64,000 bases of DNA from Natronorubrum halophilum (GTDB lineage Archaea; Halobacteriota; Halobacteria; Halobacteriales; Natrialbaceae), in the NCBI RefSeq assembly GCF_003670115.1, contig NZ_QQTY01000003.1, forward strand, positions 620,001-684,000, given 5' to 3'. Positions 1 through 64,000 of this stretch are shown here, one piece after another. A program made the translations under genes and the position numbers. Numbering within the stretch: the stretch's first letter is position 1; every line of letters starts with the position of its first letter. Under the pieces are notes generated by a model. It saw only the letters and a program-made list of their open reading frames with translations, searched no databases and was not told the origin of the DNA.

Positions 1-2
1 AC

Positions 3-92
3 CACGTTGTGTTGCGGACCCGTCCAGGGGACGTGAGAGAGCAGGACGACGCGAATCCGTTACTCATCGACCGGACGGACCCGCTCAAATGA
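3..92 (+). CDS. 3' end of an unidentified gene entering from the left edge
   Basis: An open frame with haloarchaeal codon use and a high acidic and arginine content runs from the window edge to a TGA at 90-92. About 29 codons are visible, ending in RTDPLK. Too little remains to identify a family. It converges on the Lrp gene that ends at 115. It could also be chance coding-like sequence in GC-rich DNA, so confidence is low. Confidence 0.3.
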   Translation, partial: HVVLRTRPGDVREQDDANPLLIDRTDPLK

Positions 93-114
93 CGACCAGC
101 AACAGCGACCGATA

Positions 115-585
115 CTATAGCTCATCTACGTCGAACCCGTGGAAGGCGCGCTCGTACTCGTTTCGTATGAGGTCCTCGTCGACGACTTCGAGGCCAAGCT
201 CGTCAAGGTCTCGGCCGATCCGACTGAGGTCATCGCTGTCCGCTCCGATCGCTTCGACGTGGACGTTCTCGGTGCCGGTCATGACCTCTCTGACGGCGAC
301 GACGCCGGGCACTTCCAGGGCCTCCTGCGCGAGCGCCTCTCGATCGGGGATCGGCGCGGTGCAGACGATGAGCGTCTGCAACTGATAGCTGGCGGCCTCG
401 TAGTTCACTTCCGGCCGGTAGCCGGTGAGGATGCCACCCTCCTCCAGATTCCGGATTCGGTTGCGGACCGTGCTGGCCGAGACCCCCGCTTTTTCCGCAA
501 TCCCGCTCGCCGACGTCTTGCGCGCGTCCTCCTGCAGACAGTAGATGATCGTTCTGTCGAGATCGTCGAGTGGCTCCTCGCTCAT
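115..585 (-). CDS. Lrp/AsnC family transcriptional regulator
   Basis: This is a 156-residue DNA-binding regulator of the feast/famine type. The N-terminal winged helix-turn-helix (about residues 5-60) has the family pattern LDDLDRTIIYCLQEDARKT, followed by GVSASTVRNRIRNLEEGGI, the recognition helix with wing. The C-terminal part (about 65-145) fits the RAM/AsnC ligand-binding fold, with a VREVMTGTENVHVEAIG core. The ATG at 585 was chosen because the HTH begins right after it; the same frame is open further upstream to 1269 but loses protein character there. An AT-rich TATA-like stretch lies about 25-35 bases upstream on the minus strand. The effector is unknown; many haloarchaeal members are single-gene amino-acid or redox regulators. 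Confidence 0.9.
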   Translation of the reverse strand: MSEEPLDDLDRTIIYCLQEDARKTSASGIAEKAGVSASTVRNRIRNLEEGGILTGYRPEVNYEAASYQLQTLIVCTAPIPDREALAQEALEVPGVVAVREVMTGTENVHVEAIGADSDDLSRIGRDLDELGLEVVDEDLIRNEYERAFHGFDVDEL

Positions 586-830
586 ACCCCCGAGTAATCG
601 GCCGATCAAAAGTAATTTTTCCTGTGAATTCGGCGCAATACCGCGCCGATATGAGCAGTGTCGTTGGGCGGAGGCGAATCGAAAACTGATTCCGACGGCT
701 CGAACCGGCCTCGCTCGAGTCCGCCGCCGATCGGCTTCGTATCGCCGGGAGAAGAGAGGCGATCCCGGCCCGGCGCAGGGTCCCATCGAGTGAGGTAACG
801 CTTTTCCTCTCGAGGTCGTCGAACTCGAGT

Positions 831-1367
831 ATGACGAGACGAACGCGAACGGAGGACGGCGGACGGTCCGGAGTCGCCGATCCGATCGGCGACCACTGAC
901 CGGTCGAATCCGGAAGATTCCCTGTGGGACAACCTGCTCAAGGACGCGCGAGCCATCGCCGAGGACGGCTGGGACGCTGTCGTCCTCGAGCCGGTCGAGG
1001 AGGCCGAGCGAACCGGACTCGACGTCGACGTTACCGTCGAGGAGTACGAACTTGTCGCCGAACTCATCGATGACGGGGACGTCATGATTTCCGGGGCCGA
1101 CGTCTACTATCGACCGCTCGCCGAGGAGGATAGTGACCGGCGAGTCGCCTTCACGGCCGAACGCGATGAGGTGAGTGAGACAGCTGTCTTCGTCCCGCTC
1201 TCCTACGACATTGAAGACTGCCGATCGGTCTTCGAGACGCCGCTCGTTGAGGAGCAACTGCTGGTTCACGTGACGGCTGACCCGACGACGGATGGATCAT
1301 TTTCTCCCACGACGCCCCGTCCCTGTTCCTCGAGGAAACGGACGCTCGTCAGTGGAGCGCGAAGTGA
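831..1367 (+). pseudogene. Frameshifted DUF7529-like haloarchaeal protein
   Basis: A coding-like region starts with ATG at 831 in one frame, hits a stop at 900, and continues in a second frame from about 835-1290 (LWDNLLKDARAIAEDGWDAV, then FVPLSYDIEDCRSVFETPL, then EEQLLVHV). It then returns to the first frame (WIIFSHDAPSLFLEE) and ends at TGA 1365-1367. The order matches my recollection of haloarchaeal DUF7529-type proteins, which have a DARAIAxxYxxxGWxxLxLxPG start and a FSHDDPxxFL end; that family label is from memory. Two opposite one-base shifts are needed to read it. Either the gene is decayed or there are two indel errors in the sequence. Function is unknown. Confidence 0.6.
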
Positions 1368-1547
1368 TCGGTGGTCGGAGCTATAGTAGCCATTGAAAGT
1401 CACTGCACACCCGACCGCACGATTGCTGTGCGATCAGTATCAGTAGTTGATATCACGGTTTCTTTACCAAGAGTTGGACGTGAAACTCGCGGCAAGTACA
1501 GGTGAAGAACATAGCGAGTGTCCATCTCGGAGGTTTCTGGCAGATCG

Positions 1548-1943
1548 TCATTGCTCGTCGTCCCGGATGACCATCACCTTGACCCGATTTACGCCGTCAA
1601 AGTCGCGGAGTCGGTAGGTGAGGTTACGTACCTGCTCGACTGGTCCCCGACAAAACAGTGATTCGAGGCACCACTCCCCTTGGTGCGTATGACTCGTATT
1701 GAGAATAACGTCTTGGTACCCGTGTTGGACTGCGTGGAGTTCCTGTATCACCTCGTGGTGGCGATAATCGAACGCGACGAGCGCGACGATCTCCCCGCTT
1801 GTCTCTTCAAGGCGGGAGTGAGACTCGATGTATTCCAGCATCGCTTCTCGGACCGCTCGCGACCTGTTTTCGAGGTCCTGTTCTTGCCAGACTCGGTCGA
1901 ACTCTTCGACTACTTCGTCTGGAATATTGAAACTCGTTCGCAT
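1548..1943 (-). CDS. nikR: NikR-type nickel-responsive ribbon-helix-helix regulator
   Basis: This 131-residue protein has the two-domain NikR layout. An N-terminal ribbon-helix-helix (residues 1-45, MRTSFNIPDEVVEEFDRVWQ) is followed by an ACT-like metal-binding domain. The nickel-site residues are in place: His74, His85, His87 (SHTHQGEWC) and Cys92, although the His87-Cys92 spacing is one residue shorter than in E. coli NikR. The family represses or activates nickel transport genes when nickel is bound. The gene is divergent from a NicO-type nickel/cobalt transporter 103 bases away, which supports the assignment. The start ATG at 1943 directly precedes the beta strand that contacts DNA. Confidence 0.9.
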   Translation of the reverse strand: MRTSFNIPDEVVEEFDRVWQEQDLENRSRAVREAMLEYIESHSRLEETSGEIVALVAFDYRHHEVIQELHAVQHGYQDVILNTSHTHQGEWCLESLFCRGPVEQVRNLTYRLRDFDGVNRVKVMVIRDDEQ

Positions 1944-2046
1944 AGTTACTGGCTCGTCGGGATTCTACAAGAAGTTCTCGTATGACGATTCACCCATTTC
2001 GGTATTAACAACCGTTATTCACGTCGGTAGCAGATTCTCAACCAGG
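1944..2046. promoter_or_regulatory. Shared divergent promoter of nikR and the NicO-type transporter
   Basis: This 103-base spacer separates the two divergent start codons. A GTATGA hexamer at 1980-1985, matching the left half-site of the bacterial NikR box, is followed after 16 bases by GTATTA rather than the expected TCATAC, so a classical operator is not proven. TAAC-N4-GTTA (about 2005-2016) is another small dyad. AT-rich stretches suited to TATA boxes lie near 2000-2010 for the transporter. Confidence 0.5.
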
Positions 2047-2874
2047 ATGTTACACGGCGAAGCACTCGGTCTCTTGCTTGGAGCGGTCGCTCTCGGTGCC
2101 GTTCATGGCATCGAACCAGGTCACGGATGGCCCGTTGCCGCTTCGTACGCTCTCGACCAGACGAACAAGTGGGTGTACGGGTTCGCGGCGAGTCTCATCA
2201 TCGGCGTCGGCCACCTTATCAGCAGTATCGCGATGGTGGGTGTGTTCTTCTACGCGAAGGACTACTTCAACCTCACGCAGGTCAACGAACCGATGACGAT
2301 ACTCGGTGGTATCCAAATCGGCGGGCCAGTCAGTCTTGTTGCCGGTGTCCTACTCATCATGCTTGGGATTCGTGAATACTCCCACGGGCATTCTCATGGC
2401 AGTCACGATGATGGCCACTCCGACCATCACAGCCACGACCACCAACACGATCTGAACGAGCATTCCACCCATTCTCACGAGCAGGGCCATTCGCACGACC
2501 ACAACGATGGACTAATCACCCGTTTGAAAGGCTTCGTTCCCTTCGTCGGTGGGCACTCCCACTCACACGATGACCCGGAAGAGACCGCTGACCGTGGCCT
2601 CCTCGGGATCGCGTGGTTCGCATTCGTTCTCGGGTTCGCCCACGAAGAGGAGTTCGAGATTATTGCGCTGTGTGCCGGGTCAAACCACTGCCTCGAACTG
2701 ATGAGTGCGTATGCCCTCACCGTCATCGTGGGTATCGTCGGATTGACGATGCTGTTGATTGCAGGCTACCAGCACTCCGAGGAGAAAGTCGAGCAGTACA
2801 CGCCGTACCTCCCAGCATTTTCCGCAGCTGTCCTCATCATCATGGGATTTGCTTTCATCATTGGGGTATTCTGA
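2047..2874 (+). CDS. NicO/RcnA-type nickel-cobalt transporter with His-rich loop
   Basis: A 275-residue polytopic membrane protein, probably moving Ni2+ or Co2+ across the cell membrane. Helix 1 carries GAVHGIEPGHGW, the His-containing signature seen in this superfamily. A second signature-like segment, GFAHEEEFEIIALC, lies after the central loop. Between the third and fourth membrane segments is a long cytoplasmic-type loop (about residues 110-170) packed with His and Asp (HGHSHGSHDDGHSDHHSHDH and similar), a likely metal-binding buffer. The ATG at 2047 was preferred over an in-frame start at 1828 because the latter would overlap nikR and add non-membrane sequence. Divergence from nikR suggests nickel control. 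Whether it is uptake or efflux cannot be decided from sequence. Confidence 0.85.
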   Translation: MLHGEALGLLLGAVALGAVHGIEPGHGWPVAASYALDQTNKWVYGFAASLIIGVGHLISSIAMVGVFFYAKDYFNLTQVNEPMTILGGIQIGGPVSLVAGVLLIMLGIREYSHGHSHGSHDDGHSDHHSHDHQHDLNEHSTHSHEQGHSHDHNDGLITRLKGFVPFVGGHSHSHDDPEETADRGLLGIAWFAFVLGFAHEEEFEIIALCAGSNHCLELMSAYALTVIVGIVGLTMLLIAGYQHSEEKVEQYTPYLPAFSAAVLIIMGFAFIIGVF

Positions 2875-3121
2875 CTTGCCTGTTCAGTTCGCACGTGTAG
2901 TGTTCGTGTGTTTCACGCTAAAATACATCTGAATAATAGGATTTCAACACAGCCAGAATTCAGTAAACGTCCGTCTATCGATTATCCCTCGGTCACAAAG
3001 AGAGTCATCTGAGAATTAAATAGCAGTACGTTTTACATACATATTGACGGTGTAAACGCCAGTGAAAGTATAATTGTTCTCTGCGAGCTTCCGCCTGGTG
3101 AGAACCAGTGGTAAAACATCA
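2875..3121. other. AT-rich intergenic spacer before the T4SS-like operon
   Basis: No convincing gene. The stretch is clearly AT-richer than its flanks, with TATA-like runs near 2935 and 3015-3045 (aattaaatag, tttacatacata) that could form the promoter of the downstream operon. Confidence 0.4.
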
Positions 3122-3196
3122 ATGGACTCAATTCAGGACCGACTCGCTCGAGAAGTATCTTCTCTCGAGTTTCTGCAGTCAGCGAATGATCTGTGA
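3122..3196 (+). CDS. Possible 24-residue leader ORF overlapping the next start
   Basis: ATG at 3122 opens a short acidic frame beginning MDSIQDRLAREVSSLEF and ending with TGA at 3194-3196. That stop overlaps the GTG start at 3193 (GTGA), the arrangement typical of translational coupling. This favours the GTG as the start of the next gene. There is no family match, so it may be a chance ORF. Confidence 0.3.
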   Translation: MDSIQDRLAREVSSLEFLQSANDL

Positions 3197-3486
3197 GTAA
3201 GAAAATGGTGAAGCGAACTACCACTACGACTATTTCGGTTATGCCCGCCGACGCCCTGTTTCTCAGTTGGGCGACCGGTATTAACGCATCGGGGCTATTC
3301 CGCGAGGCACTCGCCGAGCAGATGACGTACCGTAACATCGAGCGAGACAGGCTCGTCGCACTCATCGAAGAAGCACTCCGCGATGAAGATCGTGATCTCG
3401 ACGACCTGATCGACCAGACCTCGTGCCTCGAGGACCTCGAAAACATCCTCAACACACCAAACGTCAACTCAGTTTCCCATGAGTAA
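3193..3486 (+). CDS. Small hypothetical protein, first full gene of the T4SS-like operon
   Basis: A 97-residue protein without a family I recognise. The N-terminal part (PADALFLSWATGINASGLFREALAEQM) has an amphipathic helix. The C-terminal half is acidic (LIEEALRDEDRDLDDLIDQT) and probably helical. GTG at 3193 overlaps the stop of a possible leader ORF; ATG at 3205 is an alternative start. The stop overlaps the start of the next gene by 8 bases, so it belongs to the same transcription unit. The NASGLFREALAEQMTYRNI section could be a small DNA-binding or dimerisation helix, but no function can be assigned. Confidence 0.55.
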   Translation: MSKKMVKRTTTTTISVMPADALFLSWATGINASGLFREALAEQMTYRNIERDRLVALIEEALRDEDRDLDDLIDQTSCLEDLENILNTPNVNSVSHE

Positions 3487-3964
3487 TCGTTCATCCCCCA
3501 CGGCGACTGAATCGTCCAGTGAACACCCCGCTACCAACGAGAAGTCCCCTACGTCTCGTAAAGCGAGACTGCGAGTGCAGTTGCTTTCCACCTCTATTCC
3601 ACCACAGCTTGTCTCACTCGCGACTGGACTCCTCTTGTTAATTGTTGCAGTAGGTCCAGCTACGGCTCAAAGCGATGTCGGAGACGTTTACTGCGGCACC
3701 GGCGTTGAGACTGGTATCGGGATTGTTTTCGGTGCGATTGCTGGACTCGGGCTCCCTGCAACGGGCTTCTACGTTTGTCGAGCAGGCCTCTCGTACATGC
3801 GTGCGGGTGGGAACCCTGAGAAAAAGAACAACGCCAAAGAGCGGCTAGTTATGTCTGGTATTGGGTTCGGCATCATCGTTCTCGCCCTCATCTCGCCCGA
3901 ACTCATCGACAACGTCGGAAGCCAGATGGGATTCGACTTTTCCAGTTGTGTCAAACCATTCTGA
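3479..3964 (+). CDS. VirB2/TrbC-like pilin candidate (membrane protein)
   Basis: A 161-residue protein with a hydrophilic Ser/Thr-rich N-terminus of about 45 residues, then a signal-like hydrophobic segment ending GPATAQSDV (cleavage plausible after residue ~64). Two closely spaced membrane helices follow (ETGIGIVFGAIAGLGL..., and LVMSGIGFGIIVLALIS), separated by a positively charged loop with Lys and Arg. Signal plus two helices with a basic loop is the layout of VirB2/TrbC conjugative pilins. One cysteine in the mature N-terminus and one at the C-terminus might pair. The neighbours are VirB6-like and VirB4-like genes, which supports the reading. There is no sequence-level proof; another small membrane protein remains possible. 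Confidence 0.5.
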   Translation: MSNRSSPTATESSSEHPATNEKSPTSRKARLRVQLLSTSIPPQLVSLATGLLLLIVAVGPATAQSDVGDVYCGTGVETGIGIVFGAIAGLGLPATGFYVCRAGLSYMRAGGNPEKKNNAKERLVMSGIGFGIIVLALISPELIDNVGSQMGFDFSSCVKPF

Positions 3965-4006
3965 ATTCTGCCATATTCGAACACAACCTCTCACACCACA
4001 TTGTCG

Positions 4007-5770
4007 ATGACCATACTCCGCCCGGTGATCGTTGTCGTCCTCCTCGTTACGAGTAGTCTCATCATTGGGCTGATGGACACCACAGCATCCGCCTCACCAG
4101 ATGCGAACTCGAGTACAGCGCTCCCCATGGACGGTCCTGATTATGGTATCAACGAGTCTCGGTTTCAGCTGTTGTGGTCGGAAGATACAGATCAGGCGAA
4201 CCTCTCGAGTGACGATCTAACAGAGAACGCGTCCTCGCCTGCGGAGTTCTCACAGGACCTCTCGCGATCGACGGACTACCTGTTCGACGACCCGATCGAG
4301 GATGTCGAACGTTGGAATAGCGGTGACTTCGACGACTACGCCGCTGGTGATGAAGAGACATCGATCCACCCCGAGGCAGCAGCCCTTGAGAATGGACGCT
4401 TCATCAAAGATGCACACAGCAGCATTTTCGCAGTCAACCCGCCGACGGTTCTCCAGTCAGGGAACGAGTCGACGACGTATATCGCGCCGGAGGGTGAGGT
4501 TCTCGCGGTATCCGATTACCGAGTCGCAGTGCCAGACGACAGTGAGAGCAGACCAGTACGGGACGAATGGTCGCTCGAGGAGACCGATCTCGAGAGTATC
4601 AGCCTCGAGGCTGATGGCCAGCAACTCGATTCCAACGCAAGCCATCGGTCGCTCCTCGAGTACAGCAGCCTGTCAGGCGACCCAACGCTAGCAGTTGAAG
4701 CAGAGATCTCCGCTCAACTTCGTCAGCAGGAGCGGACGTGTGACGAGTATAATCAGAGCACGGACTCCTGTGAGGGTTCGTGGGAGACAGAAATCAACCA
4801 CCCCTCCGAACAGTTCACAGTAACTGACTCGGTCAACATCACTGTCAATCGAGTCGACACCGCCGATGGAAACCAGACGGCATTCGAAGCCGATGACGAG
4901 CAGACTGGCGCTGTCGTTCACCCAGGCACTGTCTGGTCAGGGATCGATATCGACGACAACACACAGGTTCGCGGGAATTGGCGCTTCTATTCCTCAGGTA
5001 CAGACGGATGGCACACGATGGTCTCACGCACCGAATCAGGCGCGACTCGAACGAATTCTACCGTTCGTCCGGCGCAACTCTACGCGGTACCAATGCAGGC
5101 GGAACCAGACGTGGCGGGTAGCGCGGCCGATACTGTCGAACCACCACTCGAGATCGAAGACGCTTGGGGGAGTGAACATCAGGGTCCGTCTCTCGGTGAC
5201 GACATCGACGTTACGCCTGTCAATCAGTACGTGAATACGTCGTCCGTTGCACTGCAGTCGGAATCCCTCGCAGCAGATTCGTTCGACACGGTGACCGTTC
5301 ACGGAATCGTTCGCGGCCAGTCACAATCAGTCTCGCTCGAGAACGAAGGGACTGTTCGCGAAACGAATCTCAAACTGACCGTTCTCGAGGCCAATTCCTC
5401 GGGAGCGGTCGTCGAAGCAGTAGTTACGGAAAACGCGACTGGAGAACCGGTGACGACCGGACGCGTGGAAGTCGGCAACCAATCAGCTCCCGTCAACGCC
5501 AGTGGAATGGCCCGCCTCCAACTCGAGGAGCGACCATCGCTCCTGGTCGATGGAACGTACGTTGCTGAGGATTGGTGGCGTGCGGAGACGATGTACGCTA
5601 GCGCAGAGAATCGGGCAAAGATCCCACCGAAATATCCGAATTTTGCTCAACTCGTCGAGTTAGCGCTCGTGACGCTGCTCTGGTTCCTACCAGTTATTCT
5701 GGCCGTCTACGGGTTTGACTACCTGACTGACGGCACGTTCCTTGGACTTACAGATACCGATGACAGATAA
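4007..5770 (+). CDS. Large secreted, C-terminally membrane-anchored surface protein of the T4SS-like operon
   Basis: A protein of about 587 residues with an N-terminal signal segment (ILRPVIVVVLLVTSSLIIGLM, start MTILRP), a long hydrophilic acidic extracellular region with many Asn-X-Ser/Thr sites, and a single C-terminal membrane helix (LVTLLWFLPVILAVYGFDYL) with a short acidic tail. It contains a CDEYNQSTDSC motif that could form a small disulfide loop, and a carboxypeptidase-like or Ig-like segment near residues 475-500 (GEPVTTGRVEVGNQSAPVN). The ATG at 4007 is preferred to TTG at 4001. The family is not recognised; its place between pilin-like and VirB6-like genes suggests an envelope or mating-pair component. 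The stop overlaps the next start by 11 bases. Confidence 0.7.
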   Translation: MTILRPVIVVVLLVTSSLIIGLMDTTASASPDANSSTALPMDGPDYGINESRFQLLWSEDTDQANLSSDDLTENASSPAEFSQDLSRSTDYLFDDPIEDVERWNSGDFDDYAAGDEETSIHPEAAALENGRFIKDAHSSIFAVNPPTVLQSGNESTTYIAPEGEVLAVSDYRVAVPDDSESRPVRDEWSLEETDLESISLEADGQQLDSNASHRSLLEYSSLSGDPTLAVEAEISAQLRQQERTCDEYNQSTDSCEGSWETEINHPSEQFTVTDSVNITVNRVDTADGNQTAFEADDEQTGAVVHPGTVWSGIDIDDNTQVRGNWRFYSSGTDGWHTMVSRTESGATRTNSTVRPAQLYAVPMQAEPDVAGSAADTVEPPLEIEDAWGSEHQGPSLGDDIDVTPVNQYVNTSSVALQSESLAADSFDTVTVHGIVRGQSQSVSLENEGTVRETNLKLTVLEANSSGAVVEAVVTENATGEPVTTGRVEVGNQSAPVNASGMARLQLEERPSLLVDGTYVAEDWWRAETMYASAENRAKIPPKYPNFAQLVELALVTLLWFLPVILAVYGFDYLTDGTFLGLTDTDDR

Positions 5771-6631
5771 CAATCCAACTCACGAGAGTCGTATCGCTCG
5801 CCGATCAGTCCTTGCCACCATCGGACTCAGTACCGCCGGTCTCGCAGGCTGTACGTCGGACTCAGATTCAGAGCCTGCGAACAACAGTACGGAGGACGGC
5901 TCTGGACTCAACACCGAAGACAGCGATGTCTTCACGAACGTCGAGATGAACGACGAGAGTCTTGAGGTCGGACTGGGGAGAGTTCGACCGAATTCATCAA
6001 CCTCGTCGACCCAGATGGCGAGTTATTCGATCAGGCTCGTCTCGAGGATAACGGCACCGAAGTCTCGTTCGAGATCCTCGGCAGGTTCGAAGACGATATC
6101 GCCACTGGTGAGTATGAACTCGTCGCCCTCGAGAGTCTTGAAGCCGATGAAGCGATTGACTCGACGACGATCACGCTCGATGCAAAGTGCACAATCACCG
6201 ACGTGCTCTGGGCGGCAGAGAATCCCGAGATGGACTGGGAGAAGGAGTCCACCATCTGGAATGAATATGCTGCTGTCGTCATCGAAAACAAGGGAACGAT
6301 TCCGTCCTTACTCAGTGAACTCGAGTGGGCAGGAGCTCCAGTTGCTCACCTTCAATCGAAGGACGCCCAATCATACTATCACGAAGTACGTTTGCCACCT
6401 GGAGAGACAACTGTCTACTCTGCGGATTCGGTATACGGTACCGAGGGAGCCGTGCATTCACTCGACTGTGGAGAACTCGAGATAGAACCAATGACTGTGA
6501 CAGCGATCACTCAGGTTGGGCCTGACCCATCGTATACTCAGGAAATCAAATATGGTGATGGACAGTCGTGTGAGCTATCTATTGCTGAGGGGAGCCCCGG
6601 TGAATCGATTTCTGGTGGGGGTGAAAACTGA
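5760..6631 (+). pseudogene. Tat lipoprotein of the T4SS-like operon, broken by one frameshift
   Basis: ATG at 5760 begins a Tat lipoprotein signal: ARRSVLATIGLSTAGLAGC with a lipobox cysteine, then an Asp/Ser-rich linker. The frame is protein-like to about 5972 (NDESLEVGLG). It then loses coding character while a second frame takes over with GESSTEFINLVDPDGEL and runs to the stop at 6631. Restoring one G in the run at about 5973-5977 joins both parts into a lipoprotein of about 290 residues. The C-terminal half looks like an immunoglobulin-type beta domain (HEVRLPPGETTVYSADSVYG). Function is unknown. It is either a pseudogene, a homopolymer sequencing error, or, less likely, programmed slippage. 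Confidence 0.7.
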
Positions 6632-7840
6632 ATGCCATGGCTGCAGGACCAGGTCGAAGATGGGATTAAGAACGTTCTCCAAGACTTGACTGATGCGCTT
6701 CTTGGTCTTGCAAATGACATCTATGAGGCGCTCTTAAGCCCAATTGTCGGTGTTCCAACCCCGGAATCAGACTCTGGGTATATGGTCGTCAGTACGCCGG
6801 ATAATGCACCATGGGATAGTCTGTACCAGGATGTCTATCTGGCGTATATTATGCCGTTAGCGATCATGCTGATTGTGATCGCGTTCGCGTTCATTGGACT
6901 TCGTGCAGGGTCGATGAGTGCGTATCGTCGAAAGCGCCTCATGAGACGGTTAGGGATCGTGTTCATGGGAACGTTCGTCTGGTTCCCGTTAGTCTCGATC
7001 CCGCTGCAGTTCATCGATGCAATCGGGATGACGATCGCCCCAGTAGAGGATATGTCTGCAGGGCTCGATGGCCTCATTCAGTCCTCTCTTGGAGGTATGT
7101 TTACAATTTTGGCGATGGTCGTGATCTCAAATTTTTTCTTAGTAGTTGCAGGATTCGTCGTTGCTCTTCGCTGGATTGCAGTCTGCATACTGACCCCCTT
7201 GATGCCACTCTTGGGTGTCCTCTGGGCGCTCGATGTCTGGCCGTTTAGTCCAGCTGCGAATATGGCACGTCAAGCTGCCGGGATTTACCCTGGGTTAGTA
7301 CTTGCAGGAATCCCACCGGCGATCCTGTTCCGGTTTGGATGGGAAGTTGGCGGTCTCGAGTCCTCTGTGAAGGGGCTGTTTTCGCTCTTCATCGGCTTGA
7401 TGTTGATTCCCGCGGCAATCCTCGCGATGATCATGACCGTCTACTGGAGTAGCCCCGCCGTTCGAACGATCGCTCAGAAGAGCGTTACTGCAACGAACCC
7501 AGCATCGGCTGCTGCTGGTGCTAGTAAAGCAAAAGCTGCCTCTGGGAGTGCCGTACGCGGCGCTCGAAACGTTCATCGTGGCTATGCCAACGGGAAATTC
7601 GGCCCAGTAACGAAAAGCGGTCAGACGAAACTCGGGGGCAGTAGCTCGAAAGCATACAAACTCGGCAAATCAGCGAACTCGACGAGGGCGCACGCCAGTC
7701 AGTACAATACACTGCGGAAATCGGATTCAGGCCGAATACGCGACAAAGCCAAAGATGACGCCAAACGCGCCACACGGAAAACATCGGCCAAAGCCAAGCA
7801 AGGGCTCCGAAACACGAAAGAAAAGGTCTCGAGGTGGTAA
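6632..7840 (+). CDS. VirB6/TrbL-like polytopic membrane protein
   Basis: A 402-residue protein with an amphipathic N-terminus (DQVEDGIKNVLQDLTDALLG) followed by about six to seven membrane helices between residues 65 and 275, and a long basic Lys/Arg/Ser/Ala-rich cytoplasmic tail (about 285-402). An N-terminal periplasm-facing region, clustered helices and a basic tail are what VirB6/TrbL-type inner-membrane channel proteins show. Archaeal Ced/Ted-type DNA transfer systems carry similar components. The start directly follows the stop of the lipoprotein gene (TGAATG), and the stop lies 5 bases before the ATPase start, so these are co-transcribed. The assignment rests on topology and neighbours, not on conserved motifs. 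Confidence 0.6.
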   Translation: MPWLQDQVEDGIKNVLQDLTDALLGLANDIYEALLSPIVGVPTPESDSGYMVVSTPDNAPWDSLYQDVYLAYIMPLAIMLIVIAFAFIGLRAGSMSAYRRKRLMRRLGIVFMGTFVWFPLVSIPLQFIDAIGMTIAPVEDMSAGLDGLIQSSLGGMFTILAMVVISNFFLVVAGFVVALRWIAVCILTPLMPLLGVLWALDVWPFSPAANMARQAAGIYPGLVLAGIPPAILFRFGWEVGGLESSVKGLFSLFIGLMLIPAAILAMIMTVYWSSPAVRTIAQKSVTATNPASAAAGASKAKAASGSAVRGARNVHRGYANGKFGPVTKSGQTKLGGSSSKAYKLGKSANSTRAHASQYNTLRKSDSGRIRDKAKDDAKRATRKTSAKAKQGLRNTKEKVSRW

Positions 7841-7845
7841 TCGTT

Positions 7846-10023
7846 ATGAGTTCGAATACAGCAGATAGCGAGTACAATGCACGAAAGATTCACCAATCGC
7901 TAGGCGGCACGACAGCGTTCTTCCAGGGCTACACGATTGGCGAACTCATGCTGTTTCTCACAGTCGCGTTCGTCACCGTCATCGTAGCGACGTTCGTTCC
8001 ATCCGCGCTCACGATCCCGATCCTCGGATTCGGATGTATGTGCACGATTCTCCTCTTCTTGCTTCACAAGGTCAAGCCTGATTACCTCTGGCTCACCGAG
8101 TGGCTCGTCGCTCGATTCGGGTGGGCGATCAAAAACAAGGAGTACACGCATGGCGGGGAGGACAACAGCGAAGTCCGCTATTTGACCCGTCTCAATCGAG
8201 TGTACCCACACGCCATCGAACGAACTGACGGTGCACTTGTCGGAGCCATGAAAGTCGAGCCGGCGAATATGGCCCTCGAGGATGATGACGCCTGGGCGAA
8301 GGCCGTCAAGTCACTCTCGGAGTTCGTGAATTCGACTGTCGACTTCTCCGTGAAGATCTACATCACTAGCCGCGAGGTTGATCAAGACGACGTCGTTCGC
8401 GAACATCAAAATCGGCTTGGCGATGCTGACGTTCGCTCACGGCCAGTTCTGAAACGCCTTCTCGAAGAGTACGTCGCAGCTAATACTAACGAAAACGGAG
8501 ATTTGGACTCTGAGACGACCACGATCCGCGAGTACTATCTCATCACCGCGGTGACCGACAGCGACATCGAGCAGGTCGACGAAACCGGTGACAGCGTTCT
8601 AGCTTACCTTGCAGATGTACCAGCTCTTGGACGACTCTTCGGTCGCTTTCAATCTGAGGGGTTGAGTGAGTCCAGACGAGACCAGCTCAAAGAAGAGAAG
8701 CTAGAATCGCGACTCGCGCAACTCCGACGTGGTGGGTCGTCGCTCTATCGGTGTTCGATCAGCCCCGTCGACGCGTATGACCTCGCTCGAGTCACGAAGG
8801 AGTACTGGACGTGCCAGTCGCAAGATTACGCTGATATGACGAATGCGATTGGGACGTTCCCAGTCATCTCTCACGGCATCAGCGATGGTGTGCCAGCAAC
8901 GCCAGATCCAGAGGATGTCATTGGTTCGATGGACAACAGCAGTGACGAATCTGAGGACTGGGAGTACTCCCTCGAGGATCTCGATGAAGAAGACGACGCC
9001 TCATCAGTCTCTTCGGAGAATCGTCTTCCAGACGCGTCGACGATGCACCAGTCAGTTATCGCGCCGTCGACGATCGATTGGGAAACAACCTACGCCGTGA
9101 TCAACGACGAGACGTTCGTTCGCACGTTTTGGATCGAGCAGTTCCCCGAAGAACCGTCGGATGGACTCCTCGAGAGGCTCTTACTCGAGACCGATCTACA
9201 GACGGATCTCAGTATCCACCTCGACCCATTCGATAGCCAATCGGCTCAGGATATGATGGCAGATTGGATTTCGGACTTGAAGATCAACCAGCACGATTCG
9301 AACAGTCTCAAAGCAGAAGATCTGCAGGAAGATATCGACCAGGCGAAGTACATGCGCTCGCTCGTTCGAGCGAATAAAGCCTCGTTCTACCGAGGTGGTG
9401 TGTTCATTCGACTCGCAGCCGAGAGCCAGCAGGAACTCGAGAATCAGACGACCCGGTTACGGTCGATTATCAAGGACGCACCAGCTAACTGTACGCTCAA
9501 AGTCGCCAGTCGATGGCAGGAACGCGGGCTTGCGACCGTCTCGCCCCTAGGGAGGAACGAACTCGGTCGCGATCGCATGCCGACGCTGACCAATCAGGCC
9601 ATTGGCGCGATGTTTCCGTTCTCATCGAACTACCAGATGATGGACGACGGTATCGAGTACGGCTATCACGGACACAACGGCTCTCCAATCCGAATCAACC
9701 CGTGGGACCTCGAGACCGGGCATAGCGAACTCGTTGTCGGGATGCCTGGCGCTGGAAAGACGTTCGGTGGGATCATGCGCCACCTGCGGATGATGAAGCG
9801 TCGGAACGACACGATGCTCGTTCTTATCGATCCCGTTGGTGGCTTTCGAGGGATTGCCGACGCACTGAACGCCAAAACGATCACTGTCGGTGGCGACACG
9901 AAAATAAACCCACTCGACACGTCCGCAGCAATTGACGGCCGATCCGATCATCATTGTCGAGCAGTACGTCCCTATCGTCATCACGCCGACAGTCTTGCAT
10001 GCACTTGCACTCCAGGAAGTTGA
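7846..10023 (+). pseudogene. VirB4/TraC-like conjugation ATPase, C-terminally truncated
   Basis: The open frame encodes 725 residues. Two membrane helices near the N-terminus (about residues 25-70) precede a VirB4-like N-domain and an acidic insertion (about 365-395). The ATPase domain follows, with Walker A GMPGAGKT at residues 632-639 and DTMLVLIDPVGGFRGI shortly after. Homologous character ends after GGDTKINPLD near 9920; the rest of the frame (GRSDHHCRAVRPYRHH) is out-of-frame sequence. Walker B and the whole C-terminal half of the motor are missing, so the protein cannot be a working ATPase. A VirB4 motor would energise pilus assembly or DNA transfer. ATG 7846 was chosen just after the upstream stop at 7840. 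Confidence 0.75.
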
Positions 10024-10318
10024 CGAGGACGTCGAGTATTTCATGGACCGCTACGGTGCTGGCAAACTCGTCGCTGCGCTGCGAGGTGCAGGGCTGCACT
10101 TCGCAGGGAAGACGACCCAGCGGATAGTCGCGACCGATATCGACGTTCGCGACACCGAAGCGATGATGATCATCTACGCGCTCGAGCCAGCGCTGACTGT
10201 TGGCCGGACACATGATCCGTTCTTCGAGCATCTGTTTCCGGATGTCCACGATCAGATGGATCTTTCTTCCCTTGACGAGGGAGATGGGGCCTCAACAGAG
10301 GCAGATTCCCACGAGTGA
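9932..10318 (+). CDS. Open frame of unknown family joined to the broken VirB4-like gene
   Basis: A frame different from the VirB4-like one is protein-like from about 9911 (ADPIIIVEQYVPIVITPTVL, then MDRYGAGKLVAALRGAGLHF) to TGA at 10316-10318. The only start is TTG at 9932, and the sequence seems to begin in mid-protein, so this is probably the 3' part of another gene fused by deletion. It contains AGLHFAGKTTQRIVATDIDV, which looks like neither a Walker motif nor a known catalytic site. The same section, from MDRYGAGKL onward, recurs in a decayed copy at 35986-36116. I do not recognise the family. Confidence 0.45.
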   Translation: MTADPIIIVEQYVPIVITPTVLHALALQEVDEDVEYFMDRYGAGKLVAALRGAGLHFAGKTTQRIVATDIDVRDTEAMMIIYALEPALTVGRTHDPFFEHLFPDVHDQMDLSSLDEGDGASTEADSHE

Positions 10319-10359
10319 GGACGTTGGATGAGCGGGAGGGTTTTCTCACCGACAGTTAG

Positions 10360-10382
10360 TAGTACATAGAGACCATAGTACA
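10360..10382. promoter_or_regulatory. Repeated TAGTACA element at the vapB promoter
   Basis: Two copies of TAGTACA (10360-10366 and 10376-10382) sit 16 bases apart just before the vapB start at 10390. Together they form an imperfect GTAC-centred dyad. AbrB-type antitoxins usually autoregulate by binding such short repeats, so this is a candidate operator overlapping the TATA region. Confidence 0.4.
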
Positions 10383-10389
10383 ACATAAT

Positions 10390-10695
10390 ATGTCGAGTAG
10401 TACTCGAGACCCAGAGGTCGTACGCGTCTCGCAAAAGGGACAGGCAACGATCCCGAAGACGCTCCGAGAGAAGTTCGGGATCGACACCCCTGGTGAGGTG
10501 TTCATTTACGAGGAAGACGAGCGAATCATTGTCGAACCGGTTCCGTCGCTCGAAGAATTAGGCGGGATTCACGCCGATACTGACCGCGAGCGTGGCGACG
10601 TACTCGAGCGGGTTCGCGAACTGAAACACGAGGAACGGCAGCGTGAAGAGGCCCGTGCTGACCGAGTCCGACCAGCTGACTCGGAGGATGAATGA
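10390..10695 (+). CDS. vapB: AbrB/SpoVT-type antitoxin (VapB-like)
   Basis: A 101-residue protein with an N-terminal swapped-hairpin AbrB domain (residues ~9-50: VVRVSQKGQATIPKTLREKF, then GEVFIYEEDERIIVEPV), the DNA-binding part of this antitoxin class. The C-terminal half is a charged helix rich in Glu and Arg (RVRELKHEERQREEARADR), the expected toxin-wrapping segment. The stop overlaps the start of the PIN-domain gene by 4 bases (ATGA), the classic toxin-antitoxin arrangement. It is expected to neutralise the downstream toxin and repress its own promoter. Confidence 0.88.
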   Translation: MSSSTRDPEVVRVSQKGQATIPKTLREKFGIDTPGEVFIYEEDERIIVEPVPSLEELGGIHADTDRERGDVLERVRELKHEERQREEARADRVRPADSEDE

Positions 10696-11129
10696 GCGAC
10701 CGGTACGTCTTTGACACCGAAGCGATCATCGCATATCTCTACGACGAGCCAGGTCGGAGCGTCGTCGAAGAGTATCTTCGAGACGTTCGCGACGGGGCTG
10801 TCGAAGGGGTGCTGGCAGAAACCAACGCTGGTGAAGTACTCTATCTCGTTGCACGCTTCGAAGGAATTGGCGATAAACCCACGACAGACTCACTTCGGAC
10901 CGCCGATCGCGATCTCCGTGCGCTTGAGCGGTGGGGGATTCAAATCGAACGAGCTGACTGGCGGCTTGCCGCCGAGGTGAAGGCGGATGGTCACATTTCG
11001 TTCGCGGACGCCCATGGCGTTGCACTCGCCCACGAGAGGGATGCGACACTCATCGCCGGTGCTGATGACGACTTCGAGACGCTTTCGGTCGATGTCGACG
11101 TAGTCCGGTTTCGTGAGGATGGTGTATGA
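10692..11129 (+). CDS. vapC: PIN-domain ribonuclease toxin (VapC-like)
   Basis: A 145-residue PIN-domain protein. The first acidic metal ligand is Asp8 in YVFDTEAIIAYL. A second acidic residue lies in ETNAGEVLYL (about residues 43-52). A third cluster is in HISFADAHGVALAH, followed by LIAGADDDFETL. PIN toxins cleave RNA with Mg2+ or Mn2+ and are inhibited by the cognate antitoxin. All expected acidic positions appear intact, so the pair looks functional. A decayed copy of this gene lies at 36104-36451. Confidence 0.88.
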   Translation: MSDRYVFDTEAIIAYLYDEPGRSVVEEYLRDVRDGAVEGVLAETNAGEVLYLVARFEGIGDKPTTDSLRTADRDLRALERWGIQIERADWRLAAEVKADGHISFADAHGVALAHERDATLIAGADDDFETLSVDVDVVRFREDGV

Positions 11130-11171
11130 CTACTCAATCAAAGATCTCTTCGATCTAATCCAGTTTTTCGA

Positions 11172-12821
11172 CTACTCGCTGCGTGGATCTGTCTTGAGCG
11201 TTATTTCGATAATCTCACCAGGTTCGAGTTCCGCCGGATCCAGAAGGTGGAGAAAGTGGTCGCTTTCTCCCCCACTTAATACACGAGCCCTGACTGTCTC
11301 TTCGGAACACTCGAGTTTCGCGTCGATCGCATCGAGTCGAGCGAGGAGTTCTGCCTCAAGCGACTGTTCTTCAAATGATTCCGTTTCTGCAGGAAGCGTC
11401 TCAGTGTCAGATGCCACAGCGTCTGAGTCCGTCGACGTATACGGATCTACCGCAGTCCGTGCAAACGTTGCCTCGAGGGCGTCGAGGTTGACGCCTTCGG
11501 CCTCGAGATCGATCGATTCGCGTCGGTTGACATTCAACGTGGCATTAGCCTCGAGAGATTGTTCCTGTACCGCCTCCCAGTGGCGTCTACGAATCTGTCT
11601 CGCAGTCGCTTCTGCGATCCACCCGGGGGCGTTCCAGCGTCCATCTTCGTAGAGTCGGTGGACGTCCTGGTCGTTTGTTCCCCAGGTGAAACACCGATCG
11701 AAGCGGCGTTGAAACCGGTTGAGTGTATCGCCTCTTGCGTGTTTGATCACGACCTCGATCGGGGCGAGTGAGCAGACGACGTTGTCGATCGTCTCGAGTG
11801 TGGGATGGTTGCATAGCCGAACCGATCGCGTCGTACACTGAGTATTCGGGATGCCGTCACCGTTTCCCGTCGCGAGTTGGAGAAACAGCGCTCCTGGATC
11901 GTCGCCAATTGTTTCGAGAAGTCGATGGGAACTCTCGGTCGTCGGCGACTCTGGACCCGTAATCGTCACGCCACCGGCTTCGAGTACCTCCGCAGGTCGC
12001 TCGAACACTTCAACAGGTGTAACCGATGGCTCGCCGTATTCGAGTGCGTTGTACAGTTTGGCCGCCTGTCCGACGAGGGTGATCGGCAACTCGCGTTCGA
12101 GCGCCGTTGCAACGTGTGCGAGGAGCGTCGCGTAGTGGACGCCAGTGAGCGAGCTCGTTGCGATCACGACTCGTGAACCGGCGAACGTACGCTCGAGCAC
12201 CGTCTCGAGTGACTCGTTGAGCGCGGCCGTGTACGAATCGTCGCTCGAGACGTTCAACAACACACAGTCGATATCGAACGGGTACGCGGTCTCGAGCCCT
12301 GGAAACCCGGCGCACGGTCGCGTCGTGAAATCCCCGGTAACGAGCAGGTGTTGCTCGGCGCTGAGGGGGTCGTCGCTCGCGTTCTCGTCGCGAAATCTGA
12401 GTATGAATCCGGCAGCACCAGGCGTGTGTCCAGCTGCAATCGGTCGGACCTCGAGCGTGGGGAGAATCGACGTCCACTCGTCGATCGGGTCAAGAGCGTC
12501 AAGCGCAACCGAGATATCGCCGAGGTCGTTGTCCTTCTGGGCTTCAGGTAATGCCTGCTCGAGGATCGTCGCCGTTGCAGGTGAGGTGTAAATAGGGGCG
12601 CTGTGTTGTACGTTTCTCGCGAGTGTTCGGTAGTGATCGATATGTGCGTGAGTGAGCAAAATTGCGTTCAGGTACTCGTCGTCGCCGAGCATGGATTCGA
12701 CGTCGACACCGTCGCCAGCATCGACGAGAACACACGCACGCGTGCCATCCTCAGTGGTGAAGCGCAGGAGCGTCGACTCGTTGCCGCTGTGAACGTTCGC
12801 GTGTTGGTAGGAGACACGCAT
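11172..12821 (-). CDS. Metallo-beta-lactamase-fold hydrolase, 549 residues
   Basis: The MBL signature LLTHAHIDHY places metal ligands at His58, His60, Asp62 and His63. Further ligands are plausible in AAGHTPGAAGF and TGDF. The next part (about residues 185-340) resembles the second, beta-CASP-like half found in RNA/DNA-processing MBL enzymes (SRVVIATSSLTGVHYATLLA), though the late HVSGH-like motif is not obvious; FVIKHARGD-like sequence (VVIKHARGD) may be the remnant of that position. The C-terminal ~150 residues are acidic and contain a coiled-coil-like LEAELLARLDAIDAKLE section. The nuclease or hydrolase substrate is unknown. It is convergent with vapBC, 42 bases apart. ATG at 12821 fits the fold start. 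Confidence 0.75.
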   Translation of the reverse strand: MRVSYQHANVHSGNESTLLRFTTEDGTRACVLVDAGDGVDVESMLGDDEYLNAILLTHAHIDHYRTLARNVQHSAPIYTSPATATILEQALPEAQKDNDLGDISVALDALDPIDEWTSILPTLEVRPIAAGHTPGAAGFILRFRDENASDDPLSAEQHLLVTGDFTTRPCAGFPGLETAYPFDIDCVLLNVSSDDSYTAALNESLETVLERTFAGSRVVIATSSLTGVHYATLLAHVATALERELPITLVGQAAKLYNALEYGEPSVTPVEVFERPAEVLEAGGVTITGPESPTTESSHRLLETIGDDPGALFLQLATGNGDGIPNTQCTTRSVRLCNHPTLETIDNVVCSLAPIEVVIKHARGDTLNRFQRRFDRCFTWGTNDQDVHRLYEDGRWNAPGWIAEATARQIRRRHWEAVQEQSLEANATLNVNRRESIDLEAEGVNLDALEATFARTAVDPYTSTDSDAVASDTETLPAETESFEEQSLEAELLARLDAIDAKLECSEETVRARVLSGGESDHFLHLLDPAELEPGEIIEITLKTDPRSE

Positions 12822-13133
12822 ACGTTAGGGTAGCTTCTATTCAGTGTTGTATGAAGCCTAGCTTTTCCGTTGAACGAATCGGATATACGTGGTAGTCAAT
12901 CGTTCATGCTGTGAGGGTATCACAGACAGTTCGTATACATTCTCTGTGACTACCCGGCAAACAGTAAGTCCAGGTCAAGTAGATAACGAAGTGCCGACCG
13001 ATAGATCCAGGAAATAGCAGAAACTGCGTGCTGGATACAGAGGAGACATCCGGCAGACGGATTCGATTGAATAGTGACTATTTCGAGTACTCGGACGAAG
13101 ATTTGAGAACCTCGGAGACATCTACAGCGAGTT
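12822..13133. other. Intergenic spacer without a recognisable gene
   Basis: A 312-base stretch lies between the MBL gene start and the hydrolase stop. AT-rich sequence just upstream of the MBL start (12830-12845) may be its promoter. No ORF with coding character and no strong repeat was seen. Confidence 0.4.
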
Positions 13134-14027
13134 CTATGCGAGATGCTGGATCAGTTCTTCAGTCACTTCTTCACGCTCGTTATGGACCCAGTGTGACGCA
13201 TCGGGGAACATCCGGAGCTGCCCGTCGTTGCAGTATTCGACGCTCTCTTCGGCCATCGAGGGGCGGAGAGCGATGTCATCTTCGCCCCAGCAAATTAGCG
13301 TTGGCTGGGTAACAGTGTCCCGCGGAGGGCTGACTGACCGACGGAACCCCCGATACCAGTTAATCCTTGGCTCGATGCCGGTGTATTGCCAAGCCGTCTT
13401 GTAGCGCTTGATCGTTTCGCCGTCGAACGTACCTTCATTTGACGTGGTTTCGAGGGAATCGACCATATTGTCCATGTCGTTCCGACGTAAAAGCCATTCG
13501 GGGAGCGTAGGGATCTGGTAGAACCATACGTACCAGCTCCGGATGATCTGCTGGGGACTTGAGCGGAGGGTCTTTCTATAGACCGTCGGATGGGGGACGT
13601 TCAAGATTCCGAGGTGATTGACTATGGATGGGTGCCGAAGAGCGAGGTGCCAAGCGACAAAACCACCAAAGTCGTGCCCAACGACATGGGCTGACTCCTG
13701 TCCCTCGCCATGGATCAGCTCGCAGACGTCAGCTACGAGAGTCGAGAGCCGATAGGCATCGATACCGTCGGGAGCGTCGCTCAGATTACAACCCCGCTGA
13801 TCCGGAACGACCACACGGAAGCCGGCGTCAACGAGCGGGCCGATCTGGTCGCGCCAGCCGTACCAGAAATCGGGATGGCCGTGTAGGAGGACGACCAGTG
13901 GATCGTCGGGGTCGCCCACGGCCACGACGTGTAATTGCAAGTCGTTAATTTCGCGGTAGGAGGATTCGAGCCCGTGTACAGTAAGTAACGATGCATCTGT
14001 GTCCGGGGACGTTTCTGTGACTGCCAT
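13134..14027 (-). CDS. Alpha/beta hydrolase of the epoxide hydrolase/dehalogenase type
   Basis: A 297-residue alpha/beta hydrolase. The oxyanion-hole motif HGHPDFWYGW (about 50-59) and the nucleophile elbow VGHDFGG put an aspartate (Asp119) at the nucleophile position, as in epoxide hydrolases and haloacid/haloalkane dehalogenases rather than serine esterases. The late acid and histidine fit CWGEDDIALRP and DASHWVHNE. The family hydrolyses epoxides or carbon-halogen bonds through an Asp-ester intermediate. Start: ATG 14027, with TTG three bases earlier not needed. It diverges from a bat-type regulator starting at 14112, which probably controls it. The substrate is unknown. Confidence 0.85.
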   Translation of the reverse strand: MAVTETSPDTDASLLTVHGLESSYREINDLQLHVVAVGDPDDPLVVLLHGHPDFWYGWRDQIGPLVDAGFRVVVPDQRGCNLSDAPDGIDAYRLSTLVADVCELIHGEGQESAHVVGHDFGGFVAWHLALRHPSIVNHLGILNVPHPTVYRKTLRSSPQQIIRSWYVWFYQIPTLPEWLLRRNDMDNMVDSLETTSNEGTFDGETIKRYKTAWQYTGIEPRINWYRGFRRSVSPPRDTVTQPTLICWGEDDIALRPSMAEESVEYCNDGQLRMFPDASHWVHNEREEVTEELIQHLA

Positions 14028-14111
14028 CAACAGCGGTTGGGGCTCAAATCGTATTCCGTCGTTGTCGGATGTCCTAGTGCATTTAAAAGCGAGGCCGCCG
14101 CTGCACTAGCC

Positions 14112-14783
14112 ATGAAATACCTTCATCTGTCGCTGCAGTACGAGCGGGAGGTCCAGCATCCGATGCAGCAGCTCCTGACTGATTCTGAGACTCTTGAGCG
14201 CAGTTGGCTCATCACGTGGAACTTGCTGGGTGAGGGAAACATCATCCATACGTTATTTTATCTTATCGGCGATCGGGAACGATACAAACAACACATTGCT
14301 GGTGCCGAGGGGACGGTCGACTACAATATTACACCCGTTGACGACAGCTCTTTCTACGCATACGTTCAGGAGCGTGAAAAGGAGATCTTCAAGCGCTTCC
14401 GGACAGCATTCCAAAAGCCGTCAGTGGTTGTTGTGCCCCCACTCGCCTATCGACCCAACGGGAGGGTAGACTTCAACGTCGTCGGCAAGCCTGAAGATCT
14501 AGCAGGGATTCTTGATAGGTTGCCTGACGAAATCACTGCAGAGGTGTCTGAGATCGGCGAGTACGACGTTCGCCCAAGCGTCCCTGCTGCCGATCTCACA
14601 GCCCGGCAGCGTGAGGCGCTTCGAGCGGCGGTTGAGGTTGGGTTCTATGAATATCCCCGGACCGGGAGTGTCGCAGACGTAGCCGAGATTCTCGACTGTG
14701 CAACGAGCACTGCCTCGAACCATCTACAGAAGGCAGAAGCACGGCTTGTCAGACGATTTATCGGAAATAGACGGCCCCGTTGA
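14112..14783 (+). CDS. Bat-type (HTH_10) transcriptional regulator
   Basis: A 223-residue regulator starting MKYLHLSLQYE. The C-terminal ~55 residues form the bacterio-opsin-activator HTH typical of haloarchaea: LTARQREALRAAVEVGFYEY, then VADVAEILDCATSTASNHLQ and KAEARLVRRF. The N-terminal part is a sensor-like domain seen with such regulators. The ATG at 14112 is preferred over the in-frame ATG-less extension to 14037, since the MKYLxL start is family-like. It is divergent from the alpha/beta hydrolase with an 84-base spacer, suggesting local control of that gene. Confidence 0.82.
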   Translation: MKYLHLSLQYEREVQHPMQQLLTDSETLERSWLITWNLLGEGNIIHTLFYLIGDRERYKQHIAGAEGTVDYNITPVDDSSFYAYVQEREKEIFKRFRTAFQKPSVVVVPPLAYRPNGRVDFNVVGKPEDLAGILDRLPDEITAEVSEIGEYDVRPSVPAADLTARQREALRAAVEVGFYEYPRTGSVADVAEILDCATSTASNHLQKAEARLVRRFIGNRRPR

Positions 14784-14892
14784 AACCCTACGTCGGTGGC
14801 TAGCTCTGATGACCCTGTGAACTACCCCACCCTATACCGATACTCGGGCGTGAGCCTGCTGTAGTAGAGTGTATGAAAAACGAGCGGCGTTG

Positions 14893-14955
14893 ACGAGACG
14901 CAAAGCGTCTCGTTCGCACGCCAGAAATCGGAGATTTCTGGGGATGCTGTATCCC
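14893..14955. repeat. Three consecutive hairpins
   Basis: Three inverted repeats follow one another: a 9-bp stem with loop AAA (14893-14901 with 14905-14913), a 9-bp stem CCAGAAATC/GATTTCTGG with a 3-base loop (14921-14929 with 14933-14941), and GGGAT/ATCCC (14941-14945 with 14951-14955). They lie about 110-170 bases after the bat-type gene and could act in termination or RNA folding. Confidence 0.75.
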
Positions 14956-15305
14956 CTCCCTGCTCGCGTCTTCGACGTTCGCTGAGGAAGGGGGCTTAGC
15001 GCCTCAATTCAGCTAAAGCAAGCGTGGCAGCTCATTTTTCAGACGTCTCGGCGGCGGGTCAAGTGGTGGCGACCGCACTCGATAACGAGCGGTGAAAGCC
15101 CTCGGCCGCTCGACGTCCCGCAACCACGCTACGCTCCTCATACCTGCGGTGCTTGCGGGGTCGGGGGACGGCCTCGCCCTTTCTGAGTCCGCCAGGACGG
15201 TGGCTGCTTTGCCAAGCGCTGTAGCCGGATAACCAGAGGTACTAAACGGCCCGCCCCGCTCGCCGCTGCCGCCCTCCGCGTCGCTCACGGCTTCGCCGTT
15301 CGCTT

Positions 15306-15332
15306 CGAGGCGCTCCCTACGGTCGCGCCTCG
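15306..15332. repeat. 8-bp inverted repeat
   Basis: CGAGGCGC (15306-15313) and its perfect complement GCGCCTCG (15325-15332) are separated by 11 bases, forming a GC-only stem in the non-coding block. Confidence 0.6.
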
Positions 15333-15546
15333 CTTCGCTCGCGACCGACCATTCCGGGCGGGCTTCCGCTCCAGTGGGTGCGGTTCCTGCCGGGCATCTG
15401 GTTTCGGCGCCAGCACCAAGCGCGCTTTCGGTTGCGTCTCACTCGCTCCAGTGGTCGCTCGCTCGACGGACGCGAAACCGGCTTGTGTGCTGGCCGCTCG
15501 CTCTGGGCGGATCGATGCGCGGTGCTGGTTGAGTCTTCTCCATAGA

Positions 15547-15597
15547 CGCTCTCGCTCGCGCCTTCGCTCGCGTCCCTGTGGGGCGCGAGCGAGAGCG
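15547..15597. repeat. Perfect 16-bp inverted repeat
   Basis: CGCTCTCGCTCGCGCC (15547-15562) pairs perfectly with GGCGCGAGCGAGAGCG (15582-15597) around a 19-base loop. It lies 96 bases before the start of the OB-fold-type gene. As DNA it could form a cruciform, as RNA a very stable hairpin. Confidence 0.8.
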
Positions 15598-15692
15598 CGC
15601 GATGGTTGAGTTGGTTGTTGTGGACAGCCACGGCTGGAGAGTCGTGATGTCGGAAGAAGACGCCGAGTGAGCGCCTTCGGATTTGAAACCCA

Positions 15693-16337
15693 ATGTCTAG
15701 TAACAGCGCTAGCGGCAAGGTCGTTTCGGTGGATGAACAGGCATACGAACAGGAGCAGGCTCGAGACGAACACGAGGATGTCGTCGACGAGACGCCGACG
15801 TTCCAGGCGACGGTCGAGATGGAGATCCAGGCGAAGGTGGATGCGAACCACTCTGACGGAATCGTCGATACGAGCGACGATCGGATCTACGGCGCGACCC
15901 TAGCCCAGGAAGAGCGCATTCGGGCTCGAGAGGAAGAACTCGAACGCATCAGTGCCCAGGCCGAGTGCAGTCAGCAGCAGGGACGAGCGAAACGAGCGCG
16001 AGAGATCGCTGCAAAGCAGAGCGAAGAGCGGCGGGAGCGGTTCCAGAAGCGGGCAGCAAGTGTGGACCCGATGGCAGATTCGGAGCGGCCGGATCCTCGA
16101 ACAGAACTCACACGAGAGGAGCTGGCAGCCGTGAACGAGCAGTCGATGCGGTTGGCCAAGCAGCTCGATGGCTGGTCTCGAGCGGCGATTAGTCGGCGGT
16201 TGAGTGAAGCTGTCGTCGGTGGCCAAGACCTGACAAGTGCGGTCGTCAACGTATTCGAGGAATTGCAGACGGCACCCGGACACGTCATCCCGATCGCGAA
16301 ACTCGAGGAGGTCTCTCCGAAAGAAGGACGTATCGAA
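15693..16337 (+). pseudogene. Haloarchaeal OB-fold-type DNA-binding protein, truncated by an IS6 relic
   Basis: The N-terminal ~215 residues match what I know of a plasmid-associated haloarchaeal family: the start MSSNSASGKVVSVDE, the QATVEMEIQAKVDANHSDGI block, a long charged coiled coil (about residues 70-140), and LSEAVVGGQDLTSAVVNVFE. In intact relatives, as I recall them, an OB-fold (RPA-like) domain follows a PIxKLEEVS linker. Here the frame passes PIAKLEEVSPKEGRIE and then enters the IS6 relic at about 16337, so the OB domain is lost. The read-through frame stops at 16478. It was probably a single-strand DNA-binding or plasmid-maintenance protein. Confidence 0.7.
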
Positions 16338-16992
16338 ACCGTTCAACGTGGTTTAAGACATCTTCATAGAAGTATGCATAGTTCTGCAGCCATGTTTCGG
16401 CGGTTGCTGGATCGGTGTTTCGGAAATAGTTTCCAAACTGTGAGGTACGTCGTTTTATCTCTTGGAGGAGACGTTTGACGACGTTGCGATTTCCGTGTCG
16501 TTCGTATTGAAATCGGAGCCTGTGTCGGTGGAGTGCAGCTTGTAGCCAGGGAGCAGAATCGACGGGAAACACGGCGTTCTCGACGTCGTGTTCCTCGGCG
16601 AGTTCCGAGAGAAAGATCGAGGTAACGCCTTCGTTTCTGGTCATAAAGAGCCTGACGTGGAGGAACTCGTTCGTCTCGGGATCGACAGTAGCGTACAGCC
16701 AGTAGCGTTCGGTATTGAGTTTGATCACGGTTTCGTCGAGCGCTACGTGATCCGGACTCCGTTCGGTGGCCGGCTGTAACTCGGCCTTTTGCACCCAATT
16801 ATGGACGGGCGATCGTGCACGCTCGACACCGAAGCTCTCCAGTACAGATACAGTATTCAAAAATTATAATTCATGCAGATGGAGCTGAATACTGAGCCGC
16901 ATTAACTCACGCTGTGTCGCTTCGCGCTCCACAAACTCTAACTGAATCTCGGTGCTAGATCCAGTGAGACGGGTCGATTCAGGCACGGACAC
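16285..16992 (-). pseudogene. IS6-family transposase with an internal stop codon
   Basis: The DDE transposase is readable as DHVALDETVIKLNTERYWLY, then VDPETNEFLHVRLF, FPVDSAPWLQAALHRHRLRF and HGNRNVVKRLLQEIKRRTSQF. Upstream, the same reading frame continues as EFVEREATQRELMRLSIQLH to a GTG start at 16986 or 16992, but a TAA at about 16865-16867 splits the gene. The C-terminus runs past the usual WLQxxA end through the element boundary into the OB-type gene and stops at 16285. The enzyme is therefore inactive unless the nonsense codon is read through. Confidence 0.75.
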
Positions 16993-17040
16993 CTCGAATT
17001 CCACCGCCTCACTCCTTCAAACTCTTATCTGAACAGCACC
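16338..17040. mobile_element. IS6-type insertion sequence relic
   Basis: The element carries the broken transposase. One terminal repeat is visible as ACTCTTATCTGAACAGCACC at 17021-17040 (read inward, GGTGCTGTTCAGATAAGAGT), like IS6 ends. The opposite end near 16338 (ACCGTTCAACGTGG) is only weakly similar, so that boundary is degraded or approximate. No target duplication was confirmed. It interrupts the OB-fold-type gene. The 289 bases between 17041 and the AtoE gene show nothing recognisable. Confidence 0.6.
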
Positions 17041-17329
17041 GCGCCGTCGGGAATCGGTACGGACGAGCGGAGAGGCGGACGATGGAGCGATGATTCGAGT
17101 GCTTTCAAACTATTTCAGTCACACCAAACAGTCGACAGCTCCATCGAGGCTCCAAGCCATCGCTGGGGCAATACTACAAACTAACCCCGACTCTCCTTGC
17201 TATGGTAGTTGCTTTATAACACCCCTCTCGTTTACCCCTTACCTGAGAGTGACCATCAGTAGTGAAACAGAAACGTACCACCCAACTCCCTGGAGTTCGT
17301 CTCTACAGTGAAACAAAACAAAGGATCGA

Positions 17330-18688
17330 TCAGACGATTCCAAGCATCGGGAAGAGCAGCGTAATACTGCCAGCCACCAGTCCGTAGCCGATTAGCACCA
17401 TAAGAACGTATCCCCAGATGTCTCGAACCTGCAATCCAGCGATACCGAGAACGGGCAGCGCCCAGAATGGGTTGAGGAGGTTCGTCCAGACGTCACCGAC
17501 GGTATAGGCCGAGACGATAACTGCGTGTGAAACCCCCATGCTCTCCGCGGCGGGGTGCAGAAATTCGGCGGTGACGATATACTGACCACCACCCGACGGG
17601 ACGAACACGTTGACGATTCCGGTCATGAACCACGTGAAGAAGGGGAATGTTTCCGCTGAAGAAACACCCGTGATGGAATCAATGAGAATCGTTGTGAGTC
17701 CGGTTCCGATCAAGATCCCCTGGATACCACCGTAGAAGGGGAACTGAAGAATCACTTGTCCGCATCGCTCCGCGGCATCGGTTATCGATTTGGCGTAGCT
17801 GACTATGTTCTTGTGGAGTCCGATACCGATTATGAGGAATATCAGATTCATCGTATTGAGTTCCAACATCTGGAACGCTCCCTCTGAGATGATCAGCCAG
17901 ATAGAAATGGATCCGCCTAGTAAAACGATACCGGTATTAAACAATCGCGAACCGTTGAAACGACCTGCGATCGTCGTCGAATCGAAGTCCTGGTGGTATT
18001 CCGGAAGCAGTTCGTCTACTCGCTCCTCGGGGAGTGGATCCGTATTCTCCTGCGTCGGATACGTGAAGTAGATTATCACGAGCAACAAGAGGAAAACACC
18101 CCACACGATCGATAAATGGAACAGACTAAATATCGTTTCGTTAAGCGGAATGAGCCCGATCTGATCTTCCATGAAGTGATCGGGCGTGTTTACCAACAGG
18201 GGCGCCGTCTGTGATATCGAGCCGGCGGAACCGACCGTCGCTCCAGAGTACGCCATCGCGACGGTGTATCCGAAATCGATATCGTCCCGTTCTTTCCCGA
18301 GGAAAATCGCGTAGAGCGAGACGGAGACTAGCCCGAGTCCCCAGTGGATGAGGGTGACGAAGAATCCGAAGATTGCAATCGAGAAGTATGCTTGCAAAGG
18401 AGTATTCGGGATGCGAACTAATTTACTAATAATGCGTCTCGTGATTGGTGCAGAAGCAATACCGTATCCTGTCACAATTATGACAACTAGTTGCATCGCG
18501 AATTCGAGGAAGCCCCAAAACTCGTTGTTCCACTCGATGACAATTTGAGATGGGCCCGTAGATGTCAGCAGGAGTGCTGCTACGTATGCCGCGAACGTTA
18601 GAATGATCGCGAAAACGAACGAGTGCGGCATATACTTTTCAATACCAACATTAAATCTATTTGCCATTTGCTTGAGTATGTTTGGCAT
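17330..18688 (-). CDS. atoE: AtoE-type short-chain fatty acid transporter
   Basis: A 452-residue integral membrane protein with about 11-12 helices, of the AtoE/TIGR00366 short-chain fatty acid transporter family. Family-like landmarks include YMPHSFVFAIILT at the N-terminus, GSAGSISQTAPLLVNTPDHF, FYGGIQGILIGTGL, the VNVFVPSGGGQYIVTAEF block and DVWTNLLNPFWALPVLGIAG. Members import short-chain acids such as acetoacetate or butyrate. It is the first gene of a catabolic island with CoA-handling enzymes and a ketone-carboxylase-like set, so acetoacetate-type acids are a sensible cargo. Upstream sequence is AT-rich with several TATA-like stretches. Confidence 0.88.
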   Translation of the reverse strand: MPNILKQMANRFNVGIEKYMPHSFVFAIILTFAAYVAALLLTSTGPSQIVIEWNNEFWGFLEFAMQLVVIIVTGYGIASAPITRRIISKLVRIPNTPLQAYFSIAIFGFFVTLIHWGLGLVSVSLYAIFLGKERDDIDFGYTVAMAYSGATVGSAGSISQTAPLLVNTPDHFMEDQIGLIPLNETIFSLFHLSIVWGVFLLLLVIIYFTYPTQENTDPLPEERVDELLPEYHQDFDSTTIAGRFNGSRLFNTGIVLLGGSISIWLIISEGAFQMLELNTMNLIFLIIGIGLHKNIVSYAKSITDAAERCGQVILQFPFYGGIQGILIGTGLTTILIDSITGVSSAETFPFFTWFMTGIVNVFVPSGGGQYIVTAEFLHPAAESMGVSHAVIVSAYTVGDVWTNLLNPFWALPVLGIAGLQVRDIWGYVLMVLIGYGLVAGSITLLFPMLGIV

Positions 18689-19062
18689 ACTTACTTGTAA
18701 GCCGGCATATTGTTAAAGGTTATGATTTCGGCTGTTCCCAGATATGCCTTCCAATATCAGAGCTATAATTCACATCCTGATTCCATAGCCATTAGTATTC
18801 ATTTGGGTGTATTGTGAGTTTGCTTCTGTTCAATCTGTGACGGACCGTCGCGGCCATCGAGACGGAATGAGACGCCGAAGCGGCGGAGGCCCAATCGTAG
18901 CACGGACAGGTCCCGGACGCAGGGTTCGATAGCGAACGTGTCGGCGACGAAGCGTCATCACCGCAAGGACGGTCGGGTCCTCGAGACGACGATAATCGAA
19001 ATCTGTAGCGGCGTCGATCCAGACCTGGTCGGATTCGCCGCGAGTCAAGTTTCAGATAGAAT
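18689..19062. other. Intergenic spacer, AT-rich then GC-rich
   Basis: 18689-18835 is AT-rich and probably holds the atoE promoter. 18836-19055 is GC-rich and has an open minus-strand frame (from MTRGESDQVWIDAATDFDYR) without any family I recognise. It may be a fragment of an unknown gene. No RNA gene was seen. Confidence 0.35.
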
Positions 19063-19983
19063 TTACCAACCGGAAGTCATCCGCGTAGTTTCGAAATCTT
19101 CGGTGAGATTCTCCCACCGGTCACGAACCTCTTGAGCGGTCCATCGGCCCTCCGCAACGACATCTTTCGAGAGTGAACGTTCACGTTCCGGATCGGAGAC
19201 GATTGAAAGTTGGCCGCCTGCGATGGCGACGGTACAACCCGTTACATCCGTGGCATTATCACTTGCGAGGAACACCGGGACGCCGGGGACATGGTGTGGC
19301 CCCATTTCTTTTTCGTTCATGTCGATCCAGGACAAGTCCTCAGTCATCCGTGTCATAGCAGTAGGCCACAGCGCGTTCACGCGGACATCGTATTGGTGTA
19401 GTTCCAGCGCTGCTGCTCGCATTAATCCTAAGATGCCAGCTTTCGCCGCGGAGTAGTTCGCTTGACCAGGATTTCCAGCTGTGACACCACTCGAAACGCA
19501 CATAAACGACCGCTGGCGGTCGAAACCGTTATTCTCCTTGAATTTGGATCGCCAATGTACGGCGGCGCTATGTAACAGGGAAAAATGCCCCTTCAAATGG
19601 ACTTCGATGACCGCATCGAAGTCCTCCTCGTCCATATTGAAAATCATTCTATCTCGGAGTACTCCCGCAAAGTTTGCAATACTATCCACACGCCCGTACC
19701 GCGTAACTGTGTCTTCGATGAGTTGCTGGGTATAGTTTATGTCAGAAACGTTCCCAAAATGGGCTATTGCCTCGCCGCCGTTGTCCCTAATGCGCTGGAC
19801 TGTCTCATTTGCTGGCTTTTCGTCCGATCCCTTGCCAGAGACATCAACACCGAGATCATTTACTACCACTTTTGCACCGTGGTCAGCCATTGCTACCGCC
19901 GTTTCTTCTCCGAGTCCGTTACCGGCACCACAGATAATACACACTCTATCTTTGAGCATATTTTGAGTCTCTGCGGATGTCAT
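19063..19983 (-). CDS. SDR-family 3-hydroxyacyl-CoA dehydrogenase-like protein
   Basis: A 306-residue short-chain dehydrogenase. The cofactor motif GAGNGLG is at residues 19-25, followed by VVVNDLGVDVSGKGSDEKPA, a long loop typical of the peroxisomal multifunctional enzyme type (HSD17B4-like) hydroxyacyl-CoA dehydrogenases. The catalytic Ser is in CVSSG, and Tyr/Lys in NYSAAKAG. The N-terminus of ~10 residues before the first strand is short. The likely role is NAD(P)-dependent oxidation of a beta-hydroxyacyl-CoA or a related alcohol in the catabolic island. It lies alone between AtoE and the ABC remnant. Confidence 0.85.
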   Translation of the reverse strand: MTSAETQNMLKDRVCIICGAGNGLGEETAVAMADHGAKVVVNDLGVDVSGKGSDEKPANETVQRIRDNGGEAIAHFGNVSDINYTQQLIEDTVTRYGRVDSIANFAGVLRDRMIFNMDEEDFDAVIEVHLKGHFSLLHSAAVHWRSKFKENNGFDRQRSFMCVSSGVTAGNPGQANYSAAKAGILGLMRAAALELHQYDVRVNALWPTAMTRMTEDLSWIDMNEKEMGPHHVPGVPVFLASDNATDVTGCTVAIAGGQLSIVSDPERERSLSKDVVAEGRWTAQEVRDRWENLTEDFETTRMTSGW

Positions 19984-20411
19984 TTATAACTATCGAAAGT
20001 CACGTACTTTCGTTCTCCGAGACTCAGAAGATATCTTCTCAGAGTGAGTCGGAGCATCCACTCTTAATTCATTACGGCGACCGTTTTCTCCTCGCTCAAT
20101 TGTGACCGACTCGGCTTAAAACCGCCCACTACTCAGGTCCCACATTCTGCATTGGTGAATCAGATTACCGCGGATCGATAGAAAATGCCCCATCATATTA
20201 CACTCGTACGCATGTAATCCAGATTCTTCCTCTGACCGAATCTAAGCCATAGTCTAGTTCACTGTCCACATTCACCATGAGGAAATGATCGGCAAAAGAG
20301 TCCATCACCTCCGTAGCAGTTCTAGCCGGTTGATTAGCGTAACTTTAGACGAAAGCGATCCTCGAAATCGGTGTCGCAACCGAACTCGACTCAAATCCGA
20401 CCGAAGAACAA
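19984..20411. other. Intergenic spacer
   Basis: A 428-base stretch lies upstream of the SDR. No coding frame, hairpin array or RNA gene was recognised. The AT-rich first ~60 bases may hold the SDR promoter. The rest may be eroded sequence flanking the deleted ABC operon. Confidence 0.35.
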
Positions 20412-21143
20412 TCAGGTGACGAAGTCGCCGACGACACCAAAGACGATCATAAGACCGACCAACACAGTTGCAAGAGCGCTGATCTCGGGACTCAGTCCCG
20501 TTTGAATCTGGTTGTAGATGATGATCGGAACGGTTGTCGTATCCGGTGTGACCAGGAACTGAGTCGCAGTAAACTCACCGAATGAGATGATAAATGCGAT
20601 GAATATCCCGGCGATAATCGACGATGTGAGGATCGGTAGAACGACGTTGAGAAACGTTTCAGGTCGGTTAGCTCCAAGGACACGCGATGCCTGCTCGAGT
20701 CGATCATCGAACGTAAGCAGCCGCGAGCGGGCGATCAAAAAGACGAAGGGGAATACCAAGATCGAGTGGACGAGGATTATTCTCGGGTGACCCGACGGGA
20801 TACCGATGCGTACGCTGTAACGCAGCAGCGCTAGACCCGCAATGACGGGCAAATCATGATTGGCAACAGCATTACTGTCGCAAGTAATTCCTTGTACGGG
20901 AGATCACTCCTAACGAATCCGAACGCAGTTGCGGTTCCCATGGTACCAGCCAGCAGTGATGCACCAGTACCGATGACAATACTGTTCACGATCGCGTCCA
21001 TGATCCATAACTTTCTGTTCAGCCTCAAGGACGACTCCGCCACGATTGATGTAGGTGAGGGCATCACCACTATCACCGAGACAACCTGCTACGCCGACAG
21101 CAGCAGTTCCGCTACCAAGCTGCAAGTACTTTCGTCGGGACAC
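20412..21143 (-). pseudogene. Remnant of an iron/polyamine/thiamine-type ABC transporter (binding protein start fused to permease)
   Basis: Reading the minus strand from GTG at 21143: a lipoprotein signal (MSRRKYLQLGSGTAAVGVAG, then CLGDSG) and the start of a binding protein (TYINRGGVVLEAEQKVM). At about 21000-21010 the sequence changes abruptly to a PotC-like permease in a different frame (WIMDAIVNSIVIGTGAS, FVRSDLPYKELLATVMLLPI). One more frameshift near 20850 is followed by the permease C-half: EQASRVLGANRPETFLNVVL, the EAA loop, and two final helices. Most of the binding protein, the first permease and the ATPase are missing, so a large internal deletion is inferred. The transporter is dead. 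Confidence 0.75.
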
Positions 21144-21478
21144 GATACGTGTGGGGTCTCTCTACCGAGCTATCGTCTCGCACATTACAACGAATATAAT
21201 CATATATTATTAAGCCTTCTAAATATTTGGCCTCACTAGATGATTCGGACATTATGGGAAATGTCACATAAATGCGGTGGCCGTATACAATATCCGTCAA
21301 TAGAATCCTTCGAAAGAAGCGCCTTTTGGTGTTAGGGAAATGGGTATTCAGGCGTTATCTCTCCAGTTTTTCGGGCTTTTCGATGCGTTCGCAGTTCCCA
21401 ATGGCACCAGGGCAAACGGGCGACCTCACCCCCAATCGATGCGAGAATTATTCCAGTAGGCTATAACACATCGAGATA
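21144..21478. other. Intergenic spacer between the ABC remnant and the hydratase
   Basis: 335 bases, with an AT-rich first half that probably includes the old promoter of the ABC operon (TATA-like tatattattaag near 21203-21215). No gene or repeat was recognised. Confidence 0.35.
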
Positions 21479-22300
21479 TTATGACTGGTTCCGCCCATCT
21501 TCATCTTTACTGTAACCTTCGAAGTTGGGATCCCTGTCTTCGAAAAACGCTCCCATACCTTCCTCTTTGTCGCGAGTGTTGAATAACAATCCAGACAGCG
21601 CTGCCTCCAACTGTAACCCCGTATTCAGATTCGTACGGGTTGCGTTCACAGCACGCTTACCGAACCACTGAGCAAGAGCAGGGCCAGCAGCGAGTTCTGC
21701 CGCAAGTTCGCAAACTCGTTCTTCGAACGCATCATCAGAGACTACTTCATTGATAAGACCGATATCAGCAGCTTCTTCAGCGGAGATGTGGCGCCCAGTT
21801 AGGATCAGTTCCTTTGCTTTTAGGGATCCGACGAGATGTGCTAGACGTTGGGTACCACCAGCATTAGGAATTATTCCTAGTCTGATCTCGGGTTGACCGA
21901 ACCTCGCAGATGCAGCGGCAACTATCATGTCACACATCATGGCTATCTCGGTGCCACCACCTAGAGCATCACCGTTAACTGCGGCAAGAACCGGGTGCAT
22001 TGACTCTTCTATAGCCCGTTCTAAGTCATGGGTCGCAGGACGGAATTCTCGCTGAAACCAGATGCCGGATTTATCCTGAAATTGTTTAATGTCACCACCA
22101 CCGATAAACGCTCGTTCACCGTGTCCCGTTAAAACAATCACACGCGTTTTTTCGTCTCGACCTACTTTTTTAATCGCGTTAGTGATCTCGACGATAGTAT
22201 CCAAATTAACTGAGTTCCTCACCTCAGGACGATCCACGTAGATTGTTGCTAATGAGTCTTCCCGTTCGATATACACGTTATCGTAATCTGTATCGCACAT
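21479..22300 (-). CDS. Enoyl-CoA hydratase/isomerase (crotonase) family protein
   Basis: A 273-residue crotonase. The oxyanion-hole segments RAFIGGGDIKQF and VNGDALGGGTEIAMMCD are both present. The two glutamates expected for hydratase chemistry appear in GGGTEIAMM and in FGQPEIRLGIIPNAGGTQ. It would add water to trans-2-enoyl-CoA or act on a related acyl-CoA in the cytoplasm. It lies 45 bases downstream of the acyl-CoA synthetase, same strand, so both are probably co-transcribed with the carboxylase operon. The exact acyl substrate is unknown. Confidence 0.9.
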   Translation of the reverse strand: MCDTDYDNVYIEREDSLATIYVDRPEVRNSVNLDTIVEITNAIKKVGRDEKTRVIVLTGHGERAFIGGGDIKQFQDKSGIWFQREFRPATHDLERAIEESMHPVLAAVNGDALGGGTEIAMMCDMIVAAASARFGQPEIRLGIIPNAGGTQRLAHLVGSLKAKELILTGRHISAEEAADIGLINEVVSDDAFEERVCELAAELAAGPALAQWFGKRAVNATRTNLNTGLQLEAALSGLLFNTRDKEEGMGAFFEDRDPNFEGYSKDEDGRNQS

Positions 22301-22345
22301 TGTTTTATTGGTAGTCGTTATTGTCCGTGTTATGATATCCGGAGC

Positions 22346-23938
22346 CTATTTTTCGTTTTCCGCATACTGCTCGCGCAGATCCTTCTTCGAGAACTTCCCA
22401 GTGGCTGTTTTAGGTATCTCATCAGTGAATTCAATCTCGTCCGGGACCCACCATTTTGGATATTCTCGATGCAACATGTCGTATATCTCCTCAACGATTG
22501 TTTCGTGATCCGTTCCATTGATGGGCGCGATGAATGCAACGGGACGTTCTTGCCACTTCTCATGTGGAACACCGATAACTACCGCCTCTCGAACGTGATC
22601 ATTCGACATGATGGTGTTCTCAAGTTCTACACTCGAAATCCACTCCCCACCAGACTTGATTACGTCTTTAACGCGGTCCACAATTTCGATGTACCCGTCC
22701 TCATCAACAGTGACGATGTCACCCGTTTTCAACCACTCATCCTCGAAGCTTTCCTCATTTGCTTCAGGCCGCTCAAAATACTCTGTAGTTACAGTCGGCC
22801 CACGGACCCACAATTCACCGAATTCTTCCCCGTTCCACTCAACCTCATTTCCATTCTCATCTACAACAATCAACTCTAATCCAGGCAATATTAGTCCTTG
22901 CTTGGTGTATTTATTCATCTTTGTTCCTTCATCCGCGTTCTGCAGGTCATTCTTGAGGTAGGAAACAGAGGCTACAGGTGTCGTTTCAGTCATACCCCAC
23001 GGATGAATGACTTGAATGTCATGCTCATCGAACCAGCGGATCATTGACTCTGGAGCAGCCGACCCGCCGACAATAACACGTTCAAGGGCCGAGAGATCGA
23101 CATCATGCTCCTTACAGTACTCTATCAATCCAAGCCATACGGTCGGGACACCACCAGTCAGCGTGACTTCCTCTTTTTCGATGAGGTGGGCGAGATCCTC
23201 TGGGTCAGGAGAAGGTCCAGGGAATACTTGTTTCGCTCCAGCCGTAGTAGCTGCATACGGCAACCCCCATGCGTTGACATGGAACATCGGTACAACAGGC
23301 ATAACGACATCATCATCTTCTACTGGAATTCCCTGGGGTGTTTGGAGTTGCATTGTATGGGCCCAGATCATCTGCTGGGTGTATTTAACACCCTTAGGTT
23401 TGCCAGTTGTCCCAGAGGTATAGCACATTCCCGCCGGTTGGTCCTGGGCCACTTCGGGCCAATCGTATGTAGTAGACTGGTCTCCAATGAATTCTTCGTA
23501 CGGGACTGCATCAAGTTCAGTTTCGGGCAACTCGGAGGACATCACGACATACTGTTCCACCGAACTAAATTCCGAAGATTTGGCAACTTCTTCGACGCTA
23601 TCGACTAATTCAGGACCGATAAATAGCAAACGGTCCTCAGCGTTCTGGACGATGTATTTGATATGCTCGTCGGGGAGCTGTGGATTTATTGTATGTAATT
23701 GCGCACCAATTGACGGGACGGCGAAGTACGTCTCGAAATGCCGGTAGTCGTTCCAACAAAACGTCCCGATCCTATCTCGCTCTGTAATGCCGTAGTCATC
23801 GAGTGCATTTGCCAATTGACGGACACGGTTCGCATACTCGCTATAAGTGTAGCGTTCGATGTCCTCAACAGTTCGAGAAACGATTTCTGTACTCGGATAA
23901 AGCCGTTCGGCACGCCATAGGAACGGCTGTATTGTCAT
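22346..23938 (-). CDS. Acyl-CoA synthetase (AMP-forming, ANL superfamily)
   Basis: A 530-residue adenylate-forming ligase. The P-loop core CYTSGTTGKPKGV, the A5-type motif HPWGMTETTPVAS, the hinge region (LKTGDIVTVDEDGYIEIVDR, VKDVIKSGGEWIS) and the catalytic Lys in PKTATGKFSKK are all intact. It resembles the medium/long-chain fatty acyl-CoA synthetase branch common in haloarchaea. It activates a carboxylic acid with ATP and CoA. In this cluster, activation of the carboxylase product is the natural inference. ATG 23938 (MTIQPF) is preferred; an in-frame ATG at 23956 gives six more residues. Confidence 0.9.
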   Translation of the reverse strand: MTIQPFLWRAERLYPSTEIVSRTVEDIERYTYSEYANRVRQLANALDDYGITERDRIGTFCWNDYRHFETYFAVPSIGAQLHTINPQLPDEHIKYIVQNAEDRLLFIGPELVDSVEEVAKSSEFSSVEQYVVMSSELPETELDAVPYEEFIGDQSTTYDWPEVAQDQPAGMCYTSGTTGKPKGVKYTQQMIWAHTMQLQTPQGIPVEDDDVVMPVVPMFHVNAWGLPYAATTAGAKQVFPGPSPDPEDLAHLIEKEEVTLTGGVPTVWLGLIEYCKEHDVDLSALERVIVGGSAAPESMIRWFDEHDIQVIHPWGMTETTPVASVSYLKNDLQNADEGTKMNKYTKQGLILPGLELIVVDENGNEVEWNGEEFGELWVRGPTVTTEYFERPEANEESFEDEWLKTGDIVTVDEDGYIEIVDRVKDVIKSGGEWISSVELENTIMSNDHVREAVVIGVPHEKWQERPVAFIAPINGTDHETIVEEIYDMLHREYPKWWVPDEIEFTDEIPKTATGKFSKKDLREQYAENEK

Positions 23939-24110
23939 ATCAGCTCCTCCAACCATAGATACGTATATGTGTGAGGTATGTACTAAATCTTTCCCTTCGT
24001 TTTATCATCAGAGTTACTATTGTCACCTAGTTCGGTGAGATTTGCGACATAGAGAAGAACGGAAACTGATCGAGGCTGATCCCCTTATCTCTAAACCTCG
24101 CTTCGATCAA

Positions 24111-24392
24111 TCAACTTTCGAAGAGCGTAACCTCGTCGTGGAGAGGGTCCTCCGGACGTGCTACTTCGTTGGTAAGCATCGTGGCACACCCTGGGCAGTA
24201 GAACCTCCGGAAGACTATCTCCTGATTAATATAGCGTGACGGTTCCTCGTAGTGAGGCCCCGCCTCCTCGACGCCTACCTGCTCGATAGCCAAGTTTCGC
24301 TTAATATTCCCTAAGACGTCTCCCAACTCTGCCGAACAGAAACCACAGGAGACGAGATCGTCCTCCACAATAAATTGATTCCCGATCTTCAT
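24111..24392 (-). CDS. Small zinc-ribbon subunit of an acetone/acetophenone carboxylase-like enzyme
   Basis: A 93-residue protein with two CxxC pairs (VSCGFCSAEL near residue 16-19, and FYCPGCATML near 65-68), suggesting one structural zinc. It resembles the small subunit associated with acetone carboxylase (gamma) and acetophenone carboxylase. It is shorter than the ~168-residue acetone carboxylase gamma subunit. Its start lies 2 bases after the stop of the HyuB-like gene, so the three genes form one operon. Its role is probably structural or in assembly. Family membership is inferred from size, cysteines and neighbours. Confidence 0.75.
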   Translation of the reverse strand: MKIGNQFIVEDDLVSCGFCSAELGDVLGNIKRNLAIEQVGVEEAGPHYEEPSRYINQEIVFRRFYCPGCATMLTNEVARPEDPLHDEVTLFES

Positions 24393-24394
24393 AA

Positions 24395-26380
24395 TTATCG
24401 CACCTCCTTGGGAATACCGAGTTCGTCCGCAGTCTGTGCCCGTTCGAGACGTTCCTGCTTAATTTCTTGGCGTCTGGTTTCAGTCGCGGTCTCGTCAACT
24501 GCATCATCGTTTGTGAGGACCACTCCGTACGTCTCGTGAGCCTGATCTTCGCTAATAGTGCCATTGACAACATCCTCAACGACAAGTTCAGGATCTCGGA
24601 GAATCGGATCTCCGAGTCCGGCACAGGAACCCCACCACCACTCGGTGACGGAATCATCATCAAGACTTATCGCTGGGCCTTTCCCAACGGTCAATTCCTC
24701 CTCACCACTGAGGTCGTCAAATTCTTTCGCTATTTTCCCCGCTTCGAACTGCTCGTTTACGTCAGAATTATGAATTACACGGGTCTCGCCACGACTGCTG
24801 GGAAGGCCGCCAAAAATCCCCGGTCCCTTCGGGACACCTTCAGTTGTGTAGACACCGATATCCATCGACCCCTGGTGAAGAGTAAATGCAAGTCTCCCCC
24901 CATTACCGCCCCGTCGTCTGCCGGCCCCAGCAGTATCTTGATGCTCTGACCTGTAGAGATACAGGATCGGCCATTCCCGTTCGTAATACTCCACATTTGG
25001 ACCTACGCCTTCAGGGATCCAGAACTGACCCGCAGCAAAGGCACCATCCTGGTTCAATCTCGCACCCGTTGAGGCAACGATCCCGTCAAGCATAGGCGCG
25101 ACATAGTAGTCCCCCCGCTGATTGTTACCTTCGCCGATCGTGAGCTGCCATTGCGGCTGAGTCGTTGAAACTGCCTTGTTACGCAGTTCTTCGTCATCCG
25201 CACTCAGTAACATTTTCGAGATAATCGCATTTGCCATTGCGACCCCGAGTTCGTTCGCGTAAATGCCCGCGGGACTAACTGCCGCGCCGAACTCAGGACA
25301 AGTGATCGTCCCTGGTTCTGGTTCGAAGTTCAACGACCGCATCATTCCGCCTGTTGCGCCCATTTGCTCGGGCTGCATTAGCAAGTTCGCCACAGAAATG
25401 ATGGAACCGCGCCATCCGGGGAACGGCTGGTTGATGGAGCCGACCTGTTCATGTGTTCCCTCATTGCTGAAGGTGAGTTGGTCCCCCTCTTTTCGTACAG
25501 TGAGTTCTACTGGATAGACACCGTCATCACCAGTTATTGCTCGTTCCTGATAGACGCGTTCGGACCATTCACCGTCAGGAATCTTCGCGAGAATATCTTC
25601 TTTAAATGCTCGTTCACCGCTATCGATTAGTTCTCGCATCGTTCCTTTGACAGCGCTAACACCATATTTATCGATGAGGGTTTTGATTCGTTCTCGAGCG
25701 GTGTTGATACCGGCAATACCGGCACGGAGATCCATCGAAAGCTGCCTCGGAGTCCGCGACTGTCTCCGATAAACCGCTTCCTTGTCTTCAACAATATCGC
25801 CACCATCGACGATCTTCATCGGTGGGAACATTGGTGGATCCCAATAGGTATCGGCTGCATTTGGGCAGAAACTTCCAGCAACAGTTCCCCCGACGTCGTT
25901 CTGGTGCATGAGATTACTGACCCAGCAGAACACCTTCCCGTCGTTGAATACTGGTGTGATTAGCGCGACGTCGGGCTGGTGAGGTGAACCCACCCAGCAA
26001 TCATTACTGAGGAAGATATCACCCTCGTTGATACCGGGACTCTTTCCTCGGTTTTCCAAGATCCAGTTGGCGAGAAGATCCATTGTACCTGCAAAGTACT
26101 GCAGATATGGTCCGAAGAAGACGAACTCCGCGTTTTCCGTCAGGATACCCGTCTGAAAGTCTCGAGTCTCGAGTGTAATTGGCGAGACAGCGGTGTTTTC
26201 AATGGTACTACCGTGTTCCTCATTCGCATTCCAGAGCGAATGCCTAATGACCTCGTGAGTTACCGGATCGACATTCTCATCATATTTTTCGTCAAGCGTT
26301 ACTTCGTCGGGGACTTCGACATTTGATGGGACATACGGCAGGTCCGTTCCATCCCAATTTTCGAACTGATTTGATGCCAT
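24395..26380 (-). CDS. HyuB-type subunit of a hydantoinase/ketone carboxylase family enzyme
   Basis: A 661-residue protein of the hydantoinase B/oxoprolinase family. Landmarks are DPVTHEVIRHSLWNANEEHG at the N-terminus, GDIFLSNDCWVGSPHQPDV, the HQNDVGG metal/ligand-type motif, and the TAGAGRRRGGNGGR loop near residue 475-490. In acetone and acetophenone carboxylases this subunit takes up (bi)carbonate or carboxyphosphate and the enolate of the ketone. The alternative is a true hydantoinase/oxoprolinase. The attached zinc-ribbon subunit argues for the ketone carboxylase branch. The acidic C-terminal tail carries NDDAVDETATETRRQEIKQE. Two bases separate it from HyuA upstream. Confidence 0.85.
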   Translation of the reverse strand: MASNQFENWDGTDLPYVPSNVEVPDEVTLDEKYDENVDPVTHEVIRHSLWNANEEHGSTIENTAVSPITLETRDFQTGILTENAEFVFFGPYLQYFAGTMDLLANWILENRGKSPGINEGDIFLSNDCWVGSPHQPDVALITPVFNDGKVFCWVSNLMHQNDVGGTVAGSFCPNAADTYWDPPMFPPMKIVDGGDIVEDKEAVYRRQSRTPRQLSMDLRAGIAGINTARERIKTLIDKYGVSAVKGTMRELIDSGERAFKEDILAKIPDGEWSERVYQERAITGDDGVYPVELTVRKEGDQLTFSNEGTHEQVGSINQPFPGWRGSIISVANLLMQPEQMGATGGMMRSLNFEPEPGTITCPEFGAAVSPAGIYANELGVAMANAIISKMLLSADDEELRNKAVSTTQPQWQLTIGEGNNQRGDYYVAPMLDGIVASTGARLNQDGAFAAGQFWIPEGVGPNVEYYEREWPILYLYRSEHQDTAGAGRRRGGNGGRLAFTLHQGSMDIGVYTTEGVPKGPGIFGGLPSSRGETRVIHNSDVNEQFEAGKIAKEFDDLSGEEELTVGKGPAISLDDDSVTEWWWGSCAGLGDPILRDPELVVEDVVNGTISEDQAHETYGVVLTNDDAVDETATETRRQEIKQERLERAQTADELGIPKEVR

Positions 26381-26382
26381 TG

Positions 26383-28524
26383 TTATAGTTTGATCTTGAA
26401 GTCGTTGTATTTGTTCACGGTCACTTCATGTCCTTCATGGGCAACGGTTGACGTATTGTCGAGGTCGATTATCACTGGACCATCCATAGTGTTTCCAGGG
26501 CGAAGCTTCGCACCATCGTAGACGGATATCTCTCTTTCGGGCTGTTTTTCAGAGAAATATACTGTCCGCGAGGGGAGCTTAGCATCCTCATCTGGATCAG
26601 TCGATACGATGTCGGAAATCTGTCGATCGAACTTGTTAACGCGTCCAATTGGTTCCAACGAGAGACTTACAATCTCTGGCCGAGCCTCCGGTAAGCGCGC
26701 AGCAGCCGAATACCGCTGTTCATACTGCGTCTCAAACCGATCAATGATAGTACTAATAGTATCCCCATCAACACGGCCGGAAGGTACTGTCACGTTGAGT
26801 TCATGCACTTGTCCCTCGTAGCGCATCTTGACCGTACGCTCGAATTGGACTGCTTCCTCATCGACAGCACTTTCTTCGACGAGATCGCGACTACTCGATC
26901 TCATTTGGTCGAACGTCGCTTGCAGTTCTTCTGGGTCGAACGGCGCTAACATGACCATCTCTTCTTCGAGCGTATATCGAATATCTGACTGGGAGATACC
27001 GTACGCTGACCAGACGGGTGATATCTCACTGGGAACTAATACGGATTCGACACCCAATTCCTGGGAATATGACGCGGCGTGAATCGGGCCTGCGCCACCG
27101 TAAGAGATCAGACTGAAGTCGCGAGGATCATAACCCTGACCGATGATCTTGTTCTCCATCAGATTCGCCATTTTTGTGTTTACAACATCATAGATCCCTC
27201 GCGCGGTCTGATGGATGGTGAGGCCAAGTTTCTCAGCAAGTTTCTCCATTGCCTCGTGAGCAAGCTCCGTACTCGGCGTAATGTGTTCGCCGATCGTAGC
27301 CTCAGGGTTAATATATCCCAGGAGGAGATCCGCGTCAGTTACCGTTGGTTGTTCGCCACCGTTCCGATAACATGCAGGACCGGGGTTTGCGCCAGCACTT
27401 TCGGGACCAATTCTCAGGCTGTTACTATATTCATCTACATGAGCGATACTCCCGCCGCCAGCCCCAATTGATTCGATATCAAGTTTCGATATGTTGTATT
27501 GATGATTTTCGATCACTGTCTGGTCTTGGACTAGGGGGTCGCCATCTTGAATTAGTCCCACCTCGAAGCTCGTCCCACCCATGTCCGTAGCAATGACATT
27601 CTGAGACCCAATTTCCTCCACTAATCGCGCGCTAGCACGCATACCACCGGCAGGTCCGGATCCGATGAGCATGATTGGTGAGTCTGCTGCTTGGTGACCT
27701 GGTATAGTACCGCCATTGCATTGCATGAGGAGAAACGGATCGTCGAATTCGAATCGATCACCTAATTCACTATCTAACTCGCGCAAATACTCCTCCGTCC
27801 CCGGACCGACAATGGAATTAATACACGTAGCGACGGTTCGCTCATATTCACCAAGTGTCGGGGATACCTCGTGTGAACAAGAGATGTAGACATCCGATGA
27901 CTCCTCGTGAATTATCTCTCTTAGTCGCTGTTCATGTTCAGGGTTTCTGAACGACCAAAGGAGTGAGACTGCAATAGCTTCAGCACCCTCGTCAATGAGG
28001 GACCTGACTGCCCCTCGTGCGGTTTCTTCGTCTAAGTTGACTACCTGCTGTCCGTGAGCATCCACTCGTTCCGGGATTCTTCGAACGAGAGATTGGGGAA
28101 CGATGGGGTCAGGTTTCTCCAGCTGCGTGAGCTGGAATACGTTTTCTGGTGGTTCGTTCATCACTTTAGCGTTGCCGCGCATGATCTTGATTGCGTCTTC
28201 GTGCCCCTGCGTTGTTATCAAGCCAGTTTTGGCACCACCTTGTTCGACCACCATATTCGTTGATACAGTAGTACCGTGAGCCAATCTGAGGGTTTTGTCG
28301 AATAGATCCTCCAGTTCCAGATCGAGTTTTGCCGCCGCGGTCTCCAAACTGTTGAAGAACCCACTAACGACATCATTAGTCGAGGGCGCTTTTGCTGTCG
28401 TTACTCGTCCGTCTTCATCGATGAGAACGGAATCAGTGAACGTCCCACCGACGTCGACGGCACATACGATGTCTTGCTTATCGTTGCTATGGTTTCTCAT
28501 ACACAACGAGCCGGAGTTTGCCAT
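26383..28524 (-). CDS. HyuA-type ATP-dependent subunit of a hydantoinase/ketone carboxylase family enzyme
   Basis: A 713-residue protein of the hydantoinase A/oxoprolinase family, with the ASKHA-type ATP-binding elements AVDVGGTFTDSVLIDEDG near the N-terminus and ATDMGGTSFEVGLIQDG in the middle. The HGTTVSTNMVVEQGG motif and NPGPACYRNGG are also present, as in this family. In ketone carboxylases this subunit phosphorylates the ketone (or makes carboxyphosphate) using ATP. ATG 28524 gives MANSGSLCMRNHSND; ATG at 28500 (MRNHSND) is a possible shorter start. First gene of the operon hyuA-hyuB-small subunit-ligase-hydratase. It is divergent from a thiolase. Confidence 0.87.
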   Translation of the reverse strand: MANSGSLCMRNHSNDKQDIVCAVDVGGTFTDSVLIDEDGRVTTAKAPSTNDVVSGFFNSLETAAAKLDLELEDLFDKTLRLAHGTTVSTNMVVEQGGAKTGLITTQGHEDAIKIMRGNAKVMNEPPENVFQLTQLEKPDPIVPQSLVRRIPERVDAHGQQVVNLDEETARGAVRSLIDEGAEAIAVSLLWSFRNPEHEQRLREIIHEESSDVYISCSHEVSPTLGEYERTVATCINSIVGPGTEEYLRELDSELGDRFEFDDPFLLMQCNGGTIPGHQAADSPIMLIGSGPAGGMRASARLVEEIGSQNVIATDMGGTSFEVGLIQDGDPLVQDQTVIENHQYNISKLDIESIGAGGGSIAHVDEYSNSLRIGPESAGANPGPACYRNGGEQPTVTDADLLLGYINPEATIGEHITPSTELAHEAMEKLAEKLGLTIHQTARGIYDVVNTKMANLMENKIIGQGYDPRDFSLISYGGAGPIHAASYSQELGVESVLVPSEISPVWSAYGISQSDIRYTLEEEMVMLAPFDPEELQATFDQMRSSSRDLVEESAVDEEAVQFERTVKMRYEGQVHELNVTVPSGRVDGDTISTIIDRFETQYEQRYSAAARLPEARPEIVSLSLEPIGRVNKFDRQISDIVSTDPDEDAKLPSRTVYFSEKQPEREISVYDGAKLRPGNTMDGPVIIDLDNTSTVAHEGHEVTVNKYNDFKIKL

Positions 28525-28868
28525 ACAAAATAATAAATGTTTGTGAGCCTCATTTCCGATGCCAGTGATCTCAGGATATCGAGGTTCTGCATTAGAGAAT
28601 CTACAATTGTGAGGTTAGAGATCACCAGATTTTGCCTTCTAAAACACAGGATTACAATCGTATGGGTGTAAATAAAACGGCCAAATATAGAACGGGGTGC
28701 AGGAGGCGTATTCACCATGAGCGAATTTTTATGAAGCTTAGTTAAAGATAGGACCATGATCAGAGATCATTCAACAGTGACAGCACGAATGGGGCATTAT
28801 TTTATTTTTGTTTGACGGCGTAAAACCACACCGAAACCATTAAACTTAGATGAATACATGACCTCGGT
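28525..28868. promoter_or_regulatory. Divergent control region of the carboxylase operon and the thiolase
   Basis: 344 bases separate the two divergent starts. It is AT-rich, with TATA-like runs near 28530-28540 and 28670-28690 and before the thiolase (28798-28810). A perfect 6-bp dyad ATGATC-AGA-GATCAT lies at 28756-28770, about 100 bases before the thiolase start. The nearest regulator gene is the IclR-type protein at 30245-31006, which is the candidate to bind here. Confidence 0.5.
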
Positions 28869-30014
28869 GTGACAGAGTCATATACTACTCCTGTAATTGT
28901 TAGTGCCAAGCGTACCGCACAGGGTAAGGAAGACGGTGCACTCGCCGAGGTCCGAAGCGAGGACCTCTCGATCCCGTTGGTTAACGAGATGATCGCTGAA
29001 ACAGGCGTCGAGGGGGACCATGTTGACGACCTGATGTGGGGCTGTGCACAGCAACGCTCCGAGCAGCGGACCAACATCGCGCGACAGATTGCACTCTTCT
29101 CCGACCTCGACGAGTCCGTTCCAGCGACTACCATCGACCGGCAGTGTGCATCATCAGCGCAAGCGATCATCAGTGCGGCAGATTCGATCGCTGCGGGACG
29201 CCACAAGGCAGTCGTCGCAGGCGGCGTCGAGAGTATGAGTCGCGTTAAGATGGAAATCGGCGACAGCGGGGATATGTATCCCGGACTTGACAAGCGATAC
29301 GGGATGGAAAATCTCCGGATGGGAATGACCGCCGAGAAAGTTGCTGAAAAGTACGACGTCAGCCGTGAAGAACAAGACGAGTACGCCGTACGCAGCCAGC
29401 AGCGAGCGGTTGAAGCAACAGAAGAAGGTCGGTTCGATGATGAAATTATACCCATCGAAACTGAAGATGGCATCCATGACGAAGATGAGGGATTACGTCC
29501 CGGTACCACCTCCGAGAAGCTCAGCGAGCTTCCCTCCGTGTTTAAGGACAACGGGACAGTCACAGCCGGCAACGCGTCTCAAATCGCGGACGGCGCCGCC
29601 GGCGTTATGTTAACCAGCCGTGAGTTCGCCGACCAAAACGGTCTGAACGTCCTCGTGGAAGTCGGAACCAGTTACGTTGCGGGAGTCGATCCGACTATTA
29701 TGGGCGTTGGCCCAGTTCCCGCAACAGAAGGTCTACTTGAACGTGCTGACCGTAATATCGACGACTACGGTCTCGTCGAGATTAACGAAGCATTCGCCAG
29801 CCAAACACTGTACTCACAGCGAGAACTCGGCATCCCGGATAGCCGACTCAACGTCAACGGCGGCGCCATTGCGATCGGTCATCCGCTAGGTGCCTCCGGT
29901 GCGCGACTGCCGGTGACGCTCGTTCATGAGATGAACCGCCAAGACGTCAGCCGCGGAATTGCAACTGAATGCGTTGGTTTCGGTCAAGGTGCGGCCATTG
30001 AATTCACTCTATAA
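28869..30014 (+). CDS. Acetyl-CoA acyltransferase (thiolase)
   Basis: A 381-residue thiolase. Acyl-carrying Cys93 is in DRQCASS; the His motif is GGAIAIGHPLGASGAR; the second catalytic Cys is in ATECVGFGQGAAIEF. All catalytic residues are intact. The enzyme cleaves a 3-oxoacyl-CoA with CoA into acetyl-CoA and a shortened acyl-CoA. Start GTG 28869: a nearby ATG at 28857 is out of frame and stops at once. It is divergent from the carboxylase operon, so it would complete the path from a carboxylated ketone through its CoA ester to acetyl-CoA. The substrate is not determined. Confidence 0.9.
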   Translation: MTESYTTPVIVSAKRTAQGKEDGALAEVRSEDLSIPLVNEMIAETGVEGDHVDDLMWGCAQQRSEQRTNIARQIALFSDLDESVPATTIDRQCASSAQAIISAADSIAAGRHKAVVAGGVESMSRVKMEIGDSGDMYPGLDKRYGMENLRMGMTAEKVAEKYDVSREEQDEYAVRSQQRAVEATEEGRFDDEIIPIETEDGIHDEDEGLRPGTTSEKLSELPSVFKDNGTVTAGNASQIADGAAGVMLTSREFADQNGLNVLVEVGTSYVAGVDPTIMGVGPVPATEGLLERADRNIDDYGLVEINEAFASQTLYSQRELGIPDSRLNVNGGAIAIGHPLGASGARLPVTLVHEMNRQDVSRGIATECVGFGQGAAIEFTL

Positions 30015-30244
30015 CATCATAGAACAGTAGTATAACAAAATGTATGATGTAATGATTGGATATTCCACACCATTGCCTACATCATGATATTACTACATCA
30101 TATTGTGAGGTCTTCGCTGCAGCCCTTCACAGAGATGATTCGTTGTTCAACCATTCCTCAACGAACAAGACGTAGCGAACGAGAGCGAGGTAAATCCGAG
30201 CGAATTATATTCATATATTAAATAATTCCTCTTCTTTAGGATTA

Positions 30245-31006
30245 TCAATCATCCCCATACATGACGCCAAGTTGAATATCATTTGCATGAACCTTAAGAA
30301 GTTCTGGAATGTCGTTCTCTAGAAATTCACCCTTCATTTGATGGGATGGGCCGTATACGCTGAGCGCGGCAACTACCTTTCCTGACTTGCCTTTAATTGG
30401 CACTGCGACCCCTCTGAGACCTTCTAAGCATTCTCCTCGGTTGAAGGCAACACCCCGTTCTCGAATTTTCTCGAGTTCATTGAACAGTTCTGCCTCATCA
30501 GTAATAGACCTGTCAGTTAATGGAGTCAGTCCTCGTTTGGAGATGATCTGCTGTACACGGTCTCTAGAGTAGTGTGCAAGAATGGCTTTCCCAGGTGCAC
30601 AACAGTGTAATATAGAGGTTTTTCCCTCCGTGCCTGGCCGGTCAGAATTCGGATCTTTTCTACCCAATATATAATATCCGACTCCGTTTTGTTCCGCCAT
30701 TATTGAAGCGACTTCTCCCGTTTCTCTAGCAATTGTATTTAATTTGTCCACTGAGTGGTGATAAAGCGGGTTCTGATGCTTCACATACCTACTTAGTTGG
30801 AGGAATCTAAAGCCGATATCATATTCGTGGCCTTCCTTCCGGATATATCCTTCTTCTTCAAGCGTTGTCAGGTGGCTGTGAATAGAACTTTCTGTTATTC
30901 CGGTATATGCACTTACTTCGTTAATACGCGCCCCTCCTAATTCCCTAATTGTCCAAATTATTTCAAAGCTCCTCTTGACAGAACCCACCGTTTTTTGTGT
31001 ACTCAT
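30245..31006 (-). CDS. IclR-family transcriptional regulator
   Basis: A 253-residue regulator with an N-terminal winged HTH (residues ~8-70: VKRSFEIIWTIRELGGARIN, then TGITESSIHSHLTTLEEEGY) and a C-terminal effector-binding domain (about 85-250), with the landmarks HCCAPGKAILAH and RGVAFNRGECLEGLRGVAVP. IclR proteins of this type sense small organic acids and control catabolic operons. It sits directly behind the thiolase in convergent orientation, and is therefore the likely regulator of the 17-30 kb island. Sequence around the gene is AT-rich compared with the GC-rich sugar genes. Confidence 0.9.
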   Translation of the reverse strand: MSTQKTVGSVKRSFEIIWTIRELGGARINEVSAYTGITESSIHSHLTTLEEEGYIRKEGHEYDIGFRFLQLSRYVKHQNPLYHHSVDKLNTIARETGEVASIMAEQNGVGYYILGRKDPNSDRPGTEGKTSILHCCAPGKAILAHYSRDRVQQIISKRGLTPLTDRSITDEAELFNELEKIRERGVAFNRGECLEGLRGVAVPIKGKSGKVVAALSVYGPSHQMKGEFLENDIPELLKVHANDIQLGVMYGDD

Positions 31007-31319
31007 ACCGTTATCCCTACACTCGAAACAGTATAAACGTAATGATTATTGATAAGTGCATTTTGTACCCTATAAATTTTTCATGCTAATTAGATTTTGT
31101 TATGGAATGTTGTGTGTAGTTTCGACTATTGTCATATGGTTTACCCCCTATTGAATATATCGATTAGATTGAGTCGAATTTCATGGAGTGAGGACGGCCA
31201 TCACCTCAGATAACGGAACTCGATATTCGATATTATCTTGCTAATTCCCCACTTTTAGATATTGGCCAGAATACATAGAATTCAGACATTAAACGAGATC
31301 ATAAGACAGTCCTCGGTTG
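31007..31319. other. AT-rich spacer upstream of the IclR gene
   Basis: 313 bases of low GC content with several TATA-like stretches, the first probably the IclR promoter. No gene, palindrome or RNA was recognised. It ends at an IS6 transposase remnant. Confidence 0.4.
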
Positions 31320-31620
31320 GACTCACGAGTGCGATCTACAGCCAGCAAATGACGAGAAGTTGAATCACGTCGCGCTTGATGCTCATCGCTATTGGTTGTA
31401 CACTGTTGGTGATCCAGAAACGAATGAAATTCGCCATATGCGGCCGCATCTGACGATTACGGCCGTATTGATGGAACGGCTTCTGCGAAACTCACTGAAA
31501 AATACGATCGTGTTTCTCATCGATAGACCGAAACATCTTCGAACTGCACCCCGTCGAACCGGGCTCCGCTTTCGATCCGAGAAACAGGAAAATCAGATCG
31601 TTTCTGAATATATATTCAGG
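31320..31620 (+). pseudogene. IS6-family transposase fragment
   Basis: The central part of an IS6-like DDE transposase is recognisable: LNHVALDAHRYWLYTVGDPE and TNEIRHMRPHL, then the later PKHLRTAPRRTGLRFRSEKQ. Compared with the copy at 16285-16992, the segment holding the first catalytic Asp-Glu (DETVIKLN) is deleted, and the ends are gone. No terminal repeats were seen. It is a dead fragment. Confidence 0.65.
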
Positions 31621-31635
31621 CAGACAATATATTAG

Positions 31636-32200
31636 AACTCTACACTTACTGATTATTTAAGAAATTCGAAATATGCGAACTGAGGGAGTATCTCGCCTAT
31701 TCACCACCGCCACTCTACAACGACCGATCCTTCAAGAACGGCTCCTACCACCATTCAACCGAGTGCTGAGGCTTAGCTAAAGACCAATGTGGACACAGTC
31801 ATCAAGGTCACTTGCAGGATCAAAATCCCTAGACGATGTACTCTTCAAAGTGTCTCACGGAGAATTTTAACTTCCAATCTGCCTCATGAGGTCCTCCGGA
31901 AACTCCTTGATCAGGACTCATCTTTCACCTCTTTAAGGTGGATCTTCTCACTTCCATGAGCAGTATTTTGGTATCTACGTGCTCGAACCAGACCTTCCCT
32001 GCGTTGCTGAACAACCTATCAAACGCCTCTGATCAACAGAATCGTACAGTGTGGCATTTTTTCGGTTGAGGTATTGGCCATCGCTCCCAGTACTCGGACA
32101 AACGCTGTGCTCAGTGATTCGTCGGCATCTACTTGATTGACTGTCATCATAGGTTGAACGAACTCATTCCTACTAAAATCCTCCTACAGATCTTATAGGC
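31636..32200. other. Spacer with no recognisable gene
   Basis: 565 bases with no convincing coding frame. The sequence has mixed composition and is probably eroded mobile-element debris following the IS6 fragment. Confidence 0.35.
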
Positions 32201-32419
32201 GTGAATTCGTGTATTCCTATCGCTGTGCACAAGCTGACCATCTTTGAGGAGAATGACGATCCCTGTGAACCGTTCACCGCCCCAGAGATCGCCGAGGCGC
32301 TCAACTGTATTCGGAACACTGCCCGAAATAAGTTGGAGGATCTCATCTTTATCGGCGATCTCAAAACGAAAAAAGTCAGCGCCAGCGGCCGACTGTATTG
32401 GTCTCCAGGCCCGGAATGA
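32201..32419 (+). CDS. Small winged-helix DNA-binding protein
   Basis: A 72-residue protein with one winged HTH: FTAPEIAEALNCIRNTARNK, then LEDLIFIGDLKTKKVSASGR LYW. The pattern (TAPEIAEAL, C/S-RRTARNKL, then a wing ending in GRxWW) is common in haloarchaeal regulators and phage or plasmid proteins. GTG at 32201 is the only usable start, so the N-terminus may be incomplete. Its last residues drift away from the usual RVWWRP end. The target is unknown. Confidence 0.6.
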   Translation: MNSCIPIAVHKLTIFEENDDPCEPFTAPEIAEALNCIRNTARNKLEDLIFIGDLKTKKVSASGRLYWSPGPE

Positions 32420-32468
32420 GATCGAACCCACCACAACGGCCATTACAATAGACCAATAATCGGCAAGT

Positions 32469-32576
32469 ATGACAGCGGATATCTCTGAGGATCGGGATAG
32501 GCGTGACGCTCGCGAATTCGCGGAGCGGTTCATCGAAGAGCACCGGAAGCTTTTCGAGAAGTTCGCTCAAGAGTGA
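32469..32576 (+). CDS. Small acidic helical protein, 35 residues
   Basis: ATG at 32469 opens a frame of 35 residues (MTADISEDRDRRDAREFAER, FIEEHRKLFEKFAQE), ending at TGA 32574-32576. The charged, helix-forming composition resembles small proteins often found beside winged-helix genes on haloarchaeal plasmids, but no family is named. It lies 49 bases after the winged-helix gene. Confidence 0.5.
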   Translation: MTADISEDRDRRDAREFAERFIEEHRKLFEKFAQE

Positions 32577-33481
32577 GCCGGCCCCCATTATGTCGGTGCC
32601 GTCGACGGCGTCGCGACGGTTGTACTCACCCGCCAACACCTTCAACCCAAACAGACCCAAACACGGAGTTGTAGGTTTACACGGCTGTATCAGCCGTCGA
32701 TGGCTTCACCTTCCGCTCGTCGTTTTGGGGCTCCTTGCACTCGTAGGGGCGGTGATCGGAGTACTCGTCGTCGCGACGATCTGGATGGTCGGACGTCGAC
32801 ATGGGCGTGTCCACACTCGAGTAGCGTGGCTGGCACTCTCTGCTGATGCCTGTGAGTGGGACGCTCAATCGCTGCAAAGAACTCGAGAGCATGAACTTGC
32901 TCGGCGAGCGAAAGATCCCCGTCGACAGCTCAAGAGTGGGCTCCGAGAGCATCGATGGATGAACGGTCGTAACTACGAACTTAGAGCGAGAAGGTAATGC
33001 CACCTCCTCGAGGCGCTAACAGCAGAAATACTGGAAACAGTGGTGTCTCTTGGTGAGATCTGAGTTATCCCACATTGAATTGGGTTGTATTTTGTGGGGT
33101 AACCCACACCACGACTGTCTCCATTGGAATCTTGTCATTTGTCTGTACTAATTTCAATCGCTAACTAGAAACGCATTCACAGAATTACCAGCTATTGTTA
33201 ACCAACACAGGATGGTTTATCTAGCGTATGTTGGTTAACTACGTCGGTTGAATACGCCTGTTTCAGCAGGACCGTTGTAGGGTTGAAGCTGCCGATCATT
33301 TGGCACCTATACCGCAGACACAGAATCCGCCTTGAACGACTATTCTATGATCGATGACGAATCGGCTACCTCTCGTGAGGCCACTATCGCTGCTATCTAA
33401 TTGGGTTTGTGATCAATTAGTATTGTTTATCGCCCCAGAAGCGGTGAAGGGGCTGTTCAGTTGGCTCCTTCGGAATTATCG
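32577..33481. other. Spacer with a membrane-helix-like relic
   Basis: About 900 bases without an intact gene. A plus-strand frame at 32710-32800 encodes one membrane helix (LVVLGLLALVGAVIGVLVVA) flanked by biased sequence. It may be a broken membrane-protein gene. The stretch 33120-33350 is AT-rich and holds an 11-bp inverted repeat listed separately. Confidence 0.4.
33197..33239. promoter_or_regulatory. Perfect 11-bp inverted repeat flanking a TATA-like element
   Basis: GTTAACCAACA (33197-33207) and TGTTGGTTAAC (33229-33239) are perfect complements 21 bases apart, with a TTTATCT-like element between them. The arrangement fits an operator pair around a promoter. The nearest downstream gene is the TFB fragment at 33482. 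The bound regulator is unknown. Confidence 0.55.
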
Positions 33482-33740
33482 ATGGCAACGAGAGACATCT
33501 ACACGACCGCGTTCGACGAAGACGTCCAGACGACTGCAACTGACTGTCCGGACTGTGATGGCACTGTTCGAACAACTGACCGTAAAACGATTTGTGAGGA
33601 CTGTGGCCTCGTCCTCAAGGACAATCAACTGGACCGAGGATCCGAGTGGAGCGAAAATGACCGCTCCACGCGAGGGTCATCAACGTACCAGACACGCCGT
33701 AAAGAAGTCACGCGTCGACAAAAGATGCCAAGTCCCGGTC
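33482..33740 (+). pseudogene. Transcription factor B (TFB) N-terminal fragment
   Basis: ATG at 33482 starts MATRDIYTTAFDEDVQTTA, the usual beginning of haloarchaeal TFB proteins. Two CxxC pairs of the zinc ribbon follow (DCPDCDGTVRT, and TICEDCGLVLKD). The B-finger-like DRGSEWS section then degenerates, and both cyclin-fold repeats needed for DNA and TBP binding are missing. The frame runs on to 33859 over the end of the oppositely oriented surface-protein gene. It is not a working initiation factor. Confidence 0.7.
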
Positions 33741-33749
33741 GCTGTGTGC

Positions 33750-34523
33750 TTAGCTACGCTGACGGACTAACAGCACTGTTCCTGCAAGCAAGGCGAAGAG
33801 CGTACCGCCAATGCCAAAGCCGGGAACTGATTCATCCTCGGTTTCGCTGTCGTTGTTAGCAGTATCGTTGTCAGCAGCTTCGGTGTCGTCGTCAGCAGTA
33901 TCGTCGGTAGCAGTGTCGTTCTCCGAAGTAGTAGTGTCGTTGTCAGCGGCGTCGGTATCGTTGTCAGCAGTATCGTTAGTACCAGTGTCGTTCTCCGAAG
34001 CAGTAGTATCGTTAGTAGCAGTGTCGTTCTCCGAAGTAGTAGTGTCGTTGTCAGCGGCGTCGGTGTCGTTGTCAGCAGTATCGTCGGTAGCAGTGTCGTT
34101 CGCAGTGTCGGTAACAGTGAGTGTCCCTGAACGTTCCTCGTCACCGGCGGTGACTGTCCACTCGTAGTCACCTTCAGAGAGGACAATCCCTTCAGCGGTG
34201 AAAGTGACAGATCCCGTGTCGTCGGTGCTGGCAGGCACTTCCTCTTGGATTCCCTCACCACTGATCTCGAAGACGACGTCAGTCATGGCTGGCTCGCCAT
34301 CGGATGTGGTCACGGTGACGTCGAACGTGCCCGATTCAGCCGGTTCGATCGAACTCGGTGCATCAACCGTCACCTCGAGGTCAGTATCAGCACCGTCGTC
34401 GGTGTCTGCAGCGGCCGCGGTTGCTGCGCCCGCAGCGACTGTCGACAGAGCGACCATCGACACGATCATCACTACGGCGAGTACGGTCCATCGCGTTTCT
34501 CGAGTTGTTGTTTCGAATGTCAT
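33750..34523 (-). CDS. PGF-CTERM-type surface protein with NDT-rich repeats
   Basis: A 257-residue exported protein. It has an N-terminal signal peptide (TVLAVVMIVSMVALSTVAAG), one bacterial-Ig-like beta domain (about residues 45-145, VTVDAPSSIEPAESGTFDV), then a low-complexity stalk of Asn-Asp-Thr repeats (NDTDAADNDTTTSENDTAT), and a C-terminal PGF-CTERM-like sorting signal (VPGFGIGGTLFALLAGTVLL, then RQRS). Every NDT is an N-glycosylation sequon. Archaeosortase would cleave near PGF and attach a lipid, placing the protein on the cell surface. Ligand or partner unknown. AT-rich sequence before 34523 on the minus strand may be the promoter. Confidence 0.85.
   Translation of the reverse strand: MTFETTTRETRWTVLAVVMIVSMVALSTVAAGAATAAAADTDDGADTDLEVTVDAPSSIEPAESGTFDVTVTTSDGEPAMTDVVFEISGEGIQEEVPASTDDTGSVTFTAEGIVLSEGDYEWTVTAGDEERSGTLTVTDTANDTATDDTADNDTDAADNDTTTSENDTATNDTTASENDTGTNDTADNDTDAADNDTTTSENDTATDDTADDDTEAADNDTANNDSETEDESVPGFGIGGTLFALLAGTVLLVRQRS
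33911..34100. repeat. 108-bp tandem repeat within the surface-protein gene
   Basis: The sequence starting cagtgtcgttctccgaagta at 33911 recurs at 34019, an offset of 108 bases (36 codons), with only a few changes between copies. It encodes the NDT/TSEN stalk repeats, so repeat number may vary by slippage or recombination without breaking the frame. Confidence 0.75.
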
Positions 34524-34878
34524 ATGTTTTGGGTGGTGTCTGAGCGAATTTCCATCGAATCACCGGCGCCGTCTGTAGTACCACGCCGTCAGCCTCCGGA
34601 GCGCAGTACCGGCGGTTTCACCGCGTGCATTCGGCGGAGATCGCGGCGGATGGTTACAGTCGGTGTTGGCCGCACGGAATCCGGTATCGGCGACCAGTCC
34701 TGTTCCGCGGCTACTTCGCCTCGAGTCGACGCCGTCTCCGTTTCACTACTGCGGTCGTTTCGAATCTGCGAGGGTGATTATCCTCCCGTGTTCTCGTTGG
34801 CTATCGCTTTTTTTGGAGCCACACGGTATATTTATAACCACGTTAGCTAGGATTTCAGGACAGTTTCACTCTATACGT
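34524..34878. other. Spacer ending in a strong TATA box
   Basis: 355 bases. The first part is GC-rich without a credible gene. A clear archaeal TATA-like box, tatatttataa, lies at 34827-34837, 42 bases before the ATG of the small ORF at 34879. Confidence 0.45.
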
Positions 34879-35013
34879 ATGTACCGGAGACAGTTTCAAG
34901 CAGCGAAACGGCGATTCGAGACTACGGATCTCCCGACCTGTCGAGCGTACGCTCGATTACCCGGGAGAGAACAATTGCTTTCGCCAACCGAACAGGGTGC
35001 AACACAATATTAA
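34879..35013 (+). CDS. Possible 44-residue basic protein
   Basis: ATG at 34879 begins MYRRQFQAAKRRFETTDLPT and the frame ends at TAA 35011-35013. A good TATA box lies 42 bases upstream. The product is basic, unlike most haloarchaeal proteins, and matches no family I know. It may instead be the leader of the next transcript. Confidence 0.3.
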   Translation: MYRRQFQAAKRRFETTDLPTCRAYARLPGREQLLSPTEQGATQY

Positions 35014-35016
35014 AAC

Positions 35017-35024
35017 TATAAATA
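35017..35024 (+). promoter_or_regulatory. TATA box of the Tat-exported aspartoacylase/M14-like gene
   Basis: TATAAATA at 35017-35024 ends 28 bases before the start codon at 35053, the spacing expected for a leaderless haloarchaeal transcript. Confidence 0.6.
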
Positions 35025-35052
35025 AGGTCTGTTACTTCGAGGTAGCGGTCAC

Positions 35053-35934
35053 ATGGGATCATTGCAGACATCTCGACGAACAGTGTTGACAGCCGCAGCC
35101 AGTTGTGCACTCGCCAGCGTCGTTGGCGCTGATTCGAGCGAAGAATCCGGCAGCGATCTCTCGAGACACTCATCTCAAATTTTCGAAGGCACTGATCACG
35201 AAACGACGGTGTATCGGACGGTTGCAAACGCCGACGGACCGACCGTACTAGTCATTGGCGGAATACACGGCAACGAGGTTGCAGGGTACGAGGCAGCGAG
35301 CGCCATTTCTGAGTGGGAAATCGATGCTGGCACGCTTGTAACGATCCCCGACGCGAACGCCGAGGCCGTCGAACGGCAGACACGCACGGACGACGATGGC
35401 GTTGATCTCAATCGTCAGTTCCCCGAAGACAAGGAGCCAACAACAGACCTCGCCCGAGAACTCTGGAACGTCGTCGACGACTACGATCCCGACGTGGTTA
35501 TCGACCTCCACGAGTCAATCGGCATCTACGCCGGCGGCCCCGTCGACGGCGTCGGGCAGGCGATCTTCCACTCAGACGGTACCGAGACCGCTACTGATGC
35601 CGAGCAGGCTGCCGACACCGTGAACCGAAACCACGTCGATGAACCGGGGCTCGAATTCAAGACCGATACCTTTGCCAAGCCGGAAAACGAACCGAGCGGG
35701 TTGCTCGTCCACAAGGCCGCTCGAAACCTGAACGCACAGTCGTTTCTCATCGAAACCCTCTCGCGTGGTCCCGACCTCGAGACGCGCATTCACTGGCACA
35801 CACGGTTAGTCACAAACCTGGTTGAAGAGGGACTGTTCGAAACGAAGACAACAACCGACGACTCGGCTGGTGAAACATCGGACGGGTCCGATAACGAGTC
35901 AGTCATTGAACAATGCCCTGAAAACGCTTCCTGA
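35053..35934 (+). CDS. Tat-exported succinylglutamate desuccinylase/aspartoacylase-like metallohydrolase
   Basis: A 293-residue protein with a twin-arginine signal (SRRTVLTAAASCALASVVGA) followed by an M14-like/AstE-AspA domain. Zinc ligands fit GGIHGNEVAGYEAA (His and Glu) and VVIDLHESIGIYAGG (His). The substrate-binding Asn-Arg pair is in VDLNRQFPED. Relatives remove acyl groups from amino acids or cleave C-terminal residues. Export across the membrane is unusual for AspA-like enzymes and suggests action on an extracellular amide or peptide. The C-terminal tail is Ser/Thr/Asp-rich. A TATA box 28-36 bases upstream suggests its own promoter. Confidence 0.8.
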   Translation: MGSLQTSRRTVLTAAASCALASVVGADSSEESGSDLSRHSSQIFEGTDHETTVYRTVANADGPTVLVIGGIHGNEVAGYEAASAISEWEIDAGTLVTIPDANAEAVERQTRTDDDGVDLNRQFPEDKEPTTDLARELWNVVDDYDPDVVIDLHESIGIYAGGPVDGVGQAIFHSDGTETATDAEQAADTVNRNHVDEPGLEFKTDTFAKPENEPSGLLVHKAARNLNAQSFLIETLSRGPDLETRIHWHTRLVTNLVEEGLFETKTTTDDSAGETSDGSDNESVIEQCPENAS

Positions 35935-35985
35935 GAACGCTGCGGAACCTTCGTCTCCGACGGTCAAATTATTGAGTTCAACGCG

Positions 35986-36451
35986 AGAATACTTCATGGA
36001 CCGCTATGGTGCTGGCAAACTCATCGCTGCACTGCGAGGTGCAGGGCTGCACTTTGCTAGGAAGACGACCCTGCGGATGGTCGCAACCGATATCGACGTT
36101 CGCGACACCGAAGCGAACATCACATACCTCTACGACGAGCCAGGTCGAAGCGTCGTCGAAGAGTATCTTCGAGACGTTCGTGACGGGGCTGTCGAAGGGC
36201 TGTTGGCAGAGACCAACGCCGGTGAAATACTCTAACTCATCGCTCGCTTCGAAGGAATTGACGACAAACCCACGACAAACTCACTTCGCACTGCCAATCG
36301 CGATCTCCGTGCGCTCGAGCGGTAGGGGATTCAAATTGAGCGAGCTGACTGGCGGCTTGCTGCCGAGGTGAAAGCGGATGGTCGCATCTCGTTCGCGGAC
36401 GCTCATGGCGTTTCACCCGCCCACGAGAGGGGTGCGCACTCATCGCCGAGA
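35986..36451 (+). pseudogene. Decayed duplicate of the 10.0-11.1 kb region (unknown ORF fused to vapC)
   Basis: 35986-36116 repeats the end of the unknown ORF (MDRYGAGKLIAALRGAGLHF, matching 10030-10163). At GACACCGAAGCGA (36104-36116) the sequence switches to vapC (TYLYDEPGRSVVEEYLRDVR, matching 10727-11060). In the source region the two parts are about 560 bases apart, and the same GACACCGAAGCGAT occurs at both switch points (10151-10164, 10713-10726). The vapC part has a TAT-to-TAA change (about 36233), a TGG-to-TAG change (about 36324) and a small deletion near its end. No antitoxin part is present. Confidence 0.8.
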
Positions 36452-36525
36452 TTAATTAGAACTGTTGCTCACCCCCTCTGAGTACATTACGATTGAAGAT
36501 TAGCAAATAGCCAATTTTGAATTAG

Positions 36526-36541
36526 CCTATTCTGAAATAGG
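36526..36541. promoter_or_regulatory. Palindrome upstream of the DUF234-type ATPase
   Basis: CCTATT-CTGA-AATAGG is a perfect 6-bp dyad at 36526-36541 in an AT-rich stretch, 42 bases before the start codon at 36583. It is a candidate operator overlapping the promoter. Confidence 0.4.
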
Positions 36542-36582
36542 TTATCCGGAAGTGTTATTCTCTAGTGGGAGAGAGTAGACAC

Positions 36583-37965
36583 ATGAAACGCTTCGTGGAT
36601 CGGGAAAACGAACTCTCACGATTACGTGGGTGCTATGAATCCGACGACGCCGAGATGGTCGTTATTTTTGGTCGGCGACGACTCGGGAAGACACAGCTCG
36701 TCCAGCACTCGCTTTCCGGACGGGACGACGCCGTCATCTACCAAGCCACGGAGACCACTTCACAGATACAACTTGACGAGTTCGTCGATGTTGCGGCCGA
36801 CACGTTTTCTGGGATTACGGAGATCAAACAGAACTGGGAGTCCCTCTTGGGGTATCTCGGCGACCGCGACGGGATTGTGGTCCTTGACGAATTCCCCTAC
36901 CTGATCGATGCTGACGAAAGCCTCCCTTCGGTTATTCAGCGGCTGTGGGACCAACGATTCCAAGACACGTCCGGCACGCTCATTCTGGTCGGATCCTCGA
37001 TTAGCATGATGGAAGAAGCGACTCTTCTTGGAAATAGCCCCCTGTACGGGCGGTTTACAGAGAAACTTGACCTCCGGCCACTCGATTTCTCAGCCGCACA
37101 GGAGTTCCTTCCGGGCGACTACTCGCCCGAAGAGCGGATCTTCACGTGGGGCATTTTTGGCGGTGTCCCGTACTATCTCGACGGTGTCAATCTTGATCAG
37201 GATCTCGGAGCAGTTCTCACTGAGGAAGTACTCTCTCAGAAGGGGTACCTCCACAATGAACCAGAGTACGTACTCCGAACTGAACTCACAGACCCGAATC
37301 GGTACTTTGCGATCCTCATTGCGATAGCTGCAGGGAAGACGACGTCGAACGAGATTGCACAGGCAGTGGGGATCGATGGGAAGCAGATTTCGACGTACAC
37401 CCAGAAGTTGGAACGGCTACGACTCATCGAGCGTGAGGTTCCAATTACCGAAGAGAAAGCGAAATCACGCCGCGGACGCTATCGAATCCTTGACCCCCTG
37501 TTTCGCTTCTGGTTCCACTTCGTCTACGGCAAGGAAGACCGATACGAACGCTTGGGTGAAGACGCCTACGAGGCGGTTATCGAACCAGAACTCCCTGACT
37601 TCGTGAGCCAAGAATTCGAGAAGATCTGTCAGGATGCGCTGCCCAATCTGTTTCCCGAGGAGACGTTCCTCGATATCGGCCGCTGGTGGTACAGGGAGCA
37701 TGAGGTTGACGTCGTCGGATTCACGACAGATGGAACCATGGTCGCGGGGGAGTGTAAGTTCACGAACGCGCCCCTTGACTACAGTGCGCTCGCCTCACTC
37801 GAAGACCATTCTGCGGAAATCCGCTGGACACCAGATACTGGCGACACCGATATGGAATACGCACTGTTCACGCGTAGCGGCGTCACACAATCCGTACAGG
37901 AAGCGGTCTCCGAACGCGATGACTTACACGTGTTCGACCTACGCGACGTCACAAAACACGCCTGA
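36583..37965 (+). CDS. Archaeal ATPase with DUF234-type C-terminus
   Basis: A 460-residue protein of the archaeal AAA/STAND-like ATPase family (PF01637 type). Walker A is FGRRRLGKTQL (G30-T37), Walker B is GIVVLDEFPYL near residue 100-111. Sensor-like LILVGSSISMMEE and LDLRPLDFSAAQEFLPG follow. A winged helix (about residues 245-300, NEIAQAVGIDGKQISTYTQK) and a C-terminal DUF234 nuclease-like domain come last, with RWWYREHEVDVVGFT and GECKF, which resembles the D-ExK core of PD-(D/E)XK nucleases. These proteins are common in archaeal accessory regions and may act in defence or mobile-element biology. ATG 36583 was chosen over GTG 36565. Confidence 0.85.
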   Translation: MKRFVDRENELSRLRGCYESDDAEMVVIFGRRRLGKTQLVQHSLSGRDDAVIYQATETTSQIQLDEFVDVAADTFSGITEIKQNWESLLGYLGDRDGIVVLDEFPYLIDADESLPSVIQRLWDQRFQDTSGTLILVGSSISMMEEATLLGNSPLYGRFTEKLDLRPLDFSAAQEFLPGDYSPEERIFTWGIFGGVPYYLDGVNLDQDLGAVLTEEVLSQKGYLHNEPEYVLRTELTDPNRYFAILIAIAAGKTTSNEIAQAVGIDGKQISTYTQKLERLRLIEREVPITEEKAKSRRGRYRILDPLFRFWFHFVYGKEDRYERLGEDAYEAVIEPELPDFVSQEFEKICQDALPNLFPEETFLDIGRWWYREHEVDVVGFTTDGTMVAGECKFTNAPLDYSALASLEDHSAEIRWTPDTGDTDMEYALFTRSGVTQSVQEAVSERDDLHVFDLRDVTKHA

Positions 37966-38061
37966 GATCAACGTTCGTCGACAAGAATGGATGCGAATTA
38001 ACTGACGAGATCGTCTGACTGCTGGACAGCGCAGTAGTACTGCCTGTTAGAGGTTATCCAG

Positions 38062-38124
38062 TTGACCTCCTCCCACGACTGAAGTCGTTGGATTCCCGCG
38101 TCTTCAGGCGCGGGAGGATGTCAA
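38062..38124. repeat. IS200/IS605-like terminal palindrome (PATE-like relic)
   Basis: An outer 13-bp inverted repeat (38062-38074 with 38112-38124, one mismatch) encloses two inner hairpins: CCACGACT/AGTCGTTGG (38073-38091) and CCCGCG/CGCGGG (38095-38114). Nested hairpins with CTGAAG loops are typical of IS200/IS605-type ends and their MITE-like derivatives in haloarchaea. No transposase gene accompanies it, so it is a relic, or a guide-RNA-type end. Confidence 0.65.
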
Positions 38125-38181
38125 TGATTGAGTAGGCGGTCGTGTTGAACGCGACGTGTTCGAAGGTGCGACCCGCCATCA

Positions 38182-39546
38182 CTACGGCTCGCGCTTGAGC
38201 AGCGCTGTCAGGAACTCCGCGTGACACCACGCCAGCGGCGCCGCGAAGGAGATGACGTCTCGCTCCTCAAGAGCGGCTGCCATCTCGTCGTATGCCGTAC
38301 GCATGTGGCCCAGTTCCTCGGCGATGCGGTCGAACGGAACATCCCGGAGAACATCGTCGTCGAACTCCTTCTCGAAGTCCGCGCCAGTGTCCCACTCCTG
38401 TTCGACGAACTGCTCGAAGCGCTCGCGCGTCGAGAGGTGCTCGGGAATGTGGCCCGTCGCGTCGGCGTGGCCGGTGATCGTCGAGAGCACCTCGTCGCCC
38501 CGCTCGCACTCGCCACGATCGTAGCGGAACTGCGCGTGCCAGGCCGTGTACTGCATCCACGGACCGTTGCCGCCGTGCTGGTGAACGTCGTGGTCTCGGT
38601 GGAAGCCGCGGAACCGCTGGAGCCCGCCCAGTCGCGGATCCTCCAGGCTCGCCGTCGCTCGCTTGGCGGCGCGCACTGCGTGCTCATCGAACACGTCCTC
38701 GAGTCCGAAGTAGGCGGGCGCGAGCAGCGTAATGTCCGGGCGGTCGTCGCGCTCGCCGTCAGGGGTGTACCGACGCGGCACGACTGTCCCGTCGACCGCG
38801 AAGCACCGTTCGACGCCCGGTTCCAGCAGGGAACAAAGCTCGTCGACCCGCTCGACGGTATCGTCGACGGCTATCGGATCGACATCCCCGGATTGCCCAG
38901 CGACTTCGATCTGGTCGAGCGCGTCGGCCGCCTGCTGCAACGCGGCGAGAAACGCGCAGTTCACCCACAGCGTGTAGCCGGACTCGATTGCGCCCTCGTG
39001 GATGCTCGTCGTGCTCTCGATCAGGTGGGCGTTAGCGTCGTACAGCTCCGAGCGGGCGGTCGCCACCGCAGCGTCGATGCACTCGACCACGTTCGCCAGG
39101 AACGCCTCGTCCGCCGATTCGAGGTCGTCGGCCGCATCAAGCGCGAGCACTGCGTGAGAGAGGATCCTGATCCCGTGGGCGACGTTGTCCTCCTGGCGGT
39201 AGATCGACTGATCGGTGCCGTCGAGCCCGTACCGCTGGTACCACCAGCCGTCATCCTCGACGGCGATCAGGAAACGGGCCGCGTCGACGACGCGGTCGCG
39301 GCAGGCGTCCGGCCGGACGCCGTGTCGAAGCGCCGTCAGCCAGGCGCGCGTGATCGAGGCGACGTCGCGCGGGTAGACGTAGGGATATCGGTTGTCGGGA
39401 TCGCTGGCCAGAGGTACCGCGCCGTCGACCTCGGCGTCGTAACTCAGCTCGTCCAGCACGTCGAGGTGGAACATCGGGTCGTCGATCGGTGCGTCGACGT
39501 GCTGGGGGACGATACTGCCTGTCGTCGTCTGCGTAGAGTGGGTCAT
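38182..39546 (-). CDS. GH15-like glucosidase (six-hairpin glycosidase)
   Basis: A 454-residue protein with GH15/six-hairpin glycosidase features: DNRYPYVYPRDVASITRAWL near the start, DGWWYQRYGLDGT, a central acidic motif in STTSIHEGAIESGYTLWVNC with the likely catalytic Glu, and GHIPEHLSTRERF, which resembles the second catalytic region of glucoamylases and trehalases. No signal peptide is seen, so it acts in the cytoplasm. It is the last gene of the sugar ABC operon and probably hydrolyses an imported alpha-glucoside or trehalose-like sugar. 18 bases separate it from the MalK gene upstream. Confidence 0.78.
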   Translation of the reverse strand: MTHSTQTTTGSIVPQHVDAPIDDPMFHLDVLDELSYDAEVDGAVPLASDPDNRYPYVYPRDVASITRAWLTALRHGVRPDACRDRVVDAARFLIAVEDDGWWYQRYGLDGTDQSIYRQEDNVAHGIRILSHAVLALDAADDLESADEAFLANVVECIDAAVATARSELYDANAHLIESTTSIHEGAIESGYTLWVNCAFLAALQQAADALDQIEVAGQSGDVDPIAVDDTVERVDELCSLLEPGVERCFAVDGTVVPRRYTPDGERDDRPDITLLAPAYFGLEDVFDEHAVRAAKRATASLEDPRLGGLQRFRGFHRDHDVHQHGGNGPWMQYTAWHAQFRYDRGECERGDEVLSTITGHADATGHIPEHLSTRERFEQFVEQEWDTGADFEKEFDDDVLRDVPFDRIAEELGHMRTAYDEMAAALEERDVISFAAPLAWCHAEFLTALLKREP

Positions 39547-39564
39547 CAGTAGGAAAAACGGGGA

Positions 39565-40728
39565 TCAGCCGCGAGTGATTGGTTGCGTGTCGGTACGCTC
39601 GCCGTCGATTCCGCGCGTCTTGATCGCCGCCGTCGTCTCCGGATCGAACAGGAAGACGTCTTCGGCGGCGACGCGAACCGTCACCTCGTCGCCCGGTTCG
39701 GGGTATATGCCCGGCGGCACGCGTGCCGTGAGCGACCGGTCGCCGACGTCGAGATAGACGAAGTTGTCGTTCCCCTGGTATTCGGTGACCGTGACTGTCG
39801 CGGGGAACCGGCAGCCGCCGGCCGCGTCGTCTGGGAGGTCGTCGAGGCGGAGGTCTTCGGGCCGGACGCCGAAGCGGACCGACTCGCCGGCGATGTCGTC
39901 CTCGACGGCCTCGCGGGGCACTCTGCCGAGCGTGATGCTGTCGACATCGACGGCGTACCCGTCGCCGTCCTCGCGGACGACGGCGTCGAAGACGTTCATC
40001 GCCGGACTGCCGAGGAACGCTCCGACGAACTCGTTGTTCGGGTGGTCGTAGGCGACCTCTGGCGGATCCACCTGCTGGATGATGCCATCGTTCATGATCG
40101 CGATTCGGTCGGCCATCGTCATCGCCTCGGTCTGGTCGTGCGTGACGTACACCGCGGTGACGCCGAGCTCCGACTGGATGCGCTGGAGTTCCGTGCGCAT
40201 GTGCGACCGGAGCTTGGCGTCCAGGTTCGAGAGCGGCTCGTCGAGCAGGAACACGTCCGGATCGCGGACGATCGCCCGTCCCAGCGCGACGCGCTGTTTC
40301 TGCCCGCCGCTCATCTCTTCGGGCTTGTCGTCGAGTAGTTCCTCGATACCTAGCAACTCCGCGCTCTCGCTCACCTGCCGATCGCGCTCGTCGCTCGACA
40401 TGTCGGTCGAGTGCTTGAGCCCGTAGCCCATGTTCTCGCGAGTGGTCATGCGCTTGTATAGCGCGTAGCTCTGGAACACCATCGCGACGTCGCGTTCACT
40501 CGGCGCGAGATGCTGGACCTCGCGGTCGCCGATCTCGATCGTCCCGTCGGTTATCGTCTCGAGGCCGGCGATCATCCGCAGCGTCGTCGACTTGCCGCAG
40601 CCCGAGGGGCCGACCAGGACGAGAAACTCGCCGTCCTCGACGGCTACGGACGCTTCGTCGACGGCGGTCTCGGTTCCTTCGGCGTCGTCGTAGACTTTCG
40701 TAACGTCGTGTAGCGTGAGTTCAGCCAT
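39565..40728 (-). CDS. Sugar ABC transporter ATP-binding protein, MalK type (second copy)
   Basis: A 387-residue MalK/UgpC-type ATPase. Walker A is GPSGCGKST, the signature motif is MSGGQKQRVALGRAIVRDPD, Walker B is VFLLDEPLSNLDAKLR, and the switch His is in VYVTHDQTEAM. The C-terminal TOBE/MalK regulatory domain (about residues 240-370) is complete. It would energise a sugar importer. The operon carries a second such gene at 42823-43926, so each permease pair may use either, or the second serves another importer. The start overlaps the glucosidase gene by 8 bases. Confidence 0.93.
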   Translation of the reverse strand: MAELTLHDVTKVYDDAEGTETAVDEASVAVEDGEFLVLVGPSGCGKSTTLRMIAGLETITDGTIEIGDREVQHLAPSERDVAMVFQSYALYKRMTTRENMGYGLKHSTDMSSDERDRQVSESAELLGIEELLDDKPEEMSGGQKQRVALGRAIVRDPDVFLLDEPLSNLDAKLRSHMRTELQRIQSELGVTAVYVTHDQTEAMTMADRIAIMNDGIIQQVDPPEVAYDHPNNEFVGAFLGSPAMNVFDAVVREDGDGYAVDVDSITLGRVPREAVEDDIAGESVRFGVRPEDLRLDDLPDDAAGGCRFPATVTVTEYQGNDNFVYLDVGDRSLTARVPPGIYPEPGDEVTVRVAAEDVFLFDPETTAAIKTRGIDGERTDTQPITRG

Positions 40729-42826
40729 CGGTAGTCACCTCCGGGTGATCGCGGTCGCTGTCGGGCGGTCCTCCCGCCGCCGATGCCCTGCACGTCGGCA
40801 TTACGACGGTCGAATCGCCGCTGTGTCGAACGGCGTAGCGCTGCTCGCGGCAGTGCAGCGTCGCCTCTGTCGTGCCGAGACACGGCCCGGAGCCGAAGCC
40901 CGCTGCGGGCTCGGCAACCGGCGTCCCCGACTCGACGCCCAGGCCGAGCGCGGCCCGGGCGAAGCCGAACGCGCTCCCGGCGCTCCAGGCGGCCGGCTCG
41001 CAGGAATCGGGATGGCGAGCTCGGCCCTCGTTCACGTCGGAGTCGTCGAGGCCGACCAGCAACTCGGGGAATCCCCAGCGACCGGAGTCGCCGGTCGCGC
41101 CGGCCGCTAGCGCGTCCAGTCCGCGCTCGACCAGCACTGCGGCGGCGTCGTCGCGGCCGTAGCGCGCACAGCCCATCGCAGCGATGCTGGTGTCGTGGGG
41201 CCAGACGCTGCCGCGGTGGTACGACAGTGGGTCGAACGCGACGTGGGATGCCGAGTACGTGCGGAGCCCGGCGTCGGTCAGCATGTCCGGGGCCAGCAGC
41301 CTGCCGATCACGTCGTCGGCGCGCTCCGACGGGACGATCCCGCTCCAGAGTGCGTGGCCCTGGTTCGAGGCGACGGCTTCGACCACACCGTCGGCGTCGA
41401 GCGCGAGCGCGTAACACTCCTCGTCAGGTAGCCAGAACTCCCGGTCGAACGCCTCGCGGAGACGCCCCGCGCGTTCGTCGAGGCGCTGTGCGAGGTCGCC
41501 GTCGTCGCGGGCCGCCGCGAGCTCGGAGACGCCCCGAAGCGCGCGGTAGGCGTACCCCTGCACTTCCGCGAGAGCGATCGGCGGCGTCGCGGCGGTTCCG
41601 TCGGGTCGCGCGATCGCCCGGTCGCTGTCTTTCCACCCGTGGTGGGTGAGCCCGTAGTCGTGGTCGTGTGGTTCGTACCACGCGAATCCGTCCTTGTCGC
41701 CGGTTGCGACCGTCCACTCAACGGCCCTGAGGGCGGCGTCGTACAGCTCGTTGGTGATCGCATCCTCACCGGCCCACTCTGCGTAGGCGGCGACGAGCGC
41801 CGCGAACAGCGGTGTCGCGTCGACCGTCCCGTAGTACGGCGAGCGGATCGACCGGCCGAGCGCCGGCAGGTCGCCCCGTCGTCCCTCGTGGGGGATCTTG
41901 CCCGGCTCGGCGAGCGTCTCCGGATCGGTCGTAGAGGCCTGTCGCCCGGCGAAGTAGGTTAGCACGCTCCGGGTCAGGTCGGGAGCGAACGGCAGCGTCT
42001 GGAAGCCGACCAGCAGCGCGTCCCGCCCGAACGGCGCGACGAATCGCGGTGCGCCGGCGGCGGGGACGCCCGCGGGCAGCACGAGCGCCCGCAGAGTGTC
42101 GGCGGCGACGTCGAACAGCCCAGGATGCGACGCCATCGACACCGACGGATCGAACGACAGGTCGACCCGACCACGTATCGGCCGGAGCCGCGCCGTCGCG
42201 ACGACTGACGTCTCGTCGCCCGGCGGGATCTCCAACGTTCGTTCGACGACCGCGCCGGCGGTGTCAGTACCGGCTTCCACGGACGTGGTCCGACCGCCCT
42301 CCAACTGGACCGTCGCGCCCCGTGTCGTCCCGTCGGGGGACGTTCCAGACAGTTCCGCGCCGCTCTCGCGGTCGGACGCAGTCGCGTCCCGATCGACCGG
42401 GTCGCGCGCCGCGAAAAAGCCTGGGCACTCGAAGACGTGTTGGAAGTCGGACGCGACGGTCAATTCGACGTCGACGACGCGCTCTTCCGGCGTGTAGTTC
42501 CGGAGCGTCGTCTCGACGGTCACCACGTCGCCGTCGATGGCGACGTCCTTCTTCAGCAGGAACCGTCGAGCGTCGCCCCGGCCCTCGCCGGGCGCGGCAC
42601 CGACCAGCACGGTTGTCATGCCGTCCGCCCCGGCCTGCCGATCGAGCCGGTCCCAGCCGCTTTCGGGCGCGTCGCGGTCGGTCACCGCGACCTCGAACTC
42701 GCTGAGGTACTGCGTATCGTTGGCGTACACGCCGGTTCCGGCGTGATCGGAACGGACGTCGCCGCGCTCCCCGACGACACAGACGATGCCGTCGCAGACC
42801 GCTAGCGCGCAGCCGTCCGGAATCAT
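40721..42826 (-). CDS. Debranching-type glucosidase (GDE/GH63-like)
   Basis: A 701-residue protein with an N-terminal glycogen-debranching-type beta domain (about residues 1-220: RSDHAGTGVYANDTQYLSEF, RRFLLKKDVAIDGD) and a C-terminal (alpha/alpha)6 barrel (about 255-640), with RFVAPFGRDALLVGFQTLPF, then PHEGRRGDL and FAWYEPHDHDYG. The later NEGR-type sequence (LSYHRGSVWPHDTSIAAMG) matches the GH63/MGH-like catalytic section. It is cytoplasmic (no signal). It likely hydrolyses the imported oligosaccharide; glucosylglycerate- or trehalose-like substrates are possible. It overlaps both MalK genes by 4-8 bases. Confidence 0.82.
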   Translation of the reverse strand: MIPDGCALAVCDGIVCVVGERGDVRSDHAGTGVYANDTQYLSEFEVAVTDRDAPESGWDRLDRQAGADGMTTVLVGAAPGEGRGDARRFLLKKDVAIDGDVVTVETTLRNYTPEERVVDVELTVASDFQHVFECPGFFAARDPVDRDATASDRESGAELSGTSPDGTTRGATVQLEGGRTTSVEAGTDTAGAVVERTLEIPPGDETSVVATARLRPIRGRVDLSFDPSVSMASHPGLFDVAADTLRALVLPAGVPAAGAPRFVAPFGRDALLVGFQTLPFAPDLTRSVLTYFAGRQASTTDPETLAEPGKIPHEGRRGDLPALGRSIRSPYYGTVDATPLFAALVAAYAEWAGEDAITNELYDAALRAVEWTVATGDKDGFAWYEPHDHDYGLTHHGWKDSDRAIARPDGTAATPPIALAEVQGYAYRALRGVSELAAARDDGDLAQRLDERAGRLREAFDREFWLPDEECYALALDADGVVEAVASNQGHALWSGIVPSERADDVIGRLLAPDMLTDAGLRTYSASHVAFDPLSYHRGSVWPHDTSIAAMGCARYGRDDAAAVLVERGLDALAAGATGDSGRWGFPELLVGLDDSDVNEGRARHPDSCEPAAWSAGSAFGFARAALGLGVESGTPVAEPAAGFGSGPCLGTTEATLHCREQRYAVRHSGDSTVVMPTCRASAAGGPPDSDRDHPEVTTDG

Positions 42827-43926
42827 TCGATCACCTCGCAGTCGGCGCCGAACCGATGGACGGCGTCGGCCGGCAGTTGGAGCGTTACGGCCGATCCGGA
42901 ACTGACAGCACCGGGTCGGTCGCGCAGGCGCGCAGTAACTTGATCACCGCTGCATTCGACCTCGATCTCGTAGGCGTTGCCCAGCGGTTCAACGACGAGC
43001 ACCTCGCCGTCGATTTCGTAAGCCTGTCCGCCGCCGGTCTGCTGGCCGCCTTCCTCGGCGATCGCGACGTCCTCCGGTCGGACGCCGACGGTCGACGTGC
43101 CCGCGAACGAGTCGTCGGACGCGCCGGTCGTCAGCCGGTCGGGGTCGAGGAAGTTCATTGACGGCTCACCGAGGAACCCGGCGACGAACTCGTTGACCGG
43201 GTTCTCGTAGACCTCCTTCGGCGTGCCGACCTGCTGGAGTTCACCGTCGTTCATCACCGCGACCCGGTCGGCCAAGCTCATCGCCTCCTCCTGGTCGTGG
43301 GTCACGTAGACGGTGGTCGTGCCGAGGTTCTGCTGGAGGCTCCGCAGCTCCGAGCGTGTCTGGACACGGAGCTTGGCGTCGAGATTCGACAGCGGCTCGT
43401 CCATCAGGAACGCCTTCGGTTCGCGGACGATGGTCCGCCCCAGCGCGACGCGCTGGCGCTGGCCGCCGCTGAGCTGCCCAGGCTTGTTGTCCAGCAGGTC
43501 GTCGATTTCCAGCAGTTCAGCGGTACGTTGGATCTGTTCGTCGGCTTCCTCGTCGTCGACGTCCATCTTCCCGAGCGGGAAGGCGAGATTCCCTCGCACG
43601 GTCTTGTGAGGGTATAGCGCGTAGCTCTGGAACACCATCGAGAGGTCCCGCTTCTGGGGCAGCGTCTCTGTGATCTCCGCGTCGCCGAGCTCGATGCTGC
43701 CCTCGGTCGGCACTTCCAGGCCGGCGATCATCCGCAGCGTCGTCGACTTGCCACAGCCCGAGGGGCCCAGCAGGACGAGCAACTCGCCGTTCCGGATCGT
43801 CAGGTCGAGATCGTCGACCGCGACGAGGTCGTCGTACCGCTTCGTGACGCCCCGGAGTTGGATCTCCGAGTCCTCGTCGGAGCTGAGCGAGGCGGCGTCG
43901 GCGGTAGGGGTGCGTTCAGTTGCCAT
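42823..43926 (-). CDS. Sugar ABC transporter ATP-binding protein, MalK type (first copy)
   Basis: A 367-residue MalK/UgpC-type ATPase with Walker A GPSGCGKST, signature LSGGQRQRVALGRTIVREPK, Walker B AFLMDEPLSNLDAKLR and switch His VYVTHDQEEAM. A TOBE domain follows. The acidic N-terminal extension of ~20 residues (TPTADAASLSSDEDSEIQLR) is not part of the fold. It follows directly the permease gene (1-base gap) and is the natural partner of the MalF/MalG pair. Confidence 0.93.
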   Translation of the reverse strand: MATERTPTADAASLSSDEDSEIQLRGVTKRYDDLVAVDDLDLTIRNGELLVLLGPSGCGKSTTLRMIAGLEVPTEGSIELGDAEITETLPQKRDLSMVFQSYALYPHKTVRGNLAFPLGKMDVDDEEADEQIQRTAELLEIDDLLDNKPGQLSGGQRQRVALGRTIVREPKAFLMDEPLSNLDAKLRVQTRSELRSLQQNLGTTTVYVTHDQEEAMSLADRVAVMNDGELQQVGTPKEVYENPVNEFVAGFLGEPSMNFLDPDRLTTGASDDSFAGTSTVGVRPEDVAIAEEGGQQTGGGQAYEIDGEVLVVEPLGNAYEIEVECSGDQVTARLRDRPGAVSSGSAVTLQLPADAVHRFGADCEVIE

Positions 43927-43927
43927 G

Positions 43928-44839
43928 CTATCCCTCCACCGCCCCGAAGGTCAGGCCCTCAACCATGAACTTCTCCAGATAGGTAAACATCACGATCAGC
44001 GGGATGCTCGTCAGCAGCGACGCCGCCATGATCTGGCCCCAGACCTGCCGGAAGCTCGAGGACAGCGCCTCGATGCCGATCGGCAGCGTGAACACGCTCT
44101 GGGACTGGAGGAAGATGCTGGCAAACAGGTATTCGTTCCACGCAATCATGAACGTGAAGAAGAACACGGCCACGATCGCGGGCGCCGATAGCGGCAGTGT
44201 GATCTTGAAGATCACTTCCAGTCGCGAGTAGCCGTCCATGATCGCCGCCTCCTCGATCTCCTCGGGGATCGACCGGAAGTAGTTGCCCAGCATGTACAGC
44301 GAGACGGGCAGCGTCTGAACCAGGTACGTGATGAACAGGCTCGCCAGCGAGTCGACGAAGCCGAGCCAGACGATCACCTGAAACATCGGTACGACCAGCA
44401 GGATGCCCGAGAACATGTACACCATCAGCACACCGCGAGACATGAGCCCGCGCCCGCGGTAGTCCAGGCGGGCGAAGCTGTAGGCCCCGAACGTGGCGAC
44501 GAGCACCGACGCGCCAGCCGTCGTCGTCGCGATGATGAAGCTGTTCTTGAAGTACGTCACGAACGGGAACGTCTCCGGCCCGAACACGGTTCGGTAGTGA
44601 TCGAGCGTGATGTCCTGCGGAATCAGCGTTGGTGGGAGCGAGTACAGGCTCGACTCGGGCAGCACGCTCGCCACGGTCATGTAGTAGAACGGGAACAGCG
44701 TGACCAGCAGCGTCAGCCCCAGCGCGACGTAGAACACGACGCGTTCGGCCAGCGACGTTTCGATGGTGTTCTCGCCGACGCCGAGTGCGGTCTTGAACGA
44801 GTCGACGACGTGTCGGTATGTGGATTGTTTCGTGCTCAT
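43928..44839 (-). CDS. Sugar ABC transporter permease, MalG type
   Basis: A 303-residue permease with six membrane helices. The EAA loop reads EEIEEAAIMDGYSRLEVIFK, ITLPLSAPAIVAV, the MalG-type cytoplasmic contact with MalK. The N-terminal helix (ERVVFYVALGLTLLVTLFPF) is typical. It partners the MalF-type protein 4 bases upstream for carbohydrate uptake. Confidence 0.92.
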   Translation of the reverse strand: MSTKQSTYRHVVDSFKTALGVGENTIETSLAERVVFYVALGLTLLVTLFPFYYMTVASVLPESSLYSLPPTLIPQDITLDHYRTVFGPETFPFVTYFKNSFIIATTTAGASVLVATFGAYSFARLDYRGRGLMSRGVLMVYMFSGILLVVPMFQVIVWLGFVDSLASLFITYLVQTLPVSLYMLGNYFRSIPEEIEEAAIMDGYSRLEVIFKITLPLSAPAIVAVFFFTFMIAWNEYLFASIFLQSQSVFTLPIGIEALSSSFRQVWGQIMAASLLTSIPLIVMFTYLEKFMVEGLTFGAVEG

Positions 44840-44843
44840 CGTA

Positions 44844-45734
44844 TCACCAGTCCAGCGCCCAGGCGACGTACGCGAGGACGAACACGATGAGCGCTAGGAA
44901 TAGCACCATCGAGATCGCAGCCGCCTGTCCGTGCTGGTAGTTCGCGAATGCGACTTTGTACGCGTAGATCGGCAGTGTGTCGACCCGGCGGGTCAGCAGC
45001 CAGATGTCGGCGAACTTGTTGAAGTTCCAGATCCAGCGCAACAGGAACACCGTTGCCAGGATGTACTTCAGTTCCGGCAGCGTGATATCCTTGAACTGGG
45101 CGAACTTCGAGGCGCCGTCGATCTTCGCGGCCTCGTACATGTCGCCGGGGATAGCCTGGACGCGCGCGATCAGCATCAGAAACGCGAACGGGAAGTACCG
45201 CCACGCGTCAATGAGGATAACGCTCCAGATCGCGGTATCGCCGTTGCTCAGCAGATCGATATTTCCGGCGTACAGTCCCAGGAGGTCGCTGCCGATGTAT
45301 GGAACGATACCGTAGAGCGGATCGAGCATGAACCGCCAGACGAACGCGACCGAGATCAGCGGCGCGACGTACGGCAGCAGCACCATCCCGCGGAGGTACC
45401 GGCGACCGCGGAACGAGCGGTTGAACAGCAGCGCCGTCCCGAGCCCGCCCAACGTCGCCAGCGTCGTGCTGAAGAACGTGAACACGATCGTCGTCCGGAG
45501 CGCCGACCAGAACGCGCTGCTCCCGAACAGGCTGTAGTAGTGCTCTAACCCGACCCACTGGGGCGCTTCGTCCGGTCTGAGCGGTACGACTGTGAAGCTC
45601 AGGTAGACGTTGTACAGCACCGGGTAGAGGATCACCGCCGTGATCAGCAACAGCGCGGGCGCGATCAGCGCGTACCCCAGCAGCGCCTCCTTTTCCTCGA
45701 TCGTCCGGTCGCCGCTACGAGTGAGTGTGACCAT
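44844..45734 (-). CDS. Sugar ABC transporter permease, MalF type
   Basis: A 296-residue permease with six membrane helices, starting with a short basic-acidic N-terminus (DRTIEEKEALLGYALIAPAL). The EAA loop is GDMYEAAKIDGASKFAQFKD, followed by ITLPELKYILATVFLLR. It lies between the binding protein gene (21-base gap) and MalG. It forms the heterodimeric channel of the sugar importer. Confidence 0.92.
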   Translation of the reverse strand: MVTLTRSGDRTIEEKEALLGYALIAPALLLITAVILYPVLYNVYLSFTVVPLRPDEAPQWVGLEHYYSLFGSSAFWSALRTTIVFTFFSTTLATLGGLGTALLFNRSFRGRRYLRGMVLLPYVAPLISVAFVWRFMLDPLYGIVPYIGSDLLGLYAGNIDLLSNGDTAIWSVILIDAWRYFPFAFLMLIARVQAIPGDMYEAAKIDGASKFAQFKDITLPELKYILATVFLLRWIWNFNKFADIWLLTRRVDTLPIYAYKVAFANYQHGQAAAISMVLFLALIVFVLAYVAWALDW

Positions 45735-45755
45735 TGTGAAAGAGCTACGGTGGAG

Positions 45756-47069
45756 TCAGTTGATCACGTCGCGCATCTGGGAGGCGACGTCGTCGGCGAC
45801 CGTCTGGGCGTCCTCGCCCTCGGAGACGCGCCGCACGGCCTGCGCGACGAGGTTGCGACTCGTGATCTCGCCGAACGCCGGGATCATCTGGCCGTCGACG
45901 TAGCCGAACCGCTCGATGTTGTCGAACGCTCCCGAGATGTTGCTCAGGGTCTCCTGGCCCCACTCCTGGAGCGTCTCGTTGTCGCGGTAGGCCTCGCTCT
46001 CGGCCACCGACTGGAGCACGGGGTTCATCCCGCCGGGCGCCATGTGCAGGAAGTCGATGTACTGATCCCCGGTGAGCACGTGCTTGACGTACGCTTCGGC
46101 GACCTCGCGGTTCTCGTCCGAGACCGTGTCGATGACGTTGAACAGCACGAGCTGGCCGAACGAACTGCGCCGGTCGTTCTCGATGTACGGCGCGAACGCC
46201 GTGTCGCCGGCCATCCCGTCCGTGTTGCTCGAGATGTCGCCCATGATGTACGAGGAGTACATGATCATGTGGCACTGCTCGTTGAGGTACGTGTTGTTGG
46301 CCGTCTCGAACGTTTCGGCGCCTGGCGGACTGTACTCCGCCAGCGAACCGTAGAAGTCGAGCGCCTCGACCATCTCGGCGCTGTCGAACACGATCTCGCC
46401 GTCGCCGTTCAGCACTCGCGCGCCGTTCGAGCGCGCGTAGGGCGTGAAACACTGGCGCGCGAACGGCGTCTCGTCGGAGCCGACGACGATGCCGTACTGG
46501 TCGTTGTCAGGGTCGTGCAGCGTCTCGGCGGCCTCGAGGATGGCGTCCCACGTCGTCGGCGCGGAAAGACCTGCGTCGTCGAACGCGCTCTGGCGGTACC
46601 AGAACCCCTGCACCCAGCCGTGGGCTGGCACCGCGAGCAGGTCCCCGCCCCCGGAGGTCGCCAGCGACAGCGCCCCCTCGTAGAAGTCGTCGCGTCCGAT
46701 GCTATCGACGACTGACTCGGCGGACTCCGTCGAGAGCAAGTCTTCGCTTCCGAGGTTCTGCATGGGGTCGAGTCCCCACTCGCCGAACGCGGGAAGCGTC
46801 CCCGAGGCGGTCGCTGAAGAGATCTGCGTCGGTAGGTCCCCTTCCTCGACCGAGACCATGTCGATCGTGCCGTCGCCCTCGGACTCGTAGCTCTCGATCA
46901 GGCCTTTGATCACTTCTTGGCGATCCTGCTCGACCTGCGTCGTCCAGTACGTCGTCGCATCGTCGTCGCCGCCCCCGCCCATACAGCCCGCGAGTCCGCC
47001 AGCGAGCATCGCCGCGCCGATCCCTTTCAGCACCGTTCGCCGTTCGCGCCCGGTCGTCGGATCTGTCAT
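45756..47069 (-). CDS. Extracellular sugar-binding lipoprotein (family 1)
   Basis: A 437-residue solute-binding protein of the maltose/trehalose class. The N-terminus is a Tat lipoprotein signal: RERRTVLKGIGAAMLAGGLAG followed by a lipobox Cys and a Gly/Asp linker. The body has the periplasmic-binding fold, with YWTTQVEQDRQEVIKGLIES near the start, GFWYRQSAFDDAGLSAPTTW and GDQYIDFLHMAPGGMNPVL. ATG 47069 is chosen because the signal begins right there; the frame is open to 47093. A TATA-like tttaagtatat on the minus strand at about 47096-47109 serves as promoter. First gene of the importer operon, divergent from trmB. Confidence 0.92.
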   Translation of the reverse strand: MTDPTTGRERRTVLKGIGAAMLAGGLAGCMGGGGDDDATTYWTTQVEQDRQEVIKGLIESYESEGDGTIDMVSVEEGDLPTQISSATASGTLPAFGEWGLDPMQNLGSEDLLSTESAESVVDSIGRDDFYEGALSLATSGGGDLLAVPAHGWVQGFWYRQSAFDDAGLSAPTTWDAILEAAETLHDPDNDQYGIVVGSDETPFARQCFTPYARSNGARVLNGDGEIVFDSAEMVEALDFYGSLAEYSPPGAETFETANNTYLNEQCHMIMYSSYIMGDISSNTDGMAGDTAFAPYIENDRRSSFGQLVLFNVIDTVSDENREVAEAYVKHVLTGDQYIDFLHMAPGGMNPVLQSVAESEAYRDNETLQEWGQETLSNISGAFDNIERFGYVDGQMIPAFGEITSRNLVAQAVRRVSEGEDAQTVADDVASQMRDVIN

Positions 47070-47095
47070 GGTAATCCGTGTCGATATGCGCAAAT

Positions 47096-47110
47096 CATAT
47101 ACTTAAAACT
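47096..47110 (-). promoter_or_regulatory. Probable promoter of the sugar importer operon
   Basis: The minus strand reads AGTTTTAAGTATATG here, an archaeal TATA-type element about 30 bases before the binding-protein start at 47069. The short distance suggests a leaderless or near-leaderless transcript. No perfect TrmB palindrome was found next to it. Confidence 0.5.
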
Positions 47111-47136
47111 TTGTGTGAGCACATTCACTGGAGTTA

Positions 47137-47604
47137 CTACTCGTGGCGCTCGCCTGTCGTCCGCGGATTCGGTGGTTCGTCGGGGACGTCTTGGCCATCG
47201 CGGACGCGGTCGAAACCCAAAGCTAGTCGATCCCCTTCAATCGTGGCGGCCGCAACCGCGACGCCGCCCACCTCGTAACCGATTAGATCGGGACGAACAG
47301 CGTAGTAGAACGGTCCGCAACTCGCGTGCGCCGAGTGCTACCTCGACTTCGTCGTCCGACATCTCGGCGCCGAGCGATGCCGACGCGGCACCGATCGGCG
47401 GTTCGGTTGCGGCGCCCGCCGCCGCGTCGACGACGTCGACCAAGAGAACGCCCGGCCCGATCGTCGCCCGCCGTGGCGCTCCGCGAGGTCGATCACCTGG
47501 TCGAAGTACCGCCGCTGCAGGTCTCACAGCGTCGGCTGGTCGTGCGTGTACCCGACGTCCGTGTGACAGAGGTGAACGAGATGTACCTCCGAGACGCTGC
47601 TCAT
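47137..47604 (-). pseudogene. Collapsed gene with a GH38/DUF5054-like start
   Basis: ATG at 47604 opens EVHLVHLCHTDVGYTHDQPT, resembling the start of alpha-mannosidase-type (GH38) or DUF5054 proteins, but an in-frame TGA follows at once (about 47527). DLQRRYFDQVIDLAERHGG continues beyond it. After frame changes, a C-terminal-looking segment (YYAVRPDLIGYEVGGVAVAA, then LGFDRVRDGQDV) ends at TAG 47137-47139. Most of a large gene is missing. A TATA-like element on the minus strand (about 47619-47632) precedes it. It is probably a lost glycosidase of the sugar locus. Confidence 0.6.
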
Positions 47605-47735
47605 ACGGCGGATACATAACGAAAATATATAAGTATTTGCCAGCGGTTGTATACTACAGTGAATTCTACTCGCCCAGCTCCTCCGACCGAGATCGGCACG
47701 GCACCCAAGCCCCTGTACGAACAAGGAGGCCGATA

Positions 47736-48830
47736 ATGGACGAAGACGAGTTACGCGACGGGCTGCAGGAAGCGGGTCTTTCTCAGTACGAGGCCGACGC
47801 CTACCTCGCCGTGCTAGAGCGGGGGACAGCGCCCGCGGTCAAGATCGCCGAACAGACAAGCATTCCCAAGTCCCGGATCTACGACGTTCTCGAGGATCTC
47901 GAGCAGGACGACTACGTCGAGACGTTCGAGCAGGACTCAGCGCTGTCGGCCCGCCCGCGCGATCCCGCGGAGGTAATGTCGAACCTCCAGCGGCGCGCTA
48001 ACAGGCTCGTGACGACCGCTGAAGCGATCGAGGATCGCTGGGAGCGCCCCGAGATCAGCGGCCACAAAATCTCGATCGTCAAGCGATTCGACTCCGTCGT
48101 CGAACAGTTCCGGGTGGCCGCCGCCGACGCGACCAACCGGATCCAGATCGCGGTCTCGCCCTCGCAGTTCAAAGCCGTCCGACCGACGCTGGCCGACGCC
48201 GTCGACCGCGGCGTGTTCGTCAAGCTCTGCGTGACGACTGGCTTGGAGGATCTACACGTCGTCGACGACATGTCGTTCGAGGACGTCGCGACCGAGGTTC
48301 GCCACCGGACGCTCCCGGCACCGTTCACCGCGCTGGTCGACCGCTCCCACACGTTCTTCTCCTCGCAGTCCCACCCGACCGACCAGTACGGCATCATCAT
48401 CGACGACCTCACCCTGACGTACGTGTTCCACTGGTACTTCCAGGGCGCGCTCTGGGGGACCTGGCCGCACGTCTACGACTCGGTCGCTGAGGGTGCGAAA
48501 CTGGAGTACGTCGACGTCCGCGAGTGCGTCCAGGACATTGCGCCGATCATCAACGACGGGACGACGATCCCGGCCACTGTCCGTGGGTTCGATGTCCAGA
48601 CCGGCGAGGACGTCACGCTGTCTGGCGAGATCACCGAGATAATCTCTGCGGCGCCGCCGAACGACGACGGCTCGCTGACGCTGACACAGCTCGCCGGCCA
48701 GGCGACGATCGTCCTCGAGTCCGACGAGCGGGAGTACGGCGTCGGCGGACGTGGTTCGACGCTCGAGGACGTCGAGGCGACCCGAGTCGTGCTCGACGAG
48801 CCTGACAGCTGGACGGAGGGGATGAACTGA
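47736..48830 (+). CDS. TrmB-family sugar-responsive regulator
   Basis: A 364-residue regulator with an N-terminal winged HTH (residues ~5-75: GLSQYEADAYLAVLERGTAP, AEQTSIPKSRIYDVLEDLEQ), a short coiled linker, and a C-terminal sugar-binding/effector domain (about 110-360) of the TrmB type. A strong Shine-Dalgarno GGAGG at 47726-47729/47725 lies about 7 bases before ATG 47736, which decides the start; a longer frame reaching back to 46917 covers other genes and is rejected. TrmB proteins sense sugars and control transport and glycolytic genes. Divergence from the importer and co-directionality with the next two genes suggest control of the whole locus. Confidence 0.88.
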   Translation: MDEDELRDGLQEAGLSQYEADAYLAVLERGTAPAVKIAEQTSIPKSRIYDVLEDLEQDDYVETFEQDSALSARPRDPAEVMSNLQRRANRLVTTAEAIEDRWERPEISGHKISIVKRFDSVVEQFRVAAADATNRIQIAVSPSQFKAVRPTLADAVDRGVFVKLCVTTGLEDLHVVDDMSFEDVATEVRHRTLPAPFTALVDRSHTFFSSQSHPTDQYGIIIDDLTLTYVFHWYFQGALWGTWPHVYDSVAEGAKLEYVDVRECVQDIAPIINDGTTIPATVRGFDVQTGEDVTLSGEITEIISAAPPNDDGSLTLTQLAGQATIVLESDEREYGVGGRGSTLEDVEATRVVLDEPDSWTEGMN

Positions 48831-48832
48831 CG

Positions 48833-49645
48833 ATGCGCTACGGACTCAACCAAGCTGGATTCCCCACCGACGAGTTCGCGGAGACCTGCCCGATCCTCGC
48901 TGCGGCTGGCTACGACGGCGTCGAGCCGAACGTCGAGCGCGACGGCCCGCTAACGACCGATGACGGTCGCCGAGAGGCCGCCGAGGTGGTCGCGGCGCAC
49001 GGTCTGACCGTCCCAGCGATTTCGACGATCAGCCACTGGGAGTATCCCCTCTCCAGCGATGACGACGAACTGCGCGAGATCGGCCTCGAGATCGGGCGCG
49101 ACATGATCGATGCCGCCGCGGCGCTGGACGCCGAGGACGTTCTGATTGTTCCCGCCGTAATCGAGGACGGCGCAAGCTACGATGCCGACTACGAGCGCGC
49201 CGTCGACTCGGTCCGCAGGCTCACGGACTACGCGGCCGACCGCGACGTCGGCGTCGCGATCGAGAACGTCCAGAACAACTTCCTGCCCTCGCCCGACGAG
49301 TTCGCAGCGTTCCTCGACGACGTCGAAGACGCCGGCCCCGTCGGGGCGTACTTCGATGTCGCCAACGCGCTCCGCTCCGGGCTGCCGAGCCGCTGGCTGC
49401 ACGCGCTCGAGGGCCGCATCGCGAAGATTCACGTCAAGGACTGGCACACGGACGCCCATCGGGTAACCTACCCGCCGCAGGGCGACATTAACTGGGCGCG
49501 CGTGCTCGATGCTTTCGACGCGATCGGGTACGATGACTGGATCACCGCCGAGGTGCCCGCCTACCCGTCGTTCCCCGAACGGATGCCCCCGGATATCCTC
49601 GACACGATGCGGTTCCTCTTCGAGGACGGGGGTGATCGCCGATGA
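48833..49645 (+). CDS. Sugar phosphate isomerase/epimerase (xylose isomerase-like TIM barrel)
   Basis: A 270-residue TIM-barrel protein of the xylose isomerase-like/AP endonuclease 2 superfamily. Metal ligands fit VAIENVQNNFL (Glu), GAYFDVANALR (Asp), KIHVKDWH (His), and ITAEVPAY (Glu). Members convert keto sugars or polyols such as inosose or allulose. It follows trmB by 2 bases and overlaps the next start by 4 bases, so all three are one operon. The substrate is not determined. Confidence 0.85.
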   Translation: MRYGLNQAGFPTDEFAETCPILAAAGYDGVEPNVERDGPLTTDDGRREAAEVVAAHGLTVPAISTISHWEYPLSSDDDELREIGLEIGRDMIDAAAALDAEDVLIVPAVIEDGASYDADYERAVDSVRRLTDYAADRDVGVAIENVQNNFLPSPDEFAAFLDDVEDAGPVGAYFDVANALRSGLPSRWLHALEGRIAKIHVKDWHTDAHRVTYPPQGDINWARVLDAFDAIGYDDWITAEVPAYPSFPERMPPDILDTMRFLFEDGGDRR

Positions 49646-50658
49646 CCCGGGCGATCGTCGTCGGCCCACTGTTCGAGGACGTCTGGCCGCTCGCCGCCAA
49701 CCACCTCCGCGAGCTGTGGGCCGAGCGCGGCTCCGTCGAGTTCCGACGCCTCGACGAGACGCCCGAGCGACTCGTCGACGTGCTGGACGACCCGGGCGAG
49801 ATGACAGAACTCGCGGCGCTGGGCGTGCCCGTCACCGAAGGGGACACCGAGCGCCTGACCGCCCTTGAGTCGGCGTTCGTGATGACCGACTCGATGTACG
49901 CCGTCGATGCCGACGCTCACAAGCGCCTCAAGGAGCGCGGCGTCGTCGTCCACGACCACACCGACGAGGGGTTCTGGGCGCAGTCGGTCGCCGAGTTCGG
50001 GCTCGGCCTAACGATCGACGCCCTCCGGAAGATCCCACAGAAGCACGCCAGGATGACTGAGAGCCACGATCCGTGGGACCTGGAGAAGCTCGACAACAAG
50101 GTTCCGGGCGCGAACGGCCACCAGTTCGCGGACGACCCAGCGTTTACGAACGGCACCGTCGCCGGCACCCGCGTCAGGGTGGCGGGCATCGGAAACATCG
50201 GCAGCACGTACGCCGACGCCGTCGCCTCGCTCGGCGCGGACGTCGCAGCCTACGACCCCTACGCCGACGAGCCCTGTTTCCACCGATCGGGCGCCGACCG
50301 GATCTGGTCGCTGGAAGCGCTCGTCGAGGACGCCGAGGTGTTCGCGCCGACGGTCCCCCTTACCGACGCCACCGAGGGGCTGATCACGGCCGAGCACGTT
50401 CACGCGCTTCCCGAGGGCTGTGTCATGCTTCTGATCACCCGCGCGGGCGTGATCGACATGGACGCCGTCCGCGAGCGCGTCCTCGACGACGAGATCGCGC
50501 TGGCTGCCGACGTCTGGGACGAGGAGCCGCTGCCGCTGGACGACCCGCTGCTTGACCGGCACAACGTCGTCCACACGCCCCACATCGCCGGTCGCACGCG
50601 CGACGCTAACGAATCGTGGGCCGAACGCCTCAACACTCACTTCCGTGCGGTAGAGTGA
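49642..50658 (+). CDS. D-isomer-specific 2-hydroxyacid dehydrogenase
   Basis: A 338-residue NAD-dependent dehydrogenase. The Rossmann motif is RVAGIGNIGSTYADAVASLG, followed by AAYDPYADEP. The catalytic region includes LITRAGVIDMDAV (Arg), DVWDEEPLPLDDPLL (Glu) and HTPHIAGRTRDA (His). It would interconvert a 2-oxo acid and a D-2-hydroxy acid, for example glycerate or gluconate-type products of the imported sugar. It overlaps the isomerase by 4 bases (ATGA). Confidence 0.88.
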   Translation: MTRAIVVGPLFEDVWPLAANHLRELWAERGSVEFRRLDETPERLVDVLDDPGEMTELAALGVPVTEGDTERLTALESAFVMTDSMYAVDADAHKRLKERGVVVHDHTDEGFWAQSVAEFGLGLTIDALRKIPQKHARMTESHDPWDLEKLDNKVPGANGHQFADDPAFTNGTVAGTRVRVAGIGNIGSTYADAVASLGADVAAYDPYADEPCFHRSGADRIWSLEALVEDAEVFAPTVPLTDATEGLITAEHVHALPEGCVMLLITRAGVIDMDAVRERVLDDEIALAADVWDEEPLPLDDPLLDRHNVVHTPHIAGRTRDANESWAERLNTHFRAVE

Positions 50659-50969
50659 CACGCGGCGTTCGGAGGAGCTCATTGATGCCGTGCCTGCAAA
50701 GGCGCTGCCTATCATCAAGAGATCAACGACAACCGGTACTGTTACTGGCAGTCACTGACCGGTGATGAGTGATCGACTACTTCTGCTCGAGATCATCAAT
50801 GCGCTTGAAGAGCAGGGGCTCGTCAAGTTGGACCAACAGTCAGTGTGATTTCCCAGTAGCCACCGGTGCGGTTTCTGTGGTGCCGAATGGGTGGACACCA
50901 TGACAGAGCATCCGACGTTATCGAAGTTCACTACAACCCAAACGACTGGCTCGAGGCCGGACGTGGAAG
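50659..50969. other. Spacer with short gene debris
   Basis: A short plus-strand frame around 50697-50772 reads YHQEINDNRYCYWQSLTGDE, similar to the RYYYWQ core of small haloarchaeal DUF6788-type proteins, as I recall them. Another short piece (about 50775-50848) reads LLLLEIINALEEQGLVKLDQ. Both look like fragments. No intact gene or RNA was seen. Confidence 0.35.
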
Positions 50970-53072
50970 TCAGTCACCGACCGAGTCAGTGTTGGCCGAC
51001 TCCGGGAACTCGGTCTCGTCTACCGTCGATGCGTCCGACGCGTTGAGTCTCTCCTCTCCCTCCGGGAAATAACACGCCGCTCGATGGGCCTCATCGCCGG
51101 TCTCGTCGATGGCCGGCTCGGCCTCCCAACACGACTCCTGTGCCCGCGGACAGCGCGGGGCGAACGTACAGCCCGAGGGGAGGTTGACCGGATTCGGCGG
51201 TTCGCCCTCGAGCAGGACGCGCGTTCGATCGGCCGTCGGATCCTTCTCCGGTGCAGCCGAGAGCAGCGACGAGGTGTAGGGGTGTCGCGGCTGGGACGCG
51301 ATTCGATCGACGTCGCCCTCCTCGATGACGCGGCCGAGGTACATGATGGCCAGCCGATCCGACACCTGTGTTAGGCTCGCGAGGTCGTGGGAGATGTAGA
51401 CGATCCCGATGTCCTCCGCGTCGGCTAACCCGCGCAGCAGGTTCAGCAGGTTGACCTTCAACGAGACGTCGAGCATCGACGCCGGCTCGTCACAGATCAG
51501 GAAGTCCGGATCTAGAACCAGCGCCTTGGCGACCGCCACGCGCTGGCGCTGCCCTCCGGAGAGTTCGTGGGGGTACTTATCGAGAAACTTCTCGGCCGGG
51601 GTCAGCCCGACCTTCTCGAGCGTCTCGACGATCGCCCGCTCTTTTTCGTCCGTGCGGTAGTCGTGAATCGTCAGCGGCTCGCCGACGAGTTTGCGGACGG
51701 TCTGGCGGGGGTTCAGCGAATCGAAGGGGTCCTGAAAGATGATCTGGACCTTCCGCCGGAACTCTTGGAGGTTGCCGTCCTGATAGTACTCGTAGGGCTT
51801 CCCGTCAAACGTGAACTCGCCCCCGGTCGGATCCTCGAGCAAGGCCATCGTCTCGCCGAGCGTCGACTTCCCGCAGCCGGACTCGCCAGCGACGCCGAGC
51901 ACCTCCGAACGGCGGACCGACAGCGAGACGCCGTCGACCGCTTTCACGTAGTCGGGGTCTTCACCACGGAACTTGTCCAACAACGGCTGGCTCTGCTCGT
52001 AGTGTTTCTCGAGGTCGTTCGTCTCGAGGATGACCTCGCCACGGTCGGAGTCCGCGTCGCCGTCGTCGGGAATGTTCCACGTCTCCGGTTCGTCGGCGTC
52101 CCGCCGGAGTTGGGCCGCCTCCTTGACGCGGTGGCAGGCCGAGCGGTGGTTCCGGTTGGGGAGATTGACCAGATCGGGATGGGATTCCCCGCACTCGTCC
52201 GTGGCGAACGGACAGCGGTCCTCGAAGACGCAGGCCGTCGGTTCTCGGTTCAGGTTCGGCGGCGAACCGGGAATCGCGACGGGGTCCTCGTTCTCGTCGA
52301 TCTCCGGAAAGGAGTTCTTCAGCCCCATCGTGTAGGGGTTGGTGGGATTGACGAGCACGTTGTCGACGCTGCCCTGCTCCATGACCTTCCCGCCGTAGAG
52401 GATCGACAGCTCGTCGCAGGTCTCCGCGATGACACCGATTTCGTGGGTGATCAGCAGCAGCGAGCTGTCCATCCGCTCTTGGATCTCTAAGATCTTGTCG
52501 ATGATCTTGTCCTGAACGATGACGTCCAGCCCGGTCGTCGGCTCGTCGGCGATGATCAGGTCCGGCTCGAGGGCCAGCGCCATCGCGATGGTGACTCGCT
52601 GGCGCATCCCGCCGGAGAACTCGTGGGGATACTCGTCGATTCGGTCCGGATCGAGGCCGACGATCTCGAACAGTTCGCGGACGCGGTCGCGCGCCTTCGC
52701 GTCCGTGACGTTGCGGTGGGTGTGTATCGCCTGCGCGATCTGGTCGCCGGTCGACATCACGGGATCGAGCGAGTCCATCGCGCTCTGGGGGATATAGGCG
52801 ATGTCCTCCCAGAGGATGTCTCGGCGCTCGGCTTCGGAGAGGGACGTGAGGTCCGTTCCGCTGAACTCGATCGTCCCGCTCTCGACGGTACCGTTGCCTG
52901 GGAGCAGTCCCAACAGCGCCTCCGCGACGGTGGACTTTCCGGAACCGGACTCGCCGGCGAGGCCGTAGTTGACGCCCTCGTCGATGGTGAAGGAGACGTC
53001 GTTGACGGCGTGGACTGGTTCGTCGTCGGTCGCGTACGTGACTTTGAGATCTTCGACGTTGAGTAGCGTCAT
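50970..53072 (-). CDS. Peptide ABC transporter, fused double ATPase (DppD-DppF type)
   Basis: A 700-residue protein with two complete ABC domains. The first has Walker A GESGSGKST and signature FSGGMRQRVTIAMALALEPD; the second has GESGCGKST and LSGGQRQRVAVAKALVLDPD with CDEPASMLDVSLK. Each is followed by an oligopeptide-type C-terminal Cys region (CVFEDRCPFATDECGESHP; CTFAPRCPRAQESCWEAEP). Bacterial systems usually have two separate proteins, DppD and DppF; fusion is common in haloarchaea. The tail is acidic. It overlaps the DppC gene by 4 bases. Transport of di- or oligopeptides, or nickel or other small ligands, is possible. Confidence 0.9.
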   Translation of the reverse strand: MTLLNVEDLKVTYATDDEPVHAVNDVSFTIDEGVNYGLAGESGSGKSTVAEALLGLLPGNGTVESGTIEFSGTDLTSLSEAERRDILWEDIAYIPQSAMDSLDPVMSTGDQIAQAIHTHRNVTDAKARDRVRELFEIVGLDPDRIDEYPHEFSGGMRQRVTIAMALALEPDLIIADEPTTGLDVIVQDKIIDKILEIQERMDSSLLLITHEIGVIAETCDELSILYGGKVMEQGSVDNVLVNPTNPYTMGLKNSFPEIDENEDPVAIPGSPPNLNREPTACVFEDRCPFATDECGESHPDLVNLPNRNHRSACHRVKEAAQLRRDADEPETWNIPDDGDADSDRGEVILETNDLEKHYEQSQPLLDKFRGEDPDYVKAVDGVSLSVRRSEVLGVAGESGCGKSTLGETMALLEDPTGGEFTFDGKPYEYYQDGNLQEFRRKVQIIFQDPFDSLNPRQTVRKLVGEPLTIHDYRTDEKERAIVETLEKVGLTPAEKFLDKYPHELSGGQRQRVAVAKALVLDPDFLICDEPASMLDVSLKVNLLNLLRGLADAEDIGIVYISHDLASLTQVSDRLAIMYLGRVIEEGDVDRIASQPRHPYTSSLLSAAPEKDPTADRTRVLLEGEPPNPVNLPSGCTFAPRCPRAQESCWEAEPAIDETGDEAHRAACYFPEGEERLNASDASTVDETEFPESANTDSVGD

Positions 53073-53989
53073 TGGTTGGTCTGAATTTCGGGATTAATGA
53101 CTTCCTCGTAGGCCCGCCCGATGAGGAACACCGAGGTGGTTATCGCGGCGATACCGATGGCCGGCGGGAGCACCCACCACCACGCGACGCGCATGTTCCC
53201 CGACGCGAACACCTGCCGGAGCATTCGGCCCCAACTGGTCATCGTCGGATCGCCGAAGCCGAGGAAGGCGAGACTCGCCTGCGCGGCGATCGCCCAGGCG
53301 ACGCCGTAGGCGGTGTAGAGGAATCCGATCGGTAGGACGTTCGGTGCGACGTGGTACAGCATCGTCCGCAGGTTGCTCGCACCGCTGGCTCGAGCGGACT
53401 TGACGAACGTCCGCTCGCGGACCGACAGCACCTCGGAGCGGACGACCCGCGCCGGCATCTTCCAGAGGAACGCGGCGATGATCGCCGTGATCAGCCAGAT
53501 ATTCGGCGTCATGAACGTCAGCAACAGCAGCGCCATCGGCATGAACGGCAGCGAGAACGTCAGGTCGGTCAGCCGCATCAGGAGCTCGTCGACCCAGCCA
53601 CCGTAGTAGCCGCTGACGACGCCGACGGTGAAGCCGAGCGCGCCCGTCCCCAGACCGCCGAACAGGCCGACGATGAGCGTCGGCCGCGCGCCGGCGAGGA
53701 ACTGGCTCAGCACGTCCTTGCCGTACGCCGTCGTCCCGAATAACGCGTCCGCGCTCGGGGCAGTGAGCCGGAGCACGGAGCCGCCGTCGCCGCGAACGGT
53801 ATGCTCGATCGGGTCGTGGAGGGCCAGATACGGCCCGAACAGTCCGAGGAACACGAACGCCGCGACGACGAGCATGCCGGCGAAGGCCATCGGGTCCTGT
53901 CGCAGGAACGCGAACTGGTCGCGGACGGTCGTCCACAGCGCGTCGACGCGCTTGTACAGCTCCGCCTTGGGTTTCGTTTCGGTACTCAT
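53069..53989 (-). CDS. Peptide ABC transporter permease, DppC type
   Basis: A 306-residue permease with six membrane helices and the DppC-type N-terminal segment (FLRQDPMAFAGMLVVAAFVF, HDPIEHTV). The EAA loop reads SARASGASNLRTMLYHVAPN, and DVLSQFLAGARPTLIVGLFG is the usual start of the permease core. Overlaps at both ends show co-transcription. Confidence 0.92.
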   Translation of the reverse strand: MSTETKPKAELYKRVDALWTTVRDQFAFLRQDPMAFAGMLVVAAFVFLGLFGPYLALHDPIEHTVRGDGGSVLRLTAPSADALFGTTAYGKDVLSQFLAGARPTLIVGLFGGLGTGALGFTVGVVSGYYGGWVDELLMRLTDLTFSLPFMPMALLLLTFMTPNIWLITAIIAAFLWKMPARVVRSEVLSVRERTFVKSARASGASNLRTMLYHVAPNVLPIGFLYTAYGVAWAIAAQASLAFLGFGDPTMTSWGRMLRQVFASGNMRVAWWWVLPPAIGIAAITTSVFLIGRAYEEVINPEIQTNQ

Positions 53990-54981
53990 GCGGAGCCACC
54001 TCCGTTCGTCGACACCGTCGGATCGAAGTACGCGTAGAGGACATCGGCTGCGAGGTTCGCGATGATGACCGCCAGCGCCATGATGAAGACCGCGGCCTGG
54101 ACCAGTGGGTAGTCCTGCTGCTGGATTGCCAACACGAGTTCGCGACCGATGCCGGGCCAGCTGAAGACTACCTCGAGCAGGATCAGCCCTTGGAAGATCA
54201 TGCCCAGTCGGAGCGTGAAGTAGGTCAGGATCGGCAGCATCGAGTTACGGCCTGCACGGGCCAACTGCTCCGTCTCCGAGAGTCCCTTCGCCCGGTGGAG
54301 TTTGAGGAACTCCGAGCCGCGCTTCTCGACGACGCCGTTGCGGGCCAACAACAGGAAGTCGCCGCTGTAGTAGAGAACGGCGACGGTAAACGGCAAGAGG
54401 TAGTGATGGAGGAAGTCCAGTGAGACGAACGTGTCGAGGTAGCCGTCCGGCGTCGCCCGGATCGACCGCATCCCGAGTGCGGGGACGACCTCCAGATTGT
54501 ACGCGAAGACGATGATAAAGAAGATCGCCGTGATGAACACCGGTGTCGAGCGCAGCAGCGTCGTCGAGACGATACTCGCCTTCTCGAGTCGACTGCCCCG
54601 GTTCCAGCCGGCGTACATGCCCAGCACCGAACTCAGGATCGCCGTGGTCACCAGCGCGGGCACCAACAGGATCAGCGAGTTGATCAGCCGCGGCTCGAGG
54701 ACGTCCCAGACCGGTTGGCTCCGCAGGATGGAGTAGCCGAACTGGAAGGTAAGCAGGCTCCCGAGATAGTTGACGTACTGTTTCCAGATCGATTGGTCGA
54801 GCCCGTACATCGCCCGAATTTCGTCGATCTGCTCCTGGTTGAGGTTCCCCGAGGTGACGAGCGTCTCGAAGGGACTCCCCGGCAGGAGCCGGAGGACGAC
54901 GAAGATGACCGAGACCGCGACCAGGGTCAGGAGGACCGAAATCGCGAGCCGCTTGAGCAGGAACCGCTGGAATTTGCTCAT
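53986..54981 (-). CDS. Peptide ABC transporter permease, DppB type
   Basis: A 331-residue permease: LLKRLAISVLLTLVAVSVIF and FVVLRLLPGSPFE at the N-terminus, then a membrane domain with the EAA loop LHRAKGLSETEQLARAGRNS. It ends next to a PDLLYAYFDPT-like motif (LYAYFDPTVS) common in DppB. It partners DppC. Confidence 0.92.
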   Translation of the reverse strand: MSKFQRFLLKRLAISVLLTLVAVSVIFVVLRLLPGSPFETLVTSGNLNQEQIDEIRAMYGLDQSIWKQYVNYLGSLLTFQFGYSILRSQPVWDVLEPRLINSLILLVPALVTTAILSSVLGMYAGWNRGSRLEKASIVSTTLLRSTPVFITAIFFIIVFAYNLEVVPALGMRSIRATPDGYLDTFVSLDFLHHYLLPFTVAVLYYSGDFLLLARNGVVEKRGSEFLKLHRAKGLSETEQLARAGRNSMLPILTYFTLRLGMIFQGLILLEVVFSWPGIGRELVLAIQQQDYPLVQAAVFIMALAVIIANLAADVLYAYFDPTVSTNGGGSA

Positions 54982-55147
54982 CGGGTCTCACCCGCCGCGA
55001 TACCGGTCGCCGGCCGCGCCGTTGCATCGGCCGCGCGCTCGGCTCGAACGGTGGCGCGGTCGGGGTGTCGGTTCGTCTCGGGTCGGGTCCGTCCCCGCGG
55101 CGGTCGCGGGAGGCGGTCGGTTGCACGGTCCATTGGTGTCTGGTTGG

Positions 55148-57058
55148 TCATGAGAAATCTGGCTGGTCGAGGTCCGAGCGACGCTTGTTGATGTTTTCGG
55201 GCTGAAGTCGTTCGACAAACGCTCCCCACGCGTCGCCGTTGGGGAACCGCAAGTTGCCGTCGCCGTCCCACGTGTAGCCCGCCTGCTCGAGGATGGTTCG
55301 TGCGTCTTCGACGTCGTAGCTGTAGTCGGTCGTATCGGGGTTGTGCCACTGGGTGAGCGACGAGATCAGGTTCTCTCCGTTCGGTACCGTCGCCTGCCCC
55401 TGGAGGAAGTCCTCGACGAACCCCTGCGAGTCGACCGCTTTCGCGAGCGCGACGCGGAATTCCTTGTCCCGGATCGGCGGACAGGAGAACATGAGCTTCG
55501 CGTTCAGTGGCGCGTAACTACCGACGGACATCTTCTCGATCCCGTCGGTGTTGGCCGCACGGTCGGCCTGCAGGGTCGAGAGCGTCGTCCCGATGGCATC
55601 GATCGACCCGCTCTGGAGCGAGCCGATCAGCGCGTCGACGTTGCTCACGTTGATCCAGATGACGTTCTCGACGCCGGGGCCGCGCTCGGCCTGATCGCCG
55701 AGGGCGTCGGCCCGCCAGTCGTCGTCGAACATCCAGTGGTTCTCGTTGCGCGAGGCCTCGAACCGGGTCCCCTGCTCCCAGTCTTCGAACTGGAAGGGGC
55801 CGGTGCCGACGGGGGCGTCCGGGTTGTGCTGGGACGGGTTGTCGACGTCCTCCCACCGGTGTTCCGGGAGGATCACGCTCCGGACGACCCGCTGAGTCAT
55901 GAACGAGGCGTCGGGGTTCGACAGGTTGAACCGGACCTCGTGATCGCCGAGGACCTCGACGGACTCGATCGGTTCGTAGAACGGCACCTGGCTCGTAGAG
56001 GAGTACTCCTTGTACAGTTCGACGGTGAACGTCACGTCGTCGGCGGTGAACGCTTCGCCGTCGTGCCATTCGATGCCCTCGCGCAGCGTGAGTTCGACGG
56101 TCGTATCGTCGACGAAATCGCCACCGGTCGCCAGTGCGGGGACCACGTCCAAATCGGGCGTCGCGTCGAATAATCCGTCGTAGATGAACGTGAGTCGATT
56201 GGCCTCCGCGCCGCCGGCGGCCCACGGCAGATTCAGCGAGTTCATCGACGTGGTGACGCCCTTGACGTAGGTCCGGTTGTCCGTCTCGGGCTGGAGGTTA
56301 ACCTCCGTCCAGACAAACGAGTCCATCGTCGGACCGTTGCCCGGCGTTTCGACGTAGCCGCTCCACCGCCCCGTGTTCACCGCCGTGATGATGTTCGGGT
56401 ACAGTGTGATGAGTGCCCCGACGTCTTCAGCGAACAGTTCCTGCGCGCGGTCGACGAGTTCCTCGCGCTTCTCGCGATCGGTCGTCTGGGCCTGTTCCGT
56501 GAGAATCTCTTGTAACTCGGGATTGTGGTAATTGTCGTAGTTCGAGAGCGATCCCTCGGTCGTACGCATCAACAGCGGATTCGGATCGAGCCCCCGTTGC
56601 GGGTCGGGCCCGTGTGTGCTCATCGAGATTACCGCCTCGAGTCCCCGCGTATCCCAGCTCTGGGCGTACAGCTGGTTCAGCGGTCGATCGTTGAGCCTGA
56701 CGGCCATACCCAGGTCGCTGAGACCGCGCTTGACCATCAACGCGTGTTCGCGCATCCACGGATCGTCCTCGCTCGAGAATTCGACGGGTAACCGGTCGAG
56801 CACCGAACCGGCCGTTGCGCTGTAATCCAGTGGCGGTGATTCGGCGTCGACGGTCTCCCACTCGCGCCAGTGCTTTGTTTCGACGGTCTCCGGGACGCCA
56901 TCGGACACGTCCGGCTCGAGACTCTCGCCGCGACTGGCGCTACAGCCCGCCAGTGCGCTCGTTCCGAGCGCCGCGGCGGCCGTGGCGATATAGCCGCGTC
57001 GCGTGAGTCGGTCACCAGCCCCTGCGACCGAACCTTCATGATTTTCTTGCGTCGTCAT
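55148..57058 (-). CDS. Peptide ABC transporter substrate-binding lipoprotein (family 5)
   Basis: A 636-residue DppA/OppA-type binding protein. The N-terminus is a Tat lipoprotein signal: LTRRGYIATAAAALGTSALAG, then a lipobox Cys. The body has family landmarks in an unusual order: a section with NPLLMRTTEGSLSNYDNYHN and VDRAQELFAEDVGALITLYP near residues 155-210, normally C-terminal, comes before FIYDGLFDATPDLDVVPALA, FTADDVTFTVELYKEYSST, which is normally N-terminal, and the end DVEDARTILEQAGYTWDGDG, normally followed by the NPLL section. The domain order therefore looks circularly permuted. 166 bases separate it from DppB. Ligand unknown. Confidence 0.85.
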   Translation of the reverse strand: MTTQENHEGSVAGAGDRLTRRGYIATAAAALGTSALAGCSASRGESLEPDVSDGVPETVETKHWREWETVDAESPPLDYSATAGSVLDRLPVEFSSEDDPWMREHALMVKRGLSDLGMAVRLNDRPLNQLYAQSWDTRGLEAVISMSTHGPDPQRGLDPNPLLMRTTEGSLSNYDNYHNPELQEILTEQAQTTDREKREELVDRAQELFAEDVGALITLYPNIITAVNTGRWSGYVETPGNGPTMDSFVWTEVNLQPETDNRTYVKGVTTSMNSLNLPWAAGGAEANRLTFIYDGLFDATPDLDVVPALATGGDFVDDTTVELTLREGIEWHDGEAFTADDVTFTVELYKEYSSTSQVPFYEPIESVEVLGDHEVRFNLSNPDASFMTQRVVRSVILPEHRWEDVDNPSQHNPDAPVGTGPFQFEDWEQGTRFEASRNENHWMFDDDWRADALGDQAERGPGVENVIWINVSNVDALIGSLQSGSIDAIGTTLSTLQADRAANTDGIEKMSVGSYAPLNAKLMFSCPPIRDKEFRVALAKAVDSQGFVEDFLQGQATVPNGENLISSLTQWHNPDTTDYSYDVEDARTILEQAGYTWDGDGNLRFPNGDAWGAFVERLQPENINKRRSDLDQPDFS

Positions 57059-57176
57059 CCACCCCCACGTTATGGGCTAACTAGGTTCGATTTACTCCCT
57101 ATCGGCGCCGATAGCTATCGTTCTTTAAGTGAGGGATGGTGTGAACGTCCACACTCGGGACGAACTCGAATCGCGA

Positions 57177-57842
57177 TCACTCTCGCGGCCCGTAAATGAG
57201 TGCGAGCAATGTTCGCTCGGCGGTCCGAAGACGTTCGCTCACCGTCGACTGAGCGATGTCGAGTTCGTCGGCGAGATCCGTCGCTGATGCCTCTCGAGGG
57301 ATATCGAAGTAGCCGTGATTGTACGCCGTCTCGAGGACCGCCAACTGTTCGTCGGTGAGTTTCGAGACGAGAACCTCCGTTAATCGTCCGCTGTCGAGCG
57401 GTTCGCCGGGATTCTCGTTTTGGGTCACCGACAGGAGTTCGAACTCGCCGAGGGTCTCTTGGACCTCGTCGGCCATCGATCGAAACTGGTCCCAGTCGCG
57501 CGTCGTCGTCACGATTTCGAAGACGTCGTTCTGGAGAACGATGCGGTTCGGAATCGCCTCCTGACGGAGGACCAGACTCAGAATAAACGGGTACGACTCC
57601 GTTGCCAAAATAGTCAGTCGGCGAATCTCGAGATCGTCCGATGCGGTCGGAATCTCGCTGCTATAGAACACCGATGCGCCGGAGATACCTTCAAGGAGCG
57701 TTTCGGGGTCGAACCCGGTGTTTGACGCGACGGTCAGGGACTCAATCCACGTTCCGTCCTCGACGTAGAACGCGTTGTCGAGCTCGATACTCCGGACGTC
57801 GTCCATCTCTTGATGGATCTTCGCCATCACGCCCGTCGGCAC
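57177..57842 (-). CDS. Bat-type (HTH_10) transcriptional regulator
   Basis: A 221-residue regulator. The C-terminal ~55 residues form the HTH_10 domain: LTDEQLAVLETAYNHGYFDI, ATDLADELDIAQSTVSERLR, TAERTLLALI. The N-terminal ~150 residues form a sensor-like domain (FYVEDGTWIESLTVAS, ESYPFILSLVLRQEAIPNRI). ATG 57842 or 57827 (MAKIHQEM) may be the start. It lies 118 bases upstream of the peptide ABC operon on the same strand and probably controls it. Confidence 0.85.
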   Translation of the reverse strand: MPTGVMAKIHQEMDDVRSIELDNAFYVEDGTWIESLTVASNTGFDPETLLEGISGASVFYSSEIPTASDDLEIRRLTILATESYPFILSLVLRQEAIPNRIVLQNDVFEIVTTTRDWDQFRSMADEVQETLGEFELLSVTQNENPGEPLDSGRLTEVLVSKLTDEQLAVLETAYNHGYFDIPREASATDLADELDIAQSTVSERLRTAERTLLALIYGPRE

Positions 57843-57989
57843 AGTAGTGAACTCAACACGTAGAATTGGCGACCCACCTATAGGGAAGAGTCCGGTCCGT
57901 TTATATATAGCTCACGCTTGTCGCGCTCAGGTCACCAGCGGCCAGTGAATCGCCCCGGGGATCAAATGGTTCGAGAATCGAAGATCCTC

Positions 57990-58465
57990 GTCATCACGAG
58001 AGGGCGAAACTCTCGTGCGCTCCACCAGAATTCGAACCGTTCTGAGGACGGCGAAGCCGTCTCGAGTCGATATTAGTAAAATAGTCGACGAGATAGACAG
58101 CAATTGGTCTTGGGTATATGATGCAATGAATATAGATTCACGGCTCAGCCTAGATGTCGCAGTGTCCGAACGGCGAGACACCGATCCAGCCGCTGTGTTC
58201 CTGCACCGATTGACCGAGAAACGCGATCTTGACGACACGGTGTTTCTCGTCGACGACTACGGATATCTGGCTGAATTCTCTTGGTTGTGATTGTGCGATC
58301 AGTTCGACTACGTCGGAAGAAACCTGCTCAAAAAGTGGTTTCATACCCATAACATGTGGGTTGACCACTTCATAACCAGTGAGTAGGAAGTCAGGCGAAT
58401 GCCTGCAATAGCCTTGAACAAGCCACACATTATTACAAATACAACGACTACACCAATCACTTAAC
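57990..58465 (+). pseudogene. Decayed IS6-like DDE transposase
   Basis: Plus-strand pieces match a haloarchaeal DDE transposase: IDSNWSWVYDAMNIDSRLSL, then RRDTDPAAVFLHRLTEKRDL, DDTVFLVDDYGYLAEFSWL. After a stop and frame changes, CDQFDYVGRNLLKKWFHTHN and NMWVDHF follow (relatives read RNLIEKWFHTLKMRVDRFHN). It is a different lineage from the copies at 16.3 and 31.3 kb. Several stops and shifts make it inactive. The remaining sequence to 58725 is AT-rich without a gene. Confidence 0.65.
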
Positions 58466-58725
58466 AGATAGACACCAGCAGAAGTGCTAAACTAAACACT
58501 GCCATTCAAGGGAATATCTAATTTTTTGGGTTTCACAACACCATTTCAAACATTGTTCGTCAAACACCAGCTGTGCAACGCCTACGGTGACCTGCTTCTC
58601 AGCCGATCCAATACGAATATATTCGCCAAAACGTCATACAAGATCGAAAATCGAAAGATTTTGTGCATAGATGGTTTTTGAACATTTGTTTGGAGAACGC
58701 GATCTGTGCATTAGTGTACTATGCG

Positions 58726-58749
58726 AAATAGTATCATGGGATACTATTT
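58726..58749. promoter_or_regulatory. Perfect 10-bp palindrome upstream of the LLM oxidoreductase
   Basis: AAATAGTATC (58726-58735) and GATACTATTT (58740-58749) are perfect complements around ATGG. The site ends 24 bases before the start codon, over the expected TATA/transcription start, so it is a strong candidate repressor operator. Confidence 0.65.
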
Positions 58750-58773
58750 ACACTCGGAGTTGTTTGATAGGGT

Positions 58774-59691
58774 ATGAGTGTGGAAATAGCTGTTAACATC
58801 TCAACCGATACTAATCCTGCTCTATCTGGATATTCGGAAGTCAAATGGGCTGACCAGTGTAATTTCGCAACTAAAATTGAATCGCAAGGATTTGATGGGA
58901 TTGCAATTCCTGATCATTTAATGATTGGTGATGAGCATTCACTTGAATGCATCTCTCTTTCTGCCGCATTTGCACAGCTTACCGATGAAATAGACATATA
59001 TCTCAATACAATCAATAATAACCTACGTCACGGTCCGCTTCTTGCAAAGACAGCGTCTAGTATCGACAATATAAGCGGTGGGAGGCTTAAATTGGGAATT
59101 GGAGCAGGATGGTATGAAGCTGAAGCAAATGCTTATGGATACAATTGGCCAGATGCCCCAGAGCGACTTTATAAAATGGAAGAGAGCATAATCGTATTAA
59201 AAAAACTCTGGACAGAAGATTCTGTTGATTTTGATGGTGAATTCTATAATTTAGATGGCGCAGTTTGTAAGCCACATCCGATACAAAATCCGCATCCTCC
59301 GGTCATGATCGGCGGCGGAGGTGAAGAGTTCACACTCCGTATAGCAGCTAAGCATGCAGATATTTGGAACTACTATGGTGATCTAGAAACTATAGATAGT
59401 AAAATGAAGATTCTTTCAAAACACTGCGACACATATGATCGATCGTTCGAGGACATAAAAAAATCCTGGTTCTGCCGCTGTCTCATCGGAGAGTCACGGG
59501 AAAAACTCGAAGAAATGAAGAAAAATGGAAATATTGATGATTCAGTTATAGTTGGAACTCCTAGTGAGATTCTTGAAAAATTTAAGCCGTACACTCAACT
59601 CGGTATCGATGAATTCGTGCTTGATTTCATCGATTATCCTAATAAGAGATCCGCAGAACTATTCGCTCGAGAAGTCGCCCCCTATCTATAA
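58774..59691 (+). CDS. F420-dependent-type LLM-class oxidoreductase
   Basis: A 305-residue luciferase-like (alpha/beta) TIM-barrel flavin/F420 enzyme. Landmarks are ESQGFDGIAIPDHLM, NTINNNLRHGPLLAKTASSI, DNISGGRLKLGIGAGWYEAE and the PHPIQNPHPPVMIGGGGEEF section. The GAGWYEAEANAYGYNWP stretch is characteristic of the LLM/F420 family. Substrates include alcohols, imines or terpenoid ketones in relatives. The gene is markedly AT-rich (many AAT, ATA, TTA codons) compared with the sugar and peptide genes, suggesting separate origin. A perfect palindrome precedes it. Confidence 0.87.
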   Translation: MSVEIAVNISTDTNPALSGYSEVKWADQCNFATKIESQGFDGIAIPDHLMIGDEHSLECISLSAAFAQLTDEIDIYLNTINNNLRHGPLLAKTASSIDNISGGRLKLGIGAGWYEAEANAYGYNWPDAPERLYKMEESIIVLKKLWTEDSVDFDGEFYNLDGAVCKPHPIQNPHPPVMIGGGGEEFTLRIAAKHADIWNYYGDLETIDSKMKILSKHCDTYDRSFEDIKKSWFCRCLIGESREKLEEMKKNGNIDDSVIVGTPSEILEKFKPYTQLGIDEFVLDFIDYPNKRSAELFAREVAPYL

Positions 59692-60168
59692 TTTTCTTAC
59701 TAACTGGCGGACAATCCCATACTGGAAATGTAACTATAGATGTAATTGAAACATTACGTTCATCACTGTATGAAAACCCAGTATACTTCCTTAGTATCCT
59801 TCCTATTAAGGCGGTGTACACGCTGAGAAGGTCTGGGAGCAACATTCCACACTGACTCTACGACCTGCTCGTTCCGCAAACTGGCCTAATTAGACAGTGC
59901 CTCGAGTTTCTAAATGAACAAGATCAGAACATGGTTCAGGGGCATCTTGAGGATCCAGAGTGGGAATTCTGCTTTCCTGGAGAATCCGTGTTCATCGTTG
60001 GGCGCGTTTCGTTCGATATAGATTGAAAGAGTAAGTATACGTAAATAGGCTTCTTTGCCATCGAACTATTTCAGCCACAGTAATCTCACTACTAAATCGT
60101 GGCTCTATTCCGGTTATTGTCTAACGTGATGCGACTAACTAAACACAGGCCCTCAGTCGTTCAAATCA
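59692..60168. other. Spacer with a YcgG-like gene fragment
   Basis: 477 bases. One short plus-strand frame at 59895-60026 reads MVQGHLEDPEWEFCFPGESV and FIVGRVSFDID, reminiscent of the DPxxxFxFxxGGxxFFVVG motif in YqcI/YcgG-type proteins. It has no start of its own and appears to be the end of a deleted gene. Nothing else was recognised. Confidence 0.35.
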
Positions 60169-60621
60169 TCATTCTTCTAAGTGAACATCACGGTAACTTT
60201 TAATATACTTGTTTGGAAGCAGATTGATAGCATCGTCCTTGTGTAGCTCATCCTTCTCGCCAGGGTAGATTACCTGAATGTGCGCACCGAGATCTGTAAT
60301 GAGTTCTCGGCAAACGCCGCAGGGCGAAACTACCTTGATTTCGTTCTCATCTTCCGCGGGCCCGGGATGTCGTACAGACACGATAGTCTCGATTTCATCC
60401 GAAGAATTGCCGTTCGCAACGGTTGTCCCGAGAACAACGGGTTCCGCACAGACAGACGCACGGCCGACATTCGCTTCGACATGGACGCCTGTGTGGACAG
60501 TCCCATCGGTCGTTCGCACCGCTGAGCCGACGTAGTGTGTCCCGTGGACGTACGCATCTCGGATAACATCTCGCGCACTTTCGATAAGCGCCTCGTCCTC
60601 TTTAGTTATTTTTTCGGTCAT
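60169..60621 (-). CDS. Cytidine deaminase-like zinc hydrolase
   Basis: A 150-residue protein of the small cytidine/blasticidin deaminase type. The zinc site fits SVCAEPVVLG (Cys-Ala-Glu) and VSPCGVCRELI (PCxxC). GVHVEANVGRASV matches the nucleoside-binding section. It deaminates cytidine or a related amino-heterocycle. Its start is 2 bases downstream of the class III CoA-transferase stop, same strand, which is an unusual partner for a nucleoside salvage enzyme. Confidence 0.88.
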   Translation of the reverse strand: MTEKITKEDEALIESARDVIRDAYVHGTHYVGSAVRTTDGTVHTGVHVEANVGRASVCAEPVVLGTTVANGNSSDEIETIVSVRHPGPAEDENEIKVVSPCGVCRELITDLGAHIQVIYPGEKDELHKDDAINLLPNKYIKSYRDVHLEE

Positions 60622-60623
60622 CG

Positions 60624-61829
60624 TTATTGTGATCTGGCACTACCTTCTTTCGCGGTAATTCCATTCTCCTCGAGAGTCTGGATTTCATCTTCATCATAGC
60701 CAAGCTCATCTAGGATTTCATCGGTCTGTTCACCAGGTGTTGGGGGATCTGTGAATTCAAGAGATGCGTTCGACATCGAAACTGGAACACCAGTCGTTTC
60801 GAACGTTCCAATCCCAGGGTATTCGAGTTCGATGATCATATCATTGTGCCTAACTTGAGGATGATTTGCGGCCTCCGTATAGTCGTTAACTTCTGCAACC
60901 CAAGCGCCTGCATTAAGCAAACGATCCATCAAATCTTCCGTCGGTATCTCTTGCGTTTCATCTTCAAGTTGATGTTTGATCTCATCACGATTCACGTACA
61001 CTTCACGACTATCTGCATAATCACAGAGCGGTTCAATACCGAGTTCAGTGGCAATACTCGGCAGATTCGCGAAGGAAAGTGCAACATAGCCGTCTTCCGT
61101 CTCGTAGACTCCATACGGCGCACCGGAGTACACGTGACCGATGCCCGATTCACTACGCTCTGCCTTAGCATCCATGTTTATAGCGCTCGTAATCTCCTGT
61201 GTCTGGAAATCGATACCAGCGTTAAGGAGGTTCGTCTCTATTTTTTGTCCTTCGCCTGTGAGTTGCTGGTGATACAGCGCAACTACGGTGTGAAGTGCGA
61301 TTGTGTTTGCAGAGTGTGCATCACAGATAAACGAACCAGCAGGTGTTGGAGGGTCTTGCTTCCGGCCAGTATTCTGTACGAGTCCGCTCATTGCTTGTGC
61401 GAGGATGTCCTGACCAGGACGATCTGCATACGGACCGTCAGATCCGAATCCGGAGGCAGATACATAGACGATACTATTGTTTATCTCTTTTACATCTTCA
61501 TAACCAAGACCGAACTTCTCCATGACGCCCGGGCGGAAGTTCTCCACCAGCGCATCTGCTTCGTCGATAATGCCCTCAGCGATCTGTCGCCCTTCATCAG
61601 ACTTGAGATCAAGTGTAATAGAACGCTTATTTCGATTCATTGCCAGGAAATATGGACTGGTGTCCTCGAGGAGAGCGCCCTCTATCGGGGCGGTTCGAAC
61701 GAGCTCGCCACCGGCCGGCTCAATTTTGATGACGTCCGCACCCATGTCTCCGAGCTTTTGGGTCGCCCAGCCACCTTGTTGCATTTGGCTAAAATCTGCG
61801 ATAGTCACATCATCGAGTGGTGTTGTCAT
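60624..61829 (-). CDS. CaiB/BaiF-type (class III) CoA-transferase
   Basis: A 401-residue protein of the formyl-CoA:oxalate/carnitine CoA-transferase family. Family landmarks are IADFSQMQQGGWATQKLGDM, GADVIKIEPAGGELVR, LAMNRNKRSITLDLKSDEG, VENFRPGVMEKFGLGYED, and the catalytic Asp in ADRPGQDILAQAMSGL. GSFICDAHSANTIALHTVVA follows. It moves CoA between carboxylates without ATP. The substrate is unknown; it would activate an acid in the AT-rich catabolic set. Confidence 0.9.
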   Translation of the reverse strand: MTTPLDDVTIADFSQMQQGGWATQKLGDMGADVIKIEPAGGELVRTAPIEGALLEDTSPYFLAMNRNKRSITLDLKSDEGRQIAEGIIDEADALVENFRPGVMEKFGLGYEDVKEINNSIVYVSASGFGSDGPYADRPGQDILAQAMSGLVQNTGRKQDPPTPAGSFICDAHSANTIALHTVVALYHQQLTGEGQKIETNLLNAGIDFQTQEITSAINMDAKAERSESGIGHVYSGAPYGVYETEDGYVALSFANLPSIATELGIEPLCDYADSREVYVNRDEIKHQLEDETQEIPTEDLMDRLLNAGAWVAEVNDYTEAANHPQVRHNDMIIELEYPGIGTFETTGVPVSMSNASLEFTDPPTPGEQTDEILDELGYDEDEIQTLEENGITAKEGSARSQ

Positions 61830-61962
61830 ACATCAGGGAACTAGTTGACCGATGGCTTAATTCCACCGATAATTGGACTAGTACCGTACAGACACGATCA
61901 GTAGTGAAAAAAGCGTCTCACCTCGGCACAACCGCCATTAACGGGACAGATCACAGCGGCTG

Positions 61963-62379
61963 TTATTCGGGTGGAGGTCCCTCAAGACGTTCGATGAGTT
62001 CGATGGCGTGGCCATCGGGGTCCGCAACGAAGGTGATAGTATTCCGGTGCGTACCGAGGTCGATGGTTTTCGGTTCGAGAATAACGTGACAGTTGGTGCG
62101 CGCAACGAGGGTCTCAAACCGTTCCTGAAGGTCCTCATCTACGAGTAGACAAACCGAATGGTCAGCGTGAATGTTGTTGCCACTGCTGGCTTCTACAGGC
62201 GCATCGTTCGATGGGTCCTCAAAAATATGGATGTCAGATCCTGTTTTCGGACCGACGTAGACGTGTTCGACTCCGTCTTCTACGAATCCCCACTTTTCAT
62301 CGAATCCCAGGCCATCGATGTAAAATTCTTTCGACCGATCGAGATCCGTTACTCTGAACGCAGTATGTATGACCTCCAT
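61963..62379 (-). CDS. VOC/glyoxalase-family protein
   Basis: A 138-residue vicinal-oxygen-chelate protein with two betaalphabetabetabeta modules. Metal ligands fit VIHTAFRVTDLDRSKEFY (His), HVYVGPKTG (second strand, Glu/His), HADHSVCLLVD (His), and DGHAIELIE (Glu). The enzyme could be a glyoxalase, an epimerase or a dioxygenase. ATG 62379 (MEVIHTAF) is the fold start; ATG 62388 adds three residues. It lies 133 bases upstream of the CoA-transferase on the same strand. Confidence 0.85.
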   Translation of the reverse strand: MEVIHTAFRVTDLDRSKEFYIDGLGFDEKWGFVEDGVEHVYVGPKTGSDIHIFEDPSNDAPVEASSGNNIHADHSVCLLVDEDLQERFETLVARTNCHVILEPKTIDLGTHRNTITFVADPDGHAIELIERLEGPPPE

Positions 62380-62506
62380 AGATACCAATTTGAACGGACC
62401 AGCATAAACCTAGGCAGATCTCGAGGGGAAAGACAGTGGAAAATATCGAGACGGTACAACGGCTGCGAAAACACACCGGTCGCCACACGAACTAACTATT
62501 GGGTGG

Positions 62507-63298
62507 TCACAAGTTCGATGACCCGAGGCCCCCGTCAACCGGGAGAGATACACCGTTTATGAAACTTGAGCGCTCCGAAGAGAGGTATGCGACGGCGTCA
62601 CCGAGTTCCATCGGATCGCCGATCCGACCGACCGGAATGTTTTGACCGCGCTCCTCTAGCCCCTGTTCGTAAGACTCGTACTCACCACGTTCGACCCCTT
62701 GACGGACGAGCGCTGCTGTCCGATCCGTTTCGTGCGGAGCTGGCAGGACCGCGTTGGCCCGAATATCGGGTGCGAGTTCTTTTGAGAGCGTTTTTTCGAG
62801 ACCGATGACGCCCATCCGAACGGCATTCGATAACACCAGCGACGGAATGGCTTCTTTGACACTGCGCGACGTGATCATAACGACAGTTCCACCGCCACCA
62901 GCCGCCAGGTGATCAACGGATTCTCGAACGAGGCGGACGACACTCATTACGAGAAGTTCGAACGCATCGTACCACTCGTCGTCAGTCGTTTCAAGGAACG
63001 GCCCGCTTGGGGGGCCGCCGGCATTCGTGACAAGGTGATCGATACTACCAAATTCCTCGACAGTGCGATTTACGAGTGACGTGATATCGTCCGCGTCGGT
63101 AAGGTCGGCTGTATGGCCAATTACTTCGCCGGTAGCTGTCTCTCTTACTTCTTCGACCGCAGCTTCGAGGCGGTCTTCGTCGCGTCCATTGAGGACAACG
63201 TTTACCCCTTCTTCTGCGAGGCGAGTTGCTGCAGCCTTTCCGAGTCCGCTGCTGGATGCTGTAATCAGTGCACTATTGCCTTCGATTTGCAGGTCCAT
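62507..63298 (-). CDS. Atypical SDR lacking the Tyr-x-x-x-Lys motif
   Basis: A 263-residue short-chain dehydrogenase-like protein. The nucleotide motif ITASSSGLGKAAATRLAEEG and NAGGPPSGPF are intact. At the active site, where YxxxK is expected, the sequence reads SLVLSNAVRMGVIGLEKTLS, with no Tyr and an Arg instead of Lys. A subgroup of SDRs with LVLSNAxR at this point is known to me. The Ser is in ITSRSVKE. The C-terminus GVSLPVDGGLGSS is typical. It may be a reductase with different chemistry. ATG 63298 (MDLQIEG) is preferred; ATG 63307 is also in frame. Confidence 0.85.
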   Translation of the reverse strand: MDLQIEGNSALITASSSGLGKAAATRLAEEGVNVVLNGRDEDRLEAAVEEVRETATGEVIGHTADLTDADDITSLVNRTVEEFGSIDHLVTNAGGPPSGPFLETTDDEWYDAFELLVMSVVRLVRESVDHLAAGGGGTVVMITSRSVKEAIPSLVLSNAVRMGVIGLEKTLSKELAPDIRANAVLPAPHETDRTAALVRQGVERGEYESYEQGLEERGQNIPVGRIGDPMELGDAVAYLSSERSSFINGVSLPVDGGLGSSNL

Positions 63299-63412
63299 AT
63301 TGATCATCTTCTATCCAACAGTATCTTAAATGTATCGACGTCGTCTTCCTGTGAGAAACCTGTCATCACCTGTTCCAGCAACGCTCGGATAAAGATGAAC
63401 GCCCGGACGTGG

Positions 63413-63829
63413 CTAGTGAACAACCGTTACCGGCACTGGAGCCTGACGGACGAGTTGTTCAGCGATACTTCTAAAGAGAATCTCCAAGAGGCTGGATTTG
63501 AAATTCTCGCTCACCACGATATGGTCCGTATCCGTACTCTCCGCCAATGCAATTATCTCCCGAACGGGCCTTCCAGTGATTACTTTCGTTTCAACGTTGC
63601 AGTCCGAAGAGGATAGTAATTCGATTGCGTTCGCAAATATCATTTCCATGGTTTCGTTCTGTCTTTCCAAAATCTGATCGCACGCGTAGCCGCTGCCCTC
63701 TGTATAGCTCCCTACGTTCATCGAAGAGATCGTTACCAACGTAATATCTTGATCGCCGAATCTTTCTGCGGCGTACCGAACTGATTCCAGCGCCGACTCC
63801 GAGTCGTCGATCGGGACGAGTGTAGGCAT
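63413..63829 (-). CDS. UspA-family protein, ATP-site motif degraded
   Basis: A 138-residue universal stress protein: VPIDDSESALESVRYAAERF at the N-terminus, ILERQNETMEMIFANA, VITGRPVREIIALAESTDTD, and the C-terminal QAPVPVTVVH. The usual ATP-binding loop G-x2-G-x9-G-S/T, normally GSHGRSGLxRLLLGS, is replaced by SENFKSSLLEILFRSIAEQL, so ATP binding is doubtful. It probably belongs to the non-ATP-binding class. It closes the AT-rich cluster before a spacer to the right edge (63830-64000), where no gene is visible. Confidence 0.87.
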   Translation of the reverse strand: MPTLVPIDDSESALESVRYAAERFGDQDITLVTISSMNVGSYTEGSGYACDQILERQNETMEMIFANAIELLSSSDCNVETKVITGRPVREIIALAESTDTDHIVVSENFKSSLLEILFRSIAEQLVRQAPVPVTVVH

Positions 63830-64000
63830 ACATGTTATCTGTTCCCTATGGTAAAAAATAGCACTGTCAGGAGAAAACCACTTCAGAACGAACGTTTCGG
63901 GGATAAATCTCGAGGGAGTGGCCGGAAAGTCGGTCTGGAACAGACAGGTGGTTGTCTCTTCCTGCTAATGGTGGCCGGCCCCGACTTCAGATACGTATCG

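What the first reader, a model, noticed from the sequence alone, without database searches (positions are those of the whole stretch)
3193..10318. Remnant of a haloarchaeal T4SS or DNA-transfer cluster
One operon contains, in order, a pilin-like protein (signal plus two helices with a basic loop), a large anchored surface protein, a lipoprotein, a VirB6-like polytopic protein with a basic tail, and a VirB4-like ATPase with Walker A. This parallels conjugation machineries and archaeal Ced/Ted-type systems. The surface protein and lipoprotein are of no family I know and may be archaeal-specific mating components.
Basis: partly seen in the sequence, partly recalled or inferred. Interest (0 to 1): 0.65.

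Follow-up and report, generated by a model that had tools for sequence, protein, structure and literature searches.

The report
Broken copy of haloarchaeal conjugation operon
This stretch is the front half of a plasmid DNA-transfer (type IV secretion) operon of a salt-loving archaeon, inactivated by a deletion, while an intact copy sits on another plasmid-like contig of the same genome and relatives with two undescribed surface proteins occur in more than half of the haloarchaeal genomes sampled.

Summary
Window 3479-9917 encodes a VirB2-like pilin, an anchored surface protein, a Tat-type lipoprotein, a TrbL/VirB6 protein and the first ~694 codons of a VirB4 ATPase. As a machine it is dead: the lipoprotein has a 4-bp frameshift, and VirB4 stops after Walker A at a ~10.7 kb deletion that also removed the ~380-aa protein and the VirD4-like coupling protein. 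ORF 9932-10318 is the stump of a downstream regulator gene, not a T4SS gene. An intact copy lies on a 165-kb circular contig (C6) of the same genome.

In 94 of 100 haloarchaeal loci the order pilin, surface protein, lipoprotein, VirB6, VirB4, coupling protein is kept; five of the other six run into contig ends. The surface protein occurs in 214 of 391 haloarchaeal genomes, 208 of them with VirB4. Surface protein and lipoprotein are therefore standing components. No relaxase was found. Unresolved leads: the surface protein's N-terminal domain recurs in type IV pilus operons of another family, and half of the coupling proteins carry a domain with an invariant D...E-x-E. Transfer itself is inferred.

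The parts
3193..3486 (+). Small ORF (97 aa) upstream of the pilin, ribbon-helix-helix-like by eye; function unknown
   Evidence: No Pfam/NCBIfam/PHROG match. The DNA from ~2955 matches the stretch upstream of the pilin on Natrinema sp. DC36 plasmids at ~91%; a small ORF sits in this place in L010-L012, L014, L015.
3479..3964 (+). VirB2-like T4SS pilin (161 aa), ORF intact
   Evidence: Pfam T4SS_pilin 4.6e-10, above cut-off; 6 of 9 family members match it; three hydrophobic stretches, the first a signal-like segment.
4001..5770 (+). Surface protein (589 aa): N-terminal hydrophobic segment, acidic extracellular part with 15 N-glycosylation sequons, C-terminal membrane helix; ORF intact
   Evidence: Alignments A1/A5/A9; topology; no Pfam, NCBIfam, PHROG or PDB-sequence relative.
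5763..6631 (+). Tat-type lipoprotein gene, frameshifted (pseudogene); an intact relative models as two Ig-like beta-sandwich domains
   Evidence: 4-bp deletion near 5970 against L004; intact in L004 6546-7439; AlphaFold model of the L022 relative, pLDDT 71, pTM 0.62.
6632..7840 (+). TrbL/VirB6-like polytopic membrane protein with basic tail (402 aa), ORF intact
   Evidence: Pfam TrbL_3 48.1 bits vs cut-off 23; 5 of 8 members match.
7834..9917 (+). VirB4 ATPase, 5' part only: N-terminal membrane domain, middle domain and Walker A (9739-9762); Walker B and C-terminal half deleted. Likely start ATG 7846
   Evidence: 97% aa identity to the intact 1101-aa C6 VirB4 over 695 aa; NCBIfam VirB4 matches; homology ends at 9917.
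9912..9917 (.). Deletion junction (within these 6 bases)
   Evidence: Left side matches pHTS138 up to 6536, right side from 17257 on, 10.7 kb apart on the same strand.
9912..10318 (+). 3' stump of a helix-turn-helix/DUF7437 regulator gene, brought next to virB4 by the deletion; not a T4SS gene
   Evidence: Pfam DUF7437 6e-22; collinear with pHTS138 HTH gene 16962-17642.
10390..11129 (+). AbrB/MazE-like antitoxin (10390-10695) and PIN toxin (10692-11129) pair flanking the remnant; not part of the T4SS
   Evidence: Pfam MazE_antitoxin and PIN; same order downstream of the intact T4SS on pHTS138.

Best explanation
It is the promoter-proximal half of a plasmid conjugation operon of a haloarchaeal T4SS family. 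The ancestral plasmid carried pilin, surface protein, lipoprotein, VirB6, VirB4, a ~380-aa protein and a VirD4-like coupling protein, as on C6 of this genome and on pHTS138. A ~10.7 kb deletion fused the middle of virB4 to a downstream regulator gene, and a 4-bp deletion broke the lipoprotein gene (both shown by comparison). In intact copies (inferred) the coupling protein hands DNA to VirB4, which feeds it through the VirB6 channel, while VirB2-like pilin builds a pilus or conduit. The surface protein and the lipoprotein, both outside the membrane, form the extracellular collar that takes the conduit through the S-layer and/or grips the partner cell, doing the job that outer-membrane and tip proteins do in bacteria (inferred). 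The window copy has neither a complete VirB4 nor a coupling protein and cannot transfer DNA by itself.
For: Component families above curated cut-offs: pilin, VirB6; coupling protein TraG-D_C 25.8/22, TrwB_AAD_bind 22.4/20.5, T4SS-DNA_transf 20.2/20.1. Intact 1101-aa VirB4 E 4e-53 to a VirB4-like conjugal ATPase family. Intact copy on C6. Order kept in 94/100 loci; components present: pilin 100, lipoprotein 100, VirB6 98, VirB4 98, coupling protein 95. Genome level: 208 of 214 surface-positive genomes also have VirB4, odds ratio ~100. Deletion junction mapped by collinearity with pHTS138 and Natrinema sp. DC36. dN/dS against C6 0.04-0.23, i.e. the two copies diverged under purifying selection and the decay is recent. 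Coupling protein found only on C6 in this genome.
Against: No transfer experiment exists for this family in what I read. No relaxase family PF03432 or PF13814 in this genome, so DNA processing is unexplained. The collar/adhesion role rests on topology, position and Ig-like folds only; the surface model was unusable (pLDDT 40) and the lipoprotein fold is generic. The frameshift and the deletion could not be checked against reads.
Confidence: 0.87

Rival explanations
1. The intact family is not a conjugation system but a protein- or effector-exporting T4SS, or an antagonistic weapon, carried by plasmids.
For: No relaxase found in this genome; the lipoprotein is fast-evolving (median identity 0.40 and 0.59 in the two subgroups), as for parts exposed to partners.
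Against: Most sampled loci lie on plasmid-sized contigs; a VirD4-like coupling protein is nearly always present; archaeal plasmids shown to be conjugative, such as pT33-3, also lack a known relaxase (PMC12857230); pNG500, one member (L013), was scored as a conjugative plasmid in PMC3158045.
Confidence: 0.12
2. A domesticated Ced/Ted-like DNA import or exchange system.
For: Same minimal core VirB2/VirB6/VirB4 as described for Ced and Ted in PMC9905601.
Against: Mainly on plasmid-sized contigs, present in only about half of the genomes, several copies per genome in some, with its own VirD4-like coupling protein. No Ced/Ted sequence relationship was tested.
Confidence: 0.06
3. The remaining window genes still do something useful, for example entry exclusion against related plasmids or spare parts for the C6 machine.
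For: Pilin, surface protein and VirB6 ORFs are open and show low dN/dS; VirB6 and lipoprotein regions differ most from the C6 copy.
Against: The lipoprotein is broken and VirB4 lacks Walker B; low dN/dS mostly reflects the time before the decay.
Confidence: 0.1

Closest known systems
Haloarchaeal plasmid VirB4/T4CP systems placed in MPF_FATA (Guglielmini et al. 2011, PMC3158045; includes pNG500)
   Same: pNG500 carries the same order pilin, surface protein, lipoprotein, VirB6-like protein, VirB4 and a coupling protein (L013 is a row of A1-A4 and A6).
   Different: In the passages found in that paper I saw no surface protein or lipoprotein named; most members here have no recognised relaxase typing and PLSDB lists them as non-mobilizable.
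Ced and Ted systems of Thermoproteota (PMC9905601, PMC11868833)
   Same: VirB2-like pilin, VirB6-like channel, VirB4-like ATPase.
   Different: No surface protein or lipoprotein of this kind is reported in the passages read; the haloarchaeal family has a VirD4-type coupling protein and sits mostly on plasmids.
Gram-positive and mycoplasma ICE T4SS (CD1110, Mbov_0395/Mbov_0397 families)
   Same: Nearest curated relatives of VirB4 (E 4e-53, 2e-46) and of the pilin (NF045849, 7e-8, below cut-off).
   Different: All below equivalog cut-offs; no relative of the two extracellular partners was found among curated families.
Thaumarchaeal integrative conjugative elements (PMC6563490) and fsx1-carrying haloarchaeal elements (PMC9259645)
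   Same: VirB4 and VirD4/TraG, with VirB6 in the thaumarchaeal elements, on archaeal mobile elements.
   Different: Surface protein and lipoprotein not described in the passages read; gene content around the ATPases differs.
Archaeal type IV pilus operon of family f15 of the same phylum (G412, G581, G601)
   Same: Last gene is a distant homologue of the surface protein's N-terminal domain (hhalign probability 97.5, E 6e-12).
   Different: The machine there is a T2SSE ATPase plus TadC-type pilus, not a T4SS.

Membership tests
Conjugative T4SS, MPF_FATA-like | VirB4 ATPase with Walker A and B | tested here: met
   Met for the intact family (C6, 1101 aa; NCBIfam VirB4 families). The window copy keeps Walker A only.
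Conjugative T4SS, MPF_FATA-like | VirB6/TrbL polytopic channel protein | tested here: met
   Pfam TrbL_3 above cut-off.
Conjugative T4SS, MPF_FATA-like | VirB2-type pilin | tested here: met
   Pfam T4SS_pilin above cut-off.
Conjugative T4SS, MPF_FATA-like | VirD4-type coupling protein in the same locus | tested here: met
   95 of 100 loci; Pfam cut-offs passed for the C6 copy. Absent from the window copy.
Conjugative T4SS, MPF_FATA-like | Relaxase | tested here: inconclusive
   No PF03432 or PF13814 match in this genome; other relaxase families not tested; archaeal conjugative plasmids are known to lack recognised ones (PMC12857230).
Conjugative T4SS, MPF_FATA-like | Demonstrated cell-to-cell plasmid transfer | not testable with these tools
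   Needs mating experiments.
Conjugative T4SS, MPF_FATA-like | VirB4 falls in the FATA clade of a VirB4 tree | not tested
   No VirB4 tree was built; the placement of archaeal VirB4 in FATA is from PMC3158045.
Ced/Ted DNA import systems | CedA/CedA1/CedB or TedA/TedC/TedB orthology | not tested
   No Ced/Ted sequences were compared; only the shared VirB2/VirB6/VirB4 roles are known.
Ced/Ted DNA import systems | Domesticated, no VirD4-type coupling protein | tested here: not met
   Coupling protein in 95 of 100 loci, mostly on plasmid-sized contigs.

The most novel reading that the evidence does not exclude
Haloarchaeal conjugation uses an archaeal-type outer assembly, the surface protein plus the lipoprotein, as an S-layer portal for the mating pilus. 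The surface protein's core domain is a filament-base module also used by an archaeal type IV pilus, and the missing relaxase is replaced in about half of the systems by a nuclease-like domain (invariant D...E-x-E) fused to the coupling protein.
Probability: 0.15. Interest if true: 0.8.

Novelty: new variant of a known kind. Interest (0 to 1): 0.5.

Why it matters
How haloarchaeal plasmids move between cells is open: the well-studied route in Haloferax is cell fusion, and a 2025 T4SS review lists archaeal conjugative plasmids with only VirB4 and VirD4 homologues and no relaxase (PMC12857230). A fixed seven-gene locus with two defined extracellular partners, present in over half of the haloarchaeal genomes sampled and on plasmids of tractable species (pNRC100 of Halobacterium salinarum carries part of one), makes conjugation in haloarchaea directly testable and names candidates for the outer part of the machine. 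The window copy itself is an ordinary decayed relative.

Tried and rejected
AlphaFold of the surface protein with 11 sequences: pLDDT 40, not searched further. Fold search of the lipoprotein model: generic tandem Ig-like matches; the best Z values (8-9) are hardly above common background, and a match to an archaeal pilus subunit (8fk7, Z 8.5) is within that noise. PDB sequence search with profiles of surface protein, pilin, VirB4, VirB6 and the coupling-protein C-terminal domain: no meaningful relatives, so no sequence sign that the surface protein is a fusexin; the fold was not tested. Viral contigs: no relative of the surface protein. Alignment A1 was too diverse for a genome-contig scan, so the closer A5 was used. 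Two copies on C6 turned out to be one locus plus a 9,623-base identical terminal repeat of a circular contig. The idea that ORF 9932-10318 is a further T4SS gene was rejected. Several first calls failed for a wrong frame of the broken lipoprotein gene.
Full report
WHAT IS THERE. The window is bases 620001-684000 of a 708-kb contig (C3) in a 4.67-Mb genome of 8 contigs. On the + strand from 3479 lies a compact operon: a pilin (3479-3964), a 589-aa protein with an N-terminal hydrophobic segment and a C-terminal membrane helix (4001-5770), a Tat-type lipoprotein (from 5763), a polytopic protein with a basic tail (6632-7840) and a VirB4-like ATPase (7834 or ATG 7846 onwards). The pilin and the polytopic protein exceed Pfam's curated cut-offs for T4SS_pilin and TrbL_3. 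The ATPase matches NCBIfam VirB4 families.

IT IS A REMNANT. The same genome holds an intact copy on contig C6. That contig ends in an identical 9,623-base repeat of its start, so it is a circle of 165,494 bases. Window 3674-9917 is 89% identical to it in DNA. Against C6 the window lipoprotein gene lacks 4 bases near 5970 and is out of frame from there. T4SS homology stops at 9917 in the relatives listed. From 9912 the window matches DNA that on Haloterrigena salifodinae pHTS138 lies 10.7 kb further downstream on the same strand, inside a helix-turn-helix gene followed by AbrB and PIN genes. On Natrinema sp. DC36 plasmid unnamed3 the two stretches are also collinear. The simplest reading is one deletion that removed the C-terminal half of VirB4 with Walker B, the ~380-aa gene, the coupling-protein gene and some downstream genes. 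ORF 9932-10318 is the stump of the regulator. The coupling protein occurs only on C6 in this genome. NG86 dN/dS between window and C6 is 0.04 (pilin), 0.23 (surface), 0.14 (VirB6) and 0.04 (VirB4 part), so both copies were under constraint for most of their divergence and the decay is recent. Identity is mosaic: mostly 88-98% over the surface gene and VirB4, but ~70-82% over 6157-7380 (lipoprotein C-terminal half and VirB6 N-terminal half), which suggests past recombination.

THE INTACT FAMILY. In PLSDB the surface protein is found in 122 plasmids; the ten most frequent genera and all 40 records listed are haloarchaeal, and all are typed non-mobilizable. VirB4 is found in 380, including bacterial ones. 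Annotated relatives show one plan: small ORF, pilin, surface protein, lipoprotein, VirB6, VirB4, ~380-aa protein, coupling protein; pNRC100 of Halobacterium salinarum carries pilin, surface protein and lipoprotein but no annotated VirB4 beside them. Of 391 haloarchaeal-class genomes, 214 have the surface protein and 253 have VirB4; 208 have both, 6 the surface protein only, 45 VirB4 only. I fetched one surface-protein locus from each of 100 genomes and searched all ORFs with profiles of each component. Pilin and lipoprotein were there in 100, VirB6 in 98, VirB4 in 98, coupling protein in 95, all six in the fixed order in 94; of the rest five run into contig ends and one lacks VirB6. These loci were taken from the strongest matches, which favours intact ones, and they are not phylogenetically independent. 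Weaker haloarchaeal matches that were opened (L179, L180, L182) still lie beside VirB4. The N-terminal membrane part of VirB4 is fused in 24 loci and a separate gene in 74; its hydrophobic N-terminal stretch suggests a VirB3-like role (inference). The coupling protein passes three Pfam cut-offs. Seven of the 100 loci lie on chromosome-sized contigs (C1 of 2.7-3.9 Mb: G106, G002, G068, G058, G101, G043, G208), as expected of integrated elements.

THE TWO EXTRACELLULAR PARTNERS. The lipoprotein model (pLDDT 71) shows two beta-sandwich domains of Ig type, matched only generically. Among pilin, surface protein, lipoprotein, VirB6 and VirB4 it is the most variable in both subgroups (median identity 0.40 and 0.59, against 0.78 and 0.88 for VirB4); in the split group the coupling protein (0.48) varies more. 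The surface protein could not be modelled and has no known relative in Pfam, NCBIfam, PHROGs or PDB sequences. In the wider phylum (295 genomes) its profile found four loci in three genomes of another family. In each the homologue follows a Big_1-containing pilin-like gene and a T2SSF/TadC gene; in three of the four loci a T2SSE-type ATPase gene (or its relative) is seen upstream, and in the fourth the stretch ends before that point. Profile-profile comparison gives 97.5% probability, E 6e-12 over residues 84-277, against 0.3% for the lipoprotein as control. In the reverse direction the profile of those homologues finds 41 surface proteins and nothing else among all ORFs of the 100 T4SS loci. 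Only 3 of 55 genomes of that family have it. A protein that serves both a type IV pilus and a T4SS is most simply something that helps a filament cross or hold on to the S-layer. That is inference. S-layer-like genes in archaeal pilus loci are already known in general (PMC4858521).

MECHANISM. Shown: components, order, lesions, distribution. Inferred from the families: coupling protein and VirB4 drive DNA through VirB6 while pilin forms a conduit. Inferred from topology and synteny only: surface protein and lipoprotein form the outer collar or adhesin. Missing: the DNA-processing step. No Relaxase (PF03432) or Replic_Relax (PF13814) match exists in this genome. In 50 of 100 loci the coupling protein carries a C-terminal domain in which 19 of 120 columns are invariant; the only invariant acidic residues are one D and an E-x-E (46 distinct sequences, median identity 0.55). 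That pattern recalls restriction-enzyme-like nucleases (from memory, not tested; no PDB or Pfam match).

COMPARISON WITH THE LITERATURE. Archaeal VirB4 with coupling proteins and without relaxases was noted in 2011 and pNG500 was scored as conjugative (PMC3158045); it belongs to this family. Ced and Ted share VirB2/VirB6/VirB4 (PMC9905601). A 2025 review names only VirB4 and VirD4 for conjugative archaeal plasmids (PMC12857230). In the passages I read and the searches I made I found no description of the surface protein and lipoprotein as T4SS components; subscription papers and preprints were not searchable.

Noticed in passing
L004:15016-15375 (C6 coupling protein, C-terminal domain): Domain with invariant D...E-x-E in 50 of 50 coupling proteins that carry it; nuclease-like by eye and a candidate for the missing nicking step.
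   Followed up: partly
L175-L178 (G581, G601, G412): Distant homologues of the surface protein close a type IV pilus operon (T2SSE, Big_1 pilin-like, T2SSF) in three genomes of another family of the phylum.
   Followed up: partly
window 6157-7380: Identity to the C6 copy falls from over 90% to ~70-82% across the lipoprotein C-terminal half and the VirB6 N-terminal half, then rises again: recombination or fast evolution of parts that may meet the partner cell.
   Followed up: partly
G000 contig C6: 175,117-base contig with identical 9,623-base ends, so a circular 165,494-base plasmid assembled with terminal overlap; it doubles any gene count made there.
   Followed up: yes
window 1548-2874: CopG/NikR-like regulator and a histidine-rich membrane protein, ~92% identical to a plasmid of Haloterrigena turkmenica and matched apart from the T4SS: a second module, so the region is a mosaic of plasmid pieces.
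   Followed up: partly
L180 (G316:C1:346932-365330): Divergent chromosomal T4SS with a 713-aa surface protein and a 976-aa VirB6-like protein in the same order, no lipoprotein match.
   Followed up: no
L009:15326-16510 and equivalents: The ~380-aa protein between VirB4 and coupling protein matches only PHROG 5156 of unknown function (E 5e-11).
   Followed up: no
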